Shown here in pieces: positions 1-64,000 of a DNA stretch of 64,000 nt (positions are counted from its first letter, which is position 1; each line of letters starts with the position of its first letter). Source of the stretch: Methanomassiliicoccales archaeon (lineage in GTDB: Archaea > Thermoplasmatota > Thermoplasmata > Methanomassiliicoccales > UBA472); the NCBI GenBank assembly GCA_026394395.1, contig JAPKYK010000002.1, forward strand, positions 62,001-126,000, written 5' to 3'. A program made the translations under genes and the position numbers. The notes beneath the pieces were generated by a model. It was not told the DNA's origin. It did not search any database and worked only from the letters and a program-made list of their open reading frames with translations.

Positions 1-348
1 GCCGAAGACAGCGGGGCCCTGGACATCATTGACCCGAGACCTTATGCGGTGGGGTCCATCAAGGCGCTGTACGACCGTTACAGGCACCTGGGGCCGATAC
101 TCCCGGCCATGGGCTACACCGACGAGCAGATCAAGGATATGGAGGAGACCATCAACCGCGCCGATTGCGACGTGGTCGTCGCCGGCACGCAGGTGGACCT
201 CCGCCGGATCATGAACGTCAACAAACCTATCGTCCGCGTGCGGTACGAGCTGGCGGAGATCGGTCATCCCAACCTGGAGGACGTCATCGACCAGGAACTT
301 GGGCCGATACTCTTCGCCTGCCACGACGGCTCCTGCAAGGTCAAATGA
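1..348 (+). CDS. Cyclic 2,3-diphosphoglycerate synthetase-like GTPase, C-terminal part
   Basis: The frame is open from base 1 to a TGA at 346-348, so this is the last 115 residues of a protein starting outside the window. The segment runs through 'DPRPYAVGSI', 'ILPAMGYTDEQI' and 'VVVAGTQVDLRRI' to a Cys-containing tail 'FACHDGSC'. This resembles the C-terminus of archaeal cyclic 2,3-diphosphoglycerate synthetase and its relatives, a P-loop GTPase-like family. In methanogens that enzyme makes an intracellular phosphate and thermoprotection solute from 2,3-DPG. The nucleotide-binding half is not visible, so the family call rests on the tail alone and the substrate is unproven. Confidence 0.6.
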   Translation, partial: AEDSGALDIIDPRPYAVGSIKALYDRYRHLGPILPAMGYTDEQIKDMEETINRADCDVVVAGTQVDLRRIMNVNKPIVRVRYELAEIGHPNLEDVIDQELGPILFACHDGSCKVK

Positions 349-355
349 CCTGCGG

Positions 356-943
356 TCACTTACGGTCCCGAAGCCAATTCAGGCCGTCCTGGGCCTGCTT
401 CTCCGTCTCGTAGATACCCATCTGCCTGCCCATCTCCACTGCGAACTCTGGATAAGCCTGTCCCTTTCCGGTGATGATGTTGCCGTCGACCGTCACATAC
501 TCGTTGGTGAAGACGGTCTTGAAGAACATCTCTCCCGGGTCGTCGATGCTGTGCGTGCACCTGCGTCCATCTAGAACGCCGGCGTAGGCCAGCCACCTCG
601 GTCCGCCACAGATGGCCGCCAGCTTGCCGCCTCTCTTGTTCACTGCTCTGATCAGCGATACAAGTACGTCGACCTTTTCCTTCATGGCCGGGTCGTTGAT
701 GATATCCAATGGATGCCCTCCGGGTATGACCAACAAGTCGACGTCGTCCGGGTCGACCTCCGTGGCGTCCATGTCGACAACGGTCCAAAGGTTCTCAAGA
801 GAGCGGCAAGGTTCCTTGCCGAGGCCGACCGTGGCGGTCCTTTTGTTCATGAGGTTGTTGGCTACAAATACTAGCTCGAAGCCAGCGTACCCGTCGTAGA
901 GCAGATAGAAGATCCTGGGTCGGTCTTTCTTTGTCTCTGTCAT
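356..943 (-). CDS. DJ-1/PfpI family protein
   Basis: A 195-residue protein with the class I glutamine-amidotransferase-like fold of DJ-1/PfpI. It shows 'LLVIPGGHPLD' and the nucleophile elbow 'AAICGGP', with the reactive Cys near residue 113. Members act as small-molecule deglycases, chaperones or peptidases, and the sequence does not say which. The start at 943 is supported by a strong ribosome binding site (GGAGGTGAGGTGA) directly before the ATG. That site overlaps the stop codon of the upstream zinc-ribbon gene (949-1131), so the two are probably cotranscribed. It converges with the preceding GTPase gene, leaving only 7 bases between the stops. Confidence 0.85.
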   Translation of the reverse strand: MTETKKDRPRIFYLLYDGYAGFELVFVANNLMNKRTATVGLGKEPCRSLENLWTVVDMDATEVDPDDVDLLVIPGGHPLDIINDPAMKEKVDVLVSLIRAVNKRGGKLAAICGGPRWLAYAGVLDGRRCTHSIDDPGEMFFKTVFTNEYVTVDGNIITGKGQAYPEFAVEMGRQMGIYETEKQAQDGLNWLRDRK

Positions 944-948
944 TCACC

Positions 949-1131
949 TCACCTCCAGAACTTACGTTGCGAGTTGCGTTTGGAATCCCCGAACAATCTC
1001 GACCATCGACTTGGGATATCCTTCCGTTCGATGTCCGTACCGCCGCAGAGCGGGCAACGCTCCAACCTGAGCTCGGTGCTCACCTCGAAATCGTGGCCGC
1101 TCGCGCAATGCCAGGCGATCTTTCGTTCCAT
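949..1131 (-). CDS. Small zinc-ribbon protein
   Basis: About 60 residues starting at the ATG of 'MERKIAWHC'. The frame can be extended to 1194, but the longer start would run into the promoter of the divergent pirin gene. The pattern 'WHCASGHDF' followed by 'RCPLCGGTD' is a single zinc knuckle with Cys, His and a CxxC pair, and the C-terminus is basic. Its stop lies inside the ribosome binding site of the DJ-1/PfpI gene, so they form a two-gene operon. The function is unknown. A nucleic-acid or protein-binding accessory role would be usual for such proteins. Confidence 0.6.
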   Translation of the reverse strand: MERKIAWHCASGHDFEVSTELRLERCPLCGGTDIERKDIPSRWSRLFGDSKRNSQRKFWR

Positions 1132-1206
1132 TTGCCCGCACCCTTCCGACACCTCATTGGCGGCAGGCGATTTATTCATATCCCCACACGTCACATATTA
1201 TCGTTC

Positions 1207-1920
1207 ATGACCGTTTCCAGGAAGGTGGCCAAGACCATCGCCGGTCCACCTACCAGCAACGGTGCCGGTGTGAAGCTCATCAGGATGTTCAGCCGGGACG
1301 AAGCGAAGATGATGGACCCCTTCCTCATGCTGGACCTCTTCGGCTCCGACCGCCCCAAGGATTACATGGCCGGTTTCCCTATGCACCCTCACCGGGGCAT
1401 CGAGACGGTCACCTATATGCTGGAAGGACGCGTGGACCACCGAGACAGCCTGGGGAACGAGGGGACAATCGGCCCCGGGGACGTGCAATGGATGACCGCC
1501 GGGAGCGGGATATTGCACGAGGAGATGCCCCAGCTGGGGGAGGGACGGTTAAAAGGGTTTCAGCTGTGGGTGAACCTTCCCCACACCAGCAAAATGATTC
1601 CCCCGAAATACCGGGAAATCAAGCGCAACGATATACCTATATCCGGCGTCAAGAACATCTTCGTGGTGGTGTACGACGGGGCGGTCAAGCTAGGCGAGGA
1701 GAGGAAGGACGTGGCGTCCGGCAACCTAGCGCTGTTCGGTCCCGGTGACAAGGTCAGGATGGAAGTGGGCAAGAAGGCGGCGAAGTTCCTGGTGGTGTCC
1801 GGGGTTCCCTTGCGGGAACCGATCGCCTGGAGCGGGTCAATCGTCATGAATACCACCGAGGAGCTGAACCAGGCCTTAGCCGAACTGGAGGACGGTTCGT
1901 TCATCAGGAAGAACAGGTGA
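1207..1920 (+). CDS. Pirin family cupin protein
   Basis: A 237-residue bicupin. The N-terminal cupin carries the pirin metal site: 'HPHRGIETVTYML' supplies two His, and 'GSGILHEEMP' supplies the third His and the Glu. The second cupin (from about residue 150) lacks a matching set of ligands, as is usual. Pirins bind Fe(II) or another divalent metal. Some act as quercetin dioxygenases and others as redox-sensing partners. The ATG at 1207 was chosen because 'MTVSRKVAKTIAGPP' starts the family's usual N-terminus and an AT-rich TATA-like stretch (about 1170-1180) lies upstream. The longer open frame upstream covers the divergent zinc-ribbon gene. Confidence 0.85.
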   Translation: MTVSRKVAKTIAGPPTSNGAGVKLIRMFSRDEAKMMDPFLMLDLFGSDRPKDYMAGFPMHPHRGIETVTYMLEGRVDHRDSLGNEGTIGPGDVQWMTAGSGILHEEMPQLGEGRLKGFQLWVNLPHTSKMIPPKYREIKRNDIPISGVKNIFVVVYDGAVKLGEERKDVASGNLALFGPGDKVRMEVGKKAAKFLVVSGVPLREPIAWSGSIVMNTTEELNQALAELEDGSFIRKNR

Positions 1921-2004
1921 CCCGCTGAGAGCGCACGTTCTATTTTCCCAATCGCCCCTCTCATTGGCAAATTTATTATGGTCATTCCGCCATCGCCGAA
2001 GCAC

Positions 2005-2088
2005 GCGGGGGTAGCCAAGCTTGGCCAACGGCGCAGGACTTAAGATTCTGTCCCTAGCGGTTCAAGGGTTCGAATCCCTTCCCCCGCA
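2005..2088 (+). tRNA. tRNA-Leu (TAA)
   Basis: The acceptor stem GCGGGGG pairs with CCCCCGC. The anticodon stem CAGGA/TTCTG encloses the loop CTTAAGA with anticodon TAA. A long variable arm (class II tRNA) is followed by a T arm with GGTTCGAATCC. Discriminator A is followed by an encoded CCA at 2089-2091. A degraded copy of its 3' half occurs at 3461-3504, suggesting this tRNA once served as an integration site. Confidence 0.95.
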
Positions 2089-2166
2089 CCATCAATCAAA
2101 GGTTTTATTTCGTCTGGTATGCTAGGATTATCAATCTTTTAACATAAAAATGAAAGGGGGAAATAC

Positions 2167-2319
2167 CTGGGTCTGTTCGGGCTTGTGTCATCGTTCGGCT
2201 GGTTCGGCTCGACCTTCATAGGCGACATTCTGTACGACACGTATGATAACGGATGGATGATGTGCGGTATACTGGCGTTCCTTGGCCTAGTAATGGCGGT
2301 GGGAATGCTCCCGTTCTGA
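2167..2319 (+). pseudogene. MFS transporter C-terminal fragment
   Basis: Fifty open codons end in TGA at 2317-2319 and have no start codon in frame. The translation holds a helix 'GLFGLVSSFGWFGSTFIGD', a short linker with 'YDTYDNGWMM', and a final hydrophobic helix ending 'VGMLPF'. This looks like the last transmembrane helices of a major facilitator transporter. The upstream sequence back to the tRNA-Leu is AT-rich and noncoding. The fragment lies in the debris between tRNA-Leu and its partial copy, consistent with a decayed insertion. The family call is by pattern only. Confidence 0.5.
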
Positions 2320-2447
2320 GCACACATGAGGGTCAAGGCCGCCAAGGTAAACGATTAAGTCAGTCTGGTTCAGATAGTCAACATACGCTTTTTAGACCGG
2401 TTTAATTAACTTTAACATCTAAATATCTCTATTCTCCACAGATAACT

Positions 2448-2597
2448 ATGAGCGATATGAAAAAGAAAAAGAAGGGAGCGGGTGAACCCCCGGCGAACAA
2501 TAATCGGTCAGATCACAGGAATTCGAAGCCCTCATCCTCCGTTGTAAGCGCGGTCAACAATTCTAACCAGAATAAAGGATCGAAGAGCAAGAAGTAA
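2448..2597 (+). CDS. Small Lys/Ser/Asn-rich basic protein
   Basis: A 49-residue frame starting 'MSDMKKKKKGAGEPP', with a Ser/Asn-rich middle and a Lys-rich end 'KGSKSKK'. It looks disordered and very basic, with no Cys and no hydrophobic segment. A TATA-like stretch (about 2423-2429) lies 20-25 bases before the ATG, which would suit a leaderless or short-leader transcript. No family is recognised. It lies within the tRNA-Leu-bounded debris region, so it may be a leftover of a mobile element or an orphan small gene. Confidence 0.4.
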   Translation: MSDMKKKKKGAGEPPANNNRSDHRNSKPSSSVVSAVNNSNQNKGSKSKK

Positions 2598-2820
2598 AAA
2601 AACGCATCCGATGAGATTTCCCAGATGAGGATAATTTTACGGATGATCATTTTTATTATGTCCGATCACTGAAATTATATCCCTGACCTTTGATCATTGG
2701 CTAGAAGGTCGAAGGCAGGGCAAACGGCAAGCATCATTAGATGAAAAGGGTCATTTTGAATAATTGTATACTACCCCTGCACTTGAATTTTTAATCCAAC
2801 AAGAACATGACTGTATTAAA

Positions 2821-2849
2821 TAAAAAATGAAAAGGGCTTTTTCAGCCCT
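2821..2849 (-). terminator. Terminator of the TerB-like gene
   Basis: Read on the minus strand, AGGGCT (2844-2849) pairs with AGCCCT (2833-2838) and is followed by TTTTCATTTTTT. The hairpin begins inside the last codons of the TerB-like gene and its T-rich tail lies just beyond the stop. Confidence 0.55.
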
Positions 2850-3282
2850 TGCTCTTGATCATCATGACCTCGATGATCTTGACCGCCTCGTCCTCCGGGA
2901 CGCCGAGGGTCTGCTGTATCTTGGTCAGCAGCTTCTTCTCCTCCTCGACAATGTCCCCATCGGCGAGAGCCAGGTCGGTAGCCACGGCGAAGGCGGTCGC
3001 CTTGAGCTCCTCAGGCAGTGACTCCTTCGACATCATGACCAAGGCGTCCACGCCCTGGCGCTTTATGATGTTGATTAGCTTGTTGAGCATAGAAGACATC
3101 TGATGCTCGTTGTATCCGGAGAACATCTTCGTCCTCAGGAGCGCCATGTACAGTCCGTGTGCCTCTTCGTCGGTTATGACCCCATCAGCCGCGATCGAGG
3201 CCAGGCTAACACCGGCGAACGCCTCTTCCTTGCTCAGCTTTACTTTCTCATCCTTCGAGCCAAATTTATCGAACAGACCCAT
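2842..3282 (-). CDS. TerB-like (tellurite-resistance family) protein
   Basis: A 146-residue, largely helical protein. 'AGVSLASIAADGVITDEEA' near residue 25 and 'DLALADGDIVEEEKKLL' near residue 105 are the two acidic, pseudo-repeated metal-binding helix-loop segments typical of TerB domains. TerB modules occur in stress and membrane-associated complexes. The standalone archaeal forms have no known role and there is no evidence for actual tellurite resistance here. The N-terminus 'MGLFDKFGSKDEK' is amphipathic and may touch the membrane. It is monocistronic, with its own terminator at the 3' end. Confidence 0.75.
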   Translation of the reverse strand: MGLFDKFGSKDEKVKLSKEEAFAGVSLASIAADGVITDEEAHGLYMALLRTKMFSGYNEHQMSSMLNKLINIIKRQGVDALVMMSKESLPEELKATAFAVATDLALADGDIVEEEKKLLTKIQQTLGVPEDEAVKIIEVMMIKSKG

Positions 3283-3460
3283 GATTTTCCCTCATTTCCG
3301 TTTAATCCATGCTAAATTGTTCAAAGCGATCCATTTTCTCTGAACGTTTTAACCCACGTTGGATTTTTAGCCTTGAATAACTAGTCTTCAATATAGCTAT
3401 CGATAATACAATATGGCCTCATGCAATCGTTACATGTATCTTTGGTCACTAGAGGAAAGG

Positions 3461-3504
3461 GATCCTGTCCTTTGTGGTTCAAGGGTTCCAATCCTTTTTC
3501 CACG
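3461..3504 (+). repeat. Degraded partial copy of tRNA-Leu 3' half (possible att remnant)
   Basis: This 44-base stretch aligns without gaps to bases 2044-2087 of the intact tRNA-Leu gene, with roughly three quarters of positions matching. It preserves the T-arm core GGTTCAAGGGTT. Most differences are C-to-T changes, as expected of decay. No 5' half is present. Such a 3'-end copy downstream of an intact tRNA is the classic trace of an integrated element whose integrase has been lost. The rest of the 391-base gap (3283-3673) shows no gene. Confidence 0.6.
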
Positions 3505-3673
3505 ATCTTGATCTCATAAATTAATAACGAACCTCATCTCGAACCATCGGGTCCAGATGGGTGACGGTGACCTACTAAAAATTTCTGTCTAATTATACGG
3601 TATTTGATTAACAAATTAATATGGGTACTATCAATTGATACAGATACCGACTTATTGGAGAAAAGGTGAGCAT

Positions 3674-4081
3674 ATGAAGAAAAAGAAAGGATTTTCTGAA
3701 AATTTAGAAAAAGAAACAAGGAACAACGCTGATTTCCGTCGGGTCCTTTACACAGGTAAGTTCAGCCAACTTGTTCTGATGAACTTGAAGCCAGGTGAAG
3801 ATATCGGCGAGGAGGTCCATGATACCGTCGATCAGTTCTTCAGGTTCGAGGAGGGCGAGGGCAAGGTCGTCATCGATGGCGTTGAGAACCTGGTCAAGGA
3901 TGGCAGCGGGGTCATCGTTCCCTCGGGAGCAAGGCACAACGTGATCAATACCTCCTCAAAAAAGAACCTTAAGTTGTACACCATCTATTCGCCGCCCGAG
4001 CACATCGACAAGGTAGTCAGACACACAAAGGCCGATGCGCTCAAAGAGCCGGAAGAGTACGACGGCAAACCTACTGAGTGA
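3674..4081 (+). CDS. Cupin-domain protein
   Basis: A 135-residue single-domain cupin. It shows 'LMNLKPGEDIGEEVHD', then 'QFFRFEEGEGKVVIDG' and the second cupin motif 'VIVPSGARHNVINTS'. Metal ligands can be assigned tentatively to Glu, His and the later His. Related proteins, often annotated as mannose-6-phosphate-isomerase-like cupins, bind a divalent metal, but the substrate is unknown. The ATG at 3674 was chosen because AAAAGGTGAGCAT precedes it as a good ribosome binding site. The codons upstream to 3635 are AT-rich and unlike coding sequence. It stands alone between AT-rich gaps. Confidence 0.75.
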   Translation: MKKKKGFSENLEKETRNNADFRRVLYTGKFSQLVLMNLKPGEDIGEEVHDTVDQFFRFEEGEGKVVIDGVENLVKDGSGVIVPSGARHNVINTSSKKNLKLYTIYSPPEHIDKVVRHTKADALKEPEEYDGKPTE

Positions 4082-4389
4082 AGAGTTGATCAAAAACCTT
4101 TTCCAATTATTTCCTTTGTTTATTAGAATAATATTGGGAATTATTTGTCATCCCCATACTTGTTGGCAATAATTAACGGAACGATGGCTATCATAGGGTT
4201 CGAGGATCTTCCCTATACCATCATGCTTTGGTTTAAAGGAAATACCGTTGAAAAAGCGACGCTATTATTTTTGTCATTCTGAAATATATAACGAAATAAT
4301 CATCAAAAAGCCATTAAAACCTTTATTAAGCAGGCGAAATCCATCTATTCCGTATCGAAGCGAGCTATCGTAACAAAATGGGGTGTCGA
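4082..4389. other. AT-rich intergenic region
   Basis: About 310 AT-rich bases with no supported gene. TATA-like stretches at about 4286-4291 and 4320-4328 are the likely promoter of the LRR surface-protein gene that follows, which would have a leader of about 40-80 bases. Confidence 0.4.
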
Positions 4390-5610
4390 ATGAAACTGAG
4401 GTCTGGAATTTCTGTACTATCCACGATTGTAGTGCTTATGCTTCTATTTGGAGCGTTCTTCGTTGTGGCCATAGACTCAGTGGCCGCTGCTCAGGACGGC
4501 GACTATATCTATACAACGGGAGGCAGTCCCACCGTTGCCACGATCACGGGATACTCCGGAGCCGGCGGTTCGATCGTCATCCCCTCCACGCTTGGTGTGT
4601 ATGCCACAGCGGCCATCGGAGATGGCGCGTTCGAATATTGGGAGACCATCACTTCCGTGACCATACCCAGCAGCGTCACCTCGATTGGGAATGGGGCGTT
4701 CCAATACTGCGCCAACCTGACCTCCGTGACCATACCCAGCAGCGTAACCTCGATCGGGGCCTGGGCGTTCGCTTATTGCACCTCTCTAACTTCCGTGACC
4801 ATACCCAACGGCGTCACCTCGATCGGGAGCAATGCGTTCGCCTTATGTACCGCCCTTACCTCCATCACCATTCCGAACAGCGTCACGTCCATCGGGGGCT
4901 TTTCGTTCTCCCAATGCACCAACCTGACATCGATGACCATCGGAAGTGGCGTTACGACCATCGGGATAGCGGCGTTCTCCTACTGCACATCCCTGACCTC
5001 CGTGGCCATCCCCGGCAATGTCACCTCAATCGGGAAAAATGCGTTCCAGTACTGCGCCAACCTAACTTCGATATCGTTCAAAGGGTTGATCCCCCCGACC
5101 AACATTGGTGTGAATTGGATATTAGAAACCAACGCGGGATTACTGGGTCACGCATACAACCGATCTAGCTTTCCCGTTCCTGGAGACTATTATTATGGAT
5201 TAATGATGGGTATGTACAATCCCGTCCCTCCCCAAGCTCCCACCGATCTCTCGGCCACTCTGGATGACGAACAGGCGATCCTGGCATGGGTCGCTCCAGC
5301 GGACAACGGCTGGAACGCCATCACCAGCTACAATGTCTATCGTTCCAATACCGAGAACGGGACCTACGTCCTTGTGGCCTCGCTCTCCAACACGACCTAT
5401 AACGATACCGGCCTGAGCGACGGCCATACATATTGGTACAAGGTGGCTGCGGTGAACGTAGCCGGCGAGGGGCACCAAAGCTCTGTGGCCTCAGTCGTCC
5501 TGCCCGAATCCAGCATAATCAGCGACAACATGATGCTGATATTGGGGGCAGTGATCGCGATTGTTCTGCTATTGGTTGTGGCGTTCCTGTTCATGCGTCG
5601 GAAGAAGTGA
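4390..5610 (+). CDS. BspA-type leucine-rich-repeat surface protein with Fn3 domain
   Basis: A 406-residue secreted, membrane-anchored protein. An N-terminal signal helix (residues 6-32) is followed by about eight BspA/TpLRR repeats of 23 residues with the cores 'LTSVTIPSSVTSIG' and 'NAFQYC' (to about residue 235). A fibronectin type III domain follows (about 275-375, 'PTDLSATLDDEQAILAW'), then a C-terminal TM helix and the basic stop-transfer 'MRRKK'. BspA-like repeats act in adhesion or protein binding. The second ATG (4390) was chosen because GGGGTG sits 6 bases upstream. Every repeat has a conserved Cys, unusual for an outward-facing protein unless the cysteines are buried or disulfide-bonded. 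Confidence 0.85.
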   Translation: MKLRSGISVLSTIVVLMLLFGAFFVVAIDSVAAAQDGDYIYTTGGSPTVATITGYSGAGGSIVIPSTLGVYATAAIGDGAFEYWETITSVTIPSSVTSIGNGAFQYCANLTSVTIPSSVTSIGAWAFAYCTSLTSVTIPNGVTSIGSNAFALCTALTSITIPNSVTSIGGFSFSQCTNLTSMTIGSGVTTIGIAAFSYCTSLTSVAIPGNVTSIGKNAFQYCANLTSISFKGLIPPTNIGVNWILETNAGLLGHAYNRSSFPVPGDYYYGLMMGMYNPVPPQAPTDLSATLDDEQAILAWVAPADNGWNAITSYNVYRSNTENGTYVLVASLSNTTYNDTGLSDGHTYWYKVAAVNVAGEGHQSSVASVVLPESSIISDNMMLILGAVIAIVLLLVVAFLFMRRKK

Positions 5611-5745
5611 ACATCGCCTGAACAAAACCCTTCCTAATATCAATTGTCCATGGACCGATGCTAACCTTAAAGGTCGATTGTCCGGACCAGCGCCGACCAT
5701 GGCATAACCGTTCAACAGAACACGATCCCGATCTTCAAGGCCAGA

Positions 5746-5949
5746 TCAGGCCTTCCAGAGTTCGTCGGTGACGATTTCCTTATTATCATCCAATCGCACG
5801 ATGTCGACGAAGACGTACTTGCCCACAGGGATGCCGATCTCCTTCAAGCGCTTCATGGTCGTCCTCTTGGAGTCCTCGTTGTTCTCGCATTCGATGGTCC
5901 CGCTGGTGATCTGTCCAGACCAGTTTATCTTGTACTCATACTTGAACAT
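5746..5949 (-). CDS. Small conserved-looking protein, unknown function
   Basis: A 67-residue protein starting 'MFKYEYKINWSG'. It has an even mix of charged and beta-prone residues and no Cys or TM segment. It looks like a compact alpha/beta domain, with the segment 'KYVFVDIVRLDDNKE' strand-like. The ATG has a GGGGACGATC ribosome binding site and a TATA-like TTTTTTATAG further upstream, which support expression. No family is recognised. Confidence 0.55.
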   Translation of the reverse strand: MFKYEYKINWSGQITSGTIECENNEDSKRTTMKRLKEIGIPVGKYVFVDIVRLDDNKEIVTDELWKA

Positions 5950-6081
5950 CTGATCGTCCCCGTGAATGCACCATCTATAAAAAATATTTATTATTTATTC
6001 AATCGTACCAGGGTTGTTTTATTATTTATAAATAATCATAATATTTTACACTTCATTCAGATAGTATCCCAACCTCTTCGT

Positions 6082-7284
6082 TCAATCCCTTTCGAAGAAG
6101 ACCTTCTTGTCCTTTATTTTCCACCAGGTATGCAACATGAGCCCCCAGCCGACAAGGCTGAGCGCCATGCCCAATAGCCAGACCCAAGGCTCGTCCGAGA
6201 CCGGGGCCATCCCATTTCCAGTAATGGTCATGGAGGCGAAGAGCGGGACGATCACGGCGAAAAGCTTCAGCATGGTCTTCCGGTCCTCCAAACCCCACAT
6301 CATCAGCAGGGTGATGGGCATGATGAAATAGGCCATCAGGATTTTCGGGTAGAACAAGAAGAAGACCATAATCACTAGAGCCGATCCCTGCCAAAGCGTC
6401 AATTTCCATTTGAACGCCAGCATGGTGGCGCCGCCCAGCCCGACCAGCGCCAACGTCATCCCGGCCCATCCCGGCAGGCCGTATCCCAATTTGCCAAGGT
6501 AGTGCCAGGGGCTGATTGAAGAACCGCCGGTGGGGCTGTCCGGATTGCCGAGGAAATAGTAGCGGAAGGATGGCAACTGGTCCGGAAAGAGGATCATCAA
6601 CGGCACAAGAATGAGCAAGGCCAGACCGACGAAGGAGACCAATATGGCAATGCGGTTCCTGCGGTCTGCCTGGAGGAACATCCAGGGCACCAGCAGCACA
6701 TTGAACATCTTTGTGAGCACTCCGACCAGCGAAGTGACGCCGGAAGCCCAGCCCCTTCCGAGGTGCAACAGCACCAGGGGCAGGAGGAAAAGGAAGGTGG
6801 TTATCGCTTCGTCCTGCACCCCGATGGCGAACTCCATCAGGCACAACGGGTACGCCAGATAGGCCAAGCCGGCCATCATGGCCTTGCGCTCGTCATGCTG
6901 GCGGAACCCCAGGTACAGCAACAGCGACGTCAGAATGGAAAAGAAGGCGAAGAACACCTGGTAGGACAGGGTCGAGCCCCCGGTCAACTGAGGCACTACG
7001 AACATGTACATGATCAGCGGCGGCGACTCCGAGGTGAAGTCCACGTAAGGTATCTTGCCGTCCAGAATGGACTCTCCCCGAAAACGGTAGAAAGACAGGT
7101 CGGAGTTCTCGCTGAAGACATCACTAAAGAAATGGCGCAGCACCAGCGCATCGAGCGCTATGGTCGCACCGTAAAGAACGCAACCTATGATGATCAGGGC
7201 AAGCACGCGGCGTCTGAGGTCTCCGGTGAGGGTCCAATCTATCACCCTATCCATGAGCCCCTTGCCGTCTGGGTCATCCGTCAT
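6082..7284 (-). CDS. Polytopic GT-C-type membrane glycosyltransferase
   Basis: A 400-residue integral membrane protein with about 10 predicted TM helices. After the first helix comes an outward loop with 'DLSFYRFRGESILDGKIPYVDF', which resembles the acidic loop of GT-C/DUF2029 mannosyltransferases that use polyprenyl-phosphate sugars. The charged cytoplasmic loop 'FRQHDERKAM' follows. It likely adds a sugar on the outer face, in S-layer N-glycosylation or glycolipid synthesis. Donor and acceptor are unknown. It has no operon partner, since the neighbours are separate transcription units. Confidence 0.65.
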   Translation of the reverse strand: MTDDPDGKGLMDRVIDWTLTGDLRRRVLALIIIGCVLYGATIALDALVLRHFFSDVFSENSDLSFYRFRGESILDGKIPYVDFTSESPPLIMYMFVVPQLTGGSTLSYQVFFAFFSILTSLLLYLGFRQHDERKAMMAGLAYLAYPLCLMEFAIGVQDEAITTFLFLLPLVLLHLGRGWASGVTSLVGVLTKMFNVLLVPWMFLQADRRNRIAILVSFVGLALLILVPLMILFPDQLPSFRYYFLGNPDSPTGGSSISPWHYLGKLGYGLPGWAGMTLALVGLGGATMLAFKWKLTLWQGSALVIMVFFLFYPKILMAYFIMPITLLMMWGLEDRKTMLKLFAVIVPLFASMTITGNGMAPVSDEPWVWLLGMALSLVGWGLMLHTWWKIKDKKVFFERD

Positions 7285-7384
7285 CTTCTATAGGCCCCCT
7301 GCCCCTGCCATATTGCGGACTACATGCGGTTTCCTGATATTTGATTTAGTGGCCAGTTATGAGGGTGTTCAGCGCTGGGCTGGT

Positions 7385-7768
7385 TCAAGACCGGATGAAC
7401 TTCAGGTAAGCGATGCCTTCCAACCGGTACATCTTGTCCAATAGGTCGTTTATCTCCTTGGCATCCCCGCTCAGCATCATCATGTTCATGCACTTGTGAT
7501 TTCCCAGGTGATTGTGCACGTGGGTCCTGATCAGCGGATGGTTGTCGTGATAGATGTCATGGATCGAGCCGGAGGCGCAGGCGTCGTTCACCATGATCAG
7601 GACGCCATCGACCGAGCCGACCATGGTCCGCCGTTCGTTGTTCTCCGCCAGAAGCGTCCGCATGGCTGCCCGTATGGCCTCGGAACGGCCGGTGAAGCCC
7701 AGTTCCTTCTGCAGGAACGCCAGGTCCTCCACGTTCTTGTCGGTCAGGGATACGCTTATGATAGGCAT
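7385..7768 (-). CDS. nikR: NikR-type metal-responsive transcription regulator
   Basis: A 127-residue protein with an N-terminal ribbon-helix-helix DNA-binding domain ('ISVSLTDKNVEDLAFL', 'GRSEAIRAAMR') and a C-terminal ACT-like metal domain. The metal domain carries 'HTHVHNHL' and 'NHKCMNMMML', matching the His-His-Cys nickel site of NikR. NikR tetramers repress nickel uptake genes when nickel binds. The gene is divergent from a metal ABC transporter across a 206-base intergenic region with two GTTATTAAC sequences. This suggests it controls that transporter and itself. Confidence 0.85.
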   Translation of the reverse strand: MPIISVSLTDKNVEDLAFLQKELGFTGRSEAIRAAMRTLLAENNERRTMVGSVDGVLIMVNDACASGSIHDIYHDNHPLIRTHVHNHLGNHKCMNMMMLSGDAKEINDLLDKMYRLEGIAYLKFIRS

Positions 7769-7974
7769 CGGAATGAGAAATGTTATTAACTATTATTTAA
7801 AGTTGTGATTAATGATTATTAATGACATCATCTTCATTTTCAAAATTATTATAGAAATCCAGCATCAGATGTTCAAATGGAACTGAGCAATATCATCAGA
7901 AGCGAAAAAGGATTTAATTAATAAATAAATGCGATAATGTTATTAACCTCCTCAATATACCAATTGTTGGGACA
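7769..7974. promoter_or_regulatory. Divergent promoter region between nikR and the metal ABC operon
   Basis: An AT-rich region holding both start regions. The 12-mer AATGTTATTAAC occurs at 7779-7790, just before nikR, and at 7936-7947, about 28 bases before the transporter start. Each includes the near-palindrome GTTA-T-TAAC. The position in front of both divergent genes makes it a candidate NikR operator. This is inference, since archaeal NikR sites are not well defined. Confidence 0.45.
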
Positions 7975-8910
7975 ATGAACAAAAAGCAGGCCATCTTGGT
8001 CATCGGCGTGGTAATGGTCACGATATCGTTGATGACCGTCTCGGTGCTTCTCAGCGACGCATCAGATACTGAGAGCGATAAACTGAATGTCGTGGCCACC
8101 TTCTATCCACTGGCCTACATGGCCGAGGCCATCGGCGGGGAGAAAGTTTCCGTCACTTGCCTGATCCCATACAACACCGAGATCCATTCCTATTCCCCGA
8201 CCACCAAGAACATGTTCGACACCGACAATGCGGACATCATCCTCTACAACGGAGGGCCGGGGGACTCCTGGCTGATATCCGATGTGCTGCCATCTATCGA
8301 TGCTGACAATAAACTGATCGTGAACACCACGGCGGGCGTGGAGTACATCTCCGGGACAGATGAGCACGAGGAGGGCGGGGCAGGCGTGGACCCTCACACC
8401 TGGATTAGCCCGAAACAAGCACTGATCCAAGCGAAGAACGTGTACCAGGCCTTATGCCAGATCGACCCCAACGGAACATCGTACTACGAGCAAAAGTTCG
8501 AGGTCCTGAACGCCACCCTAACTGAACTGGACCAGGAGTACCAGTCCCTTTCGCAAGGGAATCTGACCACTATAATCGTCTCTCATTCCGCCTTCGGCTA
8601 CGTTGCGAGCGACTACGGTTTCAAGCAGGAGGGCGTGATCGGCCTCAGCGGGGACGAGGAACCCTCGATATCCACCATCACCTCCCTGGTCCAACTGATG
8701 ACCGACCAGAACATCTACACGGTGTTCACGGACCCGCAGTTCTCGGGCAGTTACGCCACCATCCTCAAGGAGGAGGTCCAGGACCAGACCGGGCACGACG
8801 TTCAATTGCTGGAGCTGTATCTGATGACCGGGCCGGTGGACGAGATGGACTACCTGAAGCAGATGTCGCAGAACTTAATTAACCTGAAGGCCGGTCTGGA
8901 AGTTGCCTGA
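7975..8910 (+). CDS. Metal ABC transporter substrate-binding lipoprotein-like protein (ZnuA family)
   Basis: A 311-residue exported protein with a signal or anchor helix at residues 6-27. It is a cluster A-I metal-binding receptor. Ligand positions are seen in 'TEIHSYSP', 'VDPHTWISP', 'VSHSAFGY' and 'FTDPQFSG', giving His-His-His plus an acidic residue. Family members bind Zn, Mn or, less often, Ni. The His-rich loop of zinc-specific ZnuA is short here. The neighbouring NikR hints at nickel. It starts a three-gene operon with the ATPase (8920) and a truncated permease (9686). Confidence 0.85.
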   Translation: MNKKQAILVIGVVMVTISLMTVSVLLSDASDTESDKLNVVATFYPLAYMAEAIGGEKVSVTCLIPYNTEIHSYSPTTKNMFDTDNADIILYNGGPGDSWLISDVLPSIDADNKLIVNTTAGVEYISGTDEHEEGGAGVDPHTWISPKQALIQAKNVYQALCQIDPNGTSYYEQKFEVLNATLTELDQEYQSLSQGNLTTIIVSHSAFGYVASDYGFKQEGVIGLSGDEEPSISTITSLVQLMTDQNIYTVFTDPQFSGSYATILKEEVQDQTGHDVQLLELYLMTGPVDEMDYLKQMSQNLINLKAGLEVA

Positions 8911-8919
8911 GGAATTGGT

Positions 8920-9699
8920 ATGGAGCCCATAATCGAAGTGCAGGGACTGACGGTCAAGCGCGGGACCACCGAGGCCATCACCAACGCCTCTTTCGTGATC
9001 GAGAAGGGGGATTACGTCGGAGTGGTCGGTCCCAACGGCGGCGGCAAGACCACCTTGGTGCTGGCGCTGTTAGGTCTGCTGCCCAAGGGGTCCGGAAGCA
9101 TCAAGATACTGGGCCAGGAGGTCGAGTCCTTCAAGCAGTGGGAGAAGGTGGGATACGTCTCCCAATACGCCATCAACTTCGATTCACAGTTCCCCCTGAC
9201 GGTCAAGGAGCTCGTTGGTCTAGGAAGAATTAACCCCAAGAACCTCGGCCGTTTCCGCAACAAGGACGACTGGAGCGCGGTCAACGACGCCCTGTCGATG
9301 ATGGGCATATCCGACCTGAAGAACAAACGCATAGGCCAGCTGTCCGGGGGGCAGAGGCAGAGGGCCTTCGTGGCCAAATCCCTGGTCAGCAAGCCGGAGC
9401 TGCTGGTGCTCGACGAGCCGGTCACCGGCTTCGACCCCATCACCCAGGAGAAGTTCTTCATGCAGCTGGCCAACCTGAACCAGAAGAAGGGGTTGACCAT
9501 CCTCATCGTCTCCCATGACCTAGCGGCGGTCTTCTGCCGCATGTCCCGGGTGCTCTGCGTGAACAGAGAGGTGCACAGCAGCGCCATCATCGAAGGCAAG
9601 GTGCCGGATGACATACTGAAGAAAGGGTACGGGGAGCACTTCCGTTTCGCCTTCCACGAACATCAATGCCAAGGGGTCTTCATCGATGAGCAGCTTTGA
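8920..9699 (+). CDS. Metal ABC transporter ATPase (ZnuC family)
   Basis: A 259-residue ABC ATPase with all key motifs: Walker A 'GPNGGGKTT', Q-loop 'GYVSQYA', signature 'LSGGQRQRA', Walker B 'LLVLDEP' and H-loop 'IVSHDLAAV'. It would drive uptake through the cluster A-I permease. It begins 9 bases after the receptor gene with GGAATTG upstream, and its end overlaps the permease start by 14 bases, so translation is coupled. The last 20 residues have a Cys and several His ('HEHQCQ'), which may be incidental. Confidence 0.9.
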   Translation: MEPIIEVQGLTVKRGTTEAITNASFVIEKGDYVGVVGPNGGGKTTLVLALLGLLPKGSGSIKILGQEVESFKQWEKVGYVSQYAINFDSQFPLTVKELVGLGRINPKNLGRFRNKDDWSAVNDALSMMGISDLKNKRIGQLSGGQRQRAFVAKSLVSKPELLVLDEPVTGFDPITQEKFFMQLANLNQKKGLTILIVSHDLAAVFCRMSRVLCVNREVHSSAIIEGKVPDDILKKGYGEHFRFAFHEHQCQGVFIDEQL

Positions 9700-10327
9700 T
9701 CCCGCGGACATCCTGGGGCTCTTCCAGTACCAGTTCTTCGTTCGGGCCTTGATAGGCGGGGCGCTTGCAGCCATCGTGTCCGCCTGGATAGGACTGTTCC
9801 TCATCCTGAGAAAGGAGTCAATGCTGGTCGACGGCGTGGCCCACACCGCCTTCGGCGGTGTCGCGCTCGGTCTCCTCCTCGGCATCGATCCCATGATCGG
9901 AGCGTTGGCCATCTCCATCGTGGCGGTTTTCGGCATCACTTACATGAGGCGAAAAGGCTTGGCCCAATCGGACTCGGCCATCGCGGTCATGATGGCCATG
10001 GGCTTCTCCCTCGGCATCATCATAATCTACATGGCCGATGGGTTCAACACCGACCTTTTCAACTATCTCTTCGGTTCCATACTCACCATCGACCAGAACG
10101 ATGTAATGGTCTTGGTGGCCCTGGCCCTGATAATCATCGGCTTCATGGTCTTCTTCTACAAGGAAATGCTAGCGGTGACCTTCGATGAGGATGGGGCCAA
10201 GCTCCAGGGCATCCCGGTCAACGGGCTGACCATGGCCTTGTCTTCACTGCCGCTGGCATATTCCTATTCGTGGTCGCCTATCAGCGGTTGGCCTGAGCCC
10301 AGACGCGCGTTTCGTATCATTTTTTAA
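9686..10327 (+). pseudogene. Metal ABC transporter permease (ZnuB family), truncated at C-terminus
   Basis: It reads as a normal ZnuB-type permease for about 185 residues (signature 'DGVAHTAFGGVALG') and then turns into the non-hydrophobic tail 'SYSWSPISGWPEPRR'. From 10240, an alternative frame gives the helix-like 'VFTAAGIFLFVVAYQRLA' and stops at 10296. Family members are about 260-280 residues, so two or three C-terminal helices are missing whichever frame is used. A deletion or frameshift near 10240 is the simplest reading. Loss of these helices should abolish transport unless another permease substitutes. The gene runs straight into the promoter of the UroD methyltransferase. Confidence 0.65.
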
Positions 10328-10504
10328 TTATTTAAAATGTTAAAAAATTACCATATTTTTGCAATTATGTTTAAATAAATCATATAATTTTGAAAATAAT
10401 TTCTATTTACTATGTTTATTCATAGTGTTTATGAAACTTTTTTGCGTGTCCCCTGAACAACCATTATATATGGTCCATTGTTGTTAGTGGCATGGGGATT
10501 TCCT
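10328..10504 (+). promoter_or_regulatory. AT-rich promoter region of the UroD-family methyltransferase gene
   Basis: A strongly AT-rich 110-base block is followed by a clear TATA box (CCATTATATATGG, 10461-10473). The spacing puts transcription start near 10495-10498, only about 10 bases before the ATG at 10505. That supports this start over the longer TTG frame at 10478. Confidence 0.6.
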
Positions 10505-11644
10505 ATGGGCTATGAAGAAATGTTTCCAGCCATGGATAGCAAGTGGCACGGTAATGCCGCTAAGCGCTTTGCGAGCCCCTTTGTGGACAATCCACACGAC
10601 CGCATAGACGTGGACCCGATCATCTTGTCCAACGCCGCTGTGGCCTGCGGATATACCATAAGGGACTTCTATGAAAAACCAGAGTTGGGTATACACTGCG
10701 TCGGCTACATATCCCACCTCTTTGACCTGCTACCAGTTACGCACTGGTTCTTCTCGTTGCCGTGGGTCACTGAGCTGGGTCTGAAGCTGGTCTACAAGGA
10801 GACTCTGCCGCCGATCTCTACCGGGCCGATATATTCGACCCCGGAAGACATCGACAAGATGCACGTACCTAGCAAGGACGATCTGTTGAAGGCACAGGCC
10901 AAGCACGGTAATCTGGCGACGGTACCTATGTTCTACAGGATCTACGACTATGTGGCGAAGAACCTGCCCATGACCTTGGTTCCGATCTCCTACGGTTTCG
11001 ACCTGGTGGGAGCGGCTGCCGAGATGGTGGGTGTGGAGAACTTCATCATGTGGACGTTCACGGAGCCGGACGCTGCCCAGAAGCTGGTGCAGAACTACAC
11101 CGACACCTCCATCAACGGCGCTGAGGCCTTGGCCGACAAGTACGGAATGGCGATGTTGATCGTCGGGTCCGTTCTGGCCAACAACGATATCTTCAGCGAC
11201 GAGGGCGTTGCGGAATACTCCGTTAAGAACATGTACAGGTACGTGGACGGCTGCTTCAAGCATGGAGCCGGACCGCAGGTGTTCTATCACCTGTGCGGTA
11301 ACCATGAGACCGACTACAAGCTGTTCAAGGACGGCTTGATGTGGTCCCCGTTCACCGTGATACACGCCGGTTACAAGGGCAGGAACGTTTTCCCGTCCAA
11401 GCTCCTGAAGGAGACCTTCCAGGACAAGGCAACCTGCATGGGATCCGTCGATACCAAGCTGATGATCGACCCCGTCCCGAACAAGGTGTACAACCAGGCC
11501 AAGGAGCAGCTACTGCAGGGCCGCGATTCGAAGAAGGGTTACATCCTTGGTACCGCTTGCGAGACGCCTCCGTACACCATACCCGGACAGATGTTGGCCT
11601 TGGTCAAGGCGGCTAGGGACTTCGGTACCTACGGAACTTGGTGA
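10505..11644 (+). CDS. UroD-family (MtaA/CmuA-like) methylcobamide-dependent methyltransferase
   Basis: A 379-residue protein of the uroporphyrinogen-decarboxylase superfamily. The zinc-thiolate motif of MtaA, MtbA and CmuA methyltransferases is visible as 'YHLCGNHE' (His-x-Cys) plus 'GTACETPP' (the distal Cys). It is therefore more likely a methylcorrinoid:thiol methyltransferase than a heme-pathway enzyme. No corrinoid protein is encoded alongside it. Instead an unknown 149-residue protein follows after 10 bases with a ribosome binding site in the overlap. The TATA box at 10461-10473 and the short leader fix the start. The thiol acceptor (CoM or another) cannot be read from the sequence. 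Confidence 0.75.
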   Translation: MGYEEMFPAMDSKWHGNAAKRFASPFVDNPHDRIDVDPIILSNAAVACGYTIRDFYEKPELGIHCVGYISHLFDLLPVTHWFFSLPWVTELGLKLVYKETLPPISTGPIYSTPEDIDKMHVPSKDDLLKAQAKHGNLATVPMFYRIYDYVAKNLPMTLVPISYGFDLVGAAAEMVGVENFIMWTFTEPDAAQKLVQNYTDTSINGAEALADKYGMAMLIVGSVLANNDIFSDEGVAEYSVKNMYRYVDGCFKHGAGPQVFYHLCGNHETDYKLFKDGLMWSPFTVIHAGYKGRNVFPSKLLKETFQDKATCMGSVDTKLMIDPVPNKVYNQAKEQLLQGRDSKKGYILGTACETPPYTIPGQMLALVKAARDFGTYGTW

Positions 11645-11654
11645 GGTGACTAAA

Positions 11655-12104
11655 ATGGTACAAGTTACTATACCGCACGATGTGAAGGAGCTTATCGCGA
11701 AGAGGGGACTGAAGGAGCACGACGTAATCGATGTTGTGGAAACTGCGGCTAAGACCAATGTGTACATCAAGAAAGGCAACATGGGACTGGCCAAGAAGGT
11801 CATCGGTAGCCTCACCGTGTACGTCATGAGCGATCTATCTGGTCACGGCACCGCCGTGGTCAAGAGCGCCTATTCTCACAAGATGAAGCTGGGCAAGATC
11901 GTCAACGTCATGGCGGAGACCGAGTGGAAGACCCACGGCGGCAAACCTGTCGCTCAGGGCCACGTGGAGATCGAGTACATGACCGTCAAGAGGAACGGTC
12001 CTGCACTGGTCGATCCGGCCACCGGGGACGCTTGGGTCGAGGAGTACCTCGCCGTCAAGACTCTGGCCGCTGCGGAAGGCCTCTTCGAGAAGAAGCGCGC
12101 TTAA
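11655..12104 (+). CDS. Unknown 149-residue protein coupled to the UroD methyltransferase
   Basis: A soluble, Lys-rich protein starting 'MVQVTIPHDVKELIAK'. The ATG at 11655 was chosen because GAGGTGAC sits 5 bases upstream, right at the methyltransferase stop. The N-terminal 45 residues look helical. The middle ('LTVYVMSDLSGHGTAVV', 'GHVEIEYMTVKRNG') looks like a beta-rich domain with a single conserved-looking His. There is no Cys at all, so it is neither a redox protein nor a corrinoid carrier. A strong terminator follows. It probably works with the UroD enzyme as a subunit or folding partner. I recognise no family. Confidence 0.7.
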   Translation: MVQVTIPHDVKELIAKRGLKEHDVIDVVETAAKTNVYIKKGNMGLAKKVIGSLTVYVMSDLSGHGTAVVKSAYSHKMKLGKIVNVMAETEWKTHGGKPVAQGHVEIEYMTVKRNGPALVDPATGDAWVEEYLAVKTLAAAEGLFEKKRA

Positions 12105-12113
12105 AACAACTTC

Positions 12114-12142
12114 AGGCCGCTAAACGCGGCCTTTCTTTTTTC
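12114..12142 (+). terminator. Terminator after the UroD two-gene operon
   Basis: The stem AGGCCGC (12114-12120) pairs with GCGGCCT (12126-12132) across a 5-base loop, followed by TTCTTTTTTC. Confidence 0.7.
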
Positions 12143-12235
12143 ATTTTTTAATTTTATGGCGATGGCGCCGCCCTTCGATTGGCAAAAGTAGAATAGTGCC
12201 ACATGACATTCCCTTGAAATATTCCGGTGAAATAA

Positions 12236-13606
12236 ATGAGCAAGGTCATTGGTCACACGAACAGCCTCTGCCCCAAATGCCTGAAGACCGTCCCGGCCAC
12301 CAAGGTCGCCGAGGACGACAAGGTATACCTGATCAAGGAATGCCCCGAGCACGGCACGGAGAAAGTGCTCATCTGGAGGGGCGTGGAGGATTACGAGGAC
12401 ATGAAGAGGTACGCCGCGGTGCAGTCCAAGCCCCTTAAGATAGCGGTGGCCGAGAAAGATAACTGCCCGCAGATATGCGGCCTTTGCCCGGACCATGTGC
12501 AGCACACATGCCTAGTGGTCATGGAGATCACCAACGGCTGCAACCTGAAGTGCCCGGTTTGCTTCGCCTCGGCCAACCAGTTCTACAAGTTCAATCCCGC
12601 CATGGAGATCATCAAGGGCATGTACCAGACCATGCTCGATTACGTCAATCACCCCATATGCATTCAGATAAGCGGTGGGGAACCGACCATACGTGATGAT
12701 CTCCCTGACGTCGTCCGCATGGGCAAGCAGATGGGCATCGACCATATCGAACTGAACACCAACGGCATTCGCTTCGCCGAAGACATCGAGTTCCTCAAGA
12801 AGGTCAAGGACGCCGGCGTGGACTCGTTGTACTTCTCCTTCGACGGGCTGCACGGTGACATCTACAAACAGACCTGTGGCCGGGACATACTGGCCCAAAA
12901 GCTGAAGTGCATTGAGAACTGCGAGAAGGTGGGCATGGGCGTCACCCTGGTTTGCGTCGTATCGCCGAACATCAACCTGGACCGCGTGGGCGAGGTCATC
13001 AACTTCGCCAAGTCCAAGGTGCCTACGGTCAAGGGCGTCCACTTCCAGCCCATAGCATACTTCGGCCGCTTCCCCATCGCCCCCAAGGACGAGGACCGGG
13101 TGACCATCCCTGATCTGCTGAGGGCCATCGAGGAACAGACCGGCGGGGAGCTGAGGGTGGACAACTTCATCCCCACCTCCTGCTCCAACGTGCATTGCGA
13201 CGCCAAGTCCATGTCCGTGGTCATGGAGGATGGGACGCTATTCCCCCTGACCAGCCGGGCCTTTGGCCCGCCAAAGGAAACAAAGACCGTGGCCACCAAG
13301 ACCCGGAAGGAGATATCCGACCTGTGGCGATTCATCGAGGAATCCCTGATCGTCGAGGACGGAGAGGGCGGCGGGGCCAATGAATGGGGTGATTTCGTCG
13401 ACCGGGCCAAGACAAACTACCTGACCGTCTCCACCATGGCCTTCCAGGACGCCTGGACGTCCGAGACGGAAAGGTTCTGCAACTGCTGCATCCACACCGT
13501 GACACCGGATGGGAAGCTGATCCCCTTCTGCCTGTTCAACATCAACTCGCAGGATGGGAAGACCTTGTACCGACACGAGATGTGGTCAAAGTACAGCGAA
13601 AAGTGA
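12236..13606 (+). CDS. Radical SAM enzyme of the Tes/MJ0619-like type
   Basis: A 456-residue protein. The N-terminal zinc-ribbon-like part has 'LCPKCLKTV' and 'KECPEHGTE'. Next come 'CGLCPDHVQHTC' and the radical SAM motif 'CNLKCPVC' (CxxxCxxC), then 'SGGEPTIRDD' for SAM binding. The C-terminal Cys cluster 'FCNCCIHTVTPDGKLIPFC' suggests extra Fe-S centres. This layout matches the MJ0619-like group, which includes tetraether lipid synthase, a methanopterin-precursor methylase and the TrsS proteins next to CoA ligases. Context (UroD methyltransferase before, CoA ligase after) favours a C1 or methyl role, but lipid chemistry is possible. GGTGA precedes the ATG at 12236. Confidence 0.8.
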   Translation: MSKVIGHTNSLCPKCLKTVPATKVAEDDKVYLIKECPEHGTEKVLIWRGVEDYEDMKRYAAVQSKPLKIAVAEKDNCPQICGLCPDHVQHTCLVVMEITNGCNLKCPVCFASANQFYKFNPAMEIIKGMYQTMLDYVNHPICIQISGGEPTIRDDLPDVVRMGKQMGIDHIELNTNGIRFAEDIEFLKKVKDAGVDSLYFSFDGLHGDIYKQTCGRDILAQKLKCIENCEKVGMGVTLVCVVSPNINLDRVGEVINFAKSKVPTVKGVHFQPIAYFGRFPIAPKDEDRVTIPDLLRAIEEQTGGELRVDNFIPTSCSNVHCDAKSMSVVMEDGTLFPLTSRAFGPPKETKTVATKTRKEISDLWRFIEESLIVEDGEGGGANEWGDFVDRAKTNYLTVSTMAFQDAWTSETERFCNCCIHTVTPDGKLIPFCLFNINSQDGKTLYRHEMWSKYSEK

Positions 13607-13611
13607 GCAAC

Positions 13612-13634
13612 GGGGGAAACCCCCATTTTTTTAT
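13612..13634 (+). terminator. Terminator of the radical SAM gene
   Basis: GGGGG (13612-13616) pairs with CCCCC (13620-13624) around AAA and is followed by ATTTTTTTA. The hairpin starts 5 bases after the stop. Confidence 0.65.
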
Positions 13635-13644
13635 TTAAAATAAT

Positions 13645-13950
13645 TTACCTGGAGTTCCTTTTTCCGACCTGGGTGTAATAGTTGCCCAGTATATTGTTCA
13701 CGTAACTGGCCAGGTATTTTTCCCCGTTCCTGTCCTTGGTGATGACCTGTTCCATGGGGAACTCCTTGTCGCAATAGGGGCAGCGGGCATAGCGGCAGTT
13801 GGTGCTGGCCTGGCGGCAGCCGCGACAGGCGATGGCCCGGGACTGCATAAGGCTGAACAGTTTTCCGCAGTTAGGGCAATTGAACCGCCTGGTAGTGTTC
13901 ATTAGTTCGGGTGTGACCCCCGCCCTGCGTAATTCCGGTGTCAGCGGCAT
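13645..13950 (-). CDS. Multi-zinc-ribbon small protein
   Basis: A 101-residue protein with three Cys clusters: 'FNCPNCGKLF', 'IACRGCRQASTNC' and 'RCPYCDKEF'. They would form two zinc ribbons, followed by a helical C-terminus 'YLASYVNNILGNYY' with a basic end. The role is unknown. Such proteins usually bind nucleic acids or proteins. It is on the opposite strand to the radical SAM gene, converging on its terminator, and lies upstream of no clear operon partner. Confidence 0.65.
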   Translation of the reverse strand: MPLTPELRRAGVTPELMNTTRRFNCPNCGKLFSLMQSRAIACRGCRQASTNCRYARCPYCDKEFPMEQVITKDRNGEKYLASYVNNILGNYYTQVGKRNSR

Positions 13951-14026
13951 ATCATTCCTCGTCCAGGTTAACCAACCTCATAATATATTGCTTTTCCCCC
14001 GTTTACGTTTCTATAAGGCCTTATCG

Positions 14027-14800
14027 CTACTCCAGTTCCCGTCCCCGTGGCTCCATGTCCGGAGGGAACAGCACCGGCCAATTGAGGAACGGTCTGAAAG
14101 GGTGAGCGGAGAAGGTGTCGGTGGCCTTAATGCCGTCCAGCAATACGTCCATGATGCGCGGGGAGAAGGCCATGACCAGCTGATCATCGGGGACCAACCC
14201 CCACATGCGATCTCCCACGCAGGGGATGTCCAGCACCGCGTCCTCCCCGGCGATCACCTTGGCGATGGCCGAGCAGACCGAGGATTGTCCGGCGACGGTG
14301 GCCTTCAATATCTTCCCCTCGGCGTACTCGTAGCCCAGCAGGACCTTCAACGCCTGACCCGGGGTAAGATAGGCGACGATGGCATCCGGCTCCGTTGGCA
14401 TGAGGTCCAGGGGAGCGATCAGCATCGCTCCGTACCTCTGCCCCTCGTTCCCCAGCATGAAAATGCCGTCCTGCAGGGCCTTGGCCGCCTCGTCGTCCTT
14501 AGTGAATGGCCGGTTCAATTCACCCTTGGCCAACCTTTCCGGGGTCTTGATCATTCCTAAACAGGCCAGGCCCCACAGGCACTTCATGCCCTGGGAGGTG
14601 GATACGCTCACCCCCTCCGTTCGATAATGGCGAGCGAGGACGATCATGTGGCATGTAGCTGTGGAACGAAGGTTGCGGGCGCCGGGGACCGACAGGGCCT
14701 CGGAGGCCTTCTCATACATCTTGACCCCCACCGGCCAGGTGCCCAGATTCAAAAGTGAGCGGAACTCCCTGGCCTGCTTGGTCCTATGCGCGTCCGGCAT
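14027..14800 (-). CDS. DUF169 family protein
   Basis: A 257-residue protein starting at 'MPDAHRTKQ'. The open frame extends upstream, but only by crossing the divergent CoA-ligase promoter. It has the DUF169 hallmarks 'LGTWPVGVKMY', 'TCHMIVLARHYR', 'KCLWGLACLGM' and 'CVGDRMWGLVPDDQLV'. Three or four conserved Cys occur in the first two thirds and suggest metal or cofactor binding. DUF169 proteins are common in methanogens and anaerobes near C1 enzymes, and none has an established reaction that I know of. It stops at a TAG codon. It is divergently arranged with the CoA ligase, about 78 bases apart. Confidence 0.8.
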   Translation of the reverse strand: MPDAHRTKQAREFRSLLNLGTWPVGVKMYEKASEALSVPGARNLRSTATCHMIVLARHYRTEGVSVSTSQGMKCLWGLACLGMIKTPERLAKGELNRPFTKDDEAAKALQDGIFMLGNEGQRYGAMLIAPLDLMPTEPDAIVAYLTPGQALKVLLGYEYAEGKILKATVAGQSSVCSAIAKVIAGEDAVLDIPCVGDRMWGLVPDDQLVMAFSPRIMDVLLDGIKATDTFSAHPFRPFLNWPVLFPPDMEPRGRELE

Positions 14801-14878
14801 GCCCCATCTATGTTCTTTTGAATTTAATAGTCCTGCGGTTTGAAACAAATATATGTCTCCGATGGCATGGGGTCCAGG

Positions 14879-16330
14879 ATGAGCATTAAAAGCCGCATCG
14901 CCATCGCCTACGCGCGCACCAAGCTCTCCTCCAGGAAGGTCTCCGAGGACGTAGAGAACCCCCTGCAAGACTGGGTCCAGCTGAAGGTGCGCAACACGTT
15001 CAAGCAGGACGAAGGCTTCCGCAAGGCACTAGACCGGAAGACCCTGGGCGATGTGGACCAGGCGACCTTCGAGGAATACCAGCTGCACAAGTTCCGCAAG
15101 CAGGTCGCCTACGTCATGGAGAACAGCTACTATTACAAGAAGAAGTACACCGAAGCCGGGGTGGTGCCTGATAACATCAGGACCATGGACGACCTGGACA
15201 AGGTGCCGCTAACCGAGCCTGCCGACCTGGCCGAAGAGCCTTTCTTATTCCTTTGCCCGTCACAGAGCAAGATCGCCCGGACCTTCTCCACCTCCGGGAC
15301 GTCAGGCAAGCCCAAGCGCCTGTTCTACACCATGGACGACCTGCTGAACATCGTAGATTCCATAGCCGCGGCCCTGAGGTCCGCCGGGCTGAAGAGCAAC
15401 GAGACGCTGCATATCATGTTCCCAGCGGTGGTGGCCTGGGACCCCAGTCTGATGCTGGAGAACGCTTGCCAGGTGGCAGGGCTGAAGTCGGTGGTGTGCT
15501 CCTCGGTGGACGTGGACGAGCAGATCAAGGTAATTAAGGATAACAAGACCCGCATCATCATCGGGCTCACTTCCTTCATCTACCGGGTGACGGTGCTGGC
15601 CTGCGACAGGTACGACCTGCGATCCCTAAGGCTCAAAGCCATTATCTGCTCCTCCGAGCCGCTGTCCGAGGCGGTGCGAAAGGAGATGGAGGAGGCCTGG
15701 GGCTGCAAATGCCTGAGCCAGTACGGCATGACCGAGATGGGTCTGGCCACCGCCATCGAATGTTACGTTCAAACGGGGCTGCACATCAACGAGGCGGACT
15801 TCCTGGTGGAGGTCATCGACCCGGACACCGGGAAGAGGCTGCCTCCGGGAACCGAGGGGGAACTGGTCTGGACCTCCCTGAGCTTTCAGGGCTCCCCCCT
15901 CCTGCGCTACCGCTCCTACGACATCTCCCATTACATCCTGCCGCCCTGCGAGTGCGGCCACGTCACCATCGGCAAGATCGGCAAGCCCAAGGGCAGACGG
16001 GACGCAGCTACCAAGATCGGTCTGGGAGAGCACATCTTCCCCACGCTTTTCGATGAGGCGATAATGAAGGTGCACGGCGTCCTCAATTACCAGCTGGTCA
16101 TCGACAAGCCGTCCTTCCGCGACCGGCTGCATTTCACGGTCGAATACAACGGAGATATGGAAGAGGGTCGGAAGGCCGTCCTCGAGACGGTTCTCGCGTT
16201 AGAGGAGATACGCAGCGGCCTGGAAAATGATCTTCTGGACCCCATAGAGGTGGAGATGAAGGAGGTCCCCAAGGACTTCACCCCCAAGGCAAAGCCCATA
16301 GTGGACCGCAGACCGAGGTTCGACAGCTGA
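14879..16330 (+). CDS. AMP-forming CoA ligase (phenylacetate-CoA-ligase-like)
   Basis: A 483-residue adenylate-forming enzyme. The P-loop is 'FSTSGTSGKPKR', the adenine motif 'QYGMTEMGLA', and the C-terminal catalytic Lys lies in 'DFTPKAKPIVDRR'. It is shorter and more divergent than typical acyl-CoA synthetases and resembles the PaaK-like ligases that sit next to MJ0619-like radical SAM proteins in some anaerobes. The carboxylate it activates is unknown. The ATG at 14879 has GGGGTCCAGG upstream. Alternative starts at 14867 and 14840 exist. A TATA-like AAATATATG lies at about 14847-14855. Confidence 0.8.
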   Translation: MSIKSRIAIAYARTKLSSRKVSEDVENPLQDWVQLKVRNTFKQDEGFRKALDRKTLGDVDQATFEEYQLHKFRKQVAYVMENSYYYKKKYTEAGVVPDNIRTMDDLDKVPLTEPADLAEEPFLFLCPSQSKIARTFSTSGTSGKPKRLFYTMDDLLNIVDSIAAALRSAGLKSNETLHIMFPAVVAWDPSLMLENACQVAGLKSVVCSSVDVDEQIKVIKDNKTRIIIGLTSFIYRVTVLACDRYDLRSLRLKAIICSSEPLSEAVRKEMEEAWGCKCLSQYGMTEMGLATAIECYVQTGLHINEADFLVEVIDPDTGKRLPPGTEGELVWTSLSFQGSPLLRYRSYDISHYILPPCECGHVTIGKIGKPKGRRDAATKIGLGEHIFPTLFDEAIMKVHGVLNYQLVIDKPSFRDRLHFTVEYNGDMEEGRKAVLETVLALEEIRSGLENDLLDPIEVEMKEVPKDFTPKAKPIVDRRPRFDS

Positions 16331-16406
16331 CGATTTTCCGTGTTCCTACTCGACTCAGTGCTTGAAAGACAGATATAGGTCGTCTGTTAATCTTTTAATA
16401 ATCAAC

Positions 16407-16550
16407 ATATCCGAAGAAAAGAAAGGCAAGGCTGAGGAGACGGCCGACAAGACTGGAGAAGCGGTCGGCAAGGGTCTGAAGTAAGGCTGGGGTGCGGTCA
16501 AGGAAGCTGGAAAGGGCGTGAAGAAAGGGATCGATGAAGATAAAAAATAA
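16407..16550 (+). pseudogene. Decayed small charged protein gene with in-frame TAA
   Basis: Beginning at an ATA where an ATG would be expected, the frame reads 'SEEKKGKAEETADKTGEAV' and 'GKGLK', then meets TAA at 16482. It continues as 'GWGAVKEAGKGVKKGID' to a double stop at 16548. The two halves are plainly one small Lys/Glu/Gly-rich protein of about 46 residues, similar in composition to CsbD or LEA-like stress proteins. Lost start plus internal stop indicates a pseudogene. A terminator hairpin follows at 16578. The remainder of the 16331-16710 gap has no gene. Confidence 0.6.
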
Positions 16551-16577
16551 TAATATCGCCCCATCGCCAACAAACAT

Positions 16578-16603
16578 TGAGGGGTTCCACCCCTCATCTT
16601 TCA
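16578..16603 (+). terminator. Terminator after the small pseudogene
   Basis: TGAGGGG (16578-16584) pairs with CCCCTCA (16590-16596), followed by a T-rich TCTTTCATTT. Confidence 0.5.
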
Positions 16604-16710
16604 TTTATCCCCGATCGGCTTTTTCAAGGATTTCCCATATAATGAATCAGAACATTCCTCATCCAAACGCATGATAAGGATTATCTACGCATCCTGGAAT
16701 CAACCTTGAC

Positions 16711-17301
16711 ATGAAGGTTGGGGTCATCTCCGTTCAGGGCGCTGTGCCCGAGCACATGCGGATGTCCCAGCTGGCGCTGACGGAGATGGGCAGGAACGGT
16801 GAGGTCATCACCGTCAGGCGACCGGAGGAACTGAGCTCCGTCGACTGCCTGATCATCCCCGGCGGGGAGAGCACCACCATCTCCAAGCTCTTGCGCAAGT
16901 TCCGCCTCTTCGACGACATCGTGCGGATGGGAGCGGACGGCGTCCCCATCATGGGCACCTGCGCGGGATGCGTGCTCCTGGCCAAAGAAGGAGGAGCGCA
17001 GGCCGAGCGCACGGGGACCGAGCTCCTAGGCCTCATGGACATGGCCGTGGAACGAAACGCCTTCGGCCGGCAGCGCGAATCGTTCGAGGCCCATTTGAAC
17101 ATAGATAGAATGAAAGCGCCTTTTCCCGGCGTGTTCATCAGGGCCCCGCTCATTACGAAATCCTGGGGAGAGTGCGAGGTCGTATGCCGTCACCAGGGGG
17201 AAGCGGTCATGGCTCGTCAGGGGAACATGATAGCTCTCTCGTTTCACCCCGAGCTTACCTCGGACCCCCGCCTGCACCAGATGCTTTTCTCGTTCGTGTG
17301 A
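16711..17301 (+). CDS. pdxT: Pyridoxal 5'-phosphate synthase glutaminase subunit PdxT
   Basis: A 196-residue class I glutaminase. It starts 'MKVGVISVQGAVPEH', close to the family consensus, and has the oxyanion segment 'IPGGESTTISKLL', the nucleophile 'GTCAGCVLLA' (Cys near 90) and the His/Glu pair in 'SFHPELTSD'. It supplies ammonia to the PdxS synthase that makes PLP from ribose 5-phosphate and glyceraldehyde 3-phosphate. PdxS is not in this window. It converges with the GGGP synthase gene 15 bases away. Confidence 0.92.
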   Translation: MKVGVISVQGAVPEHMRMSQLALTEMGRNGEVITVRRPEELSSVDCLIIPGGESTTISKLLRKFRLFDDIVRMGADGVPIMGTCAGCVLLAKEGGAQAERTGTELLGLMDMAVERNAFGRQRESFEAHLNIDRMKAPFPGVFIRAPLITKSWGECEVVCRHQGEAVMARQGNMIALSFHPELTSDPRLHQMLFSFV

Positions 17302-17316
17302 AAAAAGTTAAGAAGT

Positions 17317-18057
17317 TCAGGCGGTCCCTTTGGCCGCCTTGATGAGCTTCCTGAGGTCCTCTCCGAGGTCGGAGTCCTCCACCACGGTCCCGGTGACCAC
17401 GATGTCCGCCCCGGCCAGCCTGACCTTCTCGGCGGTCTGGGCATCCCTGATGCCTCCTCCGACGATGAGAGGAACGGTAATGGTCTTCTTGACCGCGGCG
17501 ATCATCTCCAAGGGCACGGCCTCCGGAGCGCCGCTCCCGGCCTCCAGATATACTAGCTTCATGCCCATGTATTCCGCGGCCAGAGCGTAGGCGGCTGCGG
17601 TCTTCGGTTCGGCCCTCGGGATGGGGTTGGCCTTACCTACCTTGCCCACCTTCATTCCCGGCTCGACGATGATGTATCCCATGGAGATGGGTTCGAGCTT
17701 GATCATCTTGACGATGGGGGCGCCCTTGACCTGCTGCAAAATGACGTTATCCACGGTCGTGCTGTTCAGCATGCTCATGAAGTACATGGCGTCAGCGTAA
17801 GGCGAGATGGCGTGGGCTCCGGAGGGGAAGTAGATGACCGGCACCTTGACCTTCTTCTTGATGGCCAGTATAGTAGTGTCCAGGTTCTCCTGGGTCACCC
17901 CGGTGGAACCGCCGACCATGATGGCATCGGTTCCCATGCCTTCGGCCACGGAGGCCATCTTAGCGGCGTGCTCCGGGCTCTGCTTGGCAGGGTCCAGCAA
18001 GGTCATGTGCATGGTCCCTTTCTTTACCCTCTCATAAATGTAATCCTTAACGTTCAC
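17317..18057 (-). CDS. Geranylgeranylglyceryl phosphate synthase
   Basis: A 246-residue TIM-barrel prenyltransferase that makes the first ether bond of archaeal lipids, joining geranylgeranyl-PP to sn-glycerol-1-phosphate. Visible motifs are 'TLLDPAKQSPEHAA', 'IMVGGSTGVTQENLD', 'YLEAGSGAPEAVP' and 'LIVGGGIRDAQTAEK' (phosphate binding). Its start overlaps the end of the DGGGP synthase gene by 4 bases (ATGA-type coupling), so the two sequential enzymes are made together. A stem (17319-17339) followed by a T-run at its 3' end may terminate the operon. Confidence 0.95.
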   Translation of the reverse strand: MNVKDYIYERVKKGTMHMTLLDPAKQSPEHAAKMASVAEGMGTDAIMVGGSTGVTQENLDTTILAIKKKVKVPVIYFPSGAHAISPYADAMYFMSMLNSTTVDNVILQQVKGAPIVKMIKLEPISMGYIIVEPGMKVGKVGKANPIPRAEPKTAAAYALAAEYMGMKLVYLEAGSGAPEAVPLEMIAAVKKTITVPLIVGGGIRDAQTAEKVRLAGADIVVTGTVVEDSDLGEDLRKLIKAAKGTA

Positions 18058-18869
18058 AACAATCCCCCCACGAGGAAGGCCAGCAGGGCCAAGAACATGC
18101 CGTACTTAGCCAACTTCTGCCCTTTGGTCGGGTTCTCAAAATGAACTATGGAGCAATATATAAAGATTGCATCGGCGAAGAGGACCGCTCCGAGGTACCA
18201 GATGCCGAAGGTCCCGTCCAAGTAGGGCAGGGGGCTCAGGGCCACGGCGACAAGGAAGGAAACGCTGGCGACGATCCCGGCGTTGCGAGCCCCTATCTTC
18301 TTCGGCAAGGTCAACCGATCGAAGTCCCCCTCCATGTCCTCGATGTCCTTGACGATCTCCCTTCCCAGTATGGCCAGGAAGGCTAGAAGGGCGATGACGT
18401 AGGTGCGTTCCATCATGCCCACCACCGCCCCTCCCAGCAGGAACAACATTCCGGTGAGCAAAGCTATCTCCAGGTTCCCGGTCAAAGCGTCCTTCTTAAG
18501 CTTGACCTCGTAGGACATCATCAGCACGATGGCCAGGACCACGATTATCGTGGATGGCAGGTTCAAGGCCAGTGAAGATAGGAAGGATACTACGAAGCAG
18601 GCCGCCGAGATGTAGAGCACCTGCCTCGGGGTCACCCGTCCAGAAGGCAGGGGGCGCTCCGGGTGGGCCAGCTTGTCCACCTCACGATCTGTATAATCGT
18701 TGAGAGAATTTCCCCCGGCGATGAAGGCGAAGACCGCCACAGCGGCCCAGACGATAGGCTGCCAATGTTCAAGGATGTCAGTGCCAGTAGCTATCAGCAC
18801 CCCGATGATCAATCCGATCACTCCCATGACGGCGTTGCCCGTCCGGAAGAGCTTAAGCAGCGGGATCAC
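18054..18869 (-). CDS. UbiA-type digeranylgeranylglyceryl phosphate synthase
   Basis: A 271-residue membrane prenyltransferase adding the second geranylgeranyl chain. The two Asp-rich motifs are 'NDYTDREVD' and 'KDIEDMEGD', with about eight TM helices. The GTG at 18869 ('IPLLKLFRTGN') was chosen because the family starts close to this point. An ATG at 18929 would add an atypical 20-residue leader, so the start is uncertain. It directly precedes, and overlaps by 4 bases, the GGGP synthase gene, giving a two-enzyme ether-lipid operon. Confidence 0.88.
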   Translation of the reverse strand: MIPLLKLFRTGNAVMGVIGLIIGVLIATGTDILEHWQPIVWAAVAVFAFIAGGNSLNDYTDREVDKLAHPERPLPSGRVTPRQVLYISAACFVVSFLSSLALNLPSTIIVVLAIVLMMSYEVKLKKDALTGNLEIALLTGMLFLLGGAVVGMMERTYVIALLAFLAILGREIVKDIEDMEGDFDRLTLPKKIGARNAGIVASVSFLVAVALSPLPYLDGTFGIWYLGAVLFADAIFIYCSIVHFENPTKGQKLAKYGMFLALLAFLVGGLL

Positions 18870-18990
18870 GGCCGAACATCGGCTTGCCCCTACAAAATGT
18901 TTGGCGCTGAGGCCAGATTCGGGGAACACCTTTCCCTAAATCGCGTAGGTAGCAAAATGTAATAATAACCCTTCCTGAAATAAGGAACCC

Positions 18991-20451
18991 ATGGCCACCC
19001 GTGAACCAGCGGCGGAGGTCGAATCGATCAAGGCCGCCGTGTCGAAGTACTTCCCGATATACGATGTCAGGGTGAGCTACGACGCCCTTACCTTCTTCGT
19101 CTCCCCCGATCTATCCACTCTGGACCAGAGGTTCGACAAGCTTCGAGGGGAGCTCAAGGGCCGCATGATGATTCCCATCCTCAAATATTCGGGCGGGGAG
19201 TACACCATCAGCGTGGTCAAGCGTCCGGAGATGAGAACCCGCGGGCTTTGGCTGAACGGCATTCTCCTGATCATCACGCTCATCACCACCATCATTGCCG
19301 GGGCGGTGCTCTGGGCTTCCTACGCCGGCAACAATGACCTGATGCGCCTGGAGAACTACCTCTGGGGCGGTCTGTTCTTCGCTCTTCCCTTGATGGCCAT
19401 CCTGGGCACGCACGAGCTTAGCCATTACCTGGCAGCGAAAAGATGCGGCTTGGCCGCCTCACTTCCGTTCTTCATCCCTTCCATTCCACCACTGGGCACC
19501 TTTGGCGCCTTCATCTCCATACGGGACCCCATTCCCGACCGGAAGTCCCTGGTGGAGATCGGGGCGGCCGGTCCCATCGGTGGGTTGCTGGTCGCCATTC
19601 CGGTGACCCTCATCGGCCTGTGGTTGACCTCCATGGGAGAGCCCTCCACCGGCATGGTGGGCGACAGCGGAGCGGTGGCCATAATGGTCCAGCCCCTGTA
19701 CGCCCTGCTCACCCTGTTCATTCCGTTGCCGGAGAACGTCACCCTGCACCCCACGGCCTTTGCCGCCTGGGTGGGCTTCCTGGTAACAGCCATCAACCTT
19801 CTGCCGGCAGGACAGTTGGACGGTGGGCACGTGGCCCGTGGACTATTTGGTGATAAGGCGAAGTACCTGAGCTACGCTACCGTGGGCCTGCTGCTGGTCC
19901 TGGGCATGTACTACAGTGGCTGGCTGCTGTTCGCCCTGCTCATCGTCTTCCTGGGGCTCAAGCATCCCGCCCCTCTCAACGACATAACCAAGCTGGACGT
20001 GAAAAGGAAGGTTCTGGGCGTGTTCGCCCTCGGCATATTGCTGGTGACCTTCTCCCCCATACCCCTGGTGGAGATAGCCCCCGACCACTCCTTCGACATC
20101 GAGATGCCGGGGGGCAACGAGACGGTCATGATGTCCGGTTCCTCCGTTTATGTGACAATGTACGTGAACAACACCGGGAACACCAACTCCACCATAACTA
20201 TGAACGTCATGCAGGTGCCCAGCAATTGGAGCGTTTCGCTCTTTGTGCAAGGTGATCCTGAATGGAACGCCACCGACCTGCTAGAAGTTCTCGTGCCCTA
20301 CAACGAGGGCATCGTGGTCATCATGAAGATCACCGTGCCCCCAGGCGATGACAACGCTACTTGGAACCTGCTCATCGAGATCTCGTCGCTGAACAGCAAC
20401 CTCACAACTTATCTGGACAAAGAGATAATCTACACCGTCAAGGTCGAATGA
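18991..20451 (+). CDS. Site-2 protease (M50 family) with extracytoplasmic C-terminal domain
   Basis: A 486-residue intramembrane metalloprotease. The zinc motif 'HELSH' (about residue 147) lies in a TM helix and is completed by 'LLPAGQLDGGH'. The N-terminal 90 residues form a cytosolic domain like that of EGY-type proteases. About seven TM helices follow. The last 130 residues are an outward beta-rich domain with many N-glycosylation sequons ('NNTGNTNST', 'NWSV', 'NATD'), resembling an NPCBM- or alpha-galactosidase-type Ig fold. It would cut membrane-bound regulators or signal remnants. It ends 14 bases into the oppositely oriented Trm-G10 gene. Confidence 0.88.
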   Translation: MATREPAAEVESIKAAVSKYFPIYDVRVSYDALTFFVSPDLSTLDQRFDKLRGELKGRMMIPILKYSGGEYTISVVKRPEMRTRGLWLNGILLIITLITTIIAGAVLWASYAGNNDLMRLENYLWGGLFFALPLMAILGTHELSHYLAAKRCGLAASLPFFIPSIPPLGTFGAFISIRDPIPDRKSLVEIGAAGPIGGLLVAIPVTLIGLWLTSMGEPSTGMVGDSGAVAIMVQPLYALLTLFIPLPENVTLHPTAFAAWVGFLVTAINLLPAGQLDGGHVARGLFGDKAKYLSYATVGLLLVLGMYYSGWLLFALLIVFLGLKHPAPLNDITKLDVKRKVLGVFALGILLVTFSPIPLVEIAPDHSFDIEMPGGNETVMMSGSSVYVTMYVNNTGNTNSTITMNVMQVPSNWSVSLFVQGDPEWNATDLLEVLVPYNEGIVVIMKITVPPGDDNATWNLLIEISSLNSNLTTYLDKEIIYTVKVE

Positions 20452-21436
20452 ACAGGTGATAGTGCCTGGTCAGGGAACGATGGACCCGCTGTTCGTGCTT
20501 CTGCATGAGCTGTAGTCCAGTTGCCTCGATCGGCCGGGGAAGCACCACCCCGATACGTCCTCCGCAGACCACCGTCCCGGTCATGGCCTGCAGGCCCCGG
20601 AAGTACAACTTGTCGATATCTTCCTTCTTGGTGCTGGCCGCGCGACCGTACGGGGGATCGGTGGCCACGGCCTCCACCGGAGCGAAATTGCTTTCGATAT
20701 CGCCCACGTCGGAAACCTCAACTCTGACGTCGTGAACCCCAAAATGCTCCAGGTTGCGTTGGCAGCCCTCGACCATCTCCGGGTCTATGTCCGATCCCAC
20801 GGCCTTCAATCCTAACAAGGCCGCCTCCAGCACTATGCCGCCGGTACCGCAGAAGGGGTCCAGAAGCACGTCTCCCTTCCTCGCCCCGGTGAGGTTCACC
20901 AGCGCCCGGGCATAGCGCGGATGAAGAGATATGGGCGAGAAGAACGGCCGCTCAGCTACCTTGCGTTTTTCGAACTGCTTCCGGTCTATCTCACGGTCCT
21001 CGATAAAGAAATGTATACGGTCTGATAGCAACAGCCTCAGGCGGATGTCCGGCGAGGACAGGTCTATGCGGTGATCAGCGGCGAGCAGGTAGCCGACCTT
21101 CTTGGCCAGCCCGAAGGTGTCGACCTCGGGATGCAATCCCTCCACCGTCTTGGCCCGAACGCAGAGCGTCCCCTCAGGTAGCTGAAGGTCGGGAACCGCC
21201 TTCTCTAGGTCTTCCAGATGTGCGCTTCCGAGGTATCGTCCTAAGCGGTGCGTCAGGGCCAACCGTCCGGCTATCGTCGATACGCTGCCCTGGTCGCATT
21301 CAGCGACGAGGAATCCCTGGCCGGATTCCTTTTCACGGAAACCAGTGGACTCCGCGCCCAAACAGGCCAGGACCTCCGCTCGAGGTAAGGTGGGATGCTC
21401 CCCCGAAAGCTCGAACAGGACCGTGGCATGGGGCAT
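20438..21436 (-). CDS. tRNA (guanine10-N2)-dimethyltransferase
   Basis: A 332-residue tRNA methyltransferase. The N-terminal 150 residues form the THUMP/ferredoxin-like RNA-binding part. The C-terminal Rossmann domain has the SAM motif 'LLDPFCGTGGIVLEA' and the catalytic 'TDPPYGRAAS', the DPPY signature for N-methylation of a base. Archaeal Trm-G10 makes m2G/m22G at position 10. The gene lies 8 bases from radA on the same strand, downstream of it. A few bases of the 3' end overlap the site-2 protease gene on the other strand. Confidence 0.9.
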   Translation of the reverse strand: MPHATVLFELSGEHPTLPRAEVLACLGAESTGFREKESGQGFLVAECDQGSVSTIAGRLALTHRLGRYLGSAHLEDLEKAVPDLQLPEGTLCVRAKTVEGLHPEVDTFGLAKKVGYLLAADHRIDLSSPDIRLRLLLSDRIHFFIEDREIDRKQFEKRKVAERPFFSPISLHPRYARALVNLTGARKGDVLLDPFCGTGGIVLEAALLGLKAVGSDIDPEMVEGCQRNLEHFGVHDVRVEVSDVGDIESNFAPVEAVATDPPYGRAASTKKEDIDKLYFRGLQAMTGTVVCGGRIGVVLPRPIEATGLQLMQKHEQRVHRSLTRHYHLFIRP

Positions 21437-21444
21437 GAGGGCTT

Positions 21445-22386
21445 CTAATCCCTCACGCCTTCCTCAGACACAGTGATGACCACTTCCGCCTCCGGCCGGT
21501 CCGGGGAATCGATGAGCCTAGCGATCCTGCGGTTACCCTTGCTCTTCCTCAGGTAGACCCTGTAAGTTGAAGCGTGTCCTACTATGTGGCCGCCCACAGG
21601 CCTCGTCGGGTCGCCGAAGAAGGCGTCCGGCTTGGCCGATACCTGGTTAGTGACCGCTATCACCGCGTTGTTGACCTCGGCGAAGCTCAGGAGCTCGTGC
21701 ATATGTTTGTTCAACAATCCCTGCCTCTCGGCCAATGTACCGCGCCCAACGAACTCGGCACGGAAGTGGGCTGTCAGAGAATCTACGATCATCAGCTTGA
21801 CCGGGCTGATCTTGCTAACCTCTAAGGCTTTTTCCACCAGGAGCATCTGGTGCGAGGAATTGTAAGCGCGGGCGACATGTATGCGCTTCAGGACCTCTTC
21901 CGGGTCCAAATCCAGAGCATTGGCCATCTGAACGATCCTTTCCGGGCGGAAGGTGTTCTCGGTGTCGATCATGACCACGTCACCGTCGAGCCCCCCCTTC
22001 TCCTTCGGTAGAGTAGCGTTGACGGCCAACTGGAAGCATATCTGTGTCTTTCCGCTGCCGAACTCTCCATAGAACTCGGTTATGGCTTGGGATTCCAGGC
22101 CGTTTCCAAGAAGCTCATCGAAGGCCTTCGAACCCGTGGTCAACCGGCTCAGGTTCTTTCTCCTTTCCAGGATGACATCGCCCGGTTCGAATCCTCCTAC
22201 ATCGGCGGCCTTCTTGGCGGCATCGATGATCTTGATGGCGGTCGCCTCGCCAATGTCGCAGGTGTCGGCCAAGGTCTTGGGCGACTCCACCGCGATGGTC
22301 ATTAGATTAGTATATCCAGCTTCTCTAAGCTTATCGGCAGTTGCGGGTCCTACTCCAGGCAACTCTTCAATGTTGGCGTTCGCCAT
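21445..22386 (-). CDS. radA: DNA repair and recombination protein RadA
   Basis: A 313-residue archaeal RecA/Rad51-family recombinase. The helix-hairpin-helix N-terminus '[17 protein letters not shown]' is followed by Walker A 'GEFGSGKTQ', Walker B '[11 protein letters not shown]' and the DNA-binding loop region '[15 protein letters not shown]'. It forms filaments on ssDNA for strand exchange. There is no intein. It ends with TAG. The Trm-G10 gene follows at 8 bases. The paralog RadB is also in this window (40296). Confidence 0.97.
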
Positions 22387-22557
22387 GTCTGCACCTACCT
22401 TTCCTTATCTTCCGACATATTAAAAAGGTGTTTGGGGGATGGTCGAAAGTGAATCGACTTAATCACCTATCATCACATACTCATTAAACGTTAGTTGTTA
22501 CAATCGGTCTTACCCCGATTAAAAGGATTTATTACCGAGTTATGTTTAGGGGAGACC

Positions 22558-23223
22558 ATGGCCCAGAAGAAAAAGAAGGAGCCAGAAGTCAAGGAGGAAT
22601 ACAACTTCATACCTCCGGACTTCAATGAGAGGGAGTTCTTGGAGAAGGACCTGACCGTCACCAAGACCGTCCTGATCACCGCAGCATTAGCAGTGCTGTT
22701 CGGCATTGTGGCCTATCTAACGACCGATATTACCTTCGCCATCGGTCTACTGATAATCATCGCCGGGGCCGTTGTTCTTAAGAACATAATCCGGATAATG
22801 CCTCTGGACATCAGCACGGTGGAGAACAAGACCTGGCTAGGCAACGGGGTCCTGTTCTTCTTCCTGGCGCTGGGAATTTGGATACTACTGCTCAACCCTC
22901 CTTTTGGCGATACTATTAACCCGGAGATCAGCGACATGCAGGTCTGGAACGGAAACGCCCAGCTGACCAAGCCATTCAACAGCGTGCCCGAGGATCAGGC
23001 CATCACCTTCAACGCCACCGTGACCGACAACGGCGCCCTATCCCTGGTCCAGTTCACCATATCAGGTTCAGGAGGCAATACCTGGAATATGACCGAGGGT
23101 TCCAACGGACGATACGAGATCGTTCATACCTTCGTCGACACAGGCACATACAGCATCGTCATCTCCGCCACCGACGACGTCGGGAACGTGGAGACGCTCA
23201 ACATGTCGGTGCAGGTCGTTTAA
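22558..23223 (+). CDS. Membrane protein with Ig/PKD-like extracellular domain
   Basis: A 221-residue protein. A Lys-rich cytosolic N-terminus ('MAQKKKKEPEVKEEY') is followed by three TM helices (about residues 40-60, 63-82 and 97-116) and a C-terminal outward beta-sandwich of about 100 residues. That domain has sequons and ends 'TYSIVISATDDVGNVETL', typical of bacterial-Ig/PKD folds. The ATG at 22558 follows AGGGGAGACC. The earlier frame start at 22495 would precede the TATA-like TTATTACC. The function is unknown. It overlaps the CCA-adding enzyme gene tail-to-tail by 4 bases. Confidence 0.7.
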   Translation: MAQKKKKEPEVKEEYNFIPPDFNEREFLEKDLTVTKTVLITAALAVLFGIVAYLTTDITFAIGLLIIIAGAVVLKNIIRIMPLDISTVENKTWLGNGVLFFFLALGIWILLLNPPFGDTINPEISDMQVWNGNAQLTKPFNSVPEDQAITFNATVTDNGALSLVQFTISGSGGNTWNMTEGSNGRYEIVHTFVDTGTYSIVISATDDVGNVETLNMSVQVV

Positions 23224-24569
23224 ACCCTCCAGTTCTCCCTTTTATCTACTATTATGGTCAGAACTGGACGGTTATCCGCACGGAAGGCCTTCGTTTTGGC
23301 GTAACAGCGCATTTCCGACAGATCGCGGAAATCGTTGCCCAGGGCGGCCTTCCCCCCATTCTGCGACAGCAAGGAGTCCGGAGTACGGAAAGCCCGTTCG
23401 ATAAAGACATTCCAGCATCCCTCTGAAAGGAACGGCTGTCCCAGTCCTCTGTCGCGCCATTTATCGAGGAATTCATCCGCGTTCGCGGTCCAGGCCGGGG
23501 GACCCTGGTGCAGCCTTCCCTCCGGCAGCATCGAGCTTTCCAGCTCGAAGGCCAAGCGCACGTCCTTGCCCACTAAATAGGATTGGTCCAGGACCTTGAA
23601 GTCGTTAGACTCGAGCAACTTCTTCAGACCCTGCAGGGTCCGTTGGACCTGCGGATAGAGATTGTCGTCCACCAGGTCCGGTCGCTCCAGTACCACTACG
23701 AACGGGGACGTCCCCCTGACGCTGAAGGCCTTCCGGATGTCCCTCAGCTCCCACACCGGTCTTTCCCGGGGAAAGAAGAACCGTTCGTCCGGCCGCTTCA
23801 GATATTCCCGGCAGGCGTGAATGAACAAGGCCAGGCAATCCAGGGACAACGCCGAGGCCACGTTGCGCTTGGCGTCCACGGGGTCGGCGAAGGTCATCGG
23901 TGCCTCACCGCCGCCCTTCTTTTCACCATCAACGCTCAGGACCAGACCTGGGCGCCAATCGGCCGCCTCCTTGAGGACCGCGGCGAAATCGCCATGGCCG
24001 AGCGTGAGCAGTTCTGTAAGATAGCCCGAGAACCCCTGTACTCTGGCCTCGGCGCCGTACACGCCTATTCCCTTCATGAACTGCTTGAGCAGACGCACCT
24101 GGTCCCTCTGATCGTCCCCCAATCTTCCCAGTACGTATCGGGTGTGGAACGGGGTCCGGTCCACGGCCGAACGGAGCTTGCTGGGATCAGCAATCTTGTA
24201 GCAGGGTACCAGGTCCACCTCGAATCTTTGGAAGGACCCGTGGGTGTAGGGGTGCTCGGCATAGTGGGTCTCCCCGTTGAGCACGTCCTTCCCTATCTTC
24301 AGACCGACCTTCTCCAAGACGCTCCTTTCCACCTCAGGGGGGAAGAGGACGAAGAGGTCGATGTCCGGCCTTCCTACGTAAGTTCCTTTGGCCACCGAAC
24401 CTACCAGCATGGTCTCGAGGGGTAGCCCGGTCCTGAAGATGGCCTTGGTGGTGCGGGACTGCAGGTCCTTCACCGCCTGGCCTAGGCTGGTCTGCACCTC
24501 CTCGTTCGGCCTTAGCCGGAGCAGCACCTTTTCCTCCAGGGACATGGATTGGGCATGGAGGGAGAGCAT
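23220..24569 (-). CDS. cca: CCA tRNA nucleotidyltransferase, archaeal class I
   Basis: A 449-residue nucleotidyltransferase. The palm has 'GSVAKGTYV' and the metal-binding 'PDIDLFVLFP' (Asp-x-Asp). 'VDRTPFHTRYVLG' and 'EARVQGFSGYLTELL' follow in the neck and body domains of archaeal class I enzymes. It repairs or builds the CCA end without a template. This matters here because the tRNA-Pro gene of this window lacks an encoded CCA. The start at 24569 is leaderless-like, and an alternative Met is 7 codons in. Confidence 0.95.
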   Translation of the reverse strand: MLSLHAQSMSLEEKVLLRLRPNEEVQTSLGQAVKDLQSRTTKAIFRTGLPLETMLVGSVAKGTYVGRPDIDLFVLFPPEVERSVLEKVGLKIGKDVLNGETHYAEHPYTHGSFQRFEVDLVPCYKIADPSKLRSAVDRTPFHTRYVLGRLGDDQRDQVRLLKQFMKGIGVYGAEARVQGFSGYLTELLTLGHGDFAAVLKEAADWRPGLVLSVDGEKKGGGEAPMTFADPVDAKRNVASALSLDCLALFIHACREYLKRPDERFFFPRERPVWELRDIRKAFSVRGTSPFVVVLERPDLVDDNLYPQVQRTLQGLKKLLESNDFKVLDQSYLVGKDVRLAFELESSMLPEGRLHQGPPAWTANADEFLDKWRDRGLGQPFLSEGCWNVFIERAFRTPDSLLSQNGGKAALGNDFRDLSEMRCYAKTKAFRADNRPVLTIIVDKRENWRV

Positions 24570-24695
24570 TATCTTTTTTTGGGGAAGAAAAACCGCAGCG
24601 GGCCGGGCGGTGGGGATTCAAAACTATAGGGAGGAAGAGCACCGGCCTCTTTGCGCTGCAAACTATTCTATGTATGTTCTACTACAAATAACTAA

Positions 24696-25496
24696 CTAAT
24701 AATTGTTCCATGATCTGTGCACCCTGATGCTCTTGCCCAGCTGCACCGTCATGAGGTCTTCGGCGGCCACGGTACGCACTCCCGTTCCCTTCTCGATCAT
24801 GGTCGCCTGCTTGTCCGCTCCGGCATGAATGATCTTAGCCCCGAAATGGGTCAATATGGCCATCTCCGGTCCGATCTCCTTGACGAACTCGAGGGCGTCC
24901 TCGGTGCATAGGTGGTTGGGTATGCGCGCGCCCCAGGGGCGAGTGAGGGGCAGGACCAGGACCCGGCTCCCCTCCTGCTGCCTGGTGACCTGTTCGTCCA
25001 GCTCGGTATCGCTGACGTAGGACACCAGCCCGCTGCTGGTCTGGATGGAAAAGCCCACCCCGGTGGGATCGCTGTGCTTGGTGGCGGTGAACCGTATGCG
25101 CATGTCTTCCAAGCTGACCTCTCCGCCCGCCTCGGCCATCTCGATCCGACCGAGCAATGAACGGTGATATTTGGAAATGGCCGGTCCGTGCAATTGCTGG
25201 CCCTCCAGCACGGAGCGGCTAGCCAATAGGGCACCTCGCTTCTTCAGGCCTCCCCGGGACATGCCCTCTATCATGACCTCGGCATCGGTGTAATGGTCCG
25301 GATGGCAATGGGAGATGAGCACGGCGTCGGTCTTGGCCGGGTCCAGCTTCATGCGGTGCATCTGATGCGCCGCCGAGGGGCCGGGATCGATGTGCAGATT
25401 AAGACCGTCCTGAACGTACAGACCACCGGTGGACCTTATCTGGTATATGGTGGAGAACCTTCCGCCGCCGGTGCCCAGGAAGATGAGTTTGGTCAC
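24696..25496 (-). CDS. MBL-fold metallohydrolase
   Basis: A 266-residue metallo-beta-lactamase-fold protein. 'LIFLGTGGGRFST' opens the fold, 'ISHCHPDHYTDAE' is the HxHxDH metal motif, 'VSDTELDEQ' supplies the bridging Asp and 'LTHFGAKII' the last His. It resembles RNase Z-like or phosphodiesterase-like members rather than a true beta-lactamase. The substrate is not evident. It is divergent from the amidohydrolase gene with about 115 bases between the starts. The preceding gap (24570-24695) holds nothing recognisable. Confidence 0.82.
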   Translation of the reverse strand: MTKLIFLGTGGGRFSTIYQIRSTGGLYVQDGLNLHIDPGPSAAHQMHRMKLDPAKTDAVLISHCHPDHYTDAEVMIEGMSRGGLKKRGALLASRSVLEGQQLHGPAISKYHRSLLGRIEMAEAGGEVSLEDMRIRFTATKHSDPTGVGFSIQTSSGLVSYVSDTELDEQVTRQQEGSRVLVLPLTRPWGARIPNHLCTEDALEFVKEIGPEMAILTHFGAKIIHAGADKQATMIEKGTGVRTVAAEDLMTVQLGKSIRVHRSWNNY

Positions 25497-25610
25497 GGTA
25501 CCCCTTCCGTCATCATCGTCAAAGATGTAAAATCCCCATGCCCTTTGGGCAAATCAAACTTGCCCTCGGCCTCCATACAATTATTATGGCTCGATGGCGT
25601 TCCACACACG

Positions 25611-26909
25611 ATGGCTAAGAGCGTTCTGATCAGGAACGGCATGATCGTCACCCAGGACAAGGAAAGGAGGGTCCTGAAAGGGGACGTGATGGTAGAGGAC
25701 GGTAAGATCACCGAGATAGGCTCGGTGAGAAGAGGGGCGGACCAGATAATCGACGCCGGAGGCGCTCCAGTGCTTCCCGGCCTCATAAACACCCACGCCC
25801 ACGTGGCCATGACGGTCATGAAGGGGATGGTCGACGACCTGCCCTTCTCTAAGTTCCTGGACCGGGTCTTCGCCATCGATTCCGACCGCCAGGAGTTCGA
25901 CCTGCTGGCCGGCTCCCGTTTGGGGTGTCTGGAAATGCTCTTGGGAGGGACGACCACCTTCGTGGACCTGTACTACTCCCAGGACGTGATAGCCAGGGCG
26001 GTGAAGGAGGCCGGAATGCGCGGCGTGCTCTGCTGGGCGGTCCTGGACCAGGAGTTCACCACTCAGAACGGCGTCCCGCTGGACAACTGCAAGCGGTTCC
26101 ACGCTCAGTTCGCCGGGGACCGGAACATAATTCCGGGAATGGGGCTGCAAGGTGTGTATGTCTGCTCCGAGGAGACGTGCATGCGCTCCAAGGAGTTCTC
26201 CGACCGCACCGGCGCGCTGATGACCTTCCATCTGTCGGAGACGAGGAAGGAGGTCTACGACCACAAGGCCAAGACCGGGGAGCGCCCGGCCGATTGGCTC
26301 AACTCCATCGGGTTCCTCAACCATCGCTGCTTGGCGGCCCACGCCGCCTGGCTGACCATAAAGGAAGTACGGGCGCTGGGGAAGGCCGGCGCATCTATCT
26401 CCACCTGTCCGGTCTCCAACATGAAGTTGGCCACCGGCGGAGTGGCTCCCATACCAGAAATGCTGCGGGAAGGGGTGAACGTCACCGTGGGAACGGATGG
26501 TTCGACGACCAACAATTCCCTGGACCTGTTCGGGGAGATGAAGACTCTGGCCTTGCTGCAGAAGTCCAGCCGCTGGGATCCCACGGTGGTCACGGCACAG
26601 GAGGCCTTGGACTTCGCCACGATCAACGCGGCCAAGGCCATCGGCATGGCGGACCAGCTCGGTTCGATCGAGGTCGGCAAGCGGGCCGACATTGTGCTCA
26701 TGGACGCCCGTTCGCCCGCGCTCCGGCCGGTCACGCCCGAGAACGTCGTATCCAACCTAGTGTACGCCGCCAGCCGGGGAGATGTGCGGACGGTGCTGTG
26801 CGACGGGAAGGTCGTGATCAGCGACCGTCGGTCCCTGACCCTCGACGAGGCAAAGGTGCTCGAGGACGCTCAGAAGGCCATGGACCAGATAGTCAAGGCA
26901 CGCGGTTGA
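25611..26909 (+). CDS. 5'-methylthioadenosine/S-adenosylhomocysteine deaminase-type amidohydrolase
   Basis: A 432-residue amidohydrolase. Metal and substrate motifs are 'NTHAHVAMTVMKG', 'FHLSETRKE', 'AAHAAWLT' and 'VGTDGSTTNNS', matching the MtaD/DadD group. These enzymes deaminate MTA, SAH or 5'-deoxyadenosine, the last being a waste product of radical SAM reactions, and feed SAM recycling. The ATG at 25611 lies about 28 bases after a TATA-like AATTATTATGG, consistent with a leaderless transcript. The long open frame upstream is the antisense of the MBL gene. It ends 13 bases before tRNA-Tyr on the other strand. Confidence 0.88.
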   Translation: MAKSVLIRNGMIVTQDKERRVLKGDVMVEDGKITEIGSVRRGADQIIDAGGAPVLPGLINTHAHVAMTVMKGMVDDLPFSKFLDRVFAIDSDRQEFDLLAGSRLGCLEMLLGGTTTFVDLYYSQDVIARAVKEAGMRGVLCWAVLDQEFTTQNGVPLDNCKRFHAQFAGDRNIIPGMGLQGVYVCSEETCMRSKEFSDRTGALMTFHLSETRKEVYDHKAKTGERPADWLNSIGFLNHRCLAAHAAWLTIKEVRALGKAGASISTCPVSNMKLATGGVAPIPEMLREGVNVTVGTDGSTTNNSLDLFGEMKTLALLQKSSRWDPTVVTAQEALDFATINAAKAIGMADQLGSIEVGKRADIVLMDARSPALRPVTPENVVSNLVYAASRGDVRTVLCDGKVVISDRRSLTLDEAKVLEDAQKAMDQIVKARG

Positions 26910-26921
26910 GGAAAAAGGTGG

Positions 26922-27030
26922 TCCCGACTCCCGGATTTGAACCGGGCACCTGCTGATATCGGCGGCTGAGGACCGGCATGCCGGTATCCCACTACAGTCA
27001 GCCGCTCTAGCCAGACTGAGCTAAGTCGGG
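26922..27030 (-). tRNA. tRNA-Tyr (GTA) with intron
   Basis: On the minus strand, acceptor CCCGACT pairs with AGTCGGG. The D arm is GCTC/GAGC. The anticodon stem GCTGA/TCAGC encloses CTGTA..., giving anticodon GTA. The T arm is CCCGG-TTCAAAT-CCGGG with discriminator A. CCA is encoded at 26919-26921. The gene is 109 bases long. About 34 bases after the anticodon are an intron at the canonical 37/38 site, containing the self-complementary ACCGGCATGCCGGT. Confidence 0.9.
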
Positions 27031-27213
27031 TGTAAGCCACCATAATACTGATAGCGTATTTATCAATTATTGTACAATAAGACAAGGTCGGACATCCATT
27101 TTTACATCTGGAATCGCCACTCTTCGGTCGGCCCCCTAAAAAAACCATTATATAGGGACCGAGTCATAATGTTGTCAGACAAAAGAGGTCTAAACGACCC
27201 CTGTTGTCAGGAA

Positions 27214-27459
27214 ATGGCGATGGACGAAGGCGACCTGGAGAAGGTCACGCTGCGATTACCCGCCAGGCATATCCGAGCCCTGGATTTCCTGGTCGAGGTA
27301 GACGATTATCCCTCCAGATCCGAAGCCATCAGGGCTGCCGTCCGGGATTTCATATACGCCCGCCTCGACCTGGTCACCGACAAGCTGAAGAAGATGGAGG
27401 AGGCCGAAAAAGTACTGGCGGAGATGGAAGCCTACGAAGAGCGGTATTTGAGGAAATAG
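27214..27459 (+). CDS. Ribbon-helix-helix transcription regulator
   Basis: About 81 residues. The CopG-type ribbon-helix-helix is 'EKVTLRLPARHIRALDFL' plus 'YPSRSEAIRAAVRDFIY', followed by a coiled-coil helix rich in Lys and Glu. The ATG at 27214 was chosen because a TATA box (TTATATA, 27148-27154) puts transcription start near 27177 and GTCAGGA lies just upstream. The in-frame ATG at 27169 would lie before that. It ends with TAG. The target is unknown. It is adjacent to the tRNA-Tyr gene and convergent with the PAC2 gene. Confidence 0.75.
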   Translation: MAMDEGDLEKVTLRLPARHIRALDFLVEVDDYPSRSEAIRAAVRDFIYARLDLVTDKLKKMEEAEKVLAEMEAYEERYLRK

Positions 27460-27551
27460 CCTGTCCAGGAAGGGATGGGATGCACCTAGTCAGGCCCGAG
27501 GTTCCCCCCCAGTAACCTCCCCTCATTTTTTTTTCTAAAAAATTAAAAGGT

Positions 27552-28310
27552 TTAGCCGATGTAGCCGAGATCCTCGCGCTTGGGCGCCTCAGCGGTCTCG
27601 GCCTCCTTGAGCTTGTTGGTAATGAGGTCGATCTGCTCGGCCTTCTCCGTCAACGCCTTCAGATCGATGTCGATGTGCAGGAGGGACATCAGGACCTTGA
27701 GCACTGCCTCCGCTCCTTTCGGGTCGACGAAGTAGCCAGATGTCTCGCCCATCAGGCATACCGCCTCCAGGCCTTCCATCTTCCCCAGTCCCAGCATCAG
27801 TCCGGACGCGCCTACGATGCCGCTGCCCGGTTCGCCCTTCGAGAACACCACTCCGTGCTTGACCATCTCTTCGCAGAGCTTTATGTCGGTCACGGCGCCC
27901 AGCACCCGCGGGGCTTCCACTATCCTGCCGATACCGTACCCGCCGAGGGTGTAGATGCGGCTGACGCCCAGCTCCTTGCAGACCTGGATGGCGTGGCTTG
28001 ACAGCTCGTACTGGCCGTCCGGGGTCATGCCCTGGTAGTCCCCGGTGAGCACGATGATGTCCGGCCGGTCGCCTTCTCCCCGGTAATAATGCAATTCGTT
28101 GTTGACCAGGCGGATCACTCCGTCATCGTCCAGCAGCACCTGCGGCGGGAAGTGCTTGGAGAATATATCGGCGAACTTGACAGCCTTCACTTGCTCGACC
28201 AGATGTTCGGCCGCCAGCTTGCCTACGTTGCCCACGCCTGGAAGTCCCTCGATCAGCACCGGGGCTTTCAGCTCGGGGCGCTCATGCATGACCATTATGA
28301 CGCTATCCAT
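27552..28310 (-). CDS. Proteasome assembly chaperone family (PAC2) protein
   Basis: A 252-residue protein with the PAC2 pattern 'LIEGLPGVGNVGKLAAEHL', 'DIIVLTGDYQGMTP', 'YTLGGYGIG' and 'CLMGETSGYFVDP'. A C-terminal coiled coil follows. Archaeal members may assist proteasome assembly, but this is extrapolated from eukaryotes. The start at 28310 follows Nop10 with one base between, placing it at the end of the operon eL44-eS27-aIF2alpha-Nop10-PAC2, an order often kept in Euryarchaeota. Confidence 0.88.
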   Translation of the reverse strand: MDSVIMVMHERPELKAPVLIEGLPGVGNVGKLAAEHLVEQVKAVKFADIFSKHFPPQVLLDDDGVIRLVNNELHYYRGEGDRPDIIVLTGDYQGMTPDGQYELSSHAIQVCKELGVSRIYTLGGYGIGRIVEAPRVLGAVTDIKLCEEMVKHGVVFSKGEPGSGIVGASGLMLGLGKMEGLEAVCLMGETSGYFVDPKGAEAVLKVLMSLLHIDIDLKALTEKAEQIDLITNKLKEAETAEAPKREDLGYIG

Positions 28311-28311
28311 C

Positions 28312-28476
28312 TCAATCACCTTGTTCCTGGCGCGCCTTCCGGCGATACTCCCCGTACCTGTCGTCCGGGGAAAAGCGCGAAGGAATCGGCACCAAGGTAA
28401 ACGCACCACATCTAGGGCAGGTGTCCTTGAGAGTGTACTCGCGGCACTTCTCGCATAGCCTCAGAGTGGTCTTCAT
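28312..28476 (-). CDS. H/ACA RNP component Nop10
   Basis: A 54-residue protein. The zinc ribbon 'LCEKCREYTLKDTCPRCG' is followed by the conserved basic tail 'PSRFSPDDRYGEYRR'. Nop10 joins Cbf5, Gar1 and L7Ae in the archaeal H/ACA pseudouridylation complex. The start at 'MKTTLRL' (28476) matches the family N-terminus. The longer frame is spurious. Its length is typical and it lies between aIF2-alpha and PAC2 in a conserved operon. Confidence 0.92.
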   Translation of the reverse strand: MKTTLRLCEKCREYTLKDTCPRCGAFTLVPIPSRFSPDDRYGEYRRKARQEQGD

Positions 28477-28540
28477 GTTACGATACCTACAGGTCACGAT
28501 AAGACGTGCCCATTGATAAATCATTATTGAAGCGACACCG

Positions 28541-29323
28541 TCACTTGCTTTCCCGGTGGAACTGTCCATCGCCGCCGGATTCCTTGATATCAACGATGAT
28601 CAAGTTGGTGACCACCTTCAAGGCCTCCTCGGCCATCTTATAATCGGGGGCGGTCATGACCATCCGGTAGCGCGGCGCACCGATGTACTGAATCTCCAAG
28701 GACTCATCCGAGGAGTCCTTACCCTTCTTCAGGGCGGACTTGATGCGGTCCACACCGTCGGAGGCCGGGGACCGCAGCTCTAATATGCCAGCTATCTGAA
28801 CGAAGGGCGGGGTGACGTTCTCCTTGGCCACCTCAACCAATGTCCCGGTCCAGTCCCCGGATAGTTCCACATCCTCCAGGGCGTTCTCGTCCATGGCGCA
28901 GCTCTCAAAGGCGCCATAGAGCGTTCCGAACTTGTCGACCAGGTCCAGGCCGAACTCTTCCCAACACTGGTCCAAGGTCTTCTCCAGTCGCGAGGCCACT
29001 ATCTCCAGCAACTTCTCGGCCTTGGTCTCGTTCTTCCATTGCTGGACCTTTTCCCGGCGCTGGTGTTCGTTAACGGATTTCAATGATAGGTCGATATGTC
29101 CCTTGGTCGAGTCCACACCCAGAACCTTGCAGACGACCTTCTGGCCCTCGCGAACGTAATCGCGTATGTACTTTACCCAGCCAGTGGCCACATCACGTAC
29201 GTGAATGAAGCCTTCCTTGTCGCCGTATTCGTCGAGCGTTACGAACGCTCCGAAGTTCTTTACGCTCTGAACAGTGCAGACCACGAGCTCCCCTTCGTCG
29301 GGGAACTCGCTGACCTTTGACAT
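28541..29323 (-). CDS. Translation initiation factor aIF2 alpha subunit
   Basis: A 260-residue protein. An N-terminal S1 domain ('EGELVVCTVQSVKNFGAF', 'KEGFIHVRDV') is followed by the helical domain ('DQCWEEFGLDLVDKFG') and the C-terminal alpha/beta domain ('IQYIGAPRYRMVMTAPDYK') that contacts the gamma subunit. With aIF2 beta and gamma it brings initiator tRNA to the ribosome. Its ATG overlaps the eS27 stop (TAATG arrangement), so translation is coupled. Confidence 0.95.
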   Translation of the reverse strand: MSKVSEFPDEGELVVCTVQSVKNFGAFVTLDEYGDKEGFIHVRDVATGWVKYIRDYVREGQKVVCKVLGVDSTKGHIDLSLKSVNEHQRREKVQQWKNETKAEKLLEIVASRLEKTLDQCWEEFGLDLVDKFGTLYGAFESCAMDENALEDVELSGDWTGTLVEVAKENVTPPFVQIAGILELRSPASDGVDRIKSALKKGKDSSDESLEIQYIGAPRYRMVMTAPDYKMAEEALKVVTNLIIVDIKESGGDGQFHRESK

Positions 29324-29496
29324 TAGTCGACCACCTCAAGCAGCTCTCCCTTGATCTCTCCCTCGCCTCCTCGGGACTTGACCAGGGTGGAGCCGCACAC
29401 AGCGCAGGCCACGTTCATGGCCGGCTTCTTGTAAGTGATCTGCTCGTTTCCGCAATCCTGACACTTTACCTTTATGAACTTTCCAGTGGTTGCCAT
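29323..29496 (-). CDS. rps27e: Ribosomal protein eS27
   Basis: A 57-residue small-subunit protein with the C4 zinc ribbon 'VKCQDCGNEQITY' and 'VACAVCGSTLVK'. The ATG at 29496 begins 'MATTGKFIKVKC', the usual N-terminus. It sits 4 bases after eL44 and overlaps the aIF2-alpha start by one base, in a translation operon. Confidence 0.95.
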   Translation of the reverse strand: MATTGKFIKVKCQDCGNEQITYKKPAMNVACAVCGSTLVKSRGGEGEIKGELLEVVD

Positions 29497-29500
29497 GGGA

Positions 29501-29782
29501 TCACTCACCCACAATTTCGAACTTCTTGGCCCGGATGCATGCTTTCTGATGGGCCTTCTTGCACTTCTTACAGCGGTATCGGAGAGAGACCCTCTTGGTG
29601 GGCTTTTCGCGTCCTTCAGGCTTTGGCCTGGGGAAACCACCGTAACCGGCGGTGGCCCTGCGGAACCTTCTCTGACCCCACTTCATCTCGCTGGCCTTCC
29701 TCTTCTTAACCCTCTCGACCTCATGATCGGTGTGAGTCTTGCAAGTTGGACAGTAAGTCTTGATGGACCTGGGCAACTTCAT
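29501..29782 (-). CDS. rpl44e: Ribosomal protein eL44
   Basis: A 93-residue large-subunit protein starting '[20 protein letters not shown]'. The zinc site is formed with the later '[12 protein letters not shown]', and the middle is the basic '[19 protein letters not shown]'. An ATG three codons earlier exists, but AAGGGATG fits as the ribosome binding site for 29782. It is first in the translation operon. The promoter BRE/TATA GGGTTTAAATATAG lies upstream at about 29828-29841 on the minus strand. Confidence 0.96.
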
Positions 29783-30273
29783 AATATACATCCCTTTGGA
29801 GCAAAACTGCCTTAATACTCAATCTATATTTAAACCCTTAGCAAGGGCAAATATGCTCCTGGGAATGCTGGGTGGCGTGTTCGATCGAATGGCGATATAT
29901 GCTCCAAATGGATAATCGTCAATTGCTATACGAATCATCGGGACCGCGCTCTCAGACAAGGATATTTTTCAGGACTGTAATCGAACGCCGCTGTATTGAG
30001 ACCATCCACACTAATGTGGTCGATGCAAAATTTTCGTCAGTGCGATTTCAACGGATTCCTAAATATATCCAACAAAAGCTTATAATATAAGTCTCCTTTT
30101 TCCGCTAATTCCCTCATATTATATATTGAATGACATTTTTGTCCAGAAGGGAGAAAATGTTATTGGCCAGTAGAATAGCCAGCAATATAAAATAATGGGG
30201 AAATAGAAAAGGATATATATCCATCAATTAATAATTGATATGTATTTATAAATGAGAAAAAGGGTGCATCAAT
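29783..30273. promoter_or_regulatory. Intergenic region: eL44 promoter and operator-like palindromes before a wHTH gene
   Basis: About 490 bases between divergent genes. The eL44 TATA box (minus strand, about 29828-29838) lies at one end. At the other lie the perfect palindrome GGATATATATCC (30211-30222) and TCAATTA-A-TAATTGA (30224-30238), 36 bases before the wHTH gene. They overlap where its TATA would be, so autoregulation is plausible. The middle (29870-30110) contains a 72-codon open frame that I cannot support as a gene. Confidence 0.45.
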
Positions 30274-30645
30274 ATGGCCGACAAGGGCTTCAATAAAAAG
30301 GACGAGTCGCTGGTCGATCTTCTAGTGAACACGGGAATGCCGAAGAACGTTGCCAAAACCTTGGCGTTCTTGCGCAAGAAAGAGGAAACGACATCTGTCG
30401 AAATAGAGATCATGACCGCTCTGAGGCAGCCCGAGGTTTCCATCGCTATGCAGGAGCTGCGGCGCAGGAAGTGGGTCATAAAGCGGGACATCAAAAAGGA
30501 GGGCAAGGGCCGCCCGGTGCACGCCTATAAGCTGGCCATACCCTTCGACAAGATCATCGAGACGCTGGAGAAGGAAGAGAGGAAGCGGATGGAGTCGATC
30601 GAAAAGAACATCGACCAGCTCAAGGCGCTGTCCTTAAACCCCTGA
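30274..30645 (+). CDS. Winged helix-turn-helix transcription regulator
   Basis: A 123-residue protein. The winged helix reads 'GMPKNVAKTLAFLRKKEETT' through 'VSIAMQELRRRKWVIKRD', with the wing 'KGKGRPVHAYKLA'. It ends in a coiled coil ('IIETLEKEERKRMESIE'). Close relatives are abundant in Methanomassiliicoccales-type archaea and their targets are unknown. GGGTG precedes the ATG. Palindromes at 30211-30238 are candidate operators. It meets the rpiA gene end to end, with no base between the stops. Confidence 0.82.
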   Translation: MADKGFNKKDESLVDLLVNTGMPKNVAKTLAFLRKKEETTSVEIEIMTALRQPEVSIAMQELRRRKWVIKRDIKKEGKGRPVHAYKLAIPFDKIIETLEKEERKRMESIEKNIDQLKALSLNP

Positions 30646-31320
30646 TCAAACCCTTTCCATAACCCTTATTCCATCTTCTGAGGCCACCACGACCTTCTTG
30701 GCCATTTTCAGGAACAGTCCTGTCTCGACCACTCCCGGGATGTCCTTGAGCTTCCGCTGCAGCTCGTACGGGTCCTTGATCCCATGTTCAAAATGCAGAT
30801 AGTAGATGTAGTTGCCGTTGTCGGTGACGAACGGGACGTTCCCCCCGCGCAGCTCCGCCCGGCATCCTAGCTCCTCCATGTACATGCGTGTGCGTCCATG
30901 GGAGAACTGCACCACCTCCACAGGCAGAGGGAACTTGGTCCCTAGCACATGGACCATTTTAGAATCGTCCACCACGATGACCTGCATGCGCGTCGAATGC
31001 GCCACGATCTTCTCTCTCAACAGGGCGCCGCCCATGCCTTTGATGAGGTCAAGGTTGTCGTCCACCTCGTCGGCCCCGTCGATGGTGATGTCGAGGGTCC
31101 CTGTCTCATCCAATGTCGCTAGCGGTATCTTCAGCTCGCGGGCCTGCCTTTCGCTGGCGATAGAGGTGGGAACAGCGAGTATGTTGAAACCATCCTTCAC
31201 CAGCCTCCCGATGGCCTCTATGGCGAAGTAAGCGGTGCTTCCGGTCCCCAGCCCCACCTTCATCCCGTCCTGCACCAGCTCCACAGCCTTCTCCGCTGCC
31301 AACCGCTTCTTTTCGCTCAT
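30646..31320 (-). CDS. rpiA: Ribose-5-phosphate isomerase A
   Basis: A 224-residue enzyme converting ribose 5-P and ribulose 5-P. Motifs are 'GLGTGSTAYFAIEA', 'TIDGADEVDDNLDLIKGMGG' (catalytic Asp and Glu region) and 'LREKIVAHS'. The start at 'MSEKKRLAAEKAVE' (31320) was chosen because it lies one base after the creatininase-family stop, and the longer frame covers that gene. It supplies ribose phosphate for nucleotides and for PLP synthesis by PdxST. Confidence 0.95.
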   Translation of the reverse strand: MSEKKRLAAEKAVELVQDGMKVGLGTGSTAYFAIEAIGRLVKDGFNILAVPTSIASERQARELKIPLATLDETGTLDITIDGADEVDDNLDLIKGMGGALLREKIVAHSTRMQVIVVDDSKMVHVLGTKFPLPVEVVQFSHGRTRMYMEELGCRAELRGGNVPFVTDNGNYIYYLHFEHGIKDPYELQRKLKDIPGVVETGLFLKMAKKVVVASEDGIRVMERV

Positions 31321-31321
31321 C

Positions 31322-32029
31322 CTAACCCTCGAAGTTCTTACGCACCAGCTCAATGAGAGTGTCTATGACGTACTCATTTACCAACCGGCCCTTCTCCTTT
31401 GAGGCGAGCCGGGCGTCACCACCGAAACCCTGCGGCAGGCATCGCTCCGGGTCGGGATGGATCATGAAATGGCTATCTACGAACACCCCGGCCGTTCGAT
31501 CGGCAGAGACCAGGTCGGGTCGGATATCTATCATCCGGGACGTTTCCACGATGCCTCCGTGCCCGTCCGGCAACCCCTCGCACACATCGGCCTTCTTAAG
31601 GTACGCCAGCTCATAATCGCTCAGCATCATGACCTTAAGCCCTTGACGTGCCGAGGATTCGCAGGCCAACTTGATGGCGGCGCGGTGCACTGAGCCCAGG
31701 TGACCTGAGACCACCACTACCTTCCGTACGCCGTTCCTCTGAAGCGCGGCAAGCACGTCGAGTACTAGGGAACGTAGGGTGTCGAAGCTTATGTCTATCG
31801 TCCCGGGAAAGTTGCGGGTCGAGGAATGCTGCCCGTAATTTATGGTGGGTGCCACCAGGCCTTCCAGGCGCTCGCTGACCGCGTTGACCACGAACTCCGG
31901 CTGGAAGGTGTCCGTACCTAGTGGAAGGTGGGGCCCATGTGCCTCTATGGCGCCTATGGGCAAGAACACTATGGGGTCCGCCCTCACCGCCTGGGCGAAG
32001 GCGGTGGAGCTCATCTCGTCGATCCTCAT
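31322..32029 (-). CDS. Creatininase family amidohydrolase
   Basis: A 235-residue protein of the creatininase/ArfB fold. Metal ligands are visible in 'FLPIGAIEAHGPHLPLGTDT', 'VVVSGHLGSVHRAAI' and 'PDGHGGIVETSRM'. In archaea this family includes the formamide hydrolase ArfB, which acts early in F420/riboflavin synthesis. The Glu-x-His-Gly-x-His pattern and genomic context do not decide between that and other amidases. The start at 32029 has GGTGAAGTG upstream and overlaps the stop of the zinc-ribbon gene by one base, so they are coupled. Confidence 0.85.
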   Translation of the reverse strand: MRIDEMSSTAFAQAVRADPIVFLPIGAIEAHGPHLPLGTDTFQPEFVVNAVSERLEGLVAPTINYGQHSSTRNFPGTIDISFDTLRSLVLDVLAALQRNGVRKVVVVSGHLGSVHRAAIKLACESSARQGLKVMMLSDYELAYLKKADVCEGLPDGHGGIVETSRMIDIRPDLVSADRTAGVFVDSHFMIHPDPERCLPQGFGGDARLASKEKGRLVNEYVIDTLIELVRKNFEG

Positions 32030-32190
32030 CACTTCACCTTCTTCTCGGTGTCTATGAGCGGCGTCCTGCACACCGGGCACAACCCCTGCCTCAGGGAATC
32101 GTTCTGGAAGGTGCTCATGAGCTGGGCGTCGATCTCCTTGACCTTGGCCTTGTCGATGTTCTTGTTGCAACGGGGGCAGTGCAGTGGCAT
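32029..32190 (-). CDS. Small zinc-ribbon protein upstream of the creatininase gene
   Basis: A 53-residue protein starting 'MPLHCPRCNKNIDKAK', with a second pair 'GLCPVCRTPL', giving one C4 zinc ribbon separated by a helix. The start at 32190 avoids overlap with the divergent Dph6 promoter. Its stop overlaps the creatininase-family start (TGATG). The function is unknown. Confidence 0.6.
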   Translation of the reverse strand: MPLHCPRCNKNIDKAKVKEIDAQLMSTFQNDSLRQGLCPVCRTPLIDTEKKVK

Positions 32191-32276
32191 GGTCGCTCCT
32201 GTTGGGTTATAGCATGGATTCGATTTCAATCCTTCCACGGCGCATCGATTATAAGCTCCAAGGCACTTCCTGGTTC

Positions 32277-32948
32277 ATGCGCTTGGCCTGCCTTTTCTCT
32301 GGGGGTAAGGATTCCACTTACGCCGCGTACCTCATGGAGCAGTCCGGACACGAGATAACGTGCTTGGTAACCGTCGTTCCATCCGATCCTCATTCATGGG
32401 TGTTCCACACCCTGAACCTGGAACACCTGCCGGAGATGGCCAAGGCCATGGAGAAGGACCTCATCGCCGTCCCCTCCAGTGGAGGAGAGGACGAAGACCT
32501 GGCATCTCTCAGGAAGGCCCTGTTCGGGTTGGATGTGGAGGGCGTGGTCACCGGGGCCATCGCCTCCGATTACCAATGGGACCGCATCAACGGGGTGTGC
32601 GAGTCCCTCGGGCTCAAGGTCTTCTCGCCGCTGTGGCGCAAGGACCAGCGGACCCTCATCGAGGACATGCTGTCGTCAGGGCTGAAGATCATCATCGTCG
32701 GGGTCTTCGCCGAGGGACTGGACGGATCTTGGCTCGACCGGGAACTGGACCAGAAGGCTTTAAGCGAGCTCGTCAAATTGTCCTTGGAGAAGGGCATCAA
32801 CATTTCCGGAGAGGGCGGGGAGTACGAGACCCTGGTCCTGGACTCTCCCATGCACCATCAGAGGCTTCAGCCCACGGATGTGGTATCACGCTACTCCCGG
32901 GATTCTGGACAGTTGCGCATCGGACGTCTGGTCAGCGTCGAGAAGTGA
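32277..32948 (+). CDS. dph6: Diphthine-ammonia ligase (Dph6)
   Basis: A 223-residue ATP-pyrophosphatase-fold enzyme that amidates diphthine to diphthamide on elongation factor 2. The P-loop is 'LFSGGKDSTYAAYLM'. The family-specific motif is 'SGEGGEYETLVLDSP', with 'VVTGAIASDYQWDRIN' in between. The ATG at 32277 begins the usual N-terminus. A TATA-like GATTATAAG 25-30 bases upstream suggests a leaderless transcript. The 3' end overlaps the first peroxiredoxin gene on the other strand by 17 bases. Confidence 0.93.
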   Translation: MRLACLFSGGKDSTYAAYLMEQSGHEITCLVTVVPSDPHSWVFHTLNLEHLPEMAKAMEKDLIAVPSSGGEDEDLASLRKALFGLDVEGVVTGAIASDYQWDRINGVCESLGLKVFSPLWRKDQRTLIEDMLSSGLKIIIVGVFAEGLDGSWLDRELDQKALSELVKLSLEKGINISGEGGEYETLVLDSPMHHQRLQPTDVVSRYSRDSGQLRIGRLVSVEK

Positions 32949-33423
32949 CAGAGCGAGCCTCATCCAATAGCGCCTGGGTGTCCGGACCAACGTGAGGGTT
33001 GGACGGTATCCAACGGTACTGTACGGTCATGTCCCGATCGATGACGAAGGCTCCCCGGCAGGCTCGGTTCTTGAACCAGGAGTCATCGTCGCAGTCTATC
33101 GCGTATGAGGCCGTCACCCGCCCATCCTCATCGGCCAGCAGCGAGAAAGGCAGTTTCATGGACTCCCTCCAGGCGGAATGGGACCGCACACTGTTGGTGG
33201 AGACAGGCAGGATCTGGATGTCGGAGGCCTCAATCTCCGGGAAGGAGTCCCGTAGCTCTCCCATCTGGATCGAGCATATCATCCCAAAATCGGCCGGATA
33301 GAACAGGAGCAGGACCACACCCTTCCTCGTCGTCTCGCTGAGCCGCACCGGCTTCCCCATGTCGTCCGGCAGCTCGAAGTCTAGGGCCTTCTGGCCAACG
33401 GCCGGCATGCGTTCGAGATCCAT
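32932..33423 (-). CDS. Peroxiredoxin (AhpC/Bcp-like), atypical active site
   Basis: A 163-residue thioredoxin-fold protein. The presumed peroxidatic Cys50 lies in 'FYPADFGMIC'. The canonical peroxiredoxin signature is PxxxTxxC, and here the Thr is replaced by Gly. The conserved Arg is probably the one in 'FKNRACRGAFVID', where a possible resolving Cys also sits. It could reduce peroxides or act as a redox carrier. It is followed upstream by a divergent paralog (33448) in the same orientation, 24 bases away. Confidence 0.8.
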   Translation of the reverse strand: MDLERMPAVGQKALDFELPDDMGKPVRLSETTRKGVVLLLFYPADFGMICSIQMGELRDSFPEIEASDIQILPVSTNSVRSHSAWRESMKLPFSLLADEDGRVTASYAIDCDDDSWFKNRACRGAFVIDRDMTVQYRWIPSNPHVGPDTQALLDEARSVTSRR

Positions 33424-33447
33424 CAGTATACAAACTTCCCGGTGCGG

Positions 33448-33933
33448 TTATAAATTTTCCTTAGCCAGTTTACGGGCCTCGGCCAGCACCTCATCGTAAT
33501 CGGGCTCCCAGTTGGAGTCTGGAGGTATGTGCATGTAACGGAGTATCCCATGGCGATCGATCAGGAACTCGGAGCGCTTGGGAAATCCAGGCCAGGGGCC
33601 ATCATCGGCCTCCATGGCGTTCAGGAGCCTAGCCAGCCGCGCCCCATCGTCGCTGAGCAGGTGGAAGGACATCTTCAGGTTCTCGCTGTACGCGCCCAGG
33701 GAACGCTGGGAATCATTGCTCACTCCGAAGATGCGGCAGTTGGCCTCATCGAAGGCCTTGTGCATGGCCGTGAAGGTCAGCATCTCCAGGTTGCACACGA
33801 ACCCGAAGGAGGAGGAGAAAATAAGCAATAGGACGCTCCCTTCCGCCCACTGCTCGCTGAGGCGCACCTCCTGGCCGATCTCATTTATCATGGTCCAGTC
33901 TGGGAAGGGCTTGCCCAGGAGGTCTTCGGTCAT
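33448..33933 (-). CDS. Peroxiredoxin-like protein, divergent paralog
   Basis: A 161-residue thioredoxin-fold protein paralogous to the neighbour at 32932. The two share 'VRLSE', 'VLLL', the region around 'ILRYMHIP', and the 'DEVLAEARKL'-type end. The single Cys in the active region is in 'FSSSFGFVC' (Cys47), where both the Pro and the Thr of the PxxxTxxC motif are lost. Peroxidase activity is therefore doubtful. It may use the second Cys of 'DEANCRIFGVS' or act as a partner of its paralog. It is likely cotranscribed with it. Confidence 0.75.
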   Translation of the reverse strand: MTEDLLGKPFPDWTMINEIGQEVRLSEQWAEGSVLLLIFSSSFGFVCNLEMLTFTAMHKAFDEANCRIFGVSNDSQRSLGAYSENLKMSFHLLSDDGARLARLLNAMEADDGPWPGFPKRSEFLIDRHGILRYMHIPPDSNWEPDYDEVLAEARKLAKENL

Positions 33934-34080
33934 GCCCTCCCCATGCTCCCGGAGAGCTAAATAAGATTTGCTGACGGACCATGGCCATCTGGAAAGGACT
34001 CCCTTCCCGTACCCTTATCATATTATGTTTTTCAACGGATCCGAGCGCCAATAAAAAAAGAGAAATAAAGAGAAATAAGG

Positions 34081-34155
34081 TGAGGCCGTCCGAATTTGAA
34101 TCGGAGTCTCAGGCTCCCAAAGCCCGAAGGATGGACCAAGCTACCCCACGGCCCC
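34081..34155 (-). tRNA. tRNA-Pro (TGG)
   Basis: On the minus strand, acceptor GGGGCCG pairs with CGGCCTC with one G-T wobble. The anticodon stem CGGGC/GCCTG encloses TTTGGGA, giving anticodon TGG. The T arm is CTCCG-ATTCAAA-TTCGGA-like, with discriminator A. CCA is not encoded (the next bases are CCT), so the CCA-adding enzyme is required. The rest of the gap 33934-34238 holds only promoter-like AT-rich sequence. Confidence 0.9.
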
Positions 34156-34238
34156 TCGGCGGCGGGATGGAGTGTCCGGTAATAAATAATTGCCTAAGCT
34201 GGCAAGACATTATTAACCCAGTAGTCCAAATACCTGGC

Positions 34239-35378
34239 ATGAAAAAGGGCCTGGTGCTGGGGGCGATCGCCGTGATCGTGGTGGTCATGCTTCTCGCGTT
34301 GTTCCTGCTGGGAGGCATCGCCCAGGACCCCCAGGGTTTCACCGAAAACGACCTGAACGCCCCCGCGGTGACGGTCATCGTCCGCGACGAGGACCTGCCC
34401 GGCCCCCTCAGCGGTATGGATTTCCCGGCGCACCTGACCCCCTGGATCAGTTACACGCCCATGTTCGAAGAGTTCGGCGGGGTCGTGGAACTGCTGATCG
34501 AGAACAACGGCATAAACGATCTGTACGTTCGCTCATACAGCGTCACGTGGGAAGGAGGGAACGCTACCTTTTCCGTGAACTGCTCCAAGCTGGTGGGGTC
34601 CGGGGACACCGCAGGCATGGGGGAGCTTTATCTAGCCGGACCTGGTATAAATGGTACGGTCTCATTCCTTATCTCCATGGACCTGTGGGTATCCTCTAAC
34701 GACGGTTCATTATGGTACAACAAAGGGGAGTTGCCTGTCGAGAGCATTGCGATCAATGTCCTTCCTGAAGAAGACCTTCAAGGACGGGACGTAGAGAAGA
34801 ACCCAATCGGCTATTACAACAAGGTCAACGAGCTGATAAACTTCGAGGCCGTACAGGTACTGGCGGACCTGGTGCTGACAGCAGCCCCAGGCAATTTTAG
34901 CGTCCTCCAGATAATCAAGGCGTTCGAACTGGTCAGCTCCACAATAACGTACGCCGAGGACGAGGACAACCACTGGCAATCGGCCTCGGAGACCATTGCC
35001 CTCGGCACCGGCGATTGCGAGGACCAGGCCATCCTTTTGGCCTCACTGGTAACCGTTCTCGGCGGCGATTGCCGGGTCAATCTGATAACCGGACACGCGT
35101 TCCCCACGGTCTATATAGGCAACAACACCTCGGACATGCAGGAGGTCAAGGGGAACATCCAGGACTACTATGGGAACGAGGTACCGGTCCATTGGATGGA
35201 GGACGAGCTAGGGTTCTGGCTGGTGATCGACACGGTGGGCATGCCTTACGTCGGAGGCTATCCCGCCGCCTCTGTGCCCGTCGGCGACGGCGGAGGGGAG
35301 AACTGGAACTTTGAGGATGGCGACTGGGTCAGGACGATAGACGTCACCGGAGAGACCGTCGAAGGGCTGACGTTCTAA
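34239..35378 (+). CDS. Membrane-anchored transglutaminase-like protein
   Basis: A 379-residue protein. An N-terminal signal anchor (residues 4-26) is followed by an outward beta-rich domain (about 50-195) and a transglutaminase/cysteine-protease core. In the core, Cys is in 'GTGDCEDQAILLASL', His in 'GHAFPTVYIG' and Asp in 'WLVIDTV', so the catalytic triad is intact. Archaeal homologs may cleave or crosslink surface proteins. The target is unknown, but three other large surface proteins are coded nearby. The ATG at 34239 follows the tRNA-Pro. The long frame upstream is spurious. It overlaps the epimerase gene tail-to-tail by 4 bases. Confidence 0.82.
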   Translation: MKKGLVLGAIAVIVVVMLLALFLLGGIAQDPQGFTENDLNAPAVTVIVRDEDLPGPLSGMDFPAHLTPWISYTPMFEEFGGVVELLIENNGINDLYVRSYSVTWEGGNATFSVNCSKLVGSGDTAGMGELYLAGPGINGTVSFLISMDLWVSSNDGSLWYNKGELPVESIAINVLPEEDLQGRDVEKNPIGYYNKVNELINFEAVQVLADLVLTAAPGNFSVLQIIKAFELVSSTITYAEDEDNHWQSASETIALGTGDCEDQAILLASLVTVLGGDCRVNLITGHAFPTVYIGNNTSDMQEVKGNIQDYYGNEVPVHWMEDELGFWLVIDTVGMPYVGGYPAASVPVGDGGGENWNFEDGDWVRTIDVTGETVEGLTF

Positions 35379-36340
35379 TCACGATGCGCCAGGATCTCCC
35401 GCACCGCCGTCTTGATGGCCTGCTTGCTGTTCATGGACGGGTCCCAGCCGTACGAACGCAGTTTGTCGGAGGACAGCAGCATGCTCTTGACATCGCCGAT
35501 CCAACCCCGCCCGCCCTGGACCCCGCCGGTCCATTCGTATCTGACGCCCTTCAGCCCCATGGCCTCGGTGACCGCGTCCGCTATCGCCTTCACGGTGAAG
35601 GCGTCCGCGGAGCCCAGATTGAATATTTCCACCTTGTTGCGGGCGTACTCCGTTCCGAGGACGAGGCCGCGCACGCAATCGTCCACGTGCACGTACGATT
35701 TCACGGTCCCCGGTTCAGCTCCCAATATCTCCAGGCGCGTGGGGTCCAGACGCAACTTGGCTACGAAGTCGTGCAGCACGTTGTGCGTGCTGCGGGTGCC
35801 GACGACGTTGGCGAAGCGGAATATGACCGCCTGCATGTCGAAGGAATGGGCGTAGGAGCAGATCAGCGCCTCGCAGGACAGCTTGGTGGCGCCGTACACC
35901 GATATGGGCACCAGCGGGCCGTAATCCTCGGGAGTAGGGATGACCGTGGTCTCGCCGTAGACGGTGGACGTGGAAGGGAAGACGAGATTGCTAATCTTCA
36001 GCTCCCGCATGGCCTCCAGCACCCGGTAGGTGACCTCTATGTTCTGCTGGAAATGGGACAAGGTGTCCTTGGCCCCGGAGCGCACGTCTGGGTTGGCGGC
36101 CATGTGGAATACCATGTCCGCTCCCTTGAATATCGGCCTCAGGTCGTCCTTCAGCAGGTCGGCCTGGACGAAACGGAAGTCCTTGTACCCCTCCGCATCC
36201 TCTAGGAAGACCTTCTTTCCCGCGCTGAGGTTGTCCACTCCTACCACCTGGTTCCCCTGCTCCATGAGCGCGTCCGTAAGGTGGCTGCCAATGAAACCAG
36301 CGCATCCCGTGACCACGATATTGTTTCCCCTGACCTTCAT
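35375..36340 (-). CDS. NAD-dependent sugar-nucleotide epimerase/dehydratase
   Basis: A 321-residue extended short-chain dehydrogenase. NAD site 'VTGCAGFIGSHL', catalytic Ser-Thr region 'VFPSTSTVYGE' and 'YGATKLSCEALI' (Tyr-x3-Lys), and UDP-sugar contacts such as 'FRFANVVG'. It is a UDP-glucose 4-epimerase-like enzyme, and the exact sugar is not readable. It probably feeds surface glycosylation, together with the GT-C protein at 6082. The start at 36340 was chosen because it overlaps the XTPase stop by 4 bases (ATGA). Confidence 0.9.
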   Translation of the reverse strand: MKVRGNNIVVTGCAGFIGSHLTDALMEQGNQVVGVDNLSAGKKVFLEDAEGYKDFRFVQADLLKDDLRPIFKGADMVFHMAANPDVRSGAKDTLSHFQQNIEVTYRVLEAMRELKISNLVFPSTSTVYGETTVIPTPEDYGPLVPISVYGATKLSCEALICSYAHSFDMQAVIFRFANVVGTRSTHNVLHDFVAKLRLDPTRLEILGAEPGTVKSYVHVDDCVRGLVLGTEYARNKVEIFNLGSADAFTVKAIADAVTEAMGLKGVRYEWTGGVQGGRGWIGDVKSMLLSSDKLRSYGWDPSMNSKQAIKTAVREILAHRD

Positions 36341-36903
36341 CTCCTTCCCTCCATCCTCACCTTGATCTGCGCGGCCAGTTCGGCCATGGCCCGGCCCCGG
36401 TGGGAGCATTCGTTCTTCACTCCCAGGTCCATCTCGGCAAAGGTGAGCGAATGGCCGTCCGGAACGAATATGGGATCGTAGCCGAAGCCACCCTTCCCCC
36501 GCTCCTCGCCGATTATGCGCCCAGGGGACACGCCGATGACGGTGAACTCCCCCAGCTCCTCGGAGCTGACCCCGATGCAGCACTCGAAGCGGGCCCGGCG
36601 GTCCCGCCCCTCCAGCAACCTAAGCATCCCCTGACAGCCGAGGGTGTCCATGACGTAGGCCGAGTACACTCCCGGGAAATCGTTGAGCGAGGGCACGAAC
36701 AGGCCAGAGTCGTCCAGCATGAAGTTGCGATGGCCCTCCCGTTTGAGCTGTGCCAGGCAGGCCAGGACCACCTCATGCAAGGTGTCCGCCTGTATCTCGT
36801 CGCACTCCACCGGAAGGTGAAAGACCTCCACGCCCAGCGATGATAGGCTGTGGCGGTATTCCTGCAGCTTGTGCGGGTTCCCGGTCACCAATCCCAGCTT
36901 CAA
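36337..36903 (-). CDS. XTP/dITP diphosphatase
   Basis: A 188-residue house-cleaning pyrophosphatase. It starts 'MKLGLVTGNPHKLQEY' (the substrate-binding TxNxxK-like motif) and has 'MLDDSGLFVPSLNDFPGVYSA' and 'GKGGFGYDPIFVP' with the catalytic acidic residues. It removes non-canonical purine triphosphates. It overlaps both neighbours by 4 bases, so the unit Bud32-XTPase-epimerase is translationally coupled. Confidence 0.94.
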   Translation of the reverse strand: MKLGLVTGNPHKLQEYRHSLSSLGVEVFHLPVECDEIQADTLHEVVLACLAQLKREGHRNFMLDDSGLFVPSLNDFPGVYSAYVMDTLGCQGMLRLLEGRDRRARFECCIGVSSEELGEFTVIGVSPGRIIGEERGKGGFGYDPIFVPDGHSLTFAEMDLGVKNECSHRGRAMAELAAQIKVRMEGRR

Positions 36904-37514
36904 GCGTAACGCCCCCTCTCCTCTATCTCCTTGACCTTCAGAAGGACCTCGTGACCTCGGGGGAACTCCCTAACGTAAGTATCAGCTATGATGTCGTAAG
37001 CGTACATCATCTCAGAATGGGCGGACTGGAACGCTTCCCGCAGCAAGTGCATGTCCACGCCCATCTCCTCTAGGCTGGCGGCCTTGGCCCCCAGCGAGAG
37101 GTCGATGAACCAGACCCTCCCCCTTTCCAGTATCATGTTCGAGGTGGTAAGGTCCCCGTGCGTCATGCCGTGAGTGTGCAGCCTGGCCACCATCCTGCCT
37201 ATCTCTTGGCACACGTTCTCAACCTCTTCGGCGGAGGCGGTGGACAACGCGTCCTTCACCCTCGGGCCATCTATCTCCTGCATCCACAGCTCGGCCTTCG
37301 CCAGATCGATGTCGTAGACTATCGGGGTGGGAACGCCGCACTCCCGGGCCTCCTGCAACAGACGGGCCTCGGTCCGGGTGCGCTGGGCCCGCAGGGTCCG
37401 GTCCAGCTCGGGATGTCGGTAGGTTTTGGGAACCCTGCTCTTCACCAGCACCTGGCGCCCCATCCACGTGTCCCGGCGGATCTCGGCCTCCGCCCCTTTT
37501 CTCAGCACTTGCAC
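36900..37514 (-). CDS. Kae1-associated kinase Bud32, free-standing
   Basis: A 204-residue small protein kinase or ATPase of the KEOPS complex, needed for t6A on tRNA. Motifs are 'GAEAEIRRDTW', Lys in 'QVLVKSRVPKTYR', catalytic 'MTHGDLTTSNMIL' and metal 'VWFIDLSLGAK'. In many Euryarchaeota Bud32 is fused to Kae1, but here it is separate and Kae1 is not in the window. The next gene downstream overlaps by 4 bases. Confidence 0.93.
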   Translation of the reverse strand: MQVLRKGAEAEIRRDTWMGRQVLVKSRVPKTYRHPELDRTLRAQRTRTEARLLQEARECGVPTPIVYDIDLAKAELWMQEIDGPRVKDALSTASAEEVENVCQEIGRMVARLHTHGMTHGDLTTSNMILERGRVWFIDLSLGAKAASLEEMGVDMHLLREAFQSAHSEMMYAYDIIADTYVREFPRGHEVLLKVKEIEERGRYA

Positions 37515-37527
37515 GGACTGAGTAAAG

Positions 37528-39231
37528 TCAATGCCCCGTTATTATCCTTTCACTTTCCGCCAGCGGCGACCAATAGGTCGGCGGCTCCGGGGCGAAGAAA
37601 TCCCTCAGCAGGGCCACCGGGTCCCCCTCGGAGAACCTCAGGTCCGGGGGCAGCAGCCTGGTCACCTTTTCTTCCAGATACCTCGGGTCAAGCAGCAGCA
37701 CCGCCGCCCGGTCCTCCTCCCGCCTTATGGCCCGGCCGCAGGCCTGCAGTACCTTGCTTAGCGCCTCGTAGGTGTCCAGGTAGGTCCTGGCCTTGTCCTG
37801 CCCCAGCTTCTTCGAGGTCCGAGAGAGCATCTCCTTGCGCTCCAGGGAAGGCGGGGGTATCGGCAGTCCGGCCACCATGACCGCCGCGAGGCATCCGGGA
37901 GGGAAGTCCACCCCCTCGGAGAACGAACCGTGGATGTTGCAGAGCATGAGCACCTCCCGCCGCCCCAGCAGCCTCTGCACCAGTCCGTCCTTCTCCCCCT
38001 TGGACAATCCGGGGCGCTCAGCAAGCAGCTGTTTGCGTCCTTTTATCCCCCTTAGGTCGCGATGCACTGCCGAGAGGAACGAATAGGATGGCAGGAAGAC
38101 CATGACGTTGCCAGGGACGGCATCGCTCAATCTGGCCAGGCAATGGGCCATGGCCGCCGTCCTCTCCCGACAGCGTTCGCGATAGCGCGTACCCACCTCC
38201 GGGACGACGATAGCCAGGCGCCGCTCCGGGTCGAACGGGGAAGAGTAGGAACGGCACACGCTGCCTTCCAGGCCCATGCGGGCGGCGTAGACCTCGGGCG
38301 GATGAAGGGTACCGCTCATGAACAGGGCTCCAGCGCAATACTTCAGCACGTTCTGCACCACCAGGGAGGGCTCCAGGAAGCGCATCGATATCTTACCGTC
38401 GGAAGGAAAAGCCAAGCGCACGCTAGCGTCGCCGAAGCGCATCCAATCGTTCACGAACTCCTCGCTCTCCGCCAGCTCCTCCGGCTCCGGCAGCCCCACG
38501 GAATCAAGGCAGGAGCGTAGCTCCCCCACAGGTATCACTCGATGCCCCCGGGACAGCATGTCCTTCCACACCCTATCGAGCCCTTCGTCTGATCGGACCG
38601 TCAGCTCCTTGCTGAAGGCGTCCATTATGCGCGATGGCAGGTTGTGGGCCTCGTCCACCACCAGGTTCTGTGGGCGGGAGCATCCCTGGAAACGTAGGAC
38701 GTCTGGCAGGTCCCCGAAGGCCCGGGAGAAATCACCGACGATGAGGTCGGCCCCGTTCAGCGCCAGACGGGCGGTCAGATAGGGGCATGTCCCTCGTCTC
38801 AAGCTCAGGGCGATGAGCTCCTGGGCGTGCAAGGGCCGTTGCAGCACCTCCCGGGCGCACCGGGCCATGCGCCCGTCCGCCTGTAGGTGGCAGCGCCGGT
38901 CGGCCAGGCAGGGCGGGGAGGAGCCGAACGGGCACATGCTTTCCCTGGACAGCAGGTCCACCATCTGGATGTGGCGAGGGAACATCTTCACCGTCTCCAC
39001 CACCGCCCGATGCTGCGATTGCCTGGGGGTCAGGAACACCGTCCTGCCCCCGGTCCTCAGCGATGATTCGAGGGCGGCGCTCAAGGCCACGGCTGTCTTC
39101 CCCAGCCCGGTGGGGGCGTGGGCTACCAGCACCTTGCCCGAGGACATGCACTCCCGCGCGTCCCGGAGGAACTCCCGCTGTCCGAGCCGGGGGGCGGTGA
39201 AAGGGAATAGATCGTCATTATCGGGGGTCAT
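37528..39231 (-). CDS. XPD/DinG-like Fe-S DNA helicase
   Basis: A 567-residue superfamily 2 helicase. Motif I is 'HAPTGLGKTAVAL', motif II 'VVDEAHNLP', and motifs V/VI are 'GSFSEGVDFPPG' and 'QACGRAIRREED'. Between I and II four Cys ('MCPFGSSPPC', 'RRC', 'ARC', 'GTCPY') can hold a 4Fe-4S cluster as in XPD. It is a 5'-3' helicase in repair or transcription-associated processes. The start at 39231 ('MTPDNDDLFPF') suits the family. A 13-codon longer frame exists. Bud32 follows after 13 bases. Confidence 0.9.
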   Translation of the reverse strand: MTPDNDDLFPFTAPRLGQREFLRDARECMSSGKVLVAHAPTGLGKTAVALSAALESSLRTGGRTVFLTPRQSQHRAVVETVKMFPRHIQMVDLLSRESMCPFGSSPPCLADRRCHLQADGRMARCAREVLQRPLHAQELIALSLRRGTCPYLTARLALNGADLIVGDFSRAFGDLPDVLRFQGCSRPQNLVVDEAHNLPSRIMDAFSKELTVRSDEGLDRVWKDMLSRGHRVIPVGELRSCLDSVGLPEPEELAESEEFVNDWMRFGDASVRLAFPSDGKISMRFLEPSLVVQNVLKYCAGALFMSGTLHPPEVYAARMGLEGSVCRSYSSPFDPERRLAIVVPEVGTRYRERCRERTAAMAHCLARLSDAVPGNVMVFLPSYSFLSAVHRDLRGIKGRKQLLAERPGLSKGEKDGLVQRLLGRREVLMLCNIHGSFSEGVDFPPGCLAAVMVAGLPIPPPSLERKEMLSRTSKKLGQDKARTYLDTYEALSKVLQACGRAIRREEDRAAVLLLDPRYLEEKVTRLLPPDLRFSEGDPVALLRDFFAPEPPTYWSPLAESERIITGH

Positions 39232-39347
39232 GAGACCCTGATCCCCCGGGCCGAAGCAGTCCTTTGGCACTACGGTCAGACTGACCGCAGGCTCACCGCC
39301 GAGAAAGTGGATATACGACCAAGTTGGTAACCACCACTGGGGAGCAT

Positions 39348-40025
39348 ATGAGGTTCAACATCACAGGGGACAACCTGCAGTTCGTGAACATCGAGTTCGG
39401 GCCCGGGGAGGTCATCTACTCTGAGGCTGGAAGTATGCTCTACATGAGCGGGAACGTAAGACTGGAGACCAAGGCCAAGGGCGGCGTGTTCTCCGGCCTG
39501 AAACGGGCCATGACCGGGGAGTCCTTCTTCGTCACCAATTTCTCCGTCGAGGGCGGCACCGGCCTGGTGGGCTTTGGTGGCAGCGTTCCAGGGAAGATAA
39601 TAGCCTTGGACCTGCGGGGAGGGAAGCAATGGCTCCTGCAGAAGACTGCCTTCCTGGCCGCGGAGGACAACGTGCTCCTGGACATAGCCTTCCAAAGGAA
39701 GTTCGGCGCGGCGCTGTTCGGCGGCGAAGGCCTGATATTGCAGAAGGTGACAGGGGACGGGACGGTCTTCATCGCCGGCTGCGGCGACTTCATCGAGTAC
39801 AACCTGGCGCCGGGGCAGGTGATGAAGGTCTCCACGGCCAACGTGGCGGCCTGGGAGAGCAGCGTGCAGTACGACATCCAAAGCCTGGGGATCAAGACCG
39901 CCCTGTTCGGCGGAGAAGGGCTGTTCGTCACCACCCTCACCGGTCCGGGAAAGGTGATCATGCAGTCCATGACCATGTCCAAGCTGGCCAATTCCCTGGT
40001 CCCCTACCTGCCTAACCGGAGCTGA
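39348..40025 (+). CDS. AIM24/TIGR00266 family protein
   Basis: A 225-residue protein made of repeated beta-prism-like strands, with 'YSEAGSMLYMSGNV', 'FFVTNFSVEGGTGLVGFG', 'GCGDFIEYNLAPGQVM' and 'LFGGEGLFVTTLTGPGKV'. This is the AIM24 family, related to tryptophan-RNA-attenuator-like folds, with no settled biochemical role. The ATG at 39348 has GGGGAG at the right distance. Five bases separate it from the next small membrane protein, so they form an operon running into radB. Confidence 0.85.
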   Translation: MRFNITGDNLQFVNIEFGPGEVIYSEAGSMLYMSGNVRLETKAKGGVFSGLKRAMTGESFFVTNFSVEGGTGLVGFGGSVPGKIIALDLRGGKQWLLQKTAFLAAEDNVLLDIAFQRKFGAALFGGEGLILQKVTGDGTVFIAGCGDFIEYNLAPGQVMKVSTANVAAWESSVQYDIQSLGIKTALFGGEGLFVTTLTGPGKVIMQSMTMSKLANSLVPYLPNRS

Positions 40026-40029
40026 TACA

Positions 40030-40299
40030 TTGGGCTCGCACGGCAAGGACGCCACCATAATGGCGTTGCTCATAATCGCCATGATAGCCGTGGCCTTACT
40101 GGCCCTCCTCTATCTCGAATGGCTGCTGGCGGCCATCATCATAATTGTGGTAATCGCTTTTCTGGCGGCCGTGATTATCTTAGTCCTCGGAGGCCTGATA
40201 GCCATCCCCTTCTATTTCGCCAAGCGCGGCCGGGACTCGGAGCCTGGATCCTACAAATTGGAACAGATGGAAGACCCGGAACAAAAGAAGAGGGAGTGA
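40030..40299 (+). CDS. Small two-helix membrane protein
   Basis: An 89-residue protein with two long hydrophobic segments (about 10-30 and 32-60) and a charged tail 'PEQKKRE'. TTG at 40030 is preceded by GGAGCTGATACA. An internal ATG at 40060 is the alternative. The stop overlaps the radB start (GTGA). No family is recognised. The operon position between an AIM24 protein and RadB may be only a convenience of packing. Confidence 0.6.
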   Translation: MGSHGKDATIMALLIIAMIAVALLALLYLEWLLAAIIIIVVIAFLAAVIILVLGGLIAIPFYFAKRGRDSEPGSYKLEQMEDPEQKKRE

Positions 40300-41006
40300 A
40301 CTTGCAGGACGTCGTCCTGGTCCCCTTCCAATGTGCGCCTTTAGACGAAATGCTCGACGGGGGAGTGGAGAGCGGATGCCTCACCCTTTTGTACGGGGAG
40401 GCCGGGACCGGCAAGACCAACCTCTGCCTGACCTTGGCCAGGAACCTGGCCTTGCAGGGAAAGAAGACGGTTTTCGTGGACAGCGAGGGAATCTCGCTAC
40501 AACGTCTAAAGCAGATGTCCGGGGAGGAGCAGGAGAAAGTGCTGAAGGAGGTCCTTGTGAGCGAGGTGCACAGCCTGGACGACCAAGACCGCATGATCAC
40601 CCAGGCCATCAAGCTGGTCGAGGGGAACTCCGAGGTCGGGTTGATGGTGGTCGATTCCATCACCATGTTTTACCGTTTAGCAAGCAAGGACGAGGAGCGC
40701 GCGGAGCGGCGCGTACTTTCAGGCCAGAGCGCCAAACTGCTGACCCTGGCCCGGAGACGCAACGTCCCGGTGGTGGTCACCTCCCAGGTCTACACCGACG
40801 TGGAGACCGGGACCTTCGAGGCCCTGGGGGGGAACGTCCTGCACCATAACGCCAAGACCATCATCCGTCTGGATAGGGTCGCTCCCGGGAAGAGGAGAGC
40901 GGTGCTGATGAAGCATCGTCATCTGGCCGAGGGTCGGAACGCCGTCTTCTACCTTACCGATAATGGAATCGAGGCCGAACCTCAGATGTCCCTTCCGACG
41001 GCGTAG
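40296..41006 (+). CDS. radB: DNA repair and recombination protein RadB
   Basis: A 236-residue RadA paralog lacking the N-terminal helix-hairpin-helix domain. Walker A 'GEAGTGKTNL', Walker B 'LMVVDSITMFY', and 'RRNVPVVVTSQVYTD' match euryarchaeal RadB. It modulates RadA and Hjc in recombination. The GTG at 40296 was chosen because it overlaps the previous stop and GAAGAGGGA lies upstream. Its 3' end overlaps the oppositely oriented idsA gene by 25 bases. Confidence 0.93.
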   Translation: MNLQDVVLVPFQCAPLDEMLDGGVESGCLTLLYGEAGTGKTNLCLTLARNLALQGKKTVFVDSEGISLQRLKQMSGEEQEKVLKEVLVSEVHSLDDQDRMITQAIKLVEGNSEVGLMVVDSITMFYRLASKDEERAERRVLSGQSAKLLTLARRRNVPVVVTSQVYTDVETGTFEALGGNVLHHNAKTIIRLDRVAPGKRRAVLMKHRHLAEGRNAVFYLTDNGIEAEPQMSLPTA

Positions 41007-41968
41007 TCCACCATCTCCCGCAGCATCTCCTTCTCTGTGGAGTCCTTCAGGCAGGAGAGCAGGTCCTTGGCCCTCTTGGCGTAGTCCAAAGCGAAAAGGC
41101 GGGCGTGCTCTATCGAACCGATGTCCTCCAGCAGCTTTATGGCGGCGTTGACCTCGGCGTCGGTGGCCTGGGCGTTGCCCAGGGCGGACGTCAGCACGCT
41201 TTTCCGGGGATCCTTCTCCAATCGTTCCAGGGCGTCGACGACGATGAGGGTGCGCTTGCCGTTCCGGATGTCGCTGCCCACCGGCTTGCCGGTCCTCTTG
41301 GCGTCGCCCTTGATCCCCAGCACGTCGTCCCAGATCTGGAACCCGATGCCCAGCAGCCGGGCGTACTCCTTCATGGAGGCGATCTGCTTATCCGTCCCCC
41401 GCCCGATGATGGCGCCGCCCTCGGCAGCGCAGGCGAACAGCACGGCGGTCTTCTTCTCCACCATTCCCAGGTACTCTTCGCGGGATACCTCCGGTTTGTC
41501 CTCATTGTCCACGTCGATCTGCTGACCCTCGGCCACTAGGAAGACGGTGATAGAGACGATGCGCAGCAGGCGCCTGAGCTCCTCGCCGTTCACGTCAATG
41601 TCGGCCAGCATCTCGTAGGCCCGGGCGAACAAGGCGTCCCCGGCGATGATGGCCGTAGGTATGTCGAAGGCGACGTGCACCGCCGGGATCCCCCGCCGTA
41701 CCGAGTCCTGGTCGATGACGTCATCATGAACCAAAGTGAAATTATGGATGATCTCCAGGGCGCAACCGTACGGCAAGGCCGCCTTTCCCCGGCCGCCCAC
41801 GGCCTCGGCGGTCAGCATGGCCATTAGGGGTCGCATGCGCTTCCCGCCCGCCTCCGGGTAATGCCTCATCGCTTTGATGAGCTTCTCGTGACTGCCGTAG
41901 TTGACGTACCCGAGAAGGGCCTGGTCTATCTCCTTGACCATTTCCCTCGTTCTCTTGCTGTGGTCCAT
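40982..41968 (-). CDS. idsA: Geranylgeranyl/farnesyl diphosphate synthase
   Basis: A 328-residue trans-prenyltransferase that elongates isoprenyl diphosphates for ether lipids. The first Asp-rich motif is 'VHDDVIDQD', the second 'IWDDVLGIKGD', with 'KRMRPLMAML' upstream. The Met at 41968 was chosen because GGTGATG sits 5 bases before it. It is last in the operon IPK-Fni-IdsA, 9 bases after Fni. Confidence 0.94.
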   Translation of the reverse strand: MDHSKRTREMVKEIDQALLGYVNYGSHEKLIKAMRHYPEAGGKRMRPLMAMLTAEAVGGRGKAALPYGCALEIIHNFTLVHDDVIDQDSVRRGIPAVHVAFDIPTAIIAGDALFARAYEMLADIDVNGEELRRLLRIVSITVFLVAEGQQIDVDNEDKPEVSREEYLGMVEKKTAVLFACAAEGGAIIGRGTDKQIASMKEYARLLGIGFQIWDDVLGIKGDAKRTGKPVGSDIRNGKRTLIVVDALERLEKDPRKSVLTSALGNAQATDAEVNAAIKLLEDIGSIEHARLFALDYAKRAKDLLSCLKDSTEKEMLREMVDYAVGRDI

Positions 41969-41977
41969 GAACATCAC

Positions 41978-43030
41978 CTACTCGGCGGTAAGCCAGTCGG
42001 CCGTCCGTCCGCTTACGATGACCCGCTTTTGCCTCAGTTCGGCCACCTTGGCGCAGCCGGTGAGGAACATGGCGGCCTTGAACTCGGCCTTCATTCGTTC
42101 TAGTTTAGCCACGACCTTTTCGCTGGAGTCCAAGGCCTCGGCCAATAGGGAGCGAGCGCATCCGGCGGAGCTTGCGCCTAAGGATATGCCCTTGGCCATG
42201 CGCAGTCCGTCGTCCACTCCCCCACTGACGATCATCTCCAGTCCGACATCGGCCTCGATGACCGCCGCCGGGGCGGGGACCCCCCAATCGAAGAAGGTCA
42301 TGCCCAGGGCACTGGCCACGGAATTCCCCTGGGCTTCGGCCCGGTACATCTCCACCGCGGCGAAGCTTGTACCGCCCACTCCGGCCACGTCCAGCCCTCG
42401 TATTCCCGTGCCCTTCAACTGCAGGGCGGTCTCCCGGGATATCCCGGCGCCGGTCTCCTTCACCATGCAAGGCAGCTCTTTCGCCAGGGACCGGATGCCG
42501 TCCAGGCATCCCTTGGCGTTGACGTCGCCATCGGGCTGCACGACCTCCTGCAGGAAGTTCAGATGGATGGCCATGATGTTCGCCCCGATGATCTCCTTGG
42601 CCTTGACCACGTCCTCCACGGAGAACGGTTTCTTTCGTTTCTGCTTGACCAGCTGAGGAGCGCCAATGTTACCGATCACCAGAGGCACATCGTATTCTTT
42701 CACCACGGAATAGGAACCGTCATCGCCGTGCTCGATGGCCGGCCTCTGGCTGCCCACCCCTAACCCGATGCCCATCTTAGCGCAGGCCTCGGCCAAGTTA
42801 CGGTTGATCTTCTCGGCCTGCGGGAAGCCGCCGGTGATGGCGGTGACCACCAGAGGAAAGTCCAGCCTCTTGCCGAACAGGGTCACCGAGGTGTCGAGGT
42901 CATCCATGTCCACCTCCGGCAGCGCCTGATGCACCAGCTGCACGTCCGACCAATAATCGTAGTCCGGAACTACCTTCTGTCTCAGGGCGATGTCGATGTG
43001 GTCCGATTTCCTGCGCTCGATCTTCTTCAT
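41978..43030 (-). CDS. fni: Type 2 isopentenyl-diphosphate delta-isomerase
   Basis: A 350-residue FMN-dependent isomerase interconverting IPP and DMAPP. It starts 'MKKIERRKSDHIDIAL' and contains 'ITGGFPQAEKINRNLA', 'GVGSQRPAIEH', 'HLNFLQEVVQPDGD' (with the catalytic Gln) and the FMN-phosphate loop 'GVDDGLRMAKGISLGA'. The start at 43030 overlaps the IPK stop by 4 bases. This is the middle gene of the isoprenoid operon. Confidence 0.95.
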   Translation of the reverse strand: MKKIERRKSDHIDIALRQKVVPDYDYWSDVQLVHQALPEVDMDDLDTSVTLFGKRLDFPLVVTAITGGFPQAEKINRNLAEACAKMGIGLGVGSQRPAIEHGDDGSYSVVKEYDVPLVIGNIGAPQLVKQKRKKPFSVEDVVKAKEIIGANIMAIHLNFLQEVVQPDGDVNAKGCLDGIRSLAKELPCMVKETGAGISRETALQLKGTGIRGLDVAGVGGTSFAAVEMYRAEAQGNSVASALGMTFFDWGVPAPAAVIEADVGLEMIVSGGVDDGLRMAKGISLGASSAGCARSLLAEALDSSEKVVAKLERMKAEFKAAMFLTGCAKVAELRQKRVIVSGRTADWLTAE

Positions 43031-43812
43031 TTGCCGCTCACCACCCTGGAGGCCACGACACGCTCGCCGCGCAACGCTGACTCCAGCCTGCCGGGGGCCT
43101 TTCCGTTCAGGACCAGGCACTCTCCGGTCATCCCGGCCATGTCTATCATATGCTGTATCTTGGCGAATATGCTGCCGGTGACATCAACGTTCCTCTCGGT
43201 GCGTGGAAGGGCGTCTAGAACTGCCTTGTCCACCTTCTCGATCAGCCTGGCCCCCGGGTCCTTGGTCGGATCGGAGGTGTAGACGCCGTCGACGTCGGTG
43301 ACGAACACGACCTTCTCAGGACGGAACTCGCGGACCAGGGCGGTCATCAGCTGATCGCCGGAGCAGATGCTCAACCCCCGCTTTGCATCCCATACCACGT
43401 CCCCGAAGGTAAGGGGGACCATGCCCATCTCCAGGTATCTCTTGAAGACGCCCAGGTCCAGACGCTCGAGGGCGCCGTCCTTCATGACGGCGCAGGAGAC
43501 CGGCGGCAAGGGGACCACGGCGATCCCGCTCTCCGTCAGGCAGCGGGAAACCTCCAGGTCCAGCTCTCGGACGTCGGCCATGACCTTGGCCGCCCCGATG
43601 AGCTGGGAAGGTTCAGTGATGCCCAAATGCAGGCGGTTCTCCTTGGCAAGCATGTGCCCGAAGGAGCCCGCCCCGTGCACCAGCATCACTTTCTGCCCGG
43701 ACGCGGCGATCTCCGAGGCGAGCCTTAGCGTAGTGTCGCGGTCGAAGGTGCGGTACCGCCCTTTGTCAGTTATCACGCTGCCACCCAATTTGACCAGTAT
43801 CATCTGCTTCAA
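43027..43812 (-). CDS. Isopentenyl phosphate kinase
   Basis: A 261-residue amino-acid-kinase-fold enzyme phosphorylating isopentenyl phosphate to IPP, the last step of the archaeal mevalonate pathway. The ATP loop 'VKLGGSVITDKGRY', the substrate His in 'HGAGSFGHMLAKE' and the nucleotide segment 'FVTDVDGVYTSDPTK' are intact. It is first in the IPK-Fni-IdsA operon, so the three consecutive steps are coupled. Confidence 0.95.
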   Translation of the reverse strand: MKQMILVKLGGSVITDKGRYRTFDRDTTLRLASEIAASGQKVMLVHGAGSFGHMLAKENRLHLGITEPSQLIGAAKVMADVRELDLEVSRCLTESGIAVVPLPPVSCAVMKDGALERLDLGVFKRYLEMGMVPLTFGDVVWDAKRGLSICSGDQLMTALVREFRPEKVVFVTDVDGVYTSDPTKDPGARLIEKVDKAVLDALPRTERNVDVTGSIFAKIQHMIDMAGMTGECLVLNGKAPGRLESALRGERVVASRVVSGK

Positions 43813-43860
43813 GATAATCCGTCTCCCGCTATTAATCTTTCAACATCGGAAGTTGGACGG

Positions 43861-44661
43861 TCACACCTGCCGCCCGCACTTAGGGCAGAAGGCGTCGCCG
43901 GCGGCAAGCTCGGCCTGGCAATAGGCGCAGGTCCGCGGCGATCCCAACGGAGCTCCGCACTTGCGACAGAACTGGTCGTCCTGGGCGGTGATGGCCTGGC
44001 ACTTTGGACACTTACTCTCCGGCTTGGGCACCTTGATCAGATGTACGTCCGCCTTGGCCTCAATGGATTCCGGAGAGTCCCCCAAAAGCTTCCTGGCCTT
44101 GAGCCCTTCCTTAAGGGCGTCGTTATATCTATTGTCCGAATAGCACTCCTCGGCCAAGCACAGATGGGCTTTCGCATCCCCCAAGTCCTTTCCCGACCTC
44201 TCCTCCTCGGCCAACCGGTCGCGACAGGCGTTGATGATGAAGCGCGACTCGATCAAGTTCAGTTCCAGCTTCTTGACCTCGTGCACCGTCTTGTGCTCCT
44301 CCTCCGTCGGTTCAGGCTCAGACGGTTTCGTAACAGGTACATCCAATATCACCGTAGGGGACTTGATCAGCACGTCGCGGGCTCTCAAGGCCAATTCCTT
44401 GGCCGGCAGGAAATTGTTGCGGCGGTAAGATTGTTCGGCCTGCAGGATGATGGCCTCGGCCTCTTTGGTGTCCCTGCCCTTCTCCTTCAAGGACGTCGCT
44501 ATGGACCTGGTGGTGGCGATGCAATTGTAAGCATCGTCTTTTACTATGTTCCTGGCCACGTACTCCTTGTTCCGGGTGCGCATGAAGCGCAGCTCGAAAT
44601 AGATTACGAATAGCAAGAGTATAAAGAGGACGACAAGGAGAACGATGTTAGTATCCAGCAC
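43861..44661 (-). CDS. Membrane-anchored double zinc-ribbon protein
   Basis: About 266 residues. One N-terminal TM helix (residues 4-24) is followed by a long helical cytosolic region resembling two TPR-like helical pairs ('AEAIILQAEQSYRRNNF', 'AHLCLAEECYSDNRYND'). Two C-terminal zinc ribbons ('SKCPKCQAI', 'FCRKCGAPLG' and 'TCAYCQAEL', 'FCPKCGRQV') complete it. The GTG at 44661 has GGTGATA directly before it. The function is unknown. It is the last gene before the 5S rRNA and giant-gene locus. Confidence 0.7.
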   Translation of the reverse strand: MLDTNIVLLVVLFILLLFVIYFELRFMRTRNKEYVARNIVKDDAYNCIATTRSIATSLKEKGRDTKEAEAIILQAEQSYRRNNFLPAKELALRARDVLIKSPTVILDVPVTKPSEPEPTEEEHKTVHEVKKLELNLIESRFIINACRDRLAEEERSGKDLGDAKAHLCLAEECYSDNRYNDALKEGLKARKLLGDSPESIEAKADVHLIKVPKPESKCPKCQAITAQDDQFCRKCGAPLGSPRTCAYCQAELAAGDAFCPKCGRQV

Positions 44662-44749
44662 TATCACCTTACATCTTGGAGGGCACTAGGTTTTGTTCAA
44701 TATTAATCCTATGTGTAGAATGATATGATAAAAGAAAATGAAGTAGAAT

Positions 44750-44873
44750 GGCTGACAGCGTTCCAGGCTTCCCGTGGGCTCGCGCACCACAGTACAACGG
44801 AGAACGCGGGCGGGCTTAGCTTCTGGGATCGGACGAGACCAGGCGTATCCCCGCCGCGATGGCCGTCAAACCA
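44750..44873 (-). rRNA. 5S ribosomal RNA, copy 1
   Basis: The minus strand reads GGTTTGACGGCCATCGCGG, then the internal 5S signature CAGAAGCTAAGCCCGCC, and ends GCGCTGTCAGCC-like. The ends GGTTTGACGG and the 3' CTGTCAGCC pair loosely as helix I. It is identical over 125 bases to the copy at 52865, is not linked to 16S or 23S here, and is transcribed away from the giant gene. The same-strand upstream region is AT-rich. A 5S assignment fits archaeal 5S better than any other RNA I know. Confidence 0.88.
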
Positions 44874-44879
44874 TTCTGA

Positions 44880-45302
44880 ATCAGTGCAACCAATCCGATT
44901 ATAAAAACTTTATTCGCAAAGCACCTTAAATTTTAGAAAATGAACAAGACCGGTCATTTATCACTATTTAATAATATATTTATATAATAAATAATAAATA
45001 GACAATAAATTACCGAAATTAGCTTATATTCAAAATTGAGAACAATAATGGAACAATTGAACTTTTAAAATTATATTAAATCACAATAAAAAATACTGGG
45101 TAAGTAACATACGCTCAATGAAGAATGAGGTTTATTAAATTATCAACGCTGATAATAACAATTATATATCCATATCTTCGTAATTCATCAACAATTCAAT
45201 CACTTACAGACGACCTACTGACCAATAAGTTGTAAGATCAATCTTCGCAATAGATGCACCGTCGATGTTTGAGATTGAATCATCAATGGGGGGGACGAGA
45301 AC
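44880..45302 (+). promoter_or_regulatory. AT-rich promoter region of the giant surface-protein gene
   Basis: About 420 bases, strongly AT-rich, with no gene. CAATTATATATCC at 45159-45171 is the best TATA box and would give a leader of about 110 bases. A GGGGGGGAC ribosome binding site sits 7 bases before the ATG. ATCA-ACGC-TGAT just upstream of the TATA is a small inverted repeat. The left end would also hold the 5S copy 1 promoter on the minus strand. Confidence 0.5.
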
Positions 45303-48300
45303 ATGAGTGCTAGTGACGATGCAGATAATCGTATTAATCTAGGTAAGATCGCCTCTATTTTGATTGCGGTCTTTATGATAAGTGCCGGGCTCATCACAGT
45401 GATGCAGTTCGGTGTGAACTCTAGCTCCGGGCAAGGCGATCCGGCTGAATACTTTGTTGGATATAAGTCGGAAAGCGGCACCTGGGTGACTGGTGATCTT
45501 GGCAATGCATATATAGAAGGAGATTTTGTCTCTTACCAGTTACGCATTGACAACAGTAGCAAAATATGGGGTGCGGAAGAATTCAGTATCAATTATAATT
45601 TCTATCAAAGTTCCCAAGATGCAATTTTTGTTGACGGTTTTGACACATCAAACGCCACTGGCTTCCAATATTCTACTACCGGGCTCCTGGCTGATGGATT
45701 TGAGGTTCCATCCTCAGGATGGGGCACGCACATTGCGACCCCCGAGGCTGGAGAGACCGCGGCGGCTGGTGATGCTCAGATCGTCAATTACATGGACGCA
45801 GTCGGTGGTACGGATTCCGAGTCCACGCCGAGCGCCATGCGTTACTTCACAGTCAAGAACCTTCCATGGGAAGCTTTCATGGATGGCTATGTCATCTTCT
45901 TCTTCAGGGCGCACCTATCCCTGAGCATAATATGGATGGCAGATCTGGAGAAAGATCTTCCCCAGGCCTTGGACGGTAACGAGTTCGAGGGTTGGACCGG
46001 GATCAGCCCGCACAATGGTTCCTCTTATGCCAGCGGTGCCTCAAGACATTTCACCGTTGTATATCCTGGGGTTGGAGGAAAGACGATCCCCATCCCCATC
46101 ACTGATTATCCGAAAGATGTAATCAACGTGCGGAAGTTCATCAACAACGTGCCCTACAATAACTGGTTGATGCACCTCGAGGGCAAGCTGAGCCTATGGG
46201 GTACAACTGGTGAGGGTTATGTGTATATACCATACTGTCCTCAACCGGTCCTCACCGGTGCCGGACCATGGGCATTAGGCTACTGTGCCTTTGATGCCCT
46301 GCCGCGCGGTAACTATACGGTATGGGAAGAAGGTGTGGGAGGCTATATCCTACGGGGCATAGGAACTAATCCAGACCTTCACCTATACAACCCAGGTAAG
46401 TTGCAGTACTTCGATGCCGCTACAGAGACCTTGCTGGACAATCCCGATGTTAATTTCAAGGTCAGGTTCGATATGGAACGCGGTACGTGGCTCAGCCCCA
46501 AGACCGAGATCATCGATTTCTATAATTTAGCTGTCGGCAACATCTCCGGGTACAAGATACACGATGTCAATGGTGACGGCACCGTCGACGCTGGCGAATC
46601 GGGATTGGCCGGGTGGACCATCGAGCTGTACGAACTGGGCGGCATTTCCCCCGTCGCTACAACCACCACGAACGATACAGGTTATTTCGAGTTCGCTAAC
46701 GTTCTCGTTGGTGATTATACAGTGAAGGAGATCATGCAAGAAGGATGGTACAACACCTCCCCGATCTCTGAGAACGTATGCATTGGTTGCGCCTCAGAAA
46801 TAACCGACATAATGTTCCTCAACACCATGTACTCCTCGATCTGTGGAAACAAGGTGGAGGATATCAACGGTAACGGCGTCCAAGACGCGAACGACACCAC
46901 GATCGCGAACTGGGAGATATGGTTGTACAAGAACAGCGAGCACGTCAACACCACCCATACTGACGAAACAGGTCACTTCTGTTTCGACATGCTCACCCCT
47001 GGAAATTACACCGTCGAGGAGCAGGTTCCCGCTGGGTGGTATTACACCGATGTGCAATCATACACCTTCAACCTGATATCAAACAGCCACGAGAGGGTCA
47101 CCTTCCTGAACACCGAGAAGGTTTCCATCTGCGGTTACAAGTTCGAGGATATGAACGGTGATGGCGTGTGGAACGAGGGAACGGACCTCGGCCTCCCCGG
47201 TTGGACCATATACCTGTTCAACGGGACCATCGAGGCGGGGGAGCAACCCTTCAAGACCACCACCACCGACAGCACCGGGTACTTCTGCTTCTCCGGACTG
47301 CCGGTGGGCGAGTACACCGTCAAGGAACAAATGAAGTCCGGATGGTATAACACCTCTAAAGATGAGGTTACAATATCGCTAACGTCCGGAGAATCTAAAA
47401 GCATCATGTTCCTCAACACCGAAAAGGTGCATATCTGCGGATTCAAGTACGAAGATATGAATGGAAACGGCACGTGGGACGAGGGGGACCTCGGCCTCCC
47501 CGGTTGGACCATATACCTGTTCAACGGGACCATCGAGGCGGGGGAGCAACCCTTCAAGACCACCACTACTGTCAGTGGTGGTGGCTTCTGCTTCCATGGA
47601 CTGCCGGTGGGCACCTATACCGTTAAAGAAGAAATGCAGTCCGGATGGTACGCCACCTCCGACGAAGAGGTGACAGTGTCGCTAACGTCCGGAGGATCTA
47701 CGTGCGTTGAGTTCCTCAACACCCACCTCGGCCAAATATGCGTCTTCAAGTACGATGACCTGAATGGAAACGGTACATGGGAGCAAGGCGAACCCGGTGT
47801 GGCCGGCGTGCTCATGGAGCTGTTCGAGGGCACCATCGGAATCGATGAATCACCTATAGCCACGGGCACCACCAACAGCACCGGCTATGTATGCTTCACT
47901 GGTCTGACTCTCGGCACGTACACCGTGCGCGAGAATCCCCTGCAGGGAACCTATCCCAGCAACGGAACGACCAATGTAGCTGTAATCGACCAGTCCAATG
48001 AGACCGTGAGGATAAGCTTCGGTAACATCGAGGTCGGCCGTATATGCGTCTACAAATACGAGGATGAGAACGGCAACGGCGTGCGTGACGCGGGCGAGGA
48101 CACCCTGGTCGGTGGAGTGCACGTAGAGCTTTGGAAGGGCGGGGTGATGATTGGTTGCGGATCAACAAGCGGATGTCCCTGTCACTGCCTGTGCTTCTAT
48201 AACCTCGTGTTCGGCACCTACATCGTCAACGAGACCGTGCCCGAAGGCTGGTACAACACCACCTCCGCCGAGGTGGAGGTGGTCATCGACCAGTCGGGTG

Positions 48301-50210
48301 AACATGTTGGCGTGACCTTCCTGAACACCGAATACTCATCCATAAGCGGATACAAGCTGCAGGACATCGACGGCGACGGCTACGCCGACGCCTCGGATAC
48401 GCCTATAGAGAACTGGGAGATACAACTGTGGCGCGATGGCCATTTGGTCGATACCAACTTAACTAACGAAACGGGTCACTTCTGTTTCGACATGCTCGTC
48501 CCCGGTAATTACACGGTGATCGAGGAAACGCGGACTGGCTGGTACAACACAACTCCTGACGAGATACCGGTGACCATCGTCTCCGGCGACCACGTCAACA
48601 GCGTCCTCTTCCTGAACACCGAATACTCCTCCATCTGCGGTTACAAGGTTGAGGACCTGAACGGTGACGGACAACAGACCGGGAACGAAACAGGCCTCTC
48701 CAACTGGGAGATCCGGTTGTACAAGCTGAACGAAGAGGTGCCCACATCCATCGTTGTAAGCAGCTATGTGCTTGTGGCCACGAACTTCACCGACGAGAAC
48801 GGACGCTTCTGCTTCACCAACCTGACGCCGGGCCAATACCTGGTCGAAGAGGTCATGCAGGCGGGATGGTACAACACCAGCCCGATAAACTATACCGTCG
48901 AGATATCGTCCGGTAACCACGTGGAAAGGGTCTTCCTAAACACCGAGATGGGCCGCATATGCGGTTACAAGGTCGAGGATCTGAACGGTAACGGATCGTG
49001 GGACGAGGACGAGCTCGGCGTCCAAGGCTGGTACATAGAGCTAAGGAAGGATGAGGAGTACTACAACTCCACTCTGACCGGTGCCGACGGGAGCTTCTGC
49101 TTCACCAACCTCACACCTGGGGAATATGTGGTCTACGAAGGTTACGACTGCCATTGGTACAACACCTCCGCGACCTATGTGGAGGTGTCCATATCCTCTG
49201 GTGTTGTCGTGAACGATGTGGTGTTCCTCAACGTGCGCTATGGCCAGATCTGCGTCTACAAGTACGAGGACGAGAACGGCAATGGCGTGCGTGACGAGGG
49301 CGAGAACACCCTGGTCAACGGCGTGTTCATCGAGCTGCTGCTTGATGGACAGGGCATACGCTCCGGATACACCGGCCAGTGCCCCTGCATGGTCCGCCTG
49401 GGACAGATATGCGTCTTCAAGTACCAGGACATGAACGGGAACGGCGAAAAGGATGCCAACGAACCAGTGCAAGCTGGAGTGACCATACAGCTGTGGTCTA
49501 ACGGCTCGATGATCGCCAGCGGCGTCACCGGCGAGGACGGCAAGGTGTGCTTCACCAACCTGACCCTGGGCGACTACATCGTAAATGAGACGGTGCCCAC
49601 AGGCTGGTATGCAACGAACGGCACCTCCTTCAATGTGACCATCGACGAATCAGGACAATACATAGAGCTGACGTTCCTGAACACTGAGTATGGTCAAATA
49701 TGCGTCTACAAGTACGAGGACGAGAACGGCAACGGGGTGCGCGACGAAGGCGAGAACACCTTGGTCAACGGGGTGACCGTCGTTCTGATGGACGCCTGCG
49801 GCGCGGTGATAGGCACCGGCGTCACGGGTGACAACGGCACCGGCAAGGTCTGTTTCACTAACCTGACACTGGGCACCTACTACGTGGAAGAGACCGCCTG
49901 GCCTTCGGGATGGTACTCCACCGATGCGACGATGAAGGAAGTATGTCTGGAGACCTCCGGGGCCTCGAACAGCACATTCTTCCTGAACACGCAGTATGGA
50001 CATATATGCGTCTACAAGTACGAGGACGAGAACGGCAATGGCGTGCGTGACGAGGGCGAGAACACCCTGGTCAACGGCGTGTTCATCGAGCTGCTGCTTG
50101 ATGGACAGGGCATACGCTCCGGATACACCGGCCAGTGCCCCTGCATGGCAACTACACGGTTCGTGAGACCGTGCCCACAGGATACTACAACACCACCTCC
50201 ACCTCGGTGA
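45303..50210 (+). CDS. Giant SdrD-B-repeat surface protein, N-terminal part (frame broken near 50148)
   Basis: The open frame has 1635 residues. One TM signal anchor (about residues 14-37) is followed by a unique 370-residue beta-rich region and then repeats of about 95-105 residues. Each repeat opens 'ICGYKFEDMNGDG' or similar (Ca-binding DxNGDG loop), then 'GWTIYLF', 'FCFTNLTPGNYTV' and 'GWYNTS', as in bacterial SdrD-B/Cna-B domains. Twelve complete or partial units lie here, plus the start of unit 13. Unit 10 is cut short after 'GQCPCM'. In unit 13 the frame shifts at about 50148 and the last 20 residues are off-frame. The natural protein continues in the frame at 50135. N-glycosylation sequons are dense. 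No anchor other than the N-terminal helix is seen. Confidence 0.8.
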   Translation: MSASDDADNRINLGKIASILIAVFMISAGLITVMQFGVNSSSGQGDPAEYFVGYKSESGTWVTGDLGNAYIEGDFVSYQLRIDNSSKIWGAEEFSINYNFYQSSQDAIFVDGFDTSNATGFQYSTTGLLADGFEVPSSGWGTHIATPEAGETAAAGDAQIVNYMDAVGGTDSESTPSAMRYFTVKNLPWEAFMDGYVIFFFRAHLSLSIIWMADLEKDLPQALDGNEFEGWTGISPHNGSSYASGASRHFTVVYPGVGGKTIPIPITDYPKDVINVRKFINNVPYNNWLMHLEGKLSLWGTTGEGYVYIPYCPQPVLTGAGPWALGYCAFDALPRGNYTVWEEGVGGYILRGIGTNPDLHLYNPGKLQYFDAATETLLDNPDVNFKVRFDMERGTWLSPKTEIIDFYNLAVGNISGYKIHDVNGDGTVDAGESGLAGWTIELYELGGISPVATTTTNDTGYFEFANVLVGDYTVKEIMQEGWYNTSPISENVCIGCASEITDIMFLNTMYSSICGNKVEDINGNGVQDANDTTIANWEIWLYKNSEHVNTTHTDETGHFCFDMLTPGNYTVEEQVPAGWYYTDVQSYTFNLISNSHERVTFLNTEKVSICGYKFEDMNGDGVWNEGTDLGLPGWTIYLFNGTIEAGEQPFKTTTTDSTGYFCFSGLPVGEYTVKEQMKSGWYNTSKDEVTISLTSGESKSIMFLNTEKVHICGFKYEDMNGNGTWDEGDLGLPGWTIYLFNGTIEAGEQPFKTTTTVSGGGFCFHGLPVGTYTVKEEMQSGWYATSDEEVTVSLTSGGSTCVEFLNTHLGQICVFKYDDLNGNGTWEQGEPGVAGVLMELFEGTIGIDESPIATGTTNSTGYVCFTGLTLGTYTVRENPLQGTYPSNGTTNVAVIDQSNETVRISFGNIEVGRICVYKYEDENGNGVRDAGEDTLVGGVHVELWKGGVMIGCGSTSGCPCHCLCFYNLVFGTYIVNETVPEGWYNTTSAEVEVVIDQSGEHVGVTFLNTEYSSISGYKLQDIDGDGYADASDTPIENWEIQLWRDGHLVDTNLTNETGHFCFDMLVPGNYTVIEETRTGWYNTTPDEIPVTIVSGDHVNSVLFLNTEYSSICGYKVEDLNGDGQQTGNETGLSNWEIRLYKLNEEVPTSIVVSSYVLVATNFTDENGRFCFTNLTPGQYLVEEVMQAGWYNTSPINYTVEISSGNHVERVFLNTEMGRICGYKVEDLNGNGSWDEDELGVQGWYIELRKDEEYYNSTLTGADGSFCFTNLTPGEYVVYEGYDCHWYNTSATYVEVSISSGVVVNDVVFLNVRYGQICVYKYEDENGNGVRDEGENTLVNGVFIELLLDGQGIRSGYTGQCPCMVRLGQICVFKYQDMNGNGEKDANEPVQAGVTIQLWSNGSMIASGVTGEDGKVCFTNLTLGDYIVNETVPTGWYATNGTSFNVTIDESGQYIELTFLNTEYGQICVYKYEDENGNGVRDEGENTLVNGVTVVLMDACGAVIGTGVTGDNGTGKVCFTNLTLGTYYVEETAWPSGWYSTDATMKEVCLETSGASNSTFFLNTQYGHICVYKYEDENGNGVRDEGENTLVNGVFIELLLDGQGIRSGYTGQCPCMATTRFVRPCPQDTTTPPPPR
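47183..47566 (+). repeat. 81-bp perfect internal repeat pair
   Basis: Bases 47183-47263 recur exactly at 47486-47566, 303 bases (101 codons) apart, within SdrD-B units 3 and 4. They encode 'GLPGWTIYLFNGTIEAGEQ'. The distance is in frame, consistent with a domain duplication or recent gene conversion. Confidence 0.85.
49251..49392 (+). repeat. 142-bp perfect direct repeat, copy A
   Basis: Identical to 50007-50148. It encodes the first half of SdrD-B unit 10 ('CVYKYEDENGNGVRDEGE'). Right after it the unit lacks its second half and the next unit starts at 'LGQICVFKY'. A repeat edge that coincides with a lost half-domain suggests recombination or an assembly join. Confidence 0.9.
50007..50148 (+). 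repeat. 142-bp perfect direct repeat, copy B
   Basis: Identical to 49251-49392, 756 bases downstream. It encodes the first half of unit 13. Exactly at its end the frame shifts: the continuation 'GNYTVRETVPTGYYN' is in the next frame, and about 10 residues of the unit (the 'VCFTNL' strand) are missing. Confidence 0.9.
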
Positions 50211-52765
50211 ATGTGACGATCGACCAATCGGGTGAAGAGGTCTGTGCGACCTTCCTGAACACCGCGTATGGAAGCATCTGCGTCTATAAGTACGAAGATA
50301 AGAACGGAAACGGTGAGCTGGACGAAGGCGATGCCGTAGTGCCAGGCATAACCATCATTCTTTACGATGCGCAGAAGGTGGAGATAGCCAATGGTACTAC
50401 TGGCGAGTGCGGAGCGGTCTGCTTCACCGGCCTGATGCTCGGCACCTACTACGTCGAGGAGGTCCTCACCGCAGAATGGCACGCCGAGGGCCCCACGATG
50501 AAACAGGTGGTCGTGAACGAGTCCGGCGAACAGGTAATCGAGCACTTCCTGAACATACGCTACGGCAAGATCTGCGTCTTCAAGTTCGAGGACCTTAACG
50601 GCGATGGCGTGTGGCAGGAGGGAGAGCCTGGAGTGCCCAACGTAGTCATTGAGCTGGTCCAGAATTGCGAGATAGTGCGCTCCGGAGAGACCAACAGCAC
50701 CGGTTGGATATGTTTCGACCTGCTGCCCTTCGGAACCTACTGCGTCAGGGAGAACCTGGCCCTTAGCGACATGGACTGCTGCTGGTACAACTCCACGCCG
50801 AGCCGGGTAAGGGTGACCATCGACGGGGAGAACCTGCACGAGCTGGTGACCTTCGGCAACGTCAAGTACGGCAAGATATGTGGATTTAAGTACTACGACG
50901 CTAACGCGAACGGACAGTTAGACTGCAACGAGAATGGAATATACTATTGGGAGATACAGCTGTGGCTGAACGGCAAGCTTTTAGCCACGACCCACACCGA
51001 CCACAGCGGACACTTCTGCTTCGCGGGGCTGGAGTTCGGCAACTACACGGTGAAGGAGGTCATGCAGAACGGCTGGTACGCCACTGGTCCTACGCAATGG
51101 AACGTGACCATAGACCGCTCCGGCGATAGGGAGGACGTCTACTTCCTGAACGCCCAATGCGGCAAGATCTGCGTCTACAAGTACGAAGACCTTAACGGCG
51201 ACGGTCAGTGGCAGGTGGGCGAACCACCGCTGTCCAACATATCCATCTACCTTTACAAGGACGATATCCTTGTAGGTAGCGGCGTCACCAATGCAGACGG
51301 CCGGATATGCTTCGAGAACCTGACCACGGGCACGTACATCGTCATGGAAGACATCCCCTGCAACTGGTACGCCACCGTGGACATGATTCAGGAAGTGATC
51401 ATGAACGGACAGGACGCCACCGTGACCTTCCTGAACGCCCAGTACGGATGCCTCGGCGGTTACAAGTTCAACGATGCCAATGGTAACGGCGTCCGGGACA
51501 TGTTGACCGAAAGGGGCATCGCCGGCTGGGAGATCGAGCTGTACCAGGATGGTGTGCGAATCGCCTGCTTCACCACGGGCGTGGACGGGCATTACGCCTT
51601 CTGCGGCCTCAGGATCGGCAGCTACGAAGTGAGGGAGGTCATGCAGTCGGGTTGGCTAAACACCACTCCGGCCGTCATCGTCGTCTCGATCGACCACTCC
51701 AACCAAATGGTGTGTCATGTTGACTTCCTCAACATGGAGCTCAATCCCTGCATCTGCGTGACCAAGACGGTGAGCTACGATACCATTACCGAGGAAAACG
51801 GTTGTCATTGTTGCTGCTGCGGCGGTGACGAAGAGGTAGAGTACGTCCTGACCTATACCGTCAACGTGACCAACTGCGGGAACGTGGCGCTGTACAACGT
51901 CAAGGTCTACGACTCATTGCTCAACCAGACCTTCTACCTAATCACCTTCGGCGACCTCGATGGCATCCTTGGCGTGGGCGAATGGTGGACCATCACCTAC
52001 ACCTATGTGATCCCGGAGAACACCTGCGGAGACGATAATGACGGCTGCGGCGGCTGGGAATGGAACTGGGGCTGCGGCGGCGGTTGCGGCAACTGGGGTC
52101 AGTCTTGGAACGGCGGTTGCGGTGGCTTCGAAGGCTGGAGCTGCTCCTGGGGCTGCGGCGACCTGAACGGCAGGAACGACGGCGGTTGCGGCGGCTGGAA
52201 CTGGGAACTGAACTGCGGCGATGGCTGCGGAGGCTGGGAATGGCACTGGAGCTGCGGTGGAGACCATGAAGGCGGCTGCGGATGCTGCTGCGGCGGCGGA
52301 GAAACCACGACCTGCGTCATAACCAACATCGCCACGGCCTACGGCCAGTGGGGTAACGTCGAAGCCGGCACTTGGATCAGCGATTCGGCCCAGGTCGATT
52401 TCACCGTGCCACAGAACGAACCTTGCCACGATGGTCACGACGGCGGTTGCGGCGGAGGCTGTGGCGGCTGGAATTGGAACTGGGGCTGCGGTGAACACGA
52501 CAGCTGGAACCATGGTGGTTGTGGCGGCGGAAGCTGTTCCTGGGGCGGCGATTGGGGCTTCGGTAACGGCGGCCACAGCAGCGGTTGCGGCGGAGGCTGC
52601 AGCTGGAACCTTGGCATGAACAGCGGATGCCGCTGGTGGGGCACGTGCAATGACGGTATGATAGGCGCGTGCTACTTCCACAATGCCGGTCCCCGTTCGG
52701 ACGACGAGAACCCTGAAGAGGACCAGATCGAGAGACAGGAAGCTCCGGAAGACTCCGTACAGTAA
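50135..52765 (+). CDS. Giant SdrD-B-repeat surface protein, C-terminal part with DUF11-like and Cys/Gly/Trp-rich domains
   Basis: The frame continues the same protein (876 residues from a GTG that is probably not a real start). It completes unit 13 and adds units 14-18. A DUF11-like beta-sandwich follows, opening 'CICVTKTVSYDTI' and 'EVEYVLTYTVNVTNCGN'. Inside it, about 85 residues (near 52022-52310) are almost only Cys, Gly, Trp, Asn, Asp and Glu, e.g. 'CGGWEWNWGCGGGCGNW'. The DUF11 fold resumes at 'CVITNIATAYGQWGN', and a second Cys/Gly/Trp block (52425-52650) ends the protein, followed by an acidic tail with no TM helix. Massive disulfide bonding or metal binding is inferred. Confidence 0.78.
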   Translation: MPLHGNYTVRETVPTGYYNTTSTSVNVTIDQSGEEVCATFLNTAYGSICVYKYEDKNGNGELDEGDAVVPGITIILYDAQKVEIANGTTGECGAVCFTGLMLGTYYVEEVLTAEWHAEGPTMKQVVVNESGEQVIEHFLNIRYGKICVFKFEDLNGDGVWQEGEPGVPNVVIELVQNCEIVRSGETNSTGWICFDLLPFGTYCVRENLALSDMDCCWYNSTPSRVRVTIDGENLHELVTFGNVKYGKICGFKYYDANANGQLDCNENGIYYWEIQLWLNGKLLATTHTDHSGHFCFAGLEFGNYTVKEVMQNGWYATGPTQWNVTIDRSGDREDVYFLNAQCGKICVYKYEDLNGDGQWQVGEPPLSNISIYLYKDDILVGSGVTNADGRICFENLTTGTYIVMEDIPCNWYATVDMIQEVIMNGQDATVTFLNAQYGCLGGYKFNDANGNGVRDMLTERGIAGWEIELYQDGVRIACFTTGVDGHYAFCGLRIGSYEVREVMQSGWLNTTPAVIVVSIDHSNQMVCHVDFLNMELNPCICVTKTVSYDTITEENGCHCCCCGGDEEVEYVLTYTVNVTNCGNVALYNVKVYDSLLNQTFYLITFGDLDGILGVGEWWTITYTYVIPENTCGDDNDGCGGWEWNWGCGGGCGNWGQSWNGGCGGFEGWSCSWGCGDLNGRNDGGCGGWNWELNCGDGCGGWEWHWSCGGDHEGGCGCCCGGGETTTCVITNIATAYGQWGNVEAGTWISDSAQVDFTVPQNEPCHDGHDGGCGGGCGGWNWNWGCGEHDSWNHGGCGGGSCSWGGDWGFGNGGHSSGCGGGCSWNLGMNSGCRWWGTCNDGMIGACYFHNAGPRSDDENPEEDQIERQEAPEDSVQ

Positions 52766-52776
52766 GAAAACCCGAA

Positions 52777-52815
52777 ACAGGGGGGCAACCCCCTGTGATC
52801 AACCTTTTATTTTGT
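52777..52815 (+). terminator. Terminator of the giant gene
   Basis: ACAGGGGG (52777-52784) pairs with CCCCCTGT (52789-52796) across a GCAA tetraloop, then a T-rich CCTTTTATTTTGTTTT. It is one of the clearest hairpins in the window. Confidence 0.7.
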
Positions 52816-52864
52816 TTTAATAAAACATCCCGATATTCAAGATGAAATGAATGAAAAGTAAGGA

Positions 52865-52988
52865 GGCTGACAGCGTTCCAGGCTTCCCGTGGGCTCGCGC
52901 ACCACAGTACAACGGAGAACGCGGGCGGGCTTAGCTTCTGGGATCGGACGAGACCAGGCGTATCCCCGCCGCGATGGCCGTCAAACCA
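52865..52988 (-). rRNA. 5S ribosomal RNA, copy 2
   Basis: Identical over 125 bases (52865-52989) to the copy at 44750, in the same orientation and 8115 bases away. The sequences diverge immediately outside this stretch on both sides. The 5S copies therefore flank the giant gene as direct repeats. It is oriented toward the 3' end of the giant gene, so it converges with it. Confidence 0.88.
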
Positions 52989-53015
52989 TCCTTAAGCCCA
53001 GTGAAAATGACCAAG

Positions 53016-53513
53016 CTATTTAACTGTTTCTGAGGGAACGGGGCCGAAAAGCTGCTCCGGTTCCTCCAGCACCACCATCTCCCGTTCCAGGAAGGCCATC
53101 TCCTGCTTGGTGAAGTCCTCTGGGTCGGCGAACATGAGCACCAGCCCGCGGTTCACGCAGGCCTCCTCGCACAGCCGTTCGACGAAGTTGGTGATGTCGT
53201 GGAACTCGTTGCCCTCCCTCAGGGCCTTCAGCCCGAATATCACCACCGCCTTTCCCTCGCCACGCCTCAGATGCCTGGTGAGCTCACGCAACAGGGTTAT
53301 GAGGCAATCCGTTTTGATGGCCCGGTCCTCCTGTTCCGGCTCTAGAACGGTCATCTCGGTGTCCGAGGGGATGGGGGCGGTTTCCGGAGCCACCAGGACC
53401 GGGTCTAACCCCGCCTTGACCAGGCGGTGGATGAACGCCGATGCGGTTCCGGCCTCTCCATGCAGGATAAGATAAGCCCCGAAATCATCCAAGCTCGCCA
53501 TGTCTCGAACCAT
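53016..53513 (-). CDS. DUF835 family protein
   Basis: A 165-residue protein of P-loop-like alpha/beta fold. 'YLILHGEAGTASAFIHRLVK' replaces the nucleotide-binding loop, and 'KTDCLITLLRELTRHL' and 'KAVVIFGLKALREGNEF' fit DUF835, found in Thermoplasmatota and Methanomassiliicoccales, often attached to signalling domains. No Walker Lys is seen. ATG 53513 or 53501 could be the start. A TATA-like CTATATGA lies about 15-27 bases upstream. The gene sits right after 5S copy 2. Confidence 0.6.
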   Translation of the reverse strand: MVRDMASLDDFGAYLILHGEAGTASAFIHRLVKAGLDPVLVAPETAPIPSDTEMTVLEPEQEDRAIKTDCLITLLRELTRHLRRGEGKAVVIFGLKALREGNEFHDITNFVERLCEEACVNRGLVLMFADPEDFTKQEMAFLEREMVVLEEPEQLFGPVPSETVK

Positions 53514-53549
53514 TGAAATTTAATCATATAGACCTTCTTAACAGTTTGT

Positions 53550-54269
53550 TCATAAAAGCACAATAAGCGAAATAATCGCTCCTAAGGCCATGGAGGTGAT
53601 GTTGTTCCCTAGCTTGCTCACCCATCCCTTGGTCTCCAGAGTGGCCCCGATAAGACTGTCGATGAAGCAACCGGATATGCCCATCACGATTGGTACGAGC
53701 ACGGCCACCTGGGGAACGGTGCCTATTATCACCATCCACCCTACCAAGGCGGCGAAGGCGCTGGCCACGAGGGCCCAAGCCGTGCCGTACAAAGACACGC
53801 CGCCGTCCACACCCGGCGTGACCTTTTTAAATGTGGTGACCATGTAGACGCGGTCGGAAAGTATGCCCAGCTCGCTGGCGGTGGTGTCGGCCGCGGCCAC
53901 GCAGATGACGCTAAGATAGACCAGTACGGGTATCTGTCCCTCCCAGCCACCGAGATAGCTGACGACAGCCACCAGCGCAGGCACAGCCCCGTTGGCTACG
54001 ACGTTACGATAGGAGCGTTCGCCCCTTTTCCCTTCCTGCACCCCCTTCTTGACCTTCAGGTCCATCTTGTACCTGGTGACCACGAAACCTGTCAAGGCGA
54101 ACAGGATCAGGACGAAGAGCCATCCTATGCCGCCGAAGACGCCGATGATCATGCCCATGGCGAAAGAGGCCAGGCTGCCATCATAGGTCAGCAGTCCCAG
54201 CTTCCAGGAGAGCAGGCATAGCGTAGCGCAGAGCACGAGGACGATGATCACATCTTCAATCGAGATCAT
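53550..54269 (-). CDS. DUF92 family integral membrane protein
   Basis: A 239-residue membrane protein with about six TM helices. The DUF92/TMEM19 pattern is seen in 'SLASFAMGMIIGVFGGIGW', 'ERSYRNVVANGAVPAL', 'AAADTTASELGILS' and 'GVDGGVSLYGTAWAL'. Plant VTE6 in this family phosphorylates phytyl phosphate, so a polyprenyl-phosphate kinase role is possible in archaea but unproven. It lies 36 bases upstream of the DUF835 gene in the same direction. Confidence 0.82.
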   Translation of the reverse strand: MISIEDVIIVLVLCATLCLLSWKLGLLTYDGSLASFAMGMIIGVFGGIGWLFVLILFALTGFVVTRYKMDLKVKKGVQEGKRGERSYRNVVANGAVPALVAVVSYLGGWEGQIPVLVYLSVICVAAADTTASELGILSDRVYMVTTFKKVTPGVDGGVSLYGTAWALVASAFAALVGWMVIIGTVPQVAVLVPIVMGISGCFIDSLIGATLETKGWVSKLGNNITSMALGAIISLIVLL

Positions 54270-54295
54270 TCTCCCTCACTCACGACCAAGCGATA

Positions 54296-57200
54296 TTAAA
54301 GGGAATCCCCGTCCTTGCGCCGGAGGCGGTCCAGGGGATTGGCCCGTTGGAACATGGGCTTTGTTTCCTCTCGTATTCCGCGCACCTTCTCCAGGTTCCC
54401 ATCCCATTCCTTGAGCACTTCTGAGTAACCGTCCTCTATACTGTCCAGGACCTTCAGCATGCGCTGCGGGGCACTGCCGGCCCGCTTGCCGCTCAGCATC
54501 ACGGCCAGGAAGAAGTCGTCCTTGCGTTCCACCAGCAATTTTCGCTCCCCGAAGTCCATGCGACTGAGCACGGTGGAGATCTCGTCCTTGAACGAATCGC
54601 GCACGAAGTTCTGCAGAGCGATGAGCATGCCGCCCAGTATATCGTCGTCCATCCCCGGCTTAAGGCGCCTGGTCTGATGCGCCAATAAAGTGCCGTCGTG
54701 GTACATAACGAAGACCTCGTCGACTATGGGCCGGGACAGGAAGAGGTAGATCAGCAGGATCAGCAGGGCGATCAGCAGCACCGCCGAGGTGAGCACGAAC
54801 AGGCTGGAATCCTCGTACTCCACGGAGATCGTTAGGATAGCAGTTGTAGATACATGCCCGGCCAGATCCTCGGCGATGATGCGGTACGATATTTCCGCAG
54901 TATGGTTCTGGGCCGGGATCTGGCCGATGTAGATGCCGTCGCCCTCCGGGGTCATGAGGACGGTCCTGGTGACGTTATTGATGGTGTATTCTAGTATCAC
55001 CGAGTCCACGCCCACCGCGTCGGTCACGTTAGCTCGGATGATTATGGTCCGCCCGACCGTGCCCTTCAACACTGGTTCGTTGAGGGAGATGACCGGCGGA
55101 AGCAGGTCGACTGTCACGTTCCTGGTCTTGGAAACCGCGCTGTTGTGATCGTCCTTGACCTCCAACTTGACAGAGTAAATACCATCGGAGAAGGTGTGAT
55201 ATGTGGAATTGGAAGTGCTCCAGGAACTCCATGTGCCCTCGAAGTTCCAGCGATACTGCAGGATGGGCTGATCGTTGTCCGTATCCGAGGAAAGGGCCGC
55301 GGAGAAGCTCACGTTGCCCGTGGCCTGGTCGATGGTGAACGAGTAATCAGCTGTCGGTGCTGGGTCTGTGATGAGGACCATGATGTACGCTTCAGCGTAA
55401 CTGTCCCCATCCCACACGCGGACGGTGACCTTGTAAGAGCCCGAGGAGTTATAGCGATGGTAAGTGGAGTTGAGATTGGTCTCCTGGTCCGCTTGGAAGG
55501 TGGGGGTCTGGAAGTCCCACTGATACTTGGATATACCATCCCAGCGTTCCGTGGCCATGACCGCGAAGGTAATCTCGTCCCATTCTTGATAGGTGCTTAA
55601 CCCATCGGAGGTGTAAAGCCGGACGATGGAGGGGGTTGTATCCTTGACTATCAAGGTCCTGGTGACGGACTCGACGTTTCCATCGACATCTGTCACTGTC
55701 AGGGTAACATAGTAAGTGCCGTTGTCCACATAGATATGATGGATGGTCACGTTCGATGTCTCGTTCAGCCAAGTACCGTCCCCAAGGTCCCATGTCCATT
55801 TGACGATGGGATTGATGACGAAGCTGCTGCCATCGATGAAAGAGACATCCTGCCCCTCTTCGGGGGATTCCACGGAGGTAAGGAATTCGGTCACAGGCGC
55901 CGAGTCCTGAACCACCATCTCCTTGCTCACAGAATCCATGCTGCCATCGATGTCCCAGACCGTCAGAACGACCAGGAAAGTCCCGTTGCACGCATAGGTG
56001 TGGTGTACGGTTCCATTGGAGGTGGCGTTCACCCAGGTCCCGTCGCCAAGGTTCCAGCTCCAGCGGATGATGGCATCGGCAGTATAGGAGCTGCCATCGA
56101 TGAATGAGACCTCCTGCCCTTCTAAAGGAGAGTTTATTGACGCATTGAAAGCTGCTGTGGGTGAGGAATCCTGAACCACTATCACCTTAACTGTCAAATC
56201 GGTACTACCATCGCTGTCATGGACGGTCAAGGTGACTGTGAAGGTGTCGTTCCATGCGTATGAATAGAAGACCGCTTGGTCCGTCGTCTGGTTCAGCCAG
56301 TTGCCGTCACCGAAGTTCCACTCCCAACTGACGATCGGATCGGAGGGGGAAGTGCTCAGGTCAATGAACTGGACCGGCGAACCCTCCACCGGGGCCGGAT
56401 CCTGCGAGTAAGTGAAGTTAGCCACCGGAGCCCGGTCCCCGATGGAAACGGATATGGTCGTTACGTCCCAGCCACCCCACGGGTCGCTTACGTTCAGGAC
56501 AACGGTGTAATCACCGTTCTGCTGGAACACATGGCTAGTGCGAACTCCAGTGCCGGTGGACCCGTCGTCGTCAAAATCCCAATTGTAGGCCAGCCGGTCA
56601 ATGTCGGATAGGGAGTCCATGCTTCCGTTGGCGTTGAACCACACCTGCTCTCCTTCCAAGAAGCCTGTACCTTCGACCTGGCCCATGGCGATGGGCGGGA
56701 AGTTGTTCTGGTAATAGTAGGATACCGTACGAGAAGAGATGGAGTAAGCTATCAGGTCGTCCTTTTGATCCCCATTCATATCCCCGGCCATTACGACCGC
56801 CGATGAGGCTCCAACGGTTTGCATGGTAACGAGGACCAGGCTGGAAGAGGTAACATCGAAACGATAGGCCATCAGAGTGGAGTTGCCGCTTATCAAGGCC
56901 AATTCATTAGAACCGAGATCATCCAGGTTTCCAATGGTCAGGTCATCTATCCCCTGCCCAGGCACCAGCTTCAGGGGGAATTCGGGGGCCCCAGAGAACC
57001 CTCCCGCATATTGTAAGAAGACGTAGAGCGTGTCCGACGAGTGCGTGGCCAGGTCCAATCGCCCATCACCATTGAAATCCTCGCTTACCAGACCGCCTAT
57101 ATGAGGCACGATGGTCAATAATGTCCTCGCCGTGCTTAGGAAAACGGGGGAGGACGGCTGTTGATGGTATATCTCAACCCTGTTAGAGGTCGCGTTCACG

Positions 57201-58990
57201 ATGGCGATATCCGCAAGGTCATCCCCATCGCCAGTGAGATTCCCTATCTCCACCGATGAGACCTCGCTATCGGCCAGAGGAAGGACGAATCTGTTACTGG
57301 CGCTGAACGGCGTGGCCGTTCCGGTGTTCCAGTACACCTCCAATCCACCCGTGCAGCCAAGGACCAGGTCCCTCCTCCCATCATGGTTGAGGTCACCAAA
57401 GCCCAATGACCTGGAAGGCATGGTTACGGTCAACGAAGTACTGCTTACCGATGAGAAAAAGGTGGTCTTTCCCCACCAGATGACGACCGATGTGGCGTTG
57501 GACCAAACGAGCTCGTCCTTACCATCTCCATTGAGGTCGTCGGACGATAGGGCCGTCACTCCTCCGGGCGCATTTAGCTGCCCCAGAGGTGTGGAGGAGG
57601 TCCTATAGAAGTAAGCCTTTTGGGTCGCCTGGTCATAGAACACCATCTCCTCCAGAAGGTCCCCATTGAAATCCCCCACGGTCGTCAATGCGGAGCTGAT
57701 CGAATCGATCACCAGGTTGTCATTGGCATTGGATATTGCCGCGGAAGAATGGTAATAAATGGTGAAGCTGCCAGCATTCGCGGTTGAGTTACAGATCACC
57801 ACCAGGTCGCTCGCTCCATCTCTGTTCATATCCTGGGCCAGCAATGACACAGGACCGTTGGGGGTGGGTGACGAAATTGAGTTGGAATACCTCCAGATGG
57901 GACTGCCAGATGGTGTATTGAATATTGTGAGGTTATGGCGGTAATCCGATATCCTAGCGAGGTCAAATGTGCTGTCAGGATTGTTGAGCACCACGGTCAT
58001 TCCGGTGACATCGGGCTGGTTGGGGATCTCGTCCACGAATTCAGCGAATAGGCTGGAGGCGTTAGTGTAACGCAATACTCGAACGATAGGAGTGTCCGTC
58101 ACGGGCAGGTTCTGCGCCAGGGCCATGATAAGTTCCTCCCGGTTATCGCCGGCAATTTGTTCGACAAGGAGGGAGGTGGCGATCACATCGTTAATCGGTC
58201 CGATAAGGGTCCAGGAAGCTCCAGTAGAAGCGTCATTGCGATATCCAGCGACCTTTTTGGCTGTCCCGTCACCGATGACCAGGTCCTGACGCCCATCTCC
58301 ATTGAAGTCGCCCATGGTCATCAGGTCGGGGCTGTACATCTCCGATGGGAGCGATTTAATGGTCTGACTGTAGTTGTTGGGGGTCGTCGATCGATATACG
58401 GCGAAGCCAGCCTGGTAGCCGGGATCATCCATGGAATAGAGGGCGACCACATCCAACCAGCCATCTCCGTTCAGGTCGTGCACCAACACGTCCTTCTGCT
58501 TCAGGGAGTTATAGAAGTATTTGGCCGCAGGGGAGACGGATGAGAAGTTGTTCTTTTGATAACATATAATTATATTTTCACCACTATCGTAATTCAAGCT
58601 TACGACGAGGTCGGCCTTACCATCCTTATCCATGTCCCCAGACGCCAGACCGGTAGGTTGCCAATCGAAGGTGATCGTACGGGATGGTGCGGATGAAAAG
58701 GCATAGGTCTCGTTTGCCAGGAAGATATCCAAAACGTTCGACCCCTCATAGATGATGGCCAGGTCGACCCGGGTATCGGCGTTCAGGTCCGCTGCGATGT
58801 GCTTCAAAGGGTTAGCCCTGACGACCACGGTCTGGGAGAAGGTGTCGAACAAAGCACCATCACCTAGCAAACCGGGGTTAACCTCTGACAATGGGGTTTG
58901 GCTCAACTGATCACTGGGGGCTATGATACCCGGAAGGGTCGTGCTGAGAAGGAATAAAACTAACAGCACAGCTACGGCTGAACGATTCAT
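54296..58990 (-). CDS. Giant FG-GAP/PKD surface receptor-like protein with TM helix and cytoplasmic domain
   Basis: 1564 residues starting 'MNRSAVAVLLVLFLLSTTL', a signal peptide. AGGGGTGGGC directly before the ATG fixes the start. Residues about 50-780 hold about 13 FG-GAP/VCBS units ('DLNGDGWLDVV', 'DFNGDGRQDLV'), probably two beta-propellers with Ca sites. Next come six PKD domains ('WEWNFGDGNW', 'WDLGDGTWLN') to about 1280, an Ig-like domain, one TM helix near 1410 ('VLLIALLILLIYLFLSR') and about 140 cytosolic residues. These resemble a longin/roadblock-type sensor ('EVFVMYHDGTLLAHQTRR'). The architecture suggests signalling from the cell surface, which is inferred. Confidence 0.85.
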   Translation of the reverse strand: MNRSAVAVLLVLFLLSTTLPGIIAPSDQLSQTPLSEVNPGLLGDGALFDTFSQTVVVRANPLKHIAADLNADTRVDLAIIYEGSNVLDIFLANETYAFSSAPSRTITFDWQPTGLASGDMDKDGKADLVVSLNYDSGENIIICYQKNNFSSVSPAAKYFYNSLKQKDVLVHDLNGDGWLDVVALYSMDDPGYQAGFAVYRSTTPNNYSQTIKSLPSEMYSPDLMTMGDFNGDGRQDLVIGDGTAKKVAGYRNDASTGASWTLIGPINDVIATSLLVEQIAGDNREELIMALAQNLPVTDTPIVRVLRYTNASSLFAEFVDEIPNQPDVTGMTVVLNNPDSTFDLARISDYRHNLTIFNTPSGSPIWRYSNSISSPTPNGPVSLLAQDMNRDGASDLVVICNSTANAGSFTIYYHSSAAISNANDNLVIDSISSALTTVGDFNGDLLEEMVFYDQATQKAYFYRTSSTPLGQLNAPGGVTALSSDDLNGDGKDELVWSNATSVVIWWGKTTFFSSVSSTSLTVTMPSRSLGFGDLNHDGRRDLVLGCTGGLEVYWNTGTATPFSASNRFVLPLADSEVSSVEIGNLTGDGDDLADIAIVNATSNRVEIYHQQPSSPVFLSTARTLLTIVPHIGGLVSEDFNGDGRLDLATHSSDTLYVFLQYAGGFSGAPEFPLKLVPGQGIDDLTIGNLDDLGSNELALISGNSTLMAYRFDVTSSSLVLVTMQTVGASSAVVMAGDMNGDQKDDLIAYSISSRTVSYYYQNNFPPIAMGQVEGTGFLEGEQVWFNANGSMDSLSDIDRLAYNWDFDDDGSTGTGVRTSHVFQQNGDYTVVLNVSDPWGGWDVTTISVSIGDRAPVANFTYSQDPAPVEGSPVQFIDLSTSPSDPIVSWEWNFGDGNWLNQTTDQAVFYSYAWNDTFTVTLTVHDSDGSTDLTVKVIVVQDSSPTAAFNASINSPLEGQEVSFIDGSSYTADAIIRWSWNLGDGTWVNATSNGTVHHTYACNGTFLVVLTVWDIDGSMDSVSKEMVVQDSAPVTEFLTSVESPEEGQDVSFIDGSSFVINPIVKWTWDLGDGTWLNETSNVTIHHIYVDNGTYYVTLTVTDVDGNVESVTRTLIVKDTTPSIVRLYTSDGLSTYQEWDEITFAVMATERWDGISKYQWDFQTPTFQADQETNLNSTYHRYNSSGSYKVTVRVWDGDSYAEAYIMVLITDPAPTADYSFTIDQATGNVSFSAALSSDTDNDQPILQYRWNFEGTWSSWSTSNSTYHTFSDGIYSVKLEVKDDHNSAVSKTRNVTVDLLPPVISLNEPVLKGTVGRTIIIRANVTDAVGVDSVILEYTINNVTRTVLMTPEGDGIYIGQIPAQNHTAEISYRIIAEDLAGHVSTTAILTISVEYEDSSLFVLTSAVLLIALLILLIYLFLSRPIVDEVFVMYHDGTLLAHQTRRLKPGMDDDILGGMLIALQNFVRDSFKDEISTVLSRMDFGERKLLVERKDDFFLAVMLSGKRAGSAPQRMLKVLDSIEDGYSEVLKEWDGNLEKVRGIREETKPMFQRANPLDRLRRKDGDSL

Positions 58991-59079
58991 GCCCACCCCT
59001 TGTCGTTTGATATTCATATACGTTGATAAATAATTTGCTAGTTCTGGGTACCCCTGTCCAGCAGAAAGTGAAAAAACGG

Positions 59080-59355
59080 TCACGAGGGCTCTTTGATCAG
59101 GAGGGCAAAAAGCCTTCCCGTCAGTTCCTTGGCCTTCGCCTTGTCGTTCAAGGGATGGTAGAGGAAACGCCCGCTAGGATAGATGGTCACGTTCAGCCCA
59201 TCGACATCCGTCACTATGTATAGCTCGTGCTGCTCAACGGAAAGCCCAGCGGCCTGCAGGTTCTTCACAGAAACGTTCAGGTCGAACCTCTGGCGTTCCA
59301 TGGGCACGGCCGATATAGAATCGGTGTGGCAGATCCTCTCCACCCTGAACTTCAT
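59080..59355 (-). CDS. Small conserved archaeal protein, unknown function
   Basis: A 91-residue protein starting 'MKFRVERICHTDSIS' with 'MERQRFDLNVSVKNL', 'HELYIVTDVDGLNVTIYPSG' and 'LTGRLFALLIKEPS'. The alternation of strands suggests a TBP- or RNase-like small alpha/beta fold, but no family is certain. The start overlaps the upstream UPF0200 gene by 4 bases, so the two are coupled. Confidence 0.7.
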   Translation of the reverse strand: MKFRVERICHTDSISAVPMERQRFDLNVSVKNLQAAGLSVEQHELYIVTDVDGLNVTIYPSGRFLYHPLNDKAKAKELTGRLFALLIKEPS

Positions 59356-59882
59356 CCCCGTATCTCCTGTAGCAAGGCGGCCGCCTCCTTGCGGAAAGAG
59401 CATAGGTCGGACTCGTTGATCAGAACGATGTCCGCCAAGGCGATGGTCTCTCCCAGGCCCCAGCTCAGCTCCCGACGGTCCCTCTCCTCGAACTCTTTAA
59501 TGCTTTTAGGGGCGTCCGCCCTGCCCCTTCCGACCAAGCGGAGGTAGCGCGTCGCTGGAGAGCTGTGGATCGAGATGATCTTGACCTCTTGACCGAACGC
59601 TTCCCGGAAGACACGCACCTCGGGCATCCCCCGGCACCCGTCAATGATGGTGTCCCCGGTACCGACCAGGGGAACGATGCGCTTGGCCCAGATGTCGTAC
59701 CCGTACCGCTCCCGCTCCTTATGGGCGAACTTGCCGACGTCCTGTGCGGGAACGTCATGTTTGGCCGCCTCCGCCCGGACCACGTCGCCCATGCGACGGA
59801 CCTCGAACCCCAGGCCCAAAGCGACGGCGACCAGTTCCTCCTTGCCCGCCCCAGGCATCCCAGTTAGGATGAAAACGCACAT
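59352..59882 (-). CDS. UPF0200/dephospho-CoA-kinase-like P-loop protein
   Basis: A 176-residue P-loop kinase. Walker A is 'GMPGAGKEELV', followed by 'VRRMGDVVRAEAAKH', the LID-type region 'RLVGRGRADAPKS', 'IIDGCRGMPEVRVF' and 'ADIVLINESD'. The UPF0200 group is related to CoaE and nucleoside-phosphate kinases. Some archaea lack a recognisable CoaE, so a dephospho-CoA kinase role has been suspected, but it is not shown here. It forms a two-gene unit with the 59080 gene. Confidence 0.82.
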   Translation of the reverse strand: MCVFILTGMPGAGKEELVAVALGLGFEVRRMGDVVRAEAAKHDVPAQDVGKFAHKERERYGYDIWAKRIVPLVGTGDTIIDGCRGMPEVRVFREAFGQEVKIISIHSSPATRYLRLVGRGRADAPKSIKEFEERDRRELSWGLGETIALADIVLINESDLCSFRKEAAALLQEIRG

Positions 59883-59939
59883 CTTCCTCGCCCTGTCGAA
59901 CGCTCGATCAAATAATGAATGGCGAAAAGGTTTGCCGGC

Positions 59940-60398
59940 CTACATCAGGTTCTCGGCGATATCGTCCACCAGCCGGTCACAGTAAATGCAGCGCAGCACC
60001 GGCGGGTTCTTGGATTCCACCACGAACTCCGGTTCCACTGGTTCGTTCATGTTGGTGATGCAATTGGGGTTACTGCAGCGCGCTTTTCCAACCACGCGCT
60101 CCGGCATCTTGACATTGTACTTCTCCGCCACGTTAAAGTCGCGGATGATGTTGATGGTGGCCTTCGGCGAGATCAGCGCTATCTTGTCGACCTCCTTGGG
60201 GTCGAGCTCGCGGTCCTCCACCTTCACCACGTCCTTCCAGCCCTCCTTCTTCGAGGGCACGTGCATCAGCACGCTCACCGGGGACTGCACCTTGCCATCG
60301 GTCATGCCGATGATGCGCAATACCTTGAGGGCCATGCCGCAGTCGATGTGGTCTATGACCGTTCCGTTGCGGATCGGTGTTACCTTGAACTCCTTCAT
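59940..60398 (-). CDS. pyrI: Aspartate carbamoyltransferase regulatory chain
   Basis: A 152-residue regulatory subunit. The N-terminal nucleotide-binding domain has 'VTPIRNGTVIDHIDCGMA' and 'IALISPKATINIIRD'. The C-terminal zinc domain has 'CSNPNCITN' and 'LRCIYCDRLV'. It binds CTP/ATP and tunes PyrB. The start at 60398 overlaps the pyrB stop by one base, with GGAGGTGAGCTGTG upstream. Confidence 0.96.
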   Translation of the reverse strand: MKEFKVTPIRNGTVIDHIDCGMALKVLRIIGMTDGKVQSPVSVLMHVPSKKEGWKDVVKVEDRELDPKEVDKIALISPKATINIIRDFNVAEKYNVKMPERVVGKARCSNPNCITNMNEPVEPEFVVESKNPPVLRCIYCDRLVDDIAENLM

Positions 60399-61327
60399 CA
60401 CAGCTCACCTCCCAGGACCAGATTGAGCAAGGCCATTCTCACGGGGACCCCATTGAAGGCCTGCTCGAAGTACTTGGCGTGCGGCGTCTCGTCCACCTCC
60501 GGGTCGATCTCATCCACCCGGGGCAACGGATGCATCACGATGAGGTCGCTCTTGGCTTCCCGCAGAAGCTTGCGGTCCACCCGATAGGTGCCGGCCACCT
60601 TCTGGTACTCGGCCATGTCCGGGAACCTCTCCTTCTGTATGCGCGTGACATAGAGCACGTCCGCGTCGGCGATGGTCTCCTCCAGATGATTGGTCAGCTT
60701 CGGTTTGCAGCCCAGCCTCTCCACCTGCTTCACCGTCTCCTTGGGCATCTGCAGGGTGGGCGGGGCCACGAAGGTCAGTTCCACCCCGAAGGAGGCCAAC
60801 GCCTCCGCCAAAGAGTGCGCCGTGCGCCCATACTTCAGGTCGCCGACCATGACTATCTTGAGCTTTTCGAAGTCCTTCTTGACCCGTTTGATGGTGAAAA
60901 GGTCCAGGAGCGTCTGGGTCGGGTGCTGACCGGCTCCGTCCCCGGCGTTAATGACCGGCTTGGACGAAAACCTGGCCGCCAGCCTGGCCGACCCCTCCCG
61001 TGGATGCCTAATGACGATGATGTCGGAGTAGACCTCCACCATGCGAATGGTATCGGCCAGGGACTCGCCCTTGGATATGGAGCTCATGGACGGTACCCCC
61101 AGATCGGTGATGCTGCCGCCCAGGCGCATCATGGCGCTCTCGAAGGACATGCGGGTCCTGGTAGAGGGCTCGAAGAAAAGCGTAGCCAGGATCTTCCCGT
61201 CCAGGGCCTTGGACCGCTTCTCCCCCCGAGCGTAGGGTATCATCTTTTCGGAGTATTCAAGGATCTGCTCGATCTGTTCTCGGTTCAGATCACGGATCGA
61301 CACGATGTCCATGCCTGTGAAGCTCAT
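60398..61327 (-). CDS. pyrB: Aspartate carbamoyltransferase catalytic chain
   Basis: A 309-residue catalytic subunit for the first committed step of pyrimidine synthesis. 'FFEPSTRTRMSFE' is the carbamoyl-phosphate site. 'HPTQTLLD' and 'MHPLPRVDEID' are the other signature motifs. The length is typical. The start at 61327 may be leaderless; a second Met at 61312 is possible. It forms an operon with pyrI. Confidence 0.96.
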   Translation of the reverse strand: MSFTGMDIVSIRDLNREQIEQILEYSEKMIPYARGEKRSKALDGKILATLFFEPSTRTRMSFESAMMRLGGSITDLGVPSMSSISKGESLADTIRMVEVYSDIIVIRHPREGSARLAARFSSKPVINAGDGAGQHPTQTLLDLFTIKRVKKDFEKLKIVMVGDLKYGRTAHSLAEALASFGVELTFVAPPTLQMPKETVKQVERLGCKPKLTNHLEETIADADVLYVTRIQKERFPDMAEYQKVAGTYRVDRKLLREAKSDLIVMHPLPRVDEIDPEVDETPHAKYFEQAFNGVPVRMALLNLVLGGEL

Positions 61328-61415
61328 GCTCTCGTTGTTGAATCCTCAAGACCGTATTTGACTCTTGGGATAGTGTGGGAAGGTTACCGGGCAGGTCTCA
61401 GTAGAAAAAAGAACA

Positions 61416-61778
61416 TCACTTGGGTTCTCCGCTCTCGAAATGCTCGAGGGCGGACCTCATCTTTTCATACCATTTGTCCACGCAGCTCTGCAGCTTGTCC
61501 CGCAGCTCGGAACGGCTGATGGCCCGGTACACGTGATAATATCCCCCGCGCGGTATGCTGCGGGTCTCCCTGAACACCATGCCGCAGGTCAGCATCTTCT
61601 GCAACGCCCGGTAGACGGTGGAGCGGTCCTTGCCCATGAGGTCAGATAGCTCGTTGGCGTTGACCGGTCCGGTCTCCAGCAGGCGTTCGTACACCTCCAC
61701 CTCGAAACCGTTGAGGCTGTAGGCGCATTGCACCAGGTCCTGACAGTTGTTGATCTTCCCTATGGATTCCGGCAGCAT
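61416..61778 (-). CDS. Winged-helix (TrmB-type) transcription regulator
   Basis: A 120-residue protein. The wHTH reads 'LNGFEVEVYERLLETG', 'NANELSDLMGKDRSTVYRAL' and the wing 'VFRETRSIPRGGYYHVY'. Two Cys occur ('NNCQDLVQCAY', 'LTCGMV'), which might sense redox or persulfide. It is divergent from the TusA/DsrE operon with 89 bases between, and a palindrome lies there (61834-61849). It probably represses that operon. TTTCTTAGGAAAGGAGCGGG lies before the ATG as a ribosome binding region. Confidence 0.82.
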   Translation of the reverse strand: MLPESIGKINNCQDLVQCAYSLNGFEVEVYERLLETGPVNANELSDLMGKDRSTVYRALQKMLTCGMVFRETRSIPRGGYYHVYRAISRSELRDKLQSCVDKWYEKMRSALEHFESGEPK

Positions 61779-61867
61779 AGACCCCGCTCCTTTCCTAAGA
61801 AAAGCTTATAAACTAACAGTTATATATAATTGTTGCACAACCGTGCAAAACCGTTAAGGTGAGTTCA
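61779..61867. promoter_or_regulatory. Divergent promoter with palindromic operator candidate
   Basis: TTATATATAA (61821-61830) is a strong TATA box for the sulfur-relay operon. Just downstream, TTGCAC-AACC-GTGCAA (61834-61849) is a perfect 6-base inverted repeat. It covers the region between TATA and the expected transcription start, ideal for a repressor. AAGGTGA at 61856-61862 is the ribosome binding site for tusA. Confidence 0.6.
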
Positions 61868-62095
61868 ATGGATAAGAATGATATGCTTGACGCCAAGGGC
61901 CTCATGTGTCCTATGCCTATCGTGAAGCTTGCCAAGAAGATGAAGGAAATGAAGGTCGGTTCCGTCCTCGAGTTGATCGCCGACGACGTGGGGGCCAAAG
62001 AGGACGTGCCCGCGTGGTGCAGTCGGACCGGCAACGAGCTTGTGGGGCAGAAGGAAGAGGGCGGCAATTTCTACTTCTACATCAAGAAGGTCTAG
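61868..62095 (+). CDS. TusA-family sulfur carrier protein
   Basis: A 75-residue TusA-like protein. The sulfur-binding motif is 'DAKGLMCPMPIVKLAKKM' (CPxP), and a later Cys is in 'PAWCSRTGNE'. TusA-like proteins hand persulfide sulfur to DsrE-type partners, or in other systems to tRNA thiolation or selenium metabolism. It is first in an operon with three DsrE-like genes. The ATG at 61868 follows AAGGTGAGTTCA. It stops at TAG. Confidence 0.9.
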   Translation: MDKNDMLDAKGLMCPMPIVKLAKKMKEMKVGSVLELIADDVGAKEDVPAWCSRTGNELVGQKEEGGNFYFYIKKV

Positions 62096-62132
62096 TAAAT
62101 AAGATGGATATCGATATAACAGGGTGATGAAA

Positions 62133-62543
62133 ATGGCAGAGAGCAAGAAATTCGCTATAGTGGTGTCCGAAGGCACCTTCGACAAGGCCATGATGTCCAT
62201 GATGATGGGCAACACCGCGGCCAGCATGGGGATAGACACGCATATCTACTTCACCTTCTTCGGCCTGAACCTGCTGAAGAAGGGAGCAAAACCGAAGATG
62301 CCCGGGATGTTCCGGTTCTTCACCGGCATGATGGTCAAGAAGATGAAGGGCATTGGCATAGAGGGATTCCAGGAACAGCTGGCCATGGCCAAGGACCTAG
62401 GCATCCACTTATATGCCTGCGGCACCTCCATGGAGATAATGGGGGTCAAGAAGGAGGACCTCATCGAGGGTGTTACCATACTCGGAGCTGCGGCCTTCCT
62501 AAACGTCGGCATGGATTCCGACATGCAGCTGTTCATCGGCTGA
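62133..62543 (+). CDS. DsrE/DsrF-family protein
   Basis: A 136-residue protein of the DsrE/F/DrsE fold with Met-rich helices ('MMSMMMGNTAASMG', 'FFTGMMVKKMKG'). The presumed active Cys is in 'IHLYACGTSMEIMG', the position used in DsrE-like sulfurtransferases. It may accept persulfide from the TusA-like protein upstream, and the Met-rich helix may touch the membrane. The ATG at 62133 has GGTGATGA upstream. Confidence 0.85.
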   Translation: MAESKKFAIVVSEGTFDKAMMSMMMGNTAASMGIDTHIYFTFFGLNLLKKGAKPKMPGMFRFFTGMMVKKMKGIGIEGFQEQLAMAKDLGIHLYACGTSMEIMGVKKEDLIEGVTILGAAAFLNVGMDSDMQLFIG

Positions 62544-62553
62544 AGGTGATAGC

Positions 62554-62853
62554 GTGAAGTCCAAGCTGTTCATGATGCTGAAATCGCCCCACGAGTTCAC
62601 CGGGATGGACCTAATAAGGTCCATCGGCGCAGGCTCGAGCACCGCCGCCATCCTCTTCGAGGACGCGGTGATTTTCGCGGCCAACGCCAAGAAGGGCCAG
62701 GAGCTGCAATCCGCGGTTAAGGATGTGTACGTGATAAAGGACGACTGGGAGGCCAGGGGCCTTCCGTTGGCCATGACCAGTTTCAAGCTGATCGACTACC
62801 CCGAAGCGGTCGACCTCATCATGGAGAGGTACGACCAGACCATAACGGTGTGA
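62554..62853 (+). CDS. DsrH/TusB-like small protein without Cys
   Basis: A 99-residue protein starting at GTG with 'KSKLFMMLKSPHEFTG', resembling the DsrH/TusB member of the DsrEFH family ('AAILFEDAVIFAANAKKG', 'VYVIKDDWEARGLP'). It has no Cys at all, whereas TusB-type proteins usually keep one, so a structural role is more likely than sulfur transfer. GGTGATAGC precedes the start. It is the third gene of the operon. Confidence 0.75.
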   Translation: MKSKLFMMLKSPHEFTGMDLIRSIGAGSSTAAILFEDAVIFAANAKKGQELQSAVKDVYVIKDDWEARGLPLAMTSFKLIDYPEAVDLIMERYDQTITV

Positions 62854-62862
62854 GGTGACAAG

Positions 62863-63343
62863 ATGAAGACCATGGTGATACAGGTGAGGACAGGTACCAT
62901 GATGAACATGGACACCAACATCGCCGTCAAGCTGGTCCAGGCCGCTCTCGATAAGGGATACGGGGTGCGCATATTCGGGTACGGCGAGGCCGTGACCCTG
63001 GTGAAGGGTAACCAAGCCCCCGTACGGGTTCGAAGAGGCCTTCGCCGGCCTGCGTGCCGGACTAGGCATGCTGGCATCAGGACAGGTCCCGGTCTCCAAT
63101 GCATTGTTGGTGGGTGAGGGCACGCTGAACGCCGTGGCTGCCCAGAAGCCCGAGGCCATTAAAATGCCTTCTAACATCGAGGCCATCAACGACCTGCTGG
63201 ACTTCGAGGCCAAGGTCTACGTCGTCCGCGAGGACCTACAGCGCATAGCCGGTGACGTACCCTTGCTGGAGGGCGTGGAGCTCATCGATTGGGAGAAGGC
63301 TCGCCAGGTCATCGCCGAGCATGACATGGTCACCACCTTCTAA
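62863..63343 (+). pseudogene. DsrE-family protein, frameshifted at a C5 tract
   Basis: The first frame (62863-63117) starts 'MKTMVIQVRTGTMMNMD' and loses sense after 'VKGNQAP'. The second frame carries 'YGFEEAFAGLRAGLGML' through 'ASGQVPVSNALLVGEGTL' to 63343. Removing one C from the run at 63017-63021 rejoins them into a DsrE-like protein of about 159 residues. A one-base error or a real mutation are both possible. The intact protein would be the fourth member of the TusA-DsrE operon. GGTGACAAG before the ATG supports expression. Confidence 0.8.
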
Positions 63344-63390
63344 ACCCCTTCAAACCATCCTTTTTTAATAGGCAGAGCAATCACCGTTTT

Positions 63391-64000
63391 ATGTTGGAGC
63401 TGCTGGCCAGGTCGGGTACCTCCCGCCGGTGCCGCTGGACCGTGGAAGGCGCCTCGGCGGAAACGCCGGGCGTCTTCACCGTGAACGGCGGTGAGCAGGA
63501 ACTGAGCGTCACCGCGGACCCCGACGGCCTGAGATTGTACTTGGACGGGAGGTCGGTCCTGCAAGCGGCCGGGAACGGTCTGACGTTCCCCCTGCGCACA
63601 CGCGGCTCCAAGAACGAAGCGTGCCTGCCCCCGACCCCAACGTCCTCGGACGTGGCCGTGATAGAGGGGTCCTTCGAGCTCCGGCGCGACGCCCGGGCGT
63701 TCGTAGAGGCGATCGTCTCCCTGAGAAAGGAGGTCGGTCGCTCTCAGCTCATATACGTCCCGGGTATGGCCGACGTATCCAATGTCGCCCTCCTGATCTA
63801 TCTGGGTGTGGACCTTGTGGACACCGCCCTGGTGGACCACCGCGCCGCGCTAGGACAGGCCTCGCTCCCGGAAGGCAGCGTCTCCGTGGAAAAGGCCCCC
63901 TGGGCCTTGGATGGGGAGGACAGCCTGATGCTGCTGAACCGCCGGGCCTTGCGGAAGGAGCTGGACCTGGTCATGCACATGATAGCCGCCGGCCGGATGC
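63391..64000 (+). CDS. Archaeosine synthase / tRNA-guanine transglycosylase-like protein (ArcS), N-terminal part
   Basis: Open from the ATG at 63391 to the window end (203 residues, incomplete). The segment 'LIYVPGMADVSNVALLIYLG' and following 'VDLVDTALVDHRAALG' match the TGT-like N-terminal domain of ArcS/TgtA2, which converts preQ0 to archaeosine at tRNA position 15. The zinc and PUA parts are beyond the end. A TATA-like TTTTTTAATAGG lies 20-30 bases upstream, suggesting a leaderless transcript. It follows the DsrE operon on the same strand after 47 bases. Confidence 0.78.
   Translation, partial: MLELLARSGTSRRCRWTVEGASAETPGVFTVNGGEQELSVTADPDGLRLYLDGRSVLQAAGNGLTFPLRTRGSKNEACLPPTPTSSDVAVIEGSFELRRDARAFVEAIVSLRKEVGRSQLIYVPGMADVSNVALLIYLGVDLVDTALVDHRAALGQASLPEGSVSVEKAPWALDGEDSLMLLNRRALRKELDLVMHMIAAGRM

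Follow-up and report, generated by a model that had tools for sequence, protein, structure and literature searches.

The window analysed here, a stretch of 64,000 nucleotides from a Methanomassiliicoccales archaeon (genome of 1.64 Mb, 99.9% complete), carries a conserved archaeal variant of the known but uncharacterized Trs cluster, of which we found no description in the literature searched. Its core consists of four genes, encoding a UroD-family methyltransferase-like protein (UroD), a 149-residue protein (p149), the radical SAM enzyme TrsS and a PaaK-like AMP-forming CoA ligase, and these genes are kept or lost as a set. The identification of the module has good support, and we infer a biochemical purpose for it: most likely, it makes or modifies a small cofactor-like compound.

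Gene content and co-occurrence in Methanomassiliicoccales

All six genes that a sequence-only reading of this DNA had placed side by side are intact and lie where it put them. UroD (positions 10505–11644, plus strand) is followed on the same strand by p149 (11655–12104) and trsS (12236–13606). A multi-zinc-ribbon protein (13645–13950) and a DUF169 protein (PF02596; 14027–14800) are encoded on the minus strand, and the ligase gene (14879–16330, plus strand) lies near trsS on the far side of these two. The nearest family of the ligase is DVU_1553, which it matches with 265 bits (NF045666 cut-off, 300). The lipid genes GGGPS and UbiA are located downstream of the ligase in the window. As had been claimed, the cluster is free of a corrinoid protein: no such gene is found within it. 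A terminator-like hairpin followed by a T tract (aggccgc-taaac-gcggcct; 12114–12150, plus strand) can be read from the sequence 3′ of p149, and this putative element suggests that UroD–p149 and trsS may be separate transcription units.

We compared the occurrence of these genes in 120 Methanomassiliicoccales genomes, with TrsS defined by NF045646. TrsS is present in 52 of the 120 genomes, p149 in 54 and UroD in 59. UroD and p149 are both found in 52/52 TrsS genomes and the ligase in 51/52, with Fisher p-values of ~4e-32 (p149/TrsS) and ~5e-24 (ligase) that count related genomes as independent and thus overstate the significance; the pattern holds without them. The TrsS contig of the one genome that lacks the ligase is apparently short, cutting the ligase off, and the genomes with a ligase but without TrsS are mostly incomplete assemblies. 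All four core genes are absent from the single-contig genomes of family f2 among those listed, and from the nearly complete f3 genomes G184 and G192. Genomes with and without the set occur naturally within one order and lend themselves to comparative screens of metabolites and lipids.

The order of the genes is also conserved. UroD, p149 and TrsS are collinear in almost all of the 52 TrsS genomes; UroD directly precedes p149 in 52 genomes, with a gap of 8–28 nt, and in 48 TrsS follows p149 on the same strand. The sequence-only reading had proposed to check for neighbouring homologues in other genomes, and the UroD–p149–TrsS adjacency indeed recurs across the order. In genome G235 (locus L152), UroD–p149 stands apart from trsS and is closely followed by ribosomal protein and elongation factor genes, and genome G200 has an extra stand-alone copy of the pair.

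The boundaries of the unit can be drawn from the loci around the zinc-ribbon gene in ten TrsS-less genomes. GGGPS directly adjoins the zinc-ribbon gene in eight of them, and in the same eight the ligase is gone from one side of it and the TrsS–p149–UroD block from the other. This joint absence around a retained gene links the ligase to TrsS. The zinc-ribbon gene itself is carried by 117 of the 120 genomes, with or without TrsS, and GGGPS stands beside it where TrsS is missing; thus, the zinc-ribbon gene and GGGPS/UbiA are placed outside the unit. The DUF169 gene is a frequent neighbour for which several TrsS loci (L146, L147 and L149, for example) gave no match, and it was likewise rejected as a member. 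The six-gene module proposed earlier therefore stands for UroD, p149, TrsS and the ligase, and loses the zinc-ribbon and DUF169 genes.

TrsS and its relation to tetraether synthase

The radical SAM protein of the window scores 526 bits with the TrsS model NF045646 (cut-off 490), compared with 381 bits for the Tes model (cut-off 450). Its gene has no in-frame stop and thus no selenocysteine codon; the family name, ‘(seleno)protein’, permits a cysteine version. The trsS gene of a relative (L024:9891-11249) contains an in-frame TAG near the C-terminus, which may end translation or encode a residue; Methanomassiliicoccales is an order that uses pyrrolysine. A selenoprotein review lists TrsS by name, and we found no description of TrsS in archaea in the literature searched.

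In a tree of 72 rows (quick search, SH-aLRT support, no bootstrap), Tes is split from all TrsS sequences with an SH-aLRT value of 100, and archaeal and bacterial TrsS fall together. The archaeal sequences form a single clade, nearest to six bacterial TrsS, with an SH-aLRT value of 84 that is tentative for a quick search. Between Tes and TrsS there is a third, long branch made up of a Thermoplasmata protein (L055). Judged from sequence comparison, TrsS and the tetraether-lipid synthase Tes are sister families. The link to TrsS-type clusters, including those of Desulfovibrio, that the sequence-only reading had drawn is supported by the score over the cut-off and by the grouping with bacterial TrsS. 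The same reading had treated MJ0619 and Tes as separate clades; they are the same protein, since MJ0619 is the tetraether synthase whose metal ligands are listed in the structure paper (PMC9433317; PDB 7tol). That paper calls the pterin annotation incorrect (PMC9433317), so MJ0619-type pterin methylation was rejected, and this correction removes a false lead towards methanopterin methylation. A separate true Tes is encoded elsewhere in the genome of the window.

TrsS resembles Tes (GDGT-MAS; MJ0619, PDB 7tol) in fold, in its metal sites and in the Gln/Arg of the active-site loop. The predicted structure matches 7tom/7tol with a TM score of 0.82. The metal sites comprise a rubredoxin site (C12x2C15x20C36x2H39), an FeS-N site (C77/C81/C84, with H87 as the candidate fourth ligand), the radical-SAM motif (C102x3C106x2C109; 12539–12562) and an FeS-C site (C321/C417/C432, the cysteines being assigned by alignment) with Met401 (13436–13438), which corresponds to the labile Met439 of Tes. 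All four sites, including the labile methionine, are invariant in every aligned TrsS and Tes sequence, bar one truncated N-terminus. However, TrsS is ~34% identical to Tes, falls under the Tes cut-off, forms a separate clade and is ~45 residues shorter. Compared with Tes, which has two lipid pockets, the archaeal TrsS proteins lack ~20 residues before C321 and ~24 residues between 337 and 401, a region in which the confidence of the model is low. They also carry a family-specific C92.

In the Tes intermediate, a carbon of the substrate forms a bond with a sulfur atom in one [4Fe-4S] cluster (PMC9433317). From the conserved Tes metal sites and the shorter chain we infer that TrsS carries out Tes-like radical C—C bond formation, probably on a smaller substrate. 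Tes is the sole close relative of TrsS with a solved structure found here, and its chemistry, the joining of two unactivated sp3 carbons, is rare. That archaea and bacteria both conserve a sister enzyme with every Tes ligand, shortened in two regions and linked to a ligase and a methyltransferase, suggests that this chemistry has another application.

UroD, p149 and the bacterial Trs clusters

UroD matches the UroD family (PF01208) with a Pfam score of 86 bits and contains an MtaA-type zinc site. His262, Cys264 and Cys352 are invariant in 12 sequences and align with the zinc site of MtaA (PDB 4ay7); thus, UroD likely bears a zinc-activated thiol or a similar nucleophile. The MtaA/MtbA methylcobamide:CoM methyltransferases belong to the same family and have the same zinc His-Cys…Cys motif. 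However, the window UroD scores 49–56 bits with the MtaA and CmuA models, far below their cut-offs of 235–244 (56 bits against 244 in the comparison with MtaA/MtbA), has no adjacent corrinoid protein and is always adjoined by p149. No close solved relative of UroD was found. A second UroD, which is 56% identical, is located in L030:37-11925 near MeTr, an AcsV-like corrinoid activator and MetF/MetV-like genes, the last being called by reading the sequence, with no NCBIfam match for the MetV-like protein. In four other genomes examined, neither MetF/MetV nor MeTr adjoins this paralogue. Relatives of this paralogue in L156 and L158 adjoin a gene that starts with, or consists of, a cysteine-rich small domain (PF04071, a Pfam match in L156).

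The p149 protein is composed of an N-terminal domain (residues ~1–85) fused to a C-terminal DVU_1557/DUF7479 domain (~96–147). Its first 80 residues resemble the C-terminal end (679–757 of 759) of NF045663, the dicluster flavoprotein model of NCBIfam, which describes a pyridine-nucleotide oxidoreductase/dicluster protein. The last 52 residues resemble DUF7479/DVU_1557; both matches are weak and below the cut-offs. The kinship of the two domains is nevertheless secure because of their positions in the bacterial loci, where both lie upstream of TrsS in the same order in nearly all of the Trs loci examined; they are encoded by two small genes, or the first domain is fused to the dicluster protein. 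The protein, previously listed as an unknown, thus has relatives and is a fusion of two Trs-cluster domains. The zinc-ribbon CxxC…CxxC of the second domain is retained in the relatives L022–L024 and lost in the window clade. In the AF2 model (pLDDT 87.7), the N-terminal domain is nearest to BrnT/RelE-like folds; the match is weak and the likeness is at the fold level only, and so no toxin role is assigned. A sequence search gave no credible solved relative of p149, and nothing on DUF7479 together with UroD was found in the literature searched.

TrsS is found at E < 1e-120 in 20 Desulfobulbus-phylum genomes, and up to 10 kb around it was read. In all, 22 bacterial loci (L029 and L141 are one contig, sampled twice) were compared with 16 archaeal loci. 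The bacterial order is molybdenum hydroxylase, dicluster flavoprotein, domain N, domain C, DVU_1556 methyltransferase, C-GCAxxG protein, TrsS, DVU_1553 ligase and DVU_1551 nucleotidyltransferase, and some loci are without some of these parts. This Desulfobacterota cluster (DVU_1551–DVU_1559 type; NF045646, NF045645, NF045663, NF045666, NF045667 and NF045669) has TrsS in common with the archaeal loci, together with counterparts of the two p149 domains and a PaaK-like ligase, for which the window proteins score below the family cut-offs; TrsS and the ligase are beside each other there too. In contrast, the archaeal loci have no dicluster flavoprotein, and the SAM-methyltransferase DVU_1556 (21/22 bacterial loci), the C-GCAxxG protein DVU_1555 (11/22) and the molybdenum hydroxylase (15/22) each occur in 0/16 of them; UroD is present, and the p149 domains, which are separate or flavoprotein-fused in Desulfobacterota, are fused to each other. 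A zinc-site UroD in place of the usual methyltransferase had been proposed from the window, and this contrast bears it out. Near bacterial TrsS, no member of the UroD subfamily was found, with just two weak matches in 196 Desulfobulbus-phylum genomes. The archaeal version narrows the bacterial Trs cluster to a four-gene core.

A RACo-type activator is encoded at three of the loci of the six bacterial TrsS nearest to the archaeal ones (L026, L137 and L140), and a corrinoid protein and a molybdopterin oxidoreductase are present as well at two of these. The WWE3 label of bacterium L026 is doubted, as TrsS occurs in 1/192 genomes of that phylum. In L131:109-5251, 2-hydroxyglutaryl-CoA dehydratase-like (HGD-D) proteins and a BcrA-type activator precede a bacterial Trs locus.

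Proposed function and alternative explanations

We read the module as the archaeal counterpart of the bacterial Trs cluster, pared down to a core of four genes and following a pathway to a small cofactor-like product, and we consider the chances of this reading to be evenly balanced. The ligase would adenylate or thioesterify a carboxylic acid, and this activated acid, smaller than archaeol, would be the substrate of TrsS. TrsS would use SAM to abstract a hydrogen from an unactivated carbon, and the intermediate, bonded to the C-terminal [4Fe-4S] cluster with its labile Met401, would lead to a new C—C bond as in Tes. The zinc thiol site of UroD, together with a methyl-corrinoid protein encoded elsewhere, may supply or remove a methyl group, with p149 as a probable partner of UroD. 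The corrinoid proteins and RACo-type activators at three of the six nearest bacterial TrsS loci speak for this reading. Several findings count against it. The window cluster has no corrinoid gene. UroD–p149 is seemingly its own transcription unit; at least one genome (G235) has it away from TrsS, and G200 has a second, stand-alone copy. The ligase and p149 scores are under the curated cut-offs of the bacterial families. The extra redox genes also differ among the nearest bacterial TrsS loci (molybdenum oxidoreductase, corrinoid/RACo or HGD-D/BcrA), and these loci may therefore not all serve one pathway. In a more specific form, which we regard as doubtful, the module would build an undescribed small molecule, a cofactor or a membrane-associated quinone-like compound, common to methyl-reducing methanogens and some sulfate reducers. 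It would do so by Tes-type sp3 C—C bond formation on a non-lipid substrate, methylation having changed from SAM-dependent to corrinoid/UroD-dependent as the system entered or evolved in archaea.

The main rival divides the module: UroD–p149 would be a C1 methyl bridge, from methyl-corrinoid or methyl-CoM to folate and the Wood–Ljungdahl pathway or for a new methyl substrate of methanogenesis, and TrsS and the ligase would be a separate neighbour. The MtaA-type zinc site is consistent with such a bridge, as are the hairpin between p149 and trsS, the 56%-identical paralogue near MeTr, the AcsV-like activator and the MetF/MetV-like genes, and the pairs found away from TrsS in G235 and as an extra copy in G200. 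However, 0/52 TrsS genomes are without UroD–p149, the listed single-contig TrsS-less genomes have neither, and bacterial Trs clusters contain both p149 domains, and we hold the bridge to be a rather improbable explanation of the pair. That the adjacency merely follows from conserved gene order in a compact archaeal genome is highly improbable. The neighbouring PdxT, GGGPS, UbiA and M50 genes are likewise in conserved order, but the co-occurrence data already contradict this explanation: the four genes are jointly absent on both sides of the retained zinc-ribbon gene, and the adjacency of TrsS, the ligase and domains N and C recurs in Bacteria.

A role in membrane-lipid modification would make TrsS a second tetraether-type enzyme, for example for the butanetriol/pentanetriol tetraethers of Methanomassiliicoccus luminyensis. 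Tetraethers of this kind are reported within the order, TrsS has the fold and metal sites of Tes, and GGGPS and UbiA follow the ligase. This role is nonetheless unlikely, because TrsS is shorter than Tes (by the ~20 residues before C321 and the ~24 between 337 and 401), a true Tes is encoded elsewhere in the genome, and the GGGPS/UbiA neighbours are found by the zinc-ribbon gene in TrsS-less genomes too, GGGPS directly beside it. The sharing of the TrsS–ligase–p149 domain set with Desulfobacterota-type bacteria also argues against it.

Some features of the flanking DNA may be recorded here. Upstream of UroD (7385–10327), a NikR-like regulator gene is divergent to a metal ABC transporter (binding protein, ATPase and permease), an arrangement that is conserved in related genomes. 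The zinc/metal permease gene of this transporter (9686–10327) is broken: compared with L014, residues 1–177 and 245–263 are in different frames, with ~67 codons gone and a frameshift, which may be real or an assembly error. Downstream of the ligase, at 16420–16550, a short frame rich in lysine codons, which by eye resembles CsbD, is apparently split by a stop codon.
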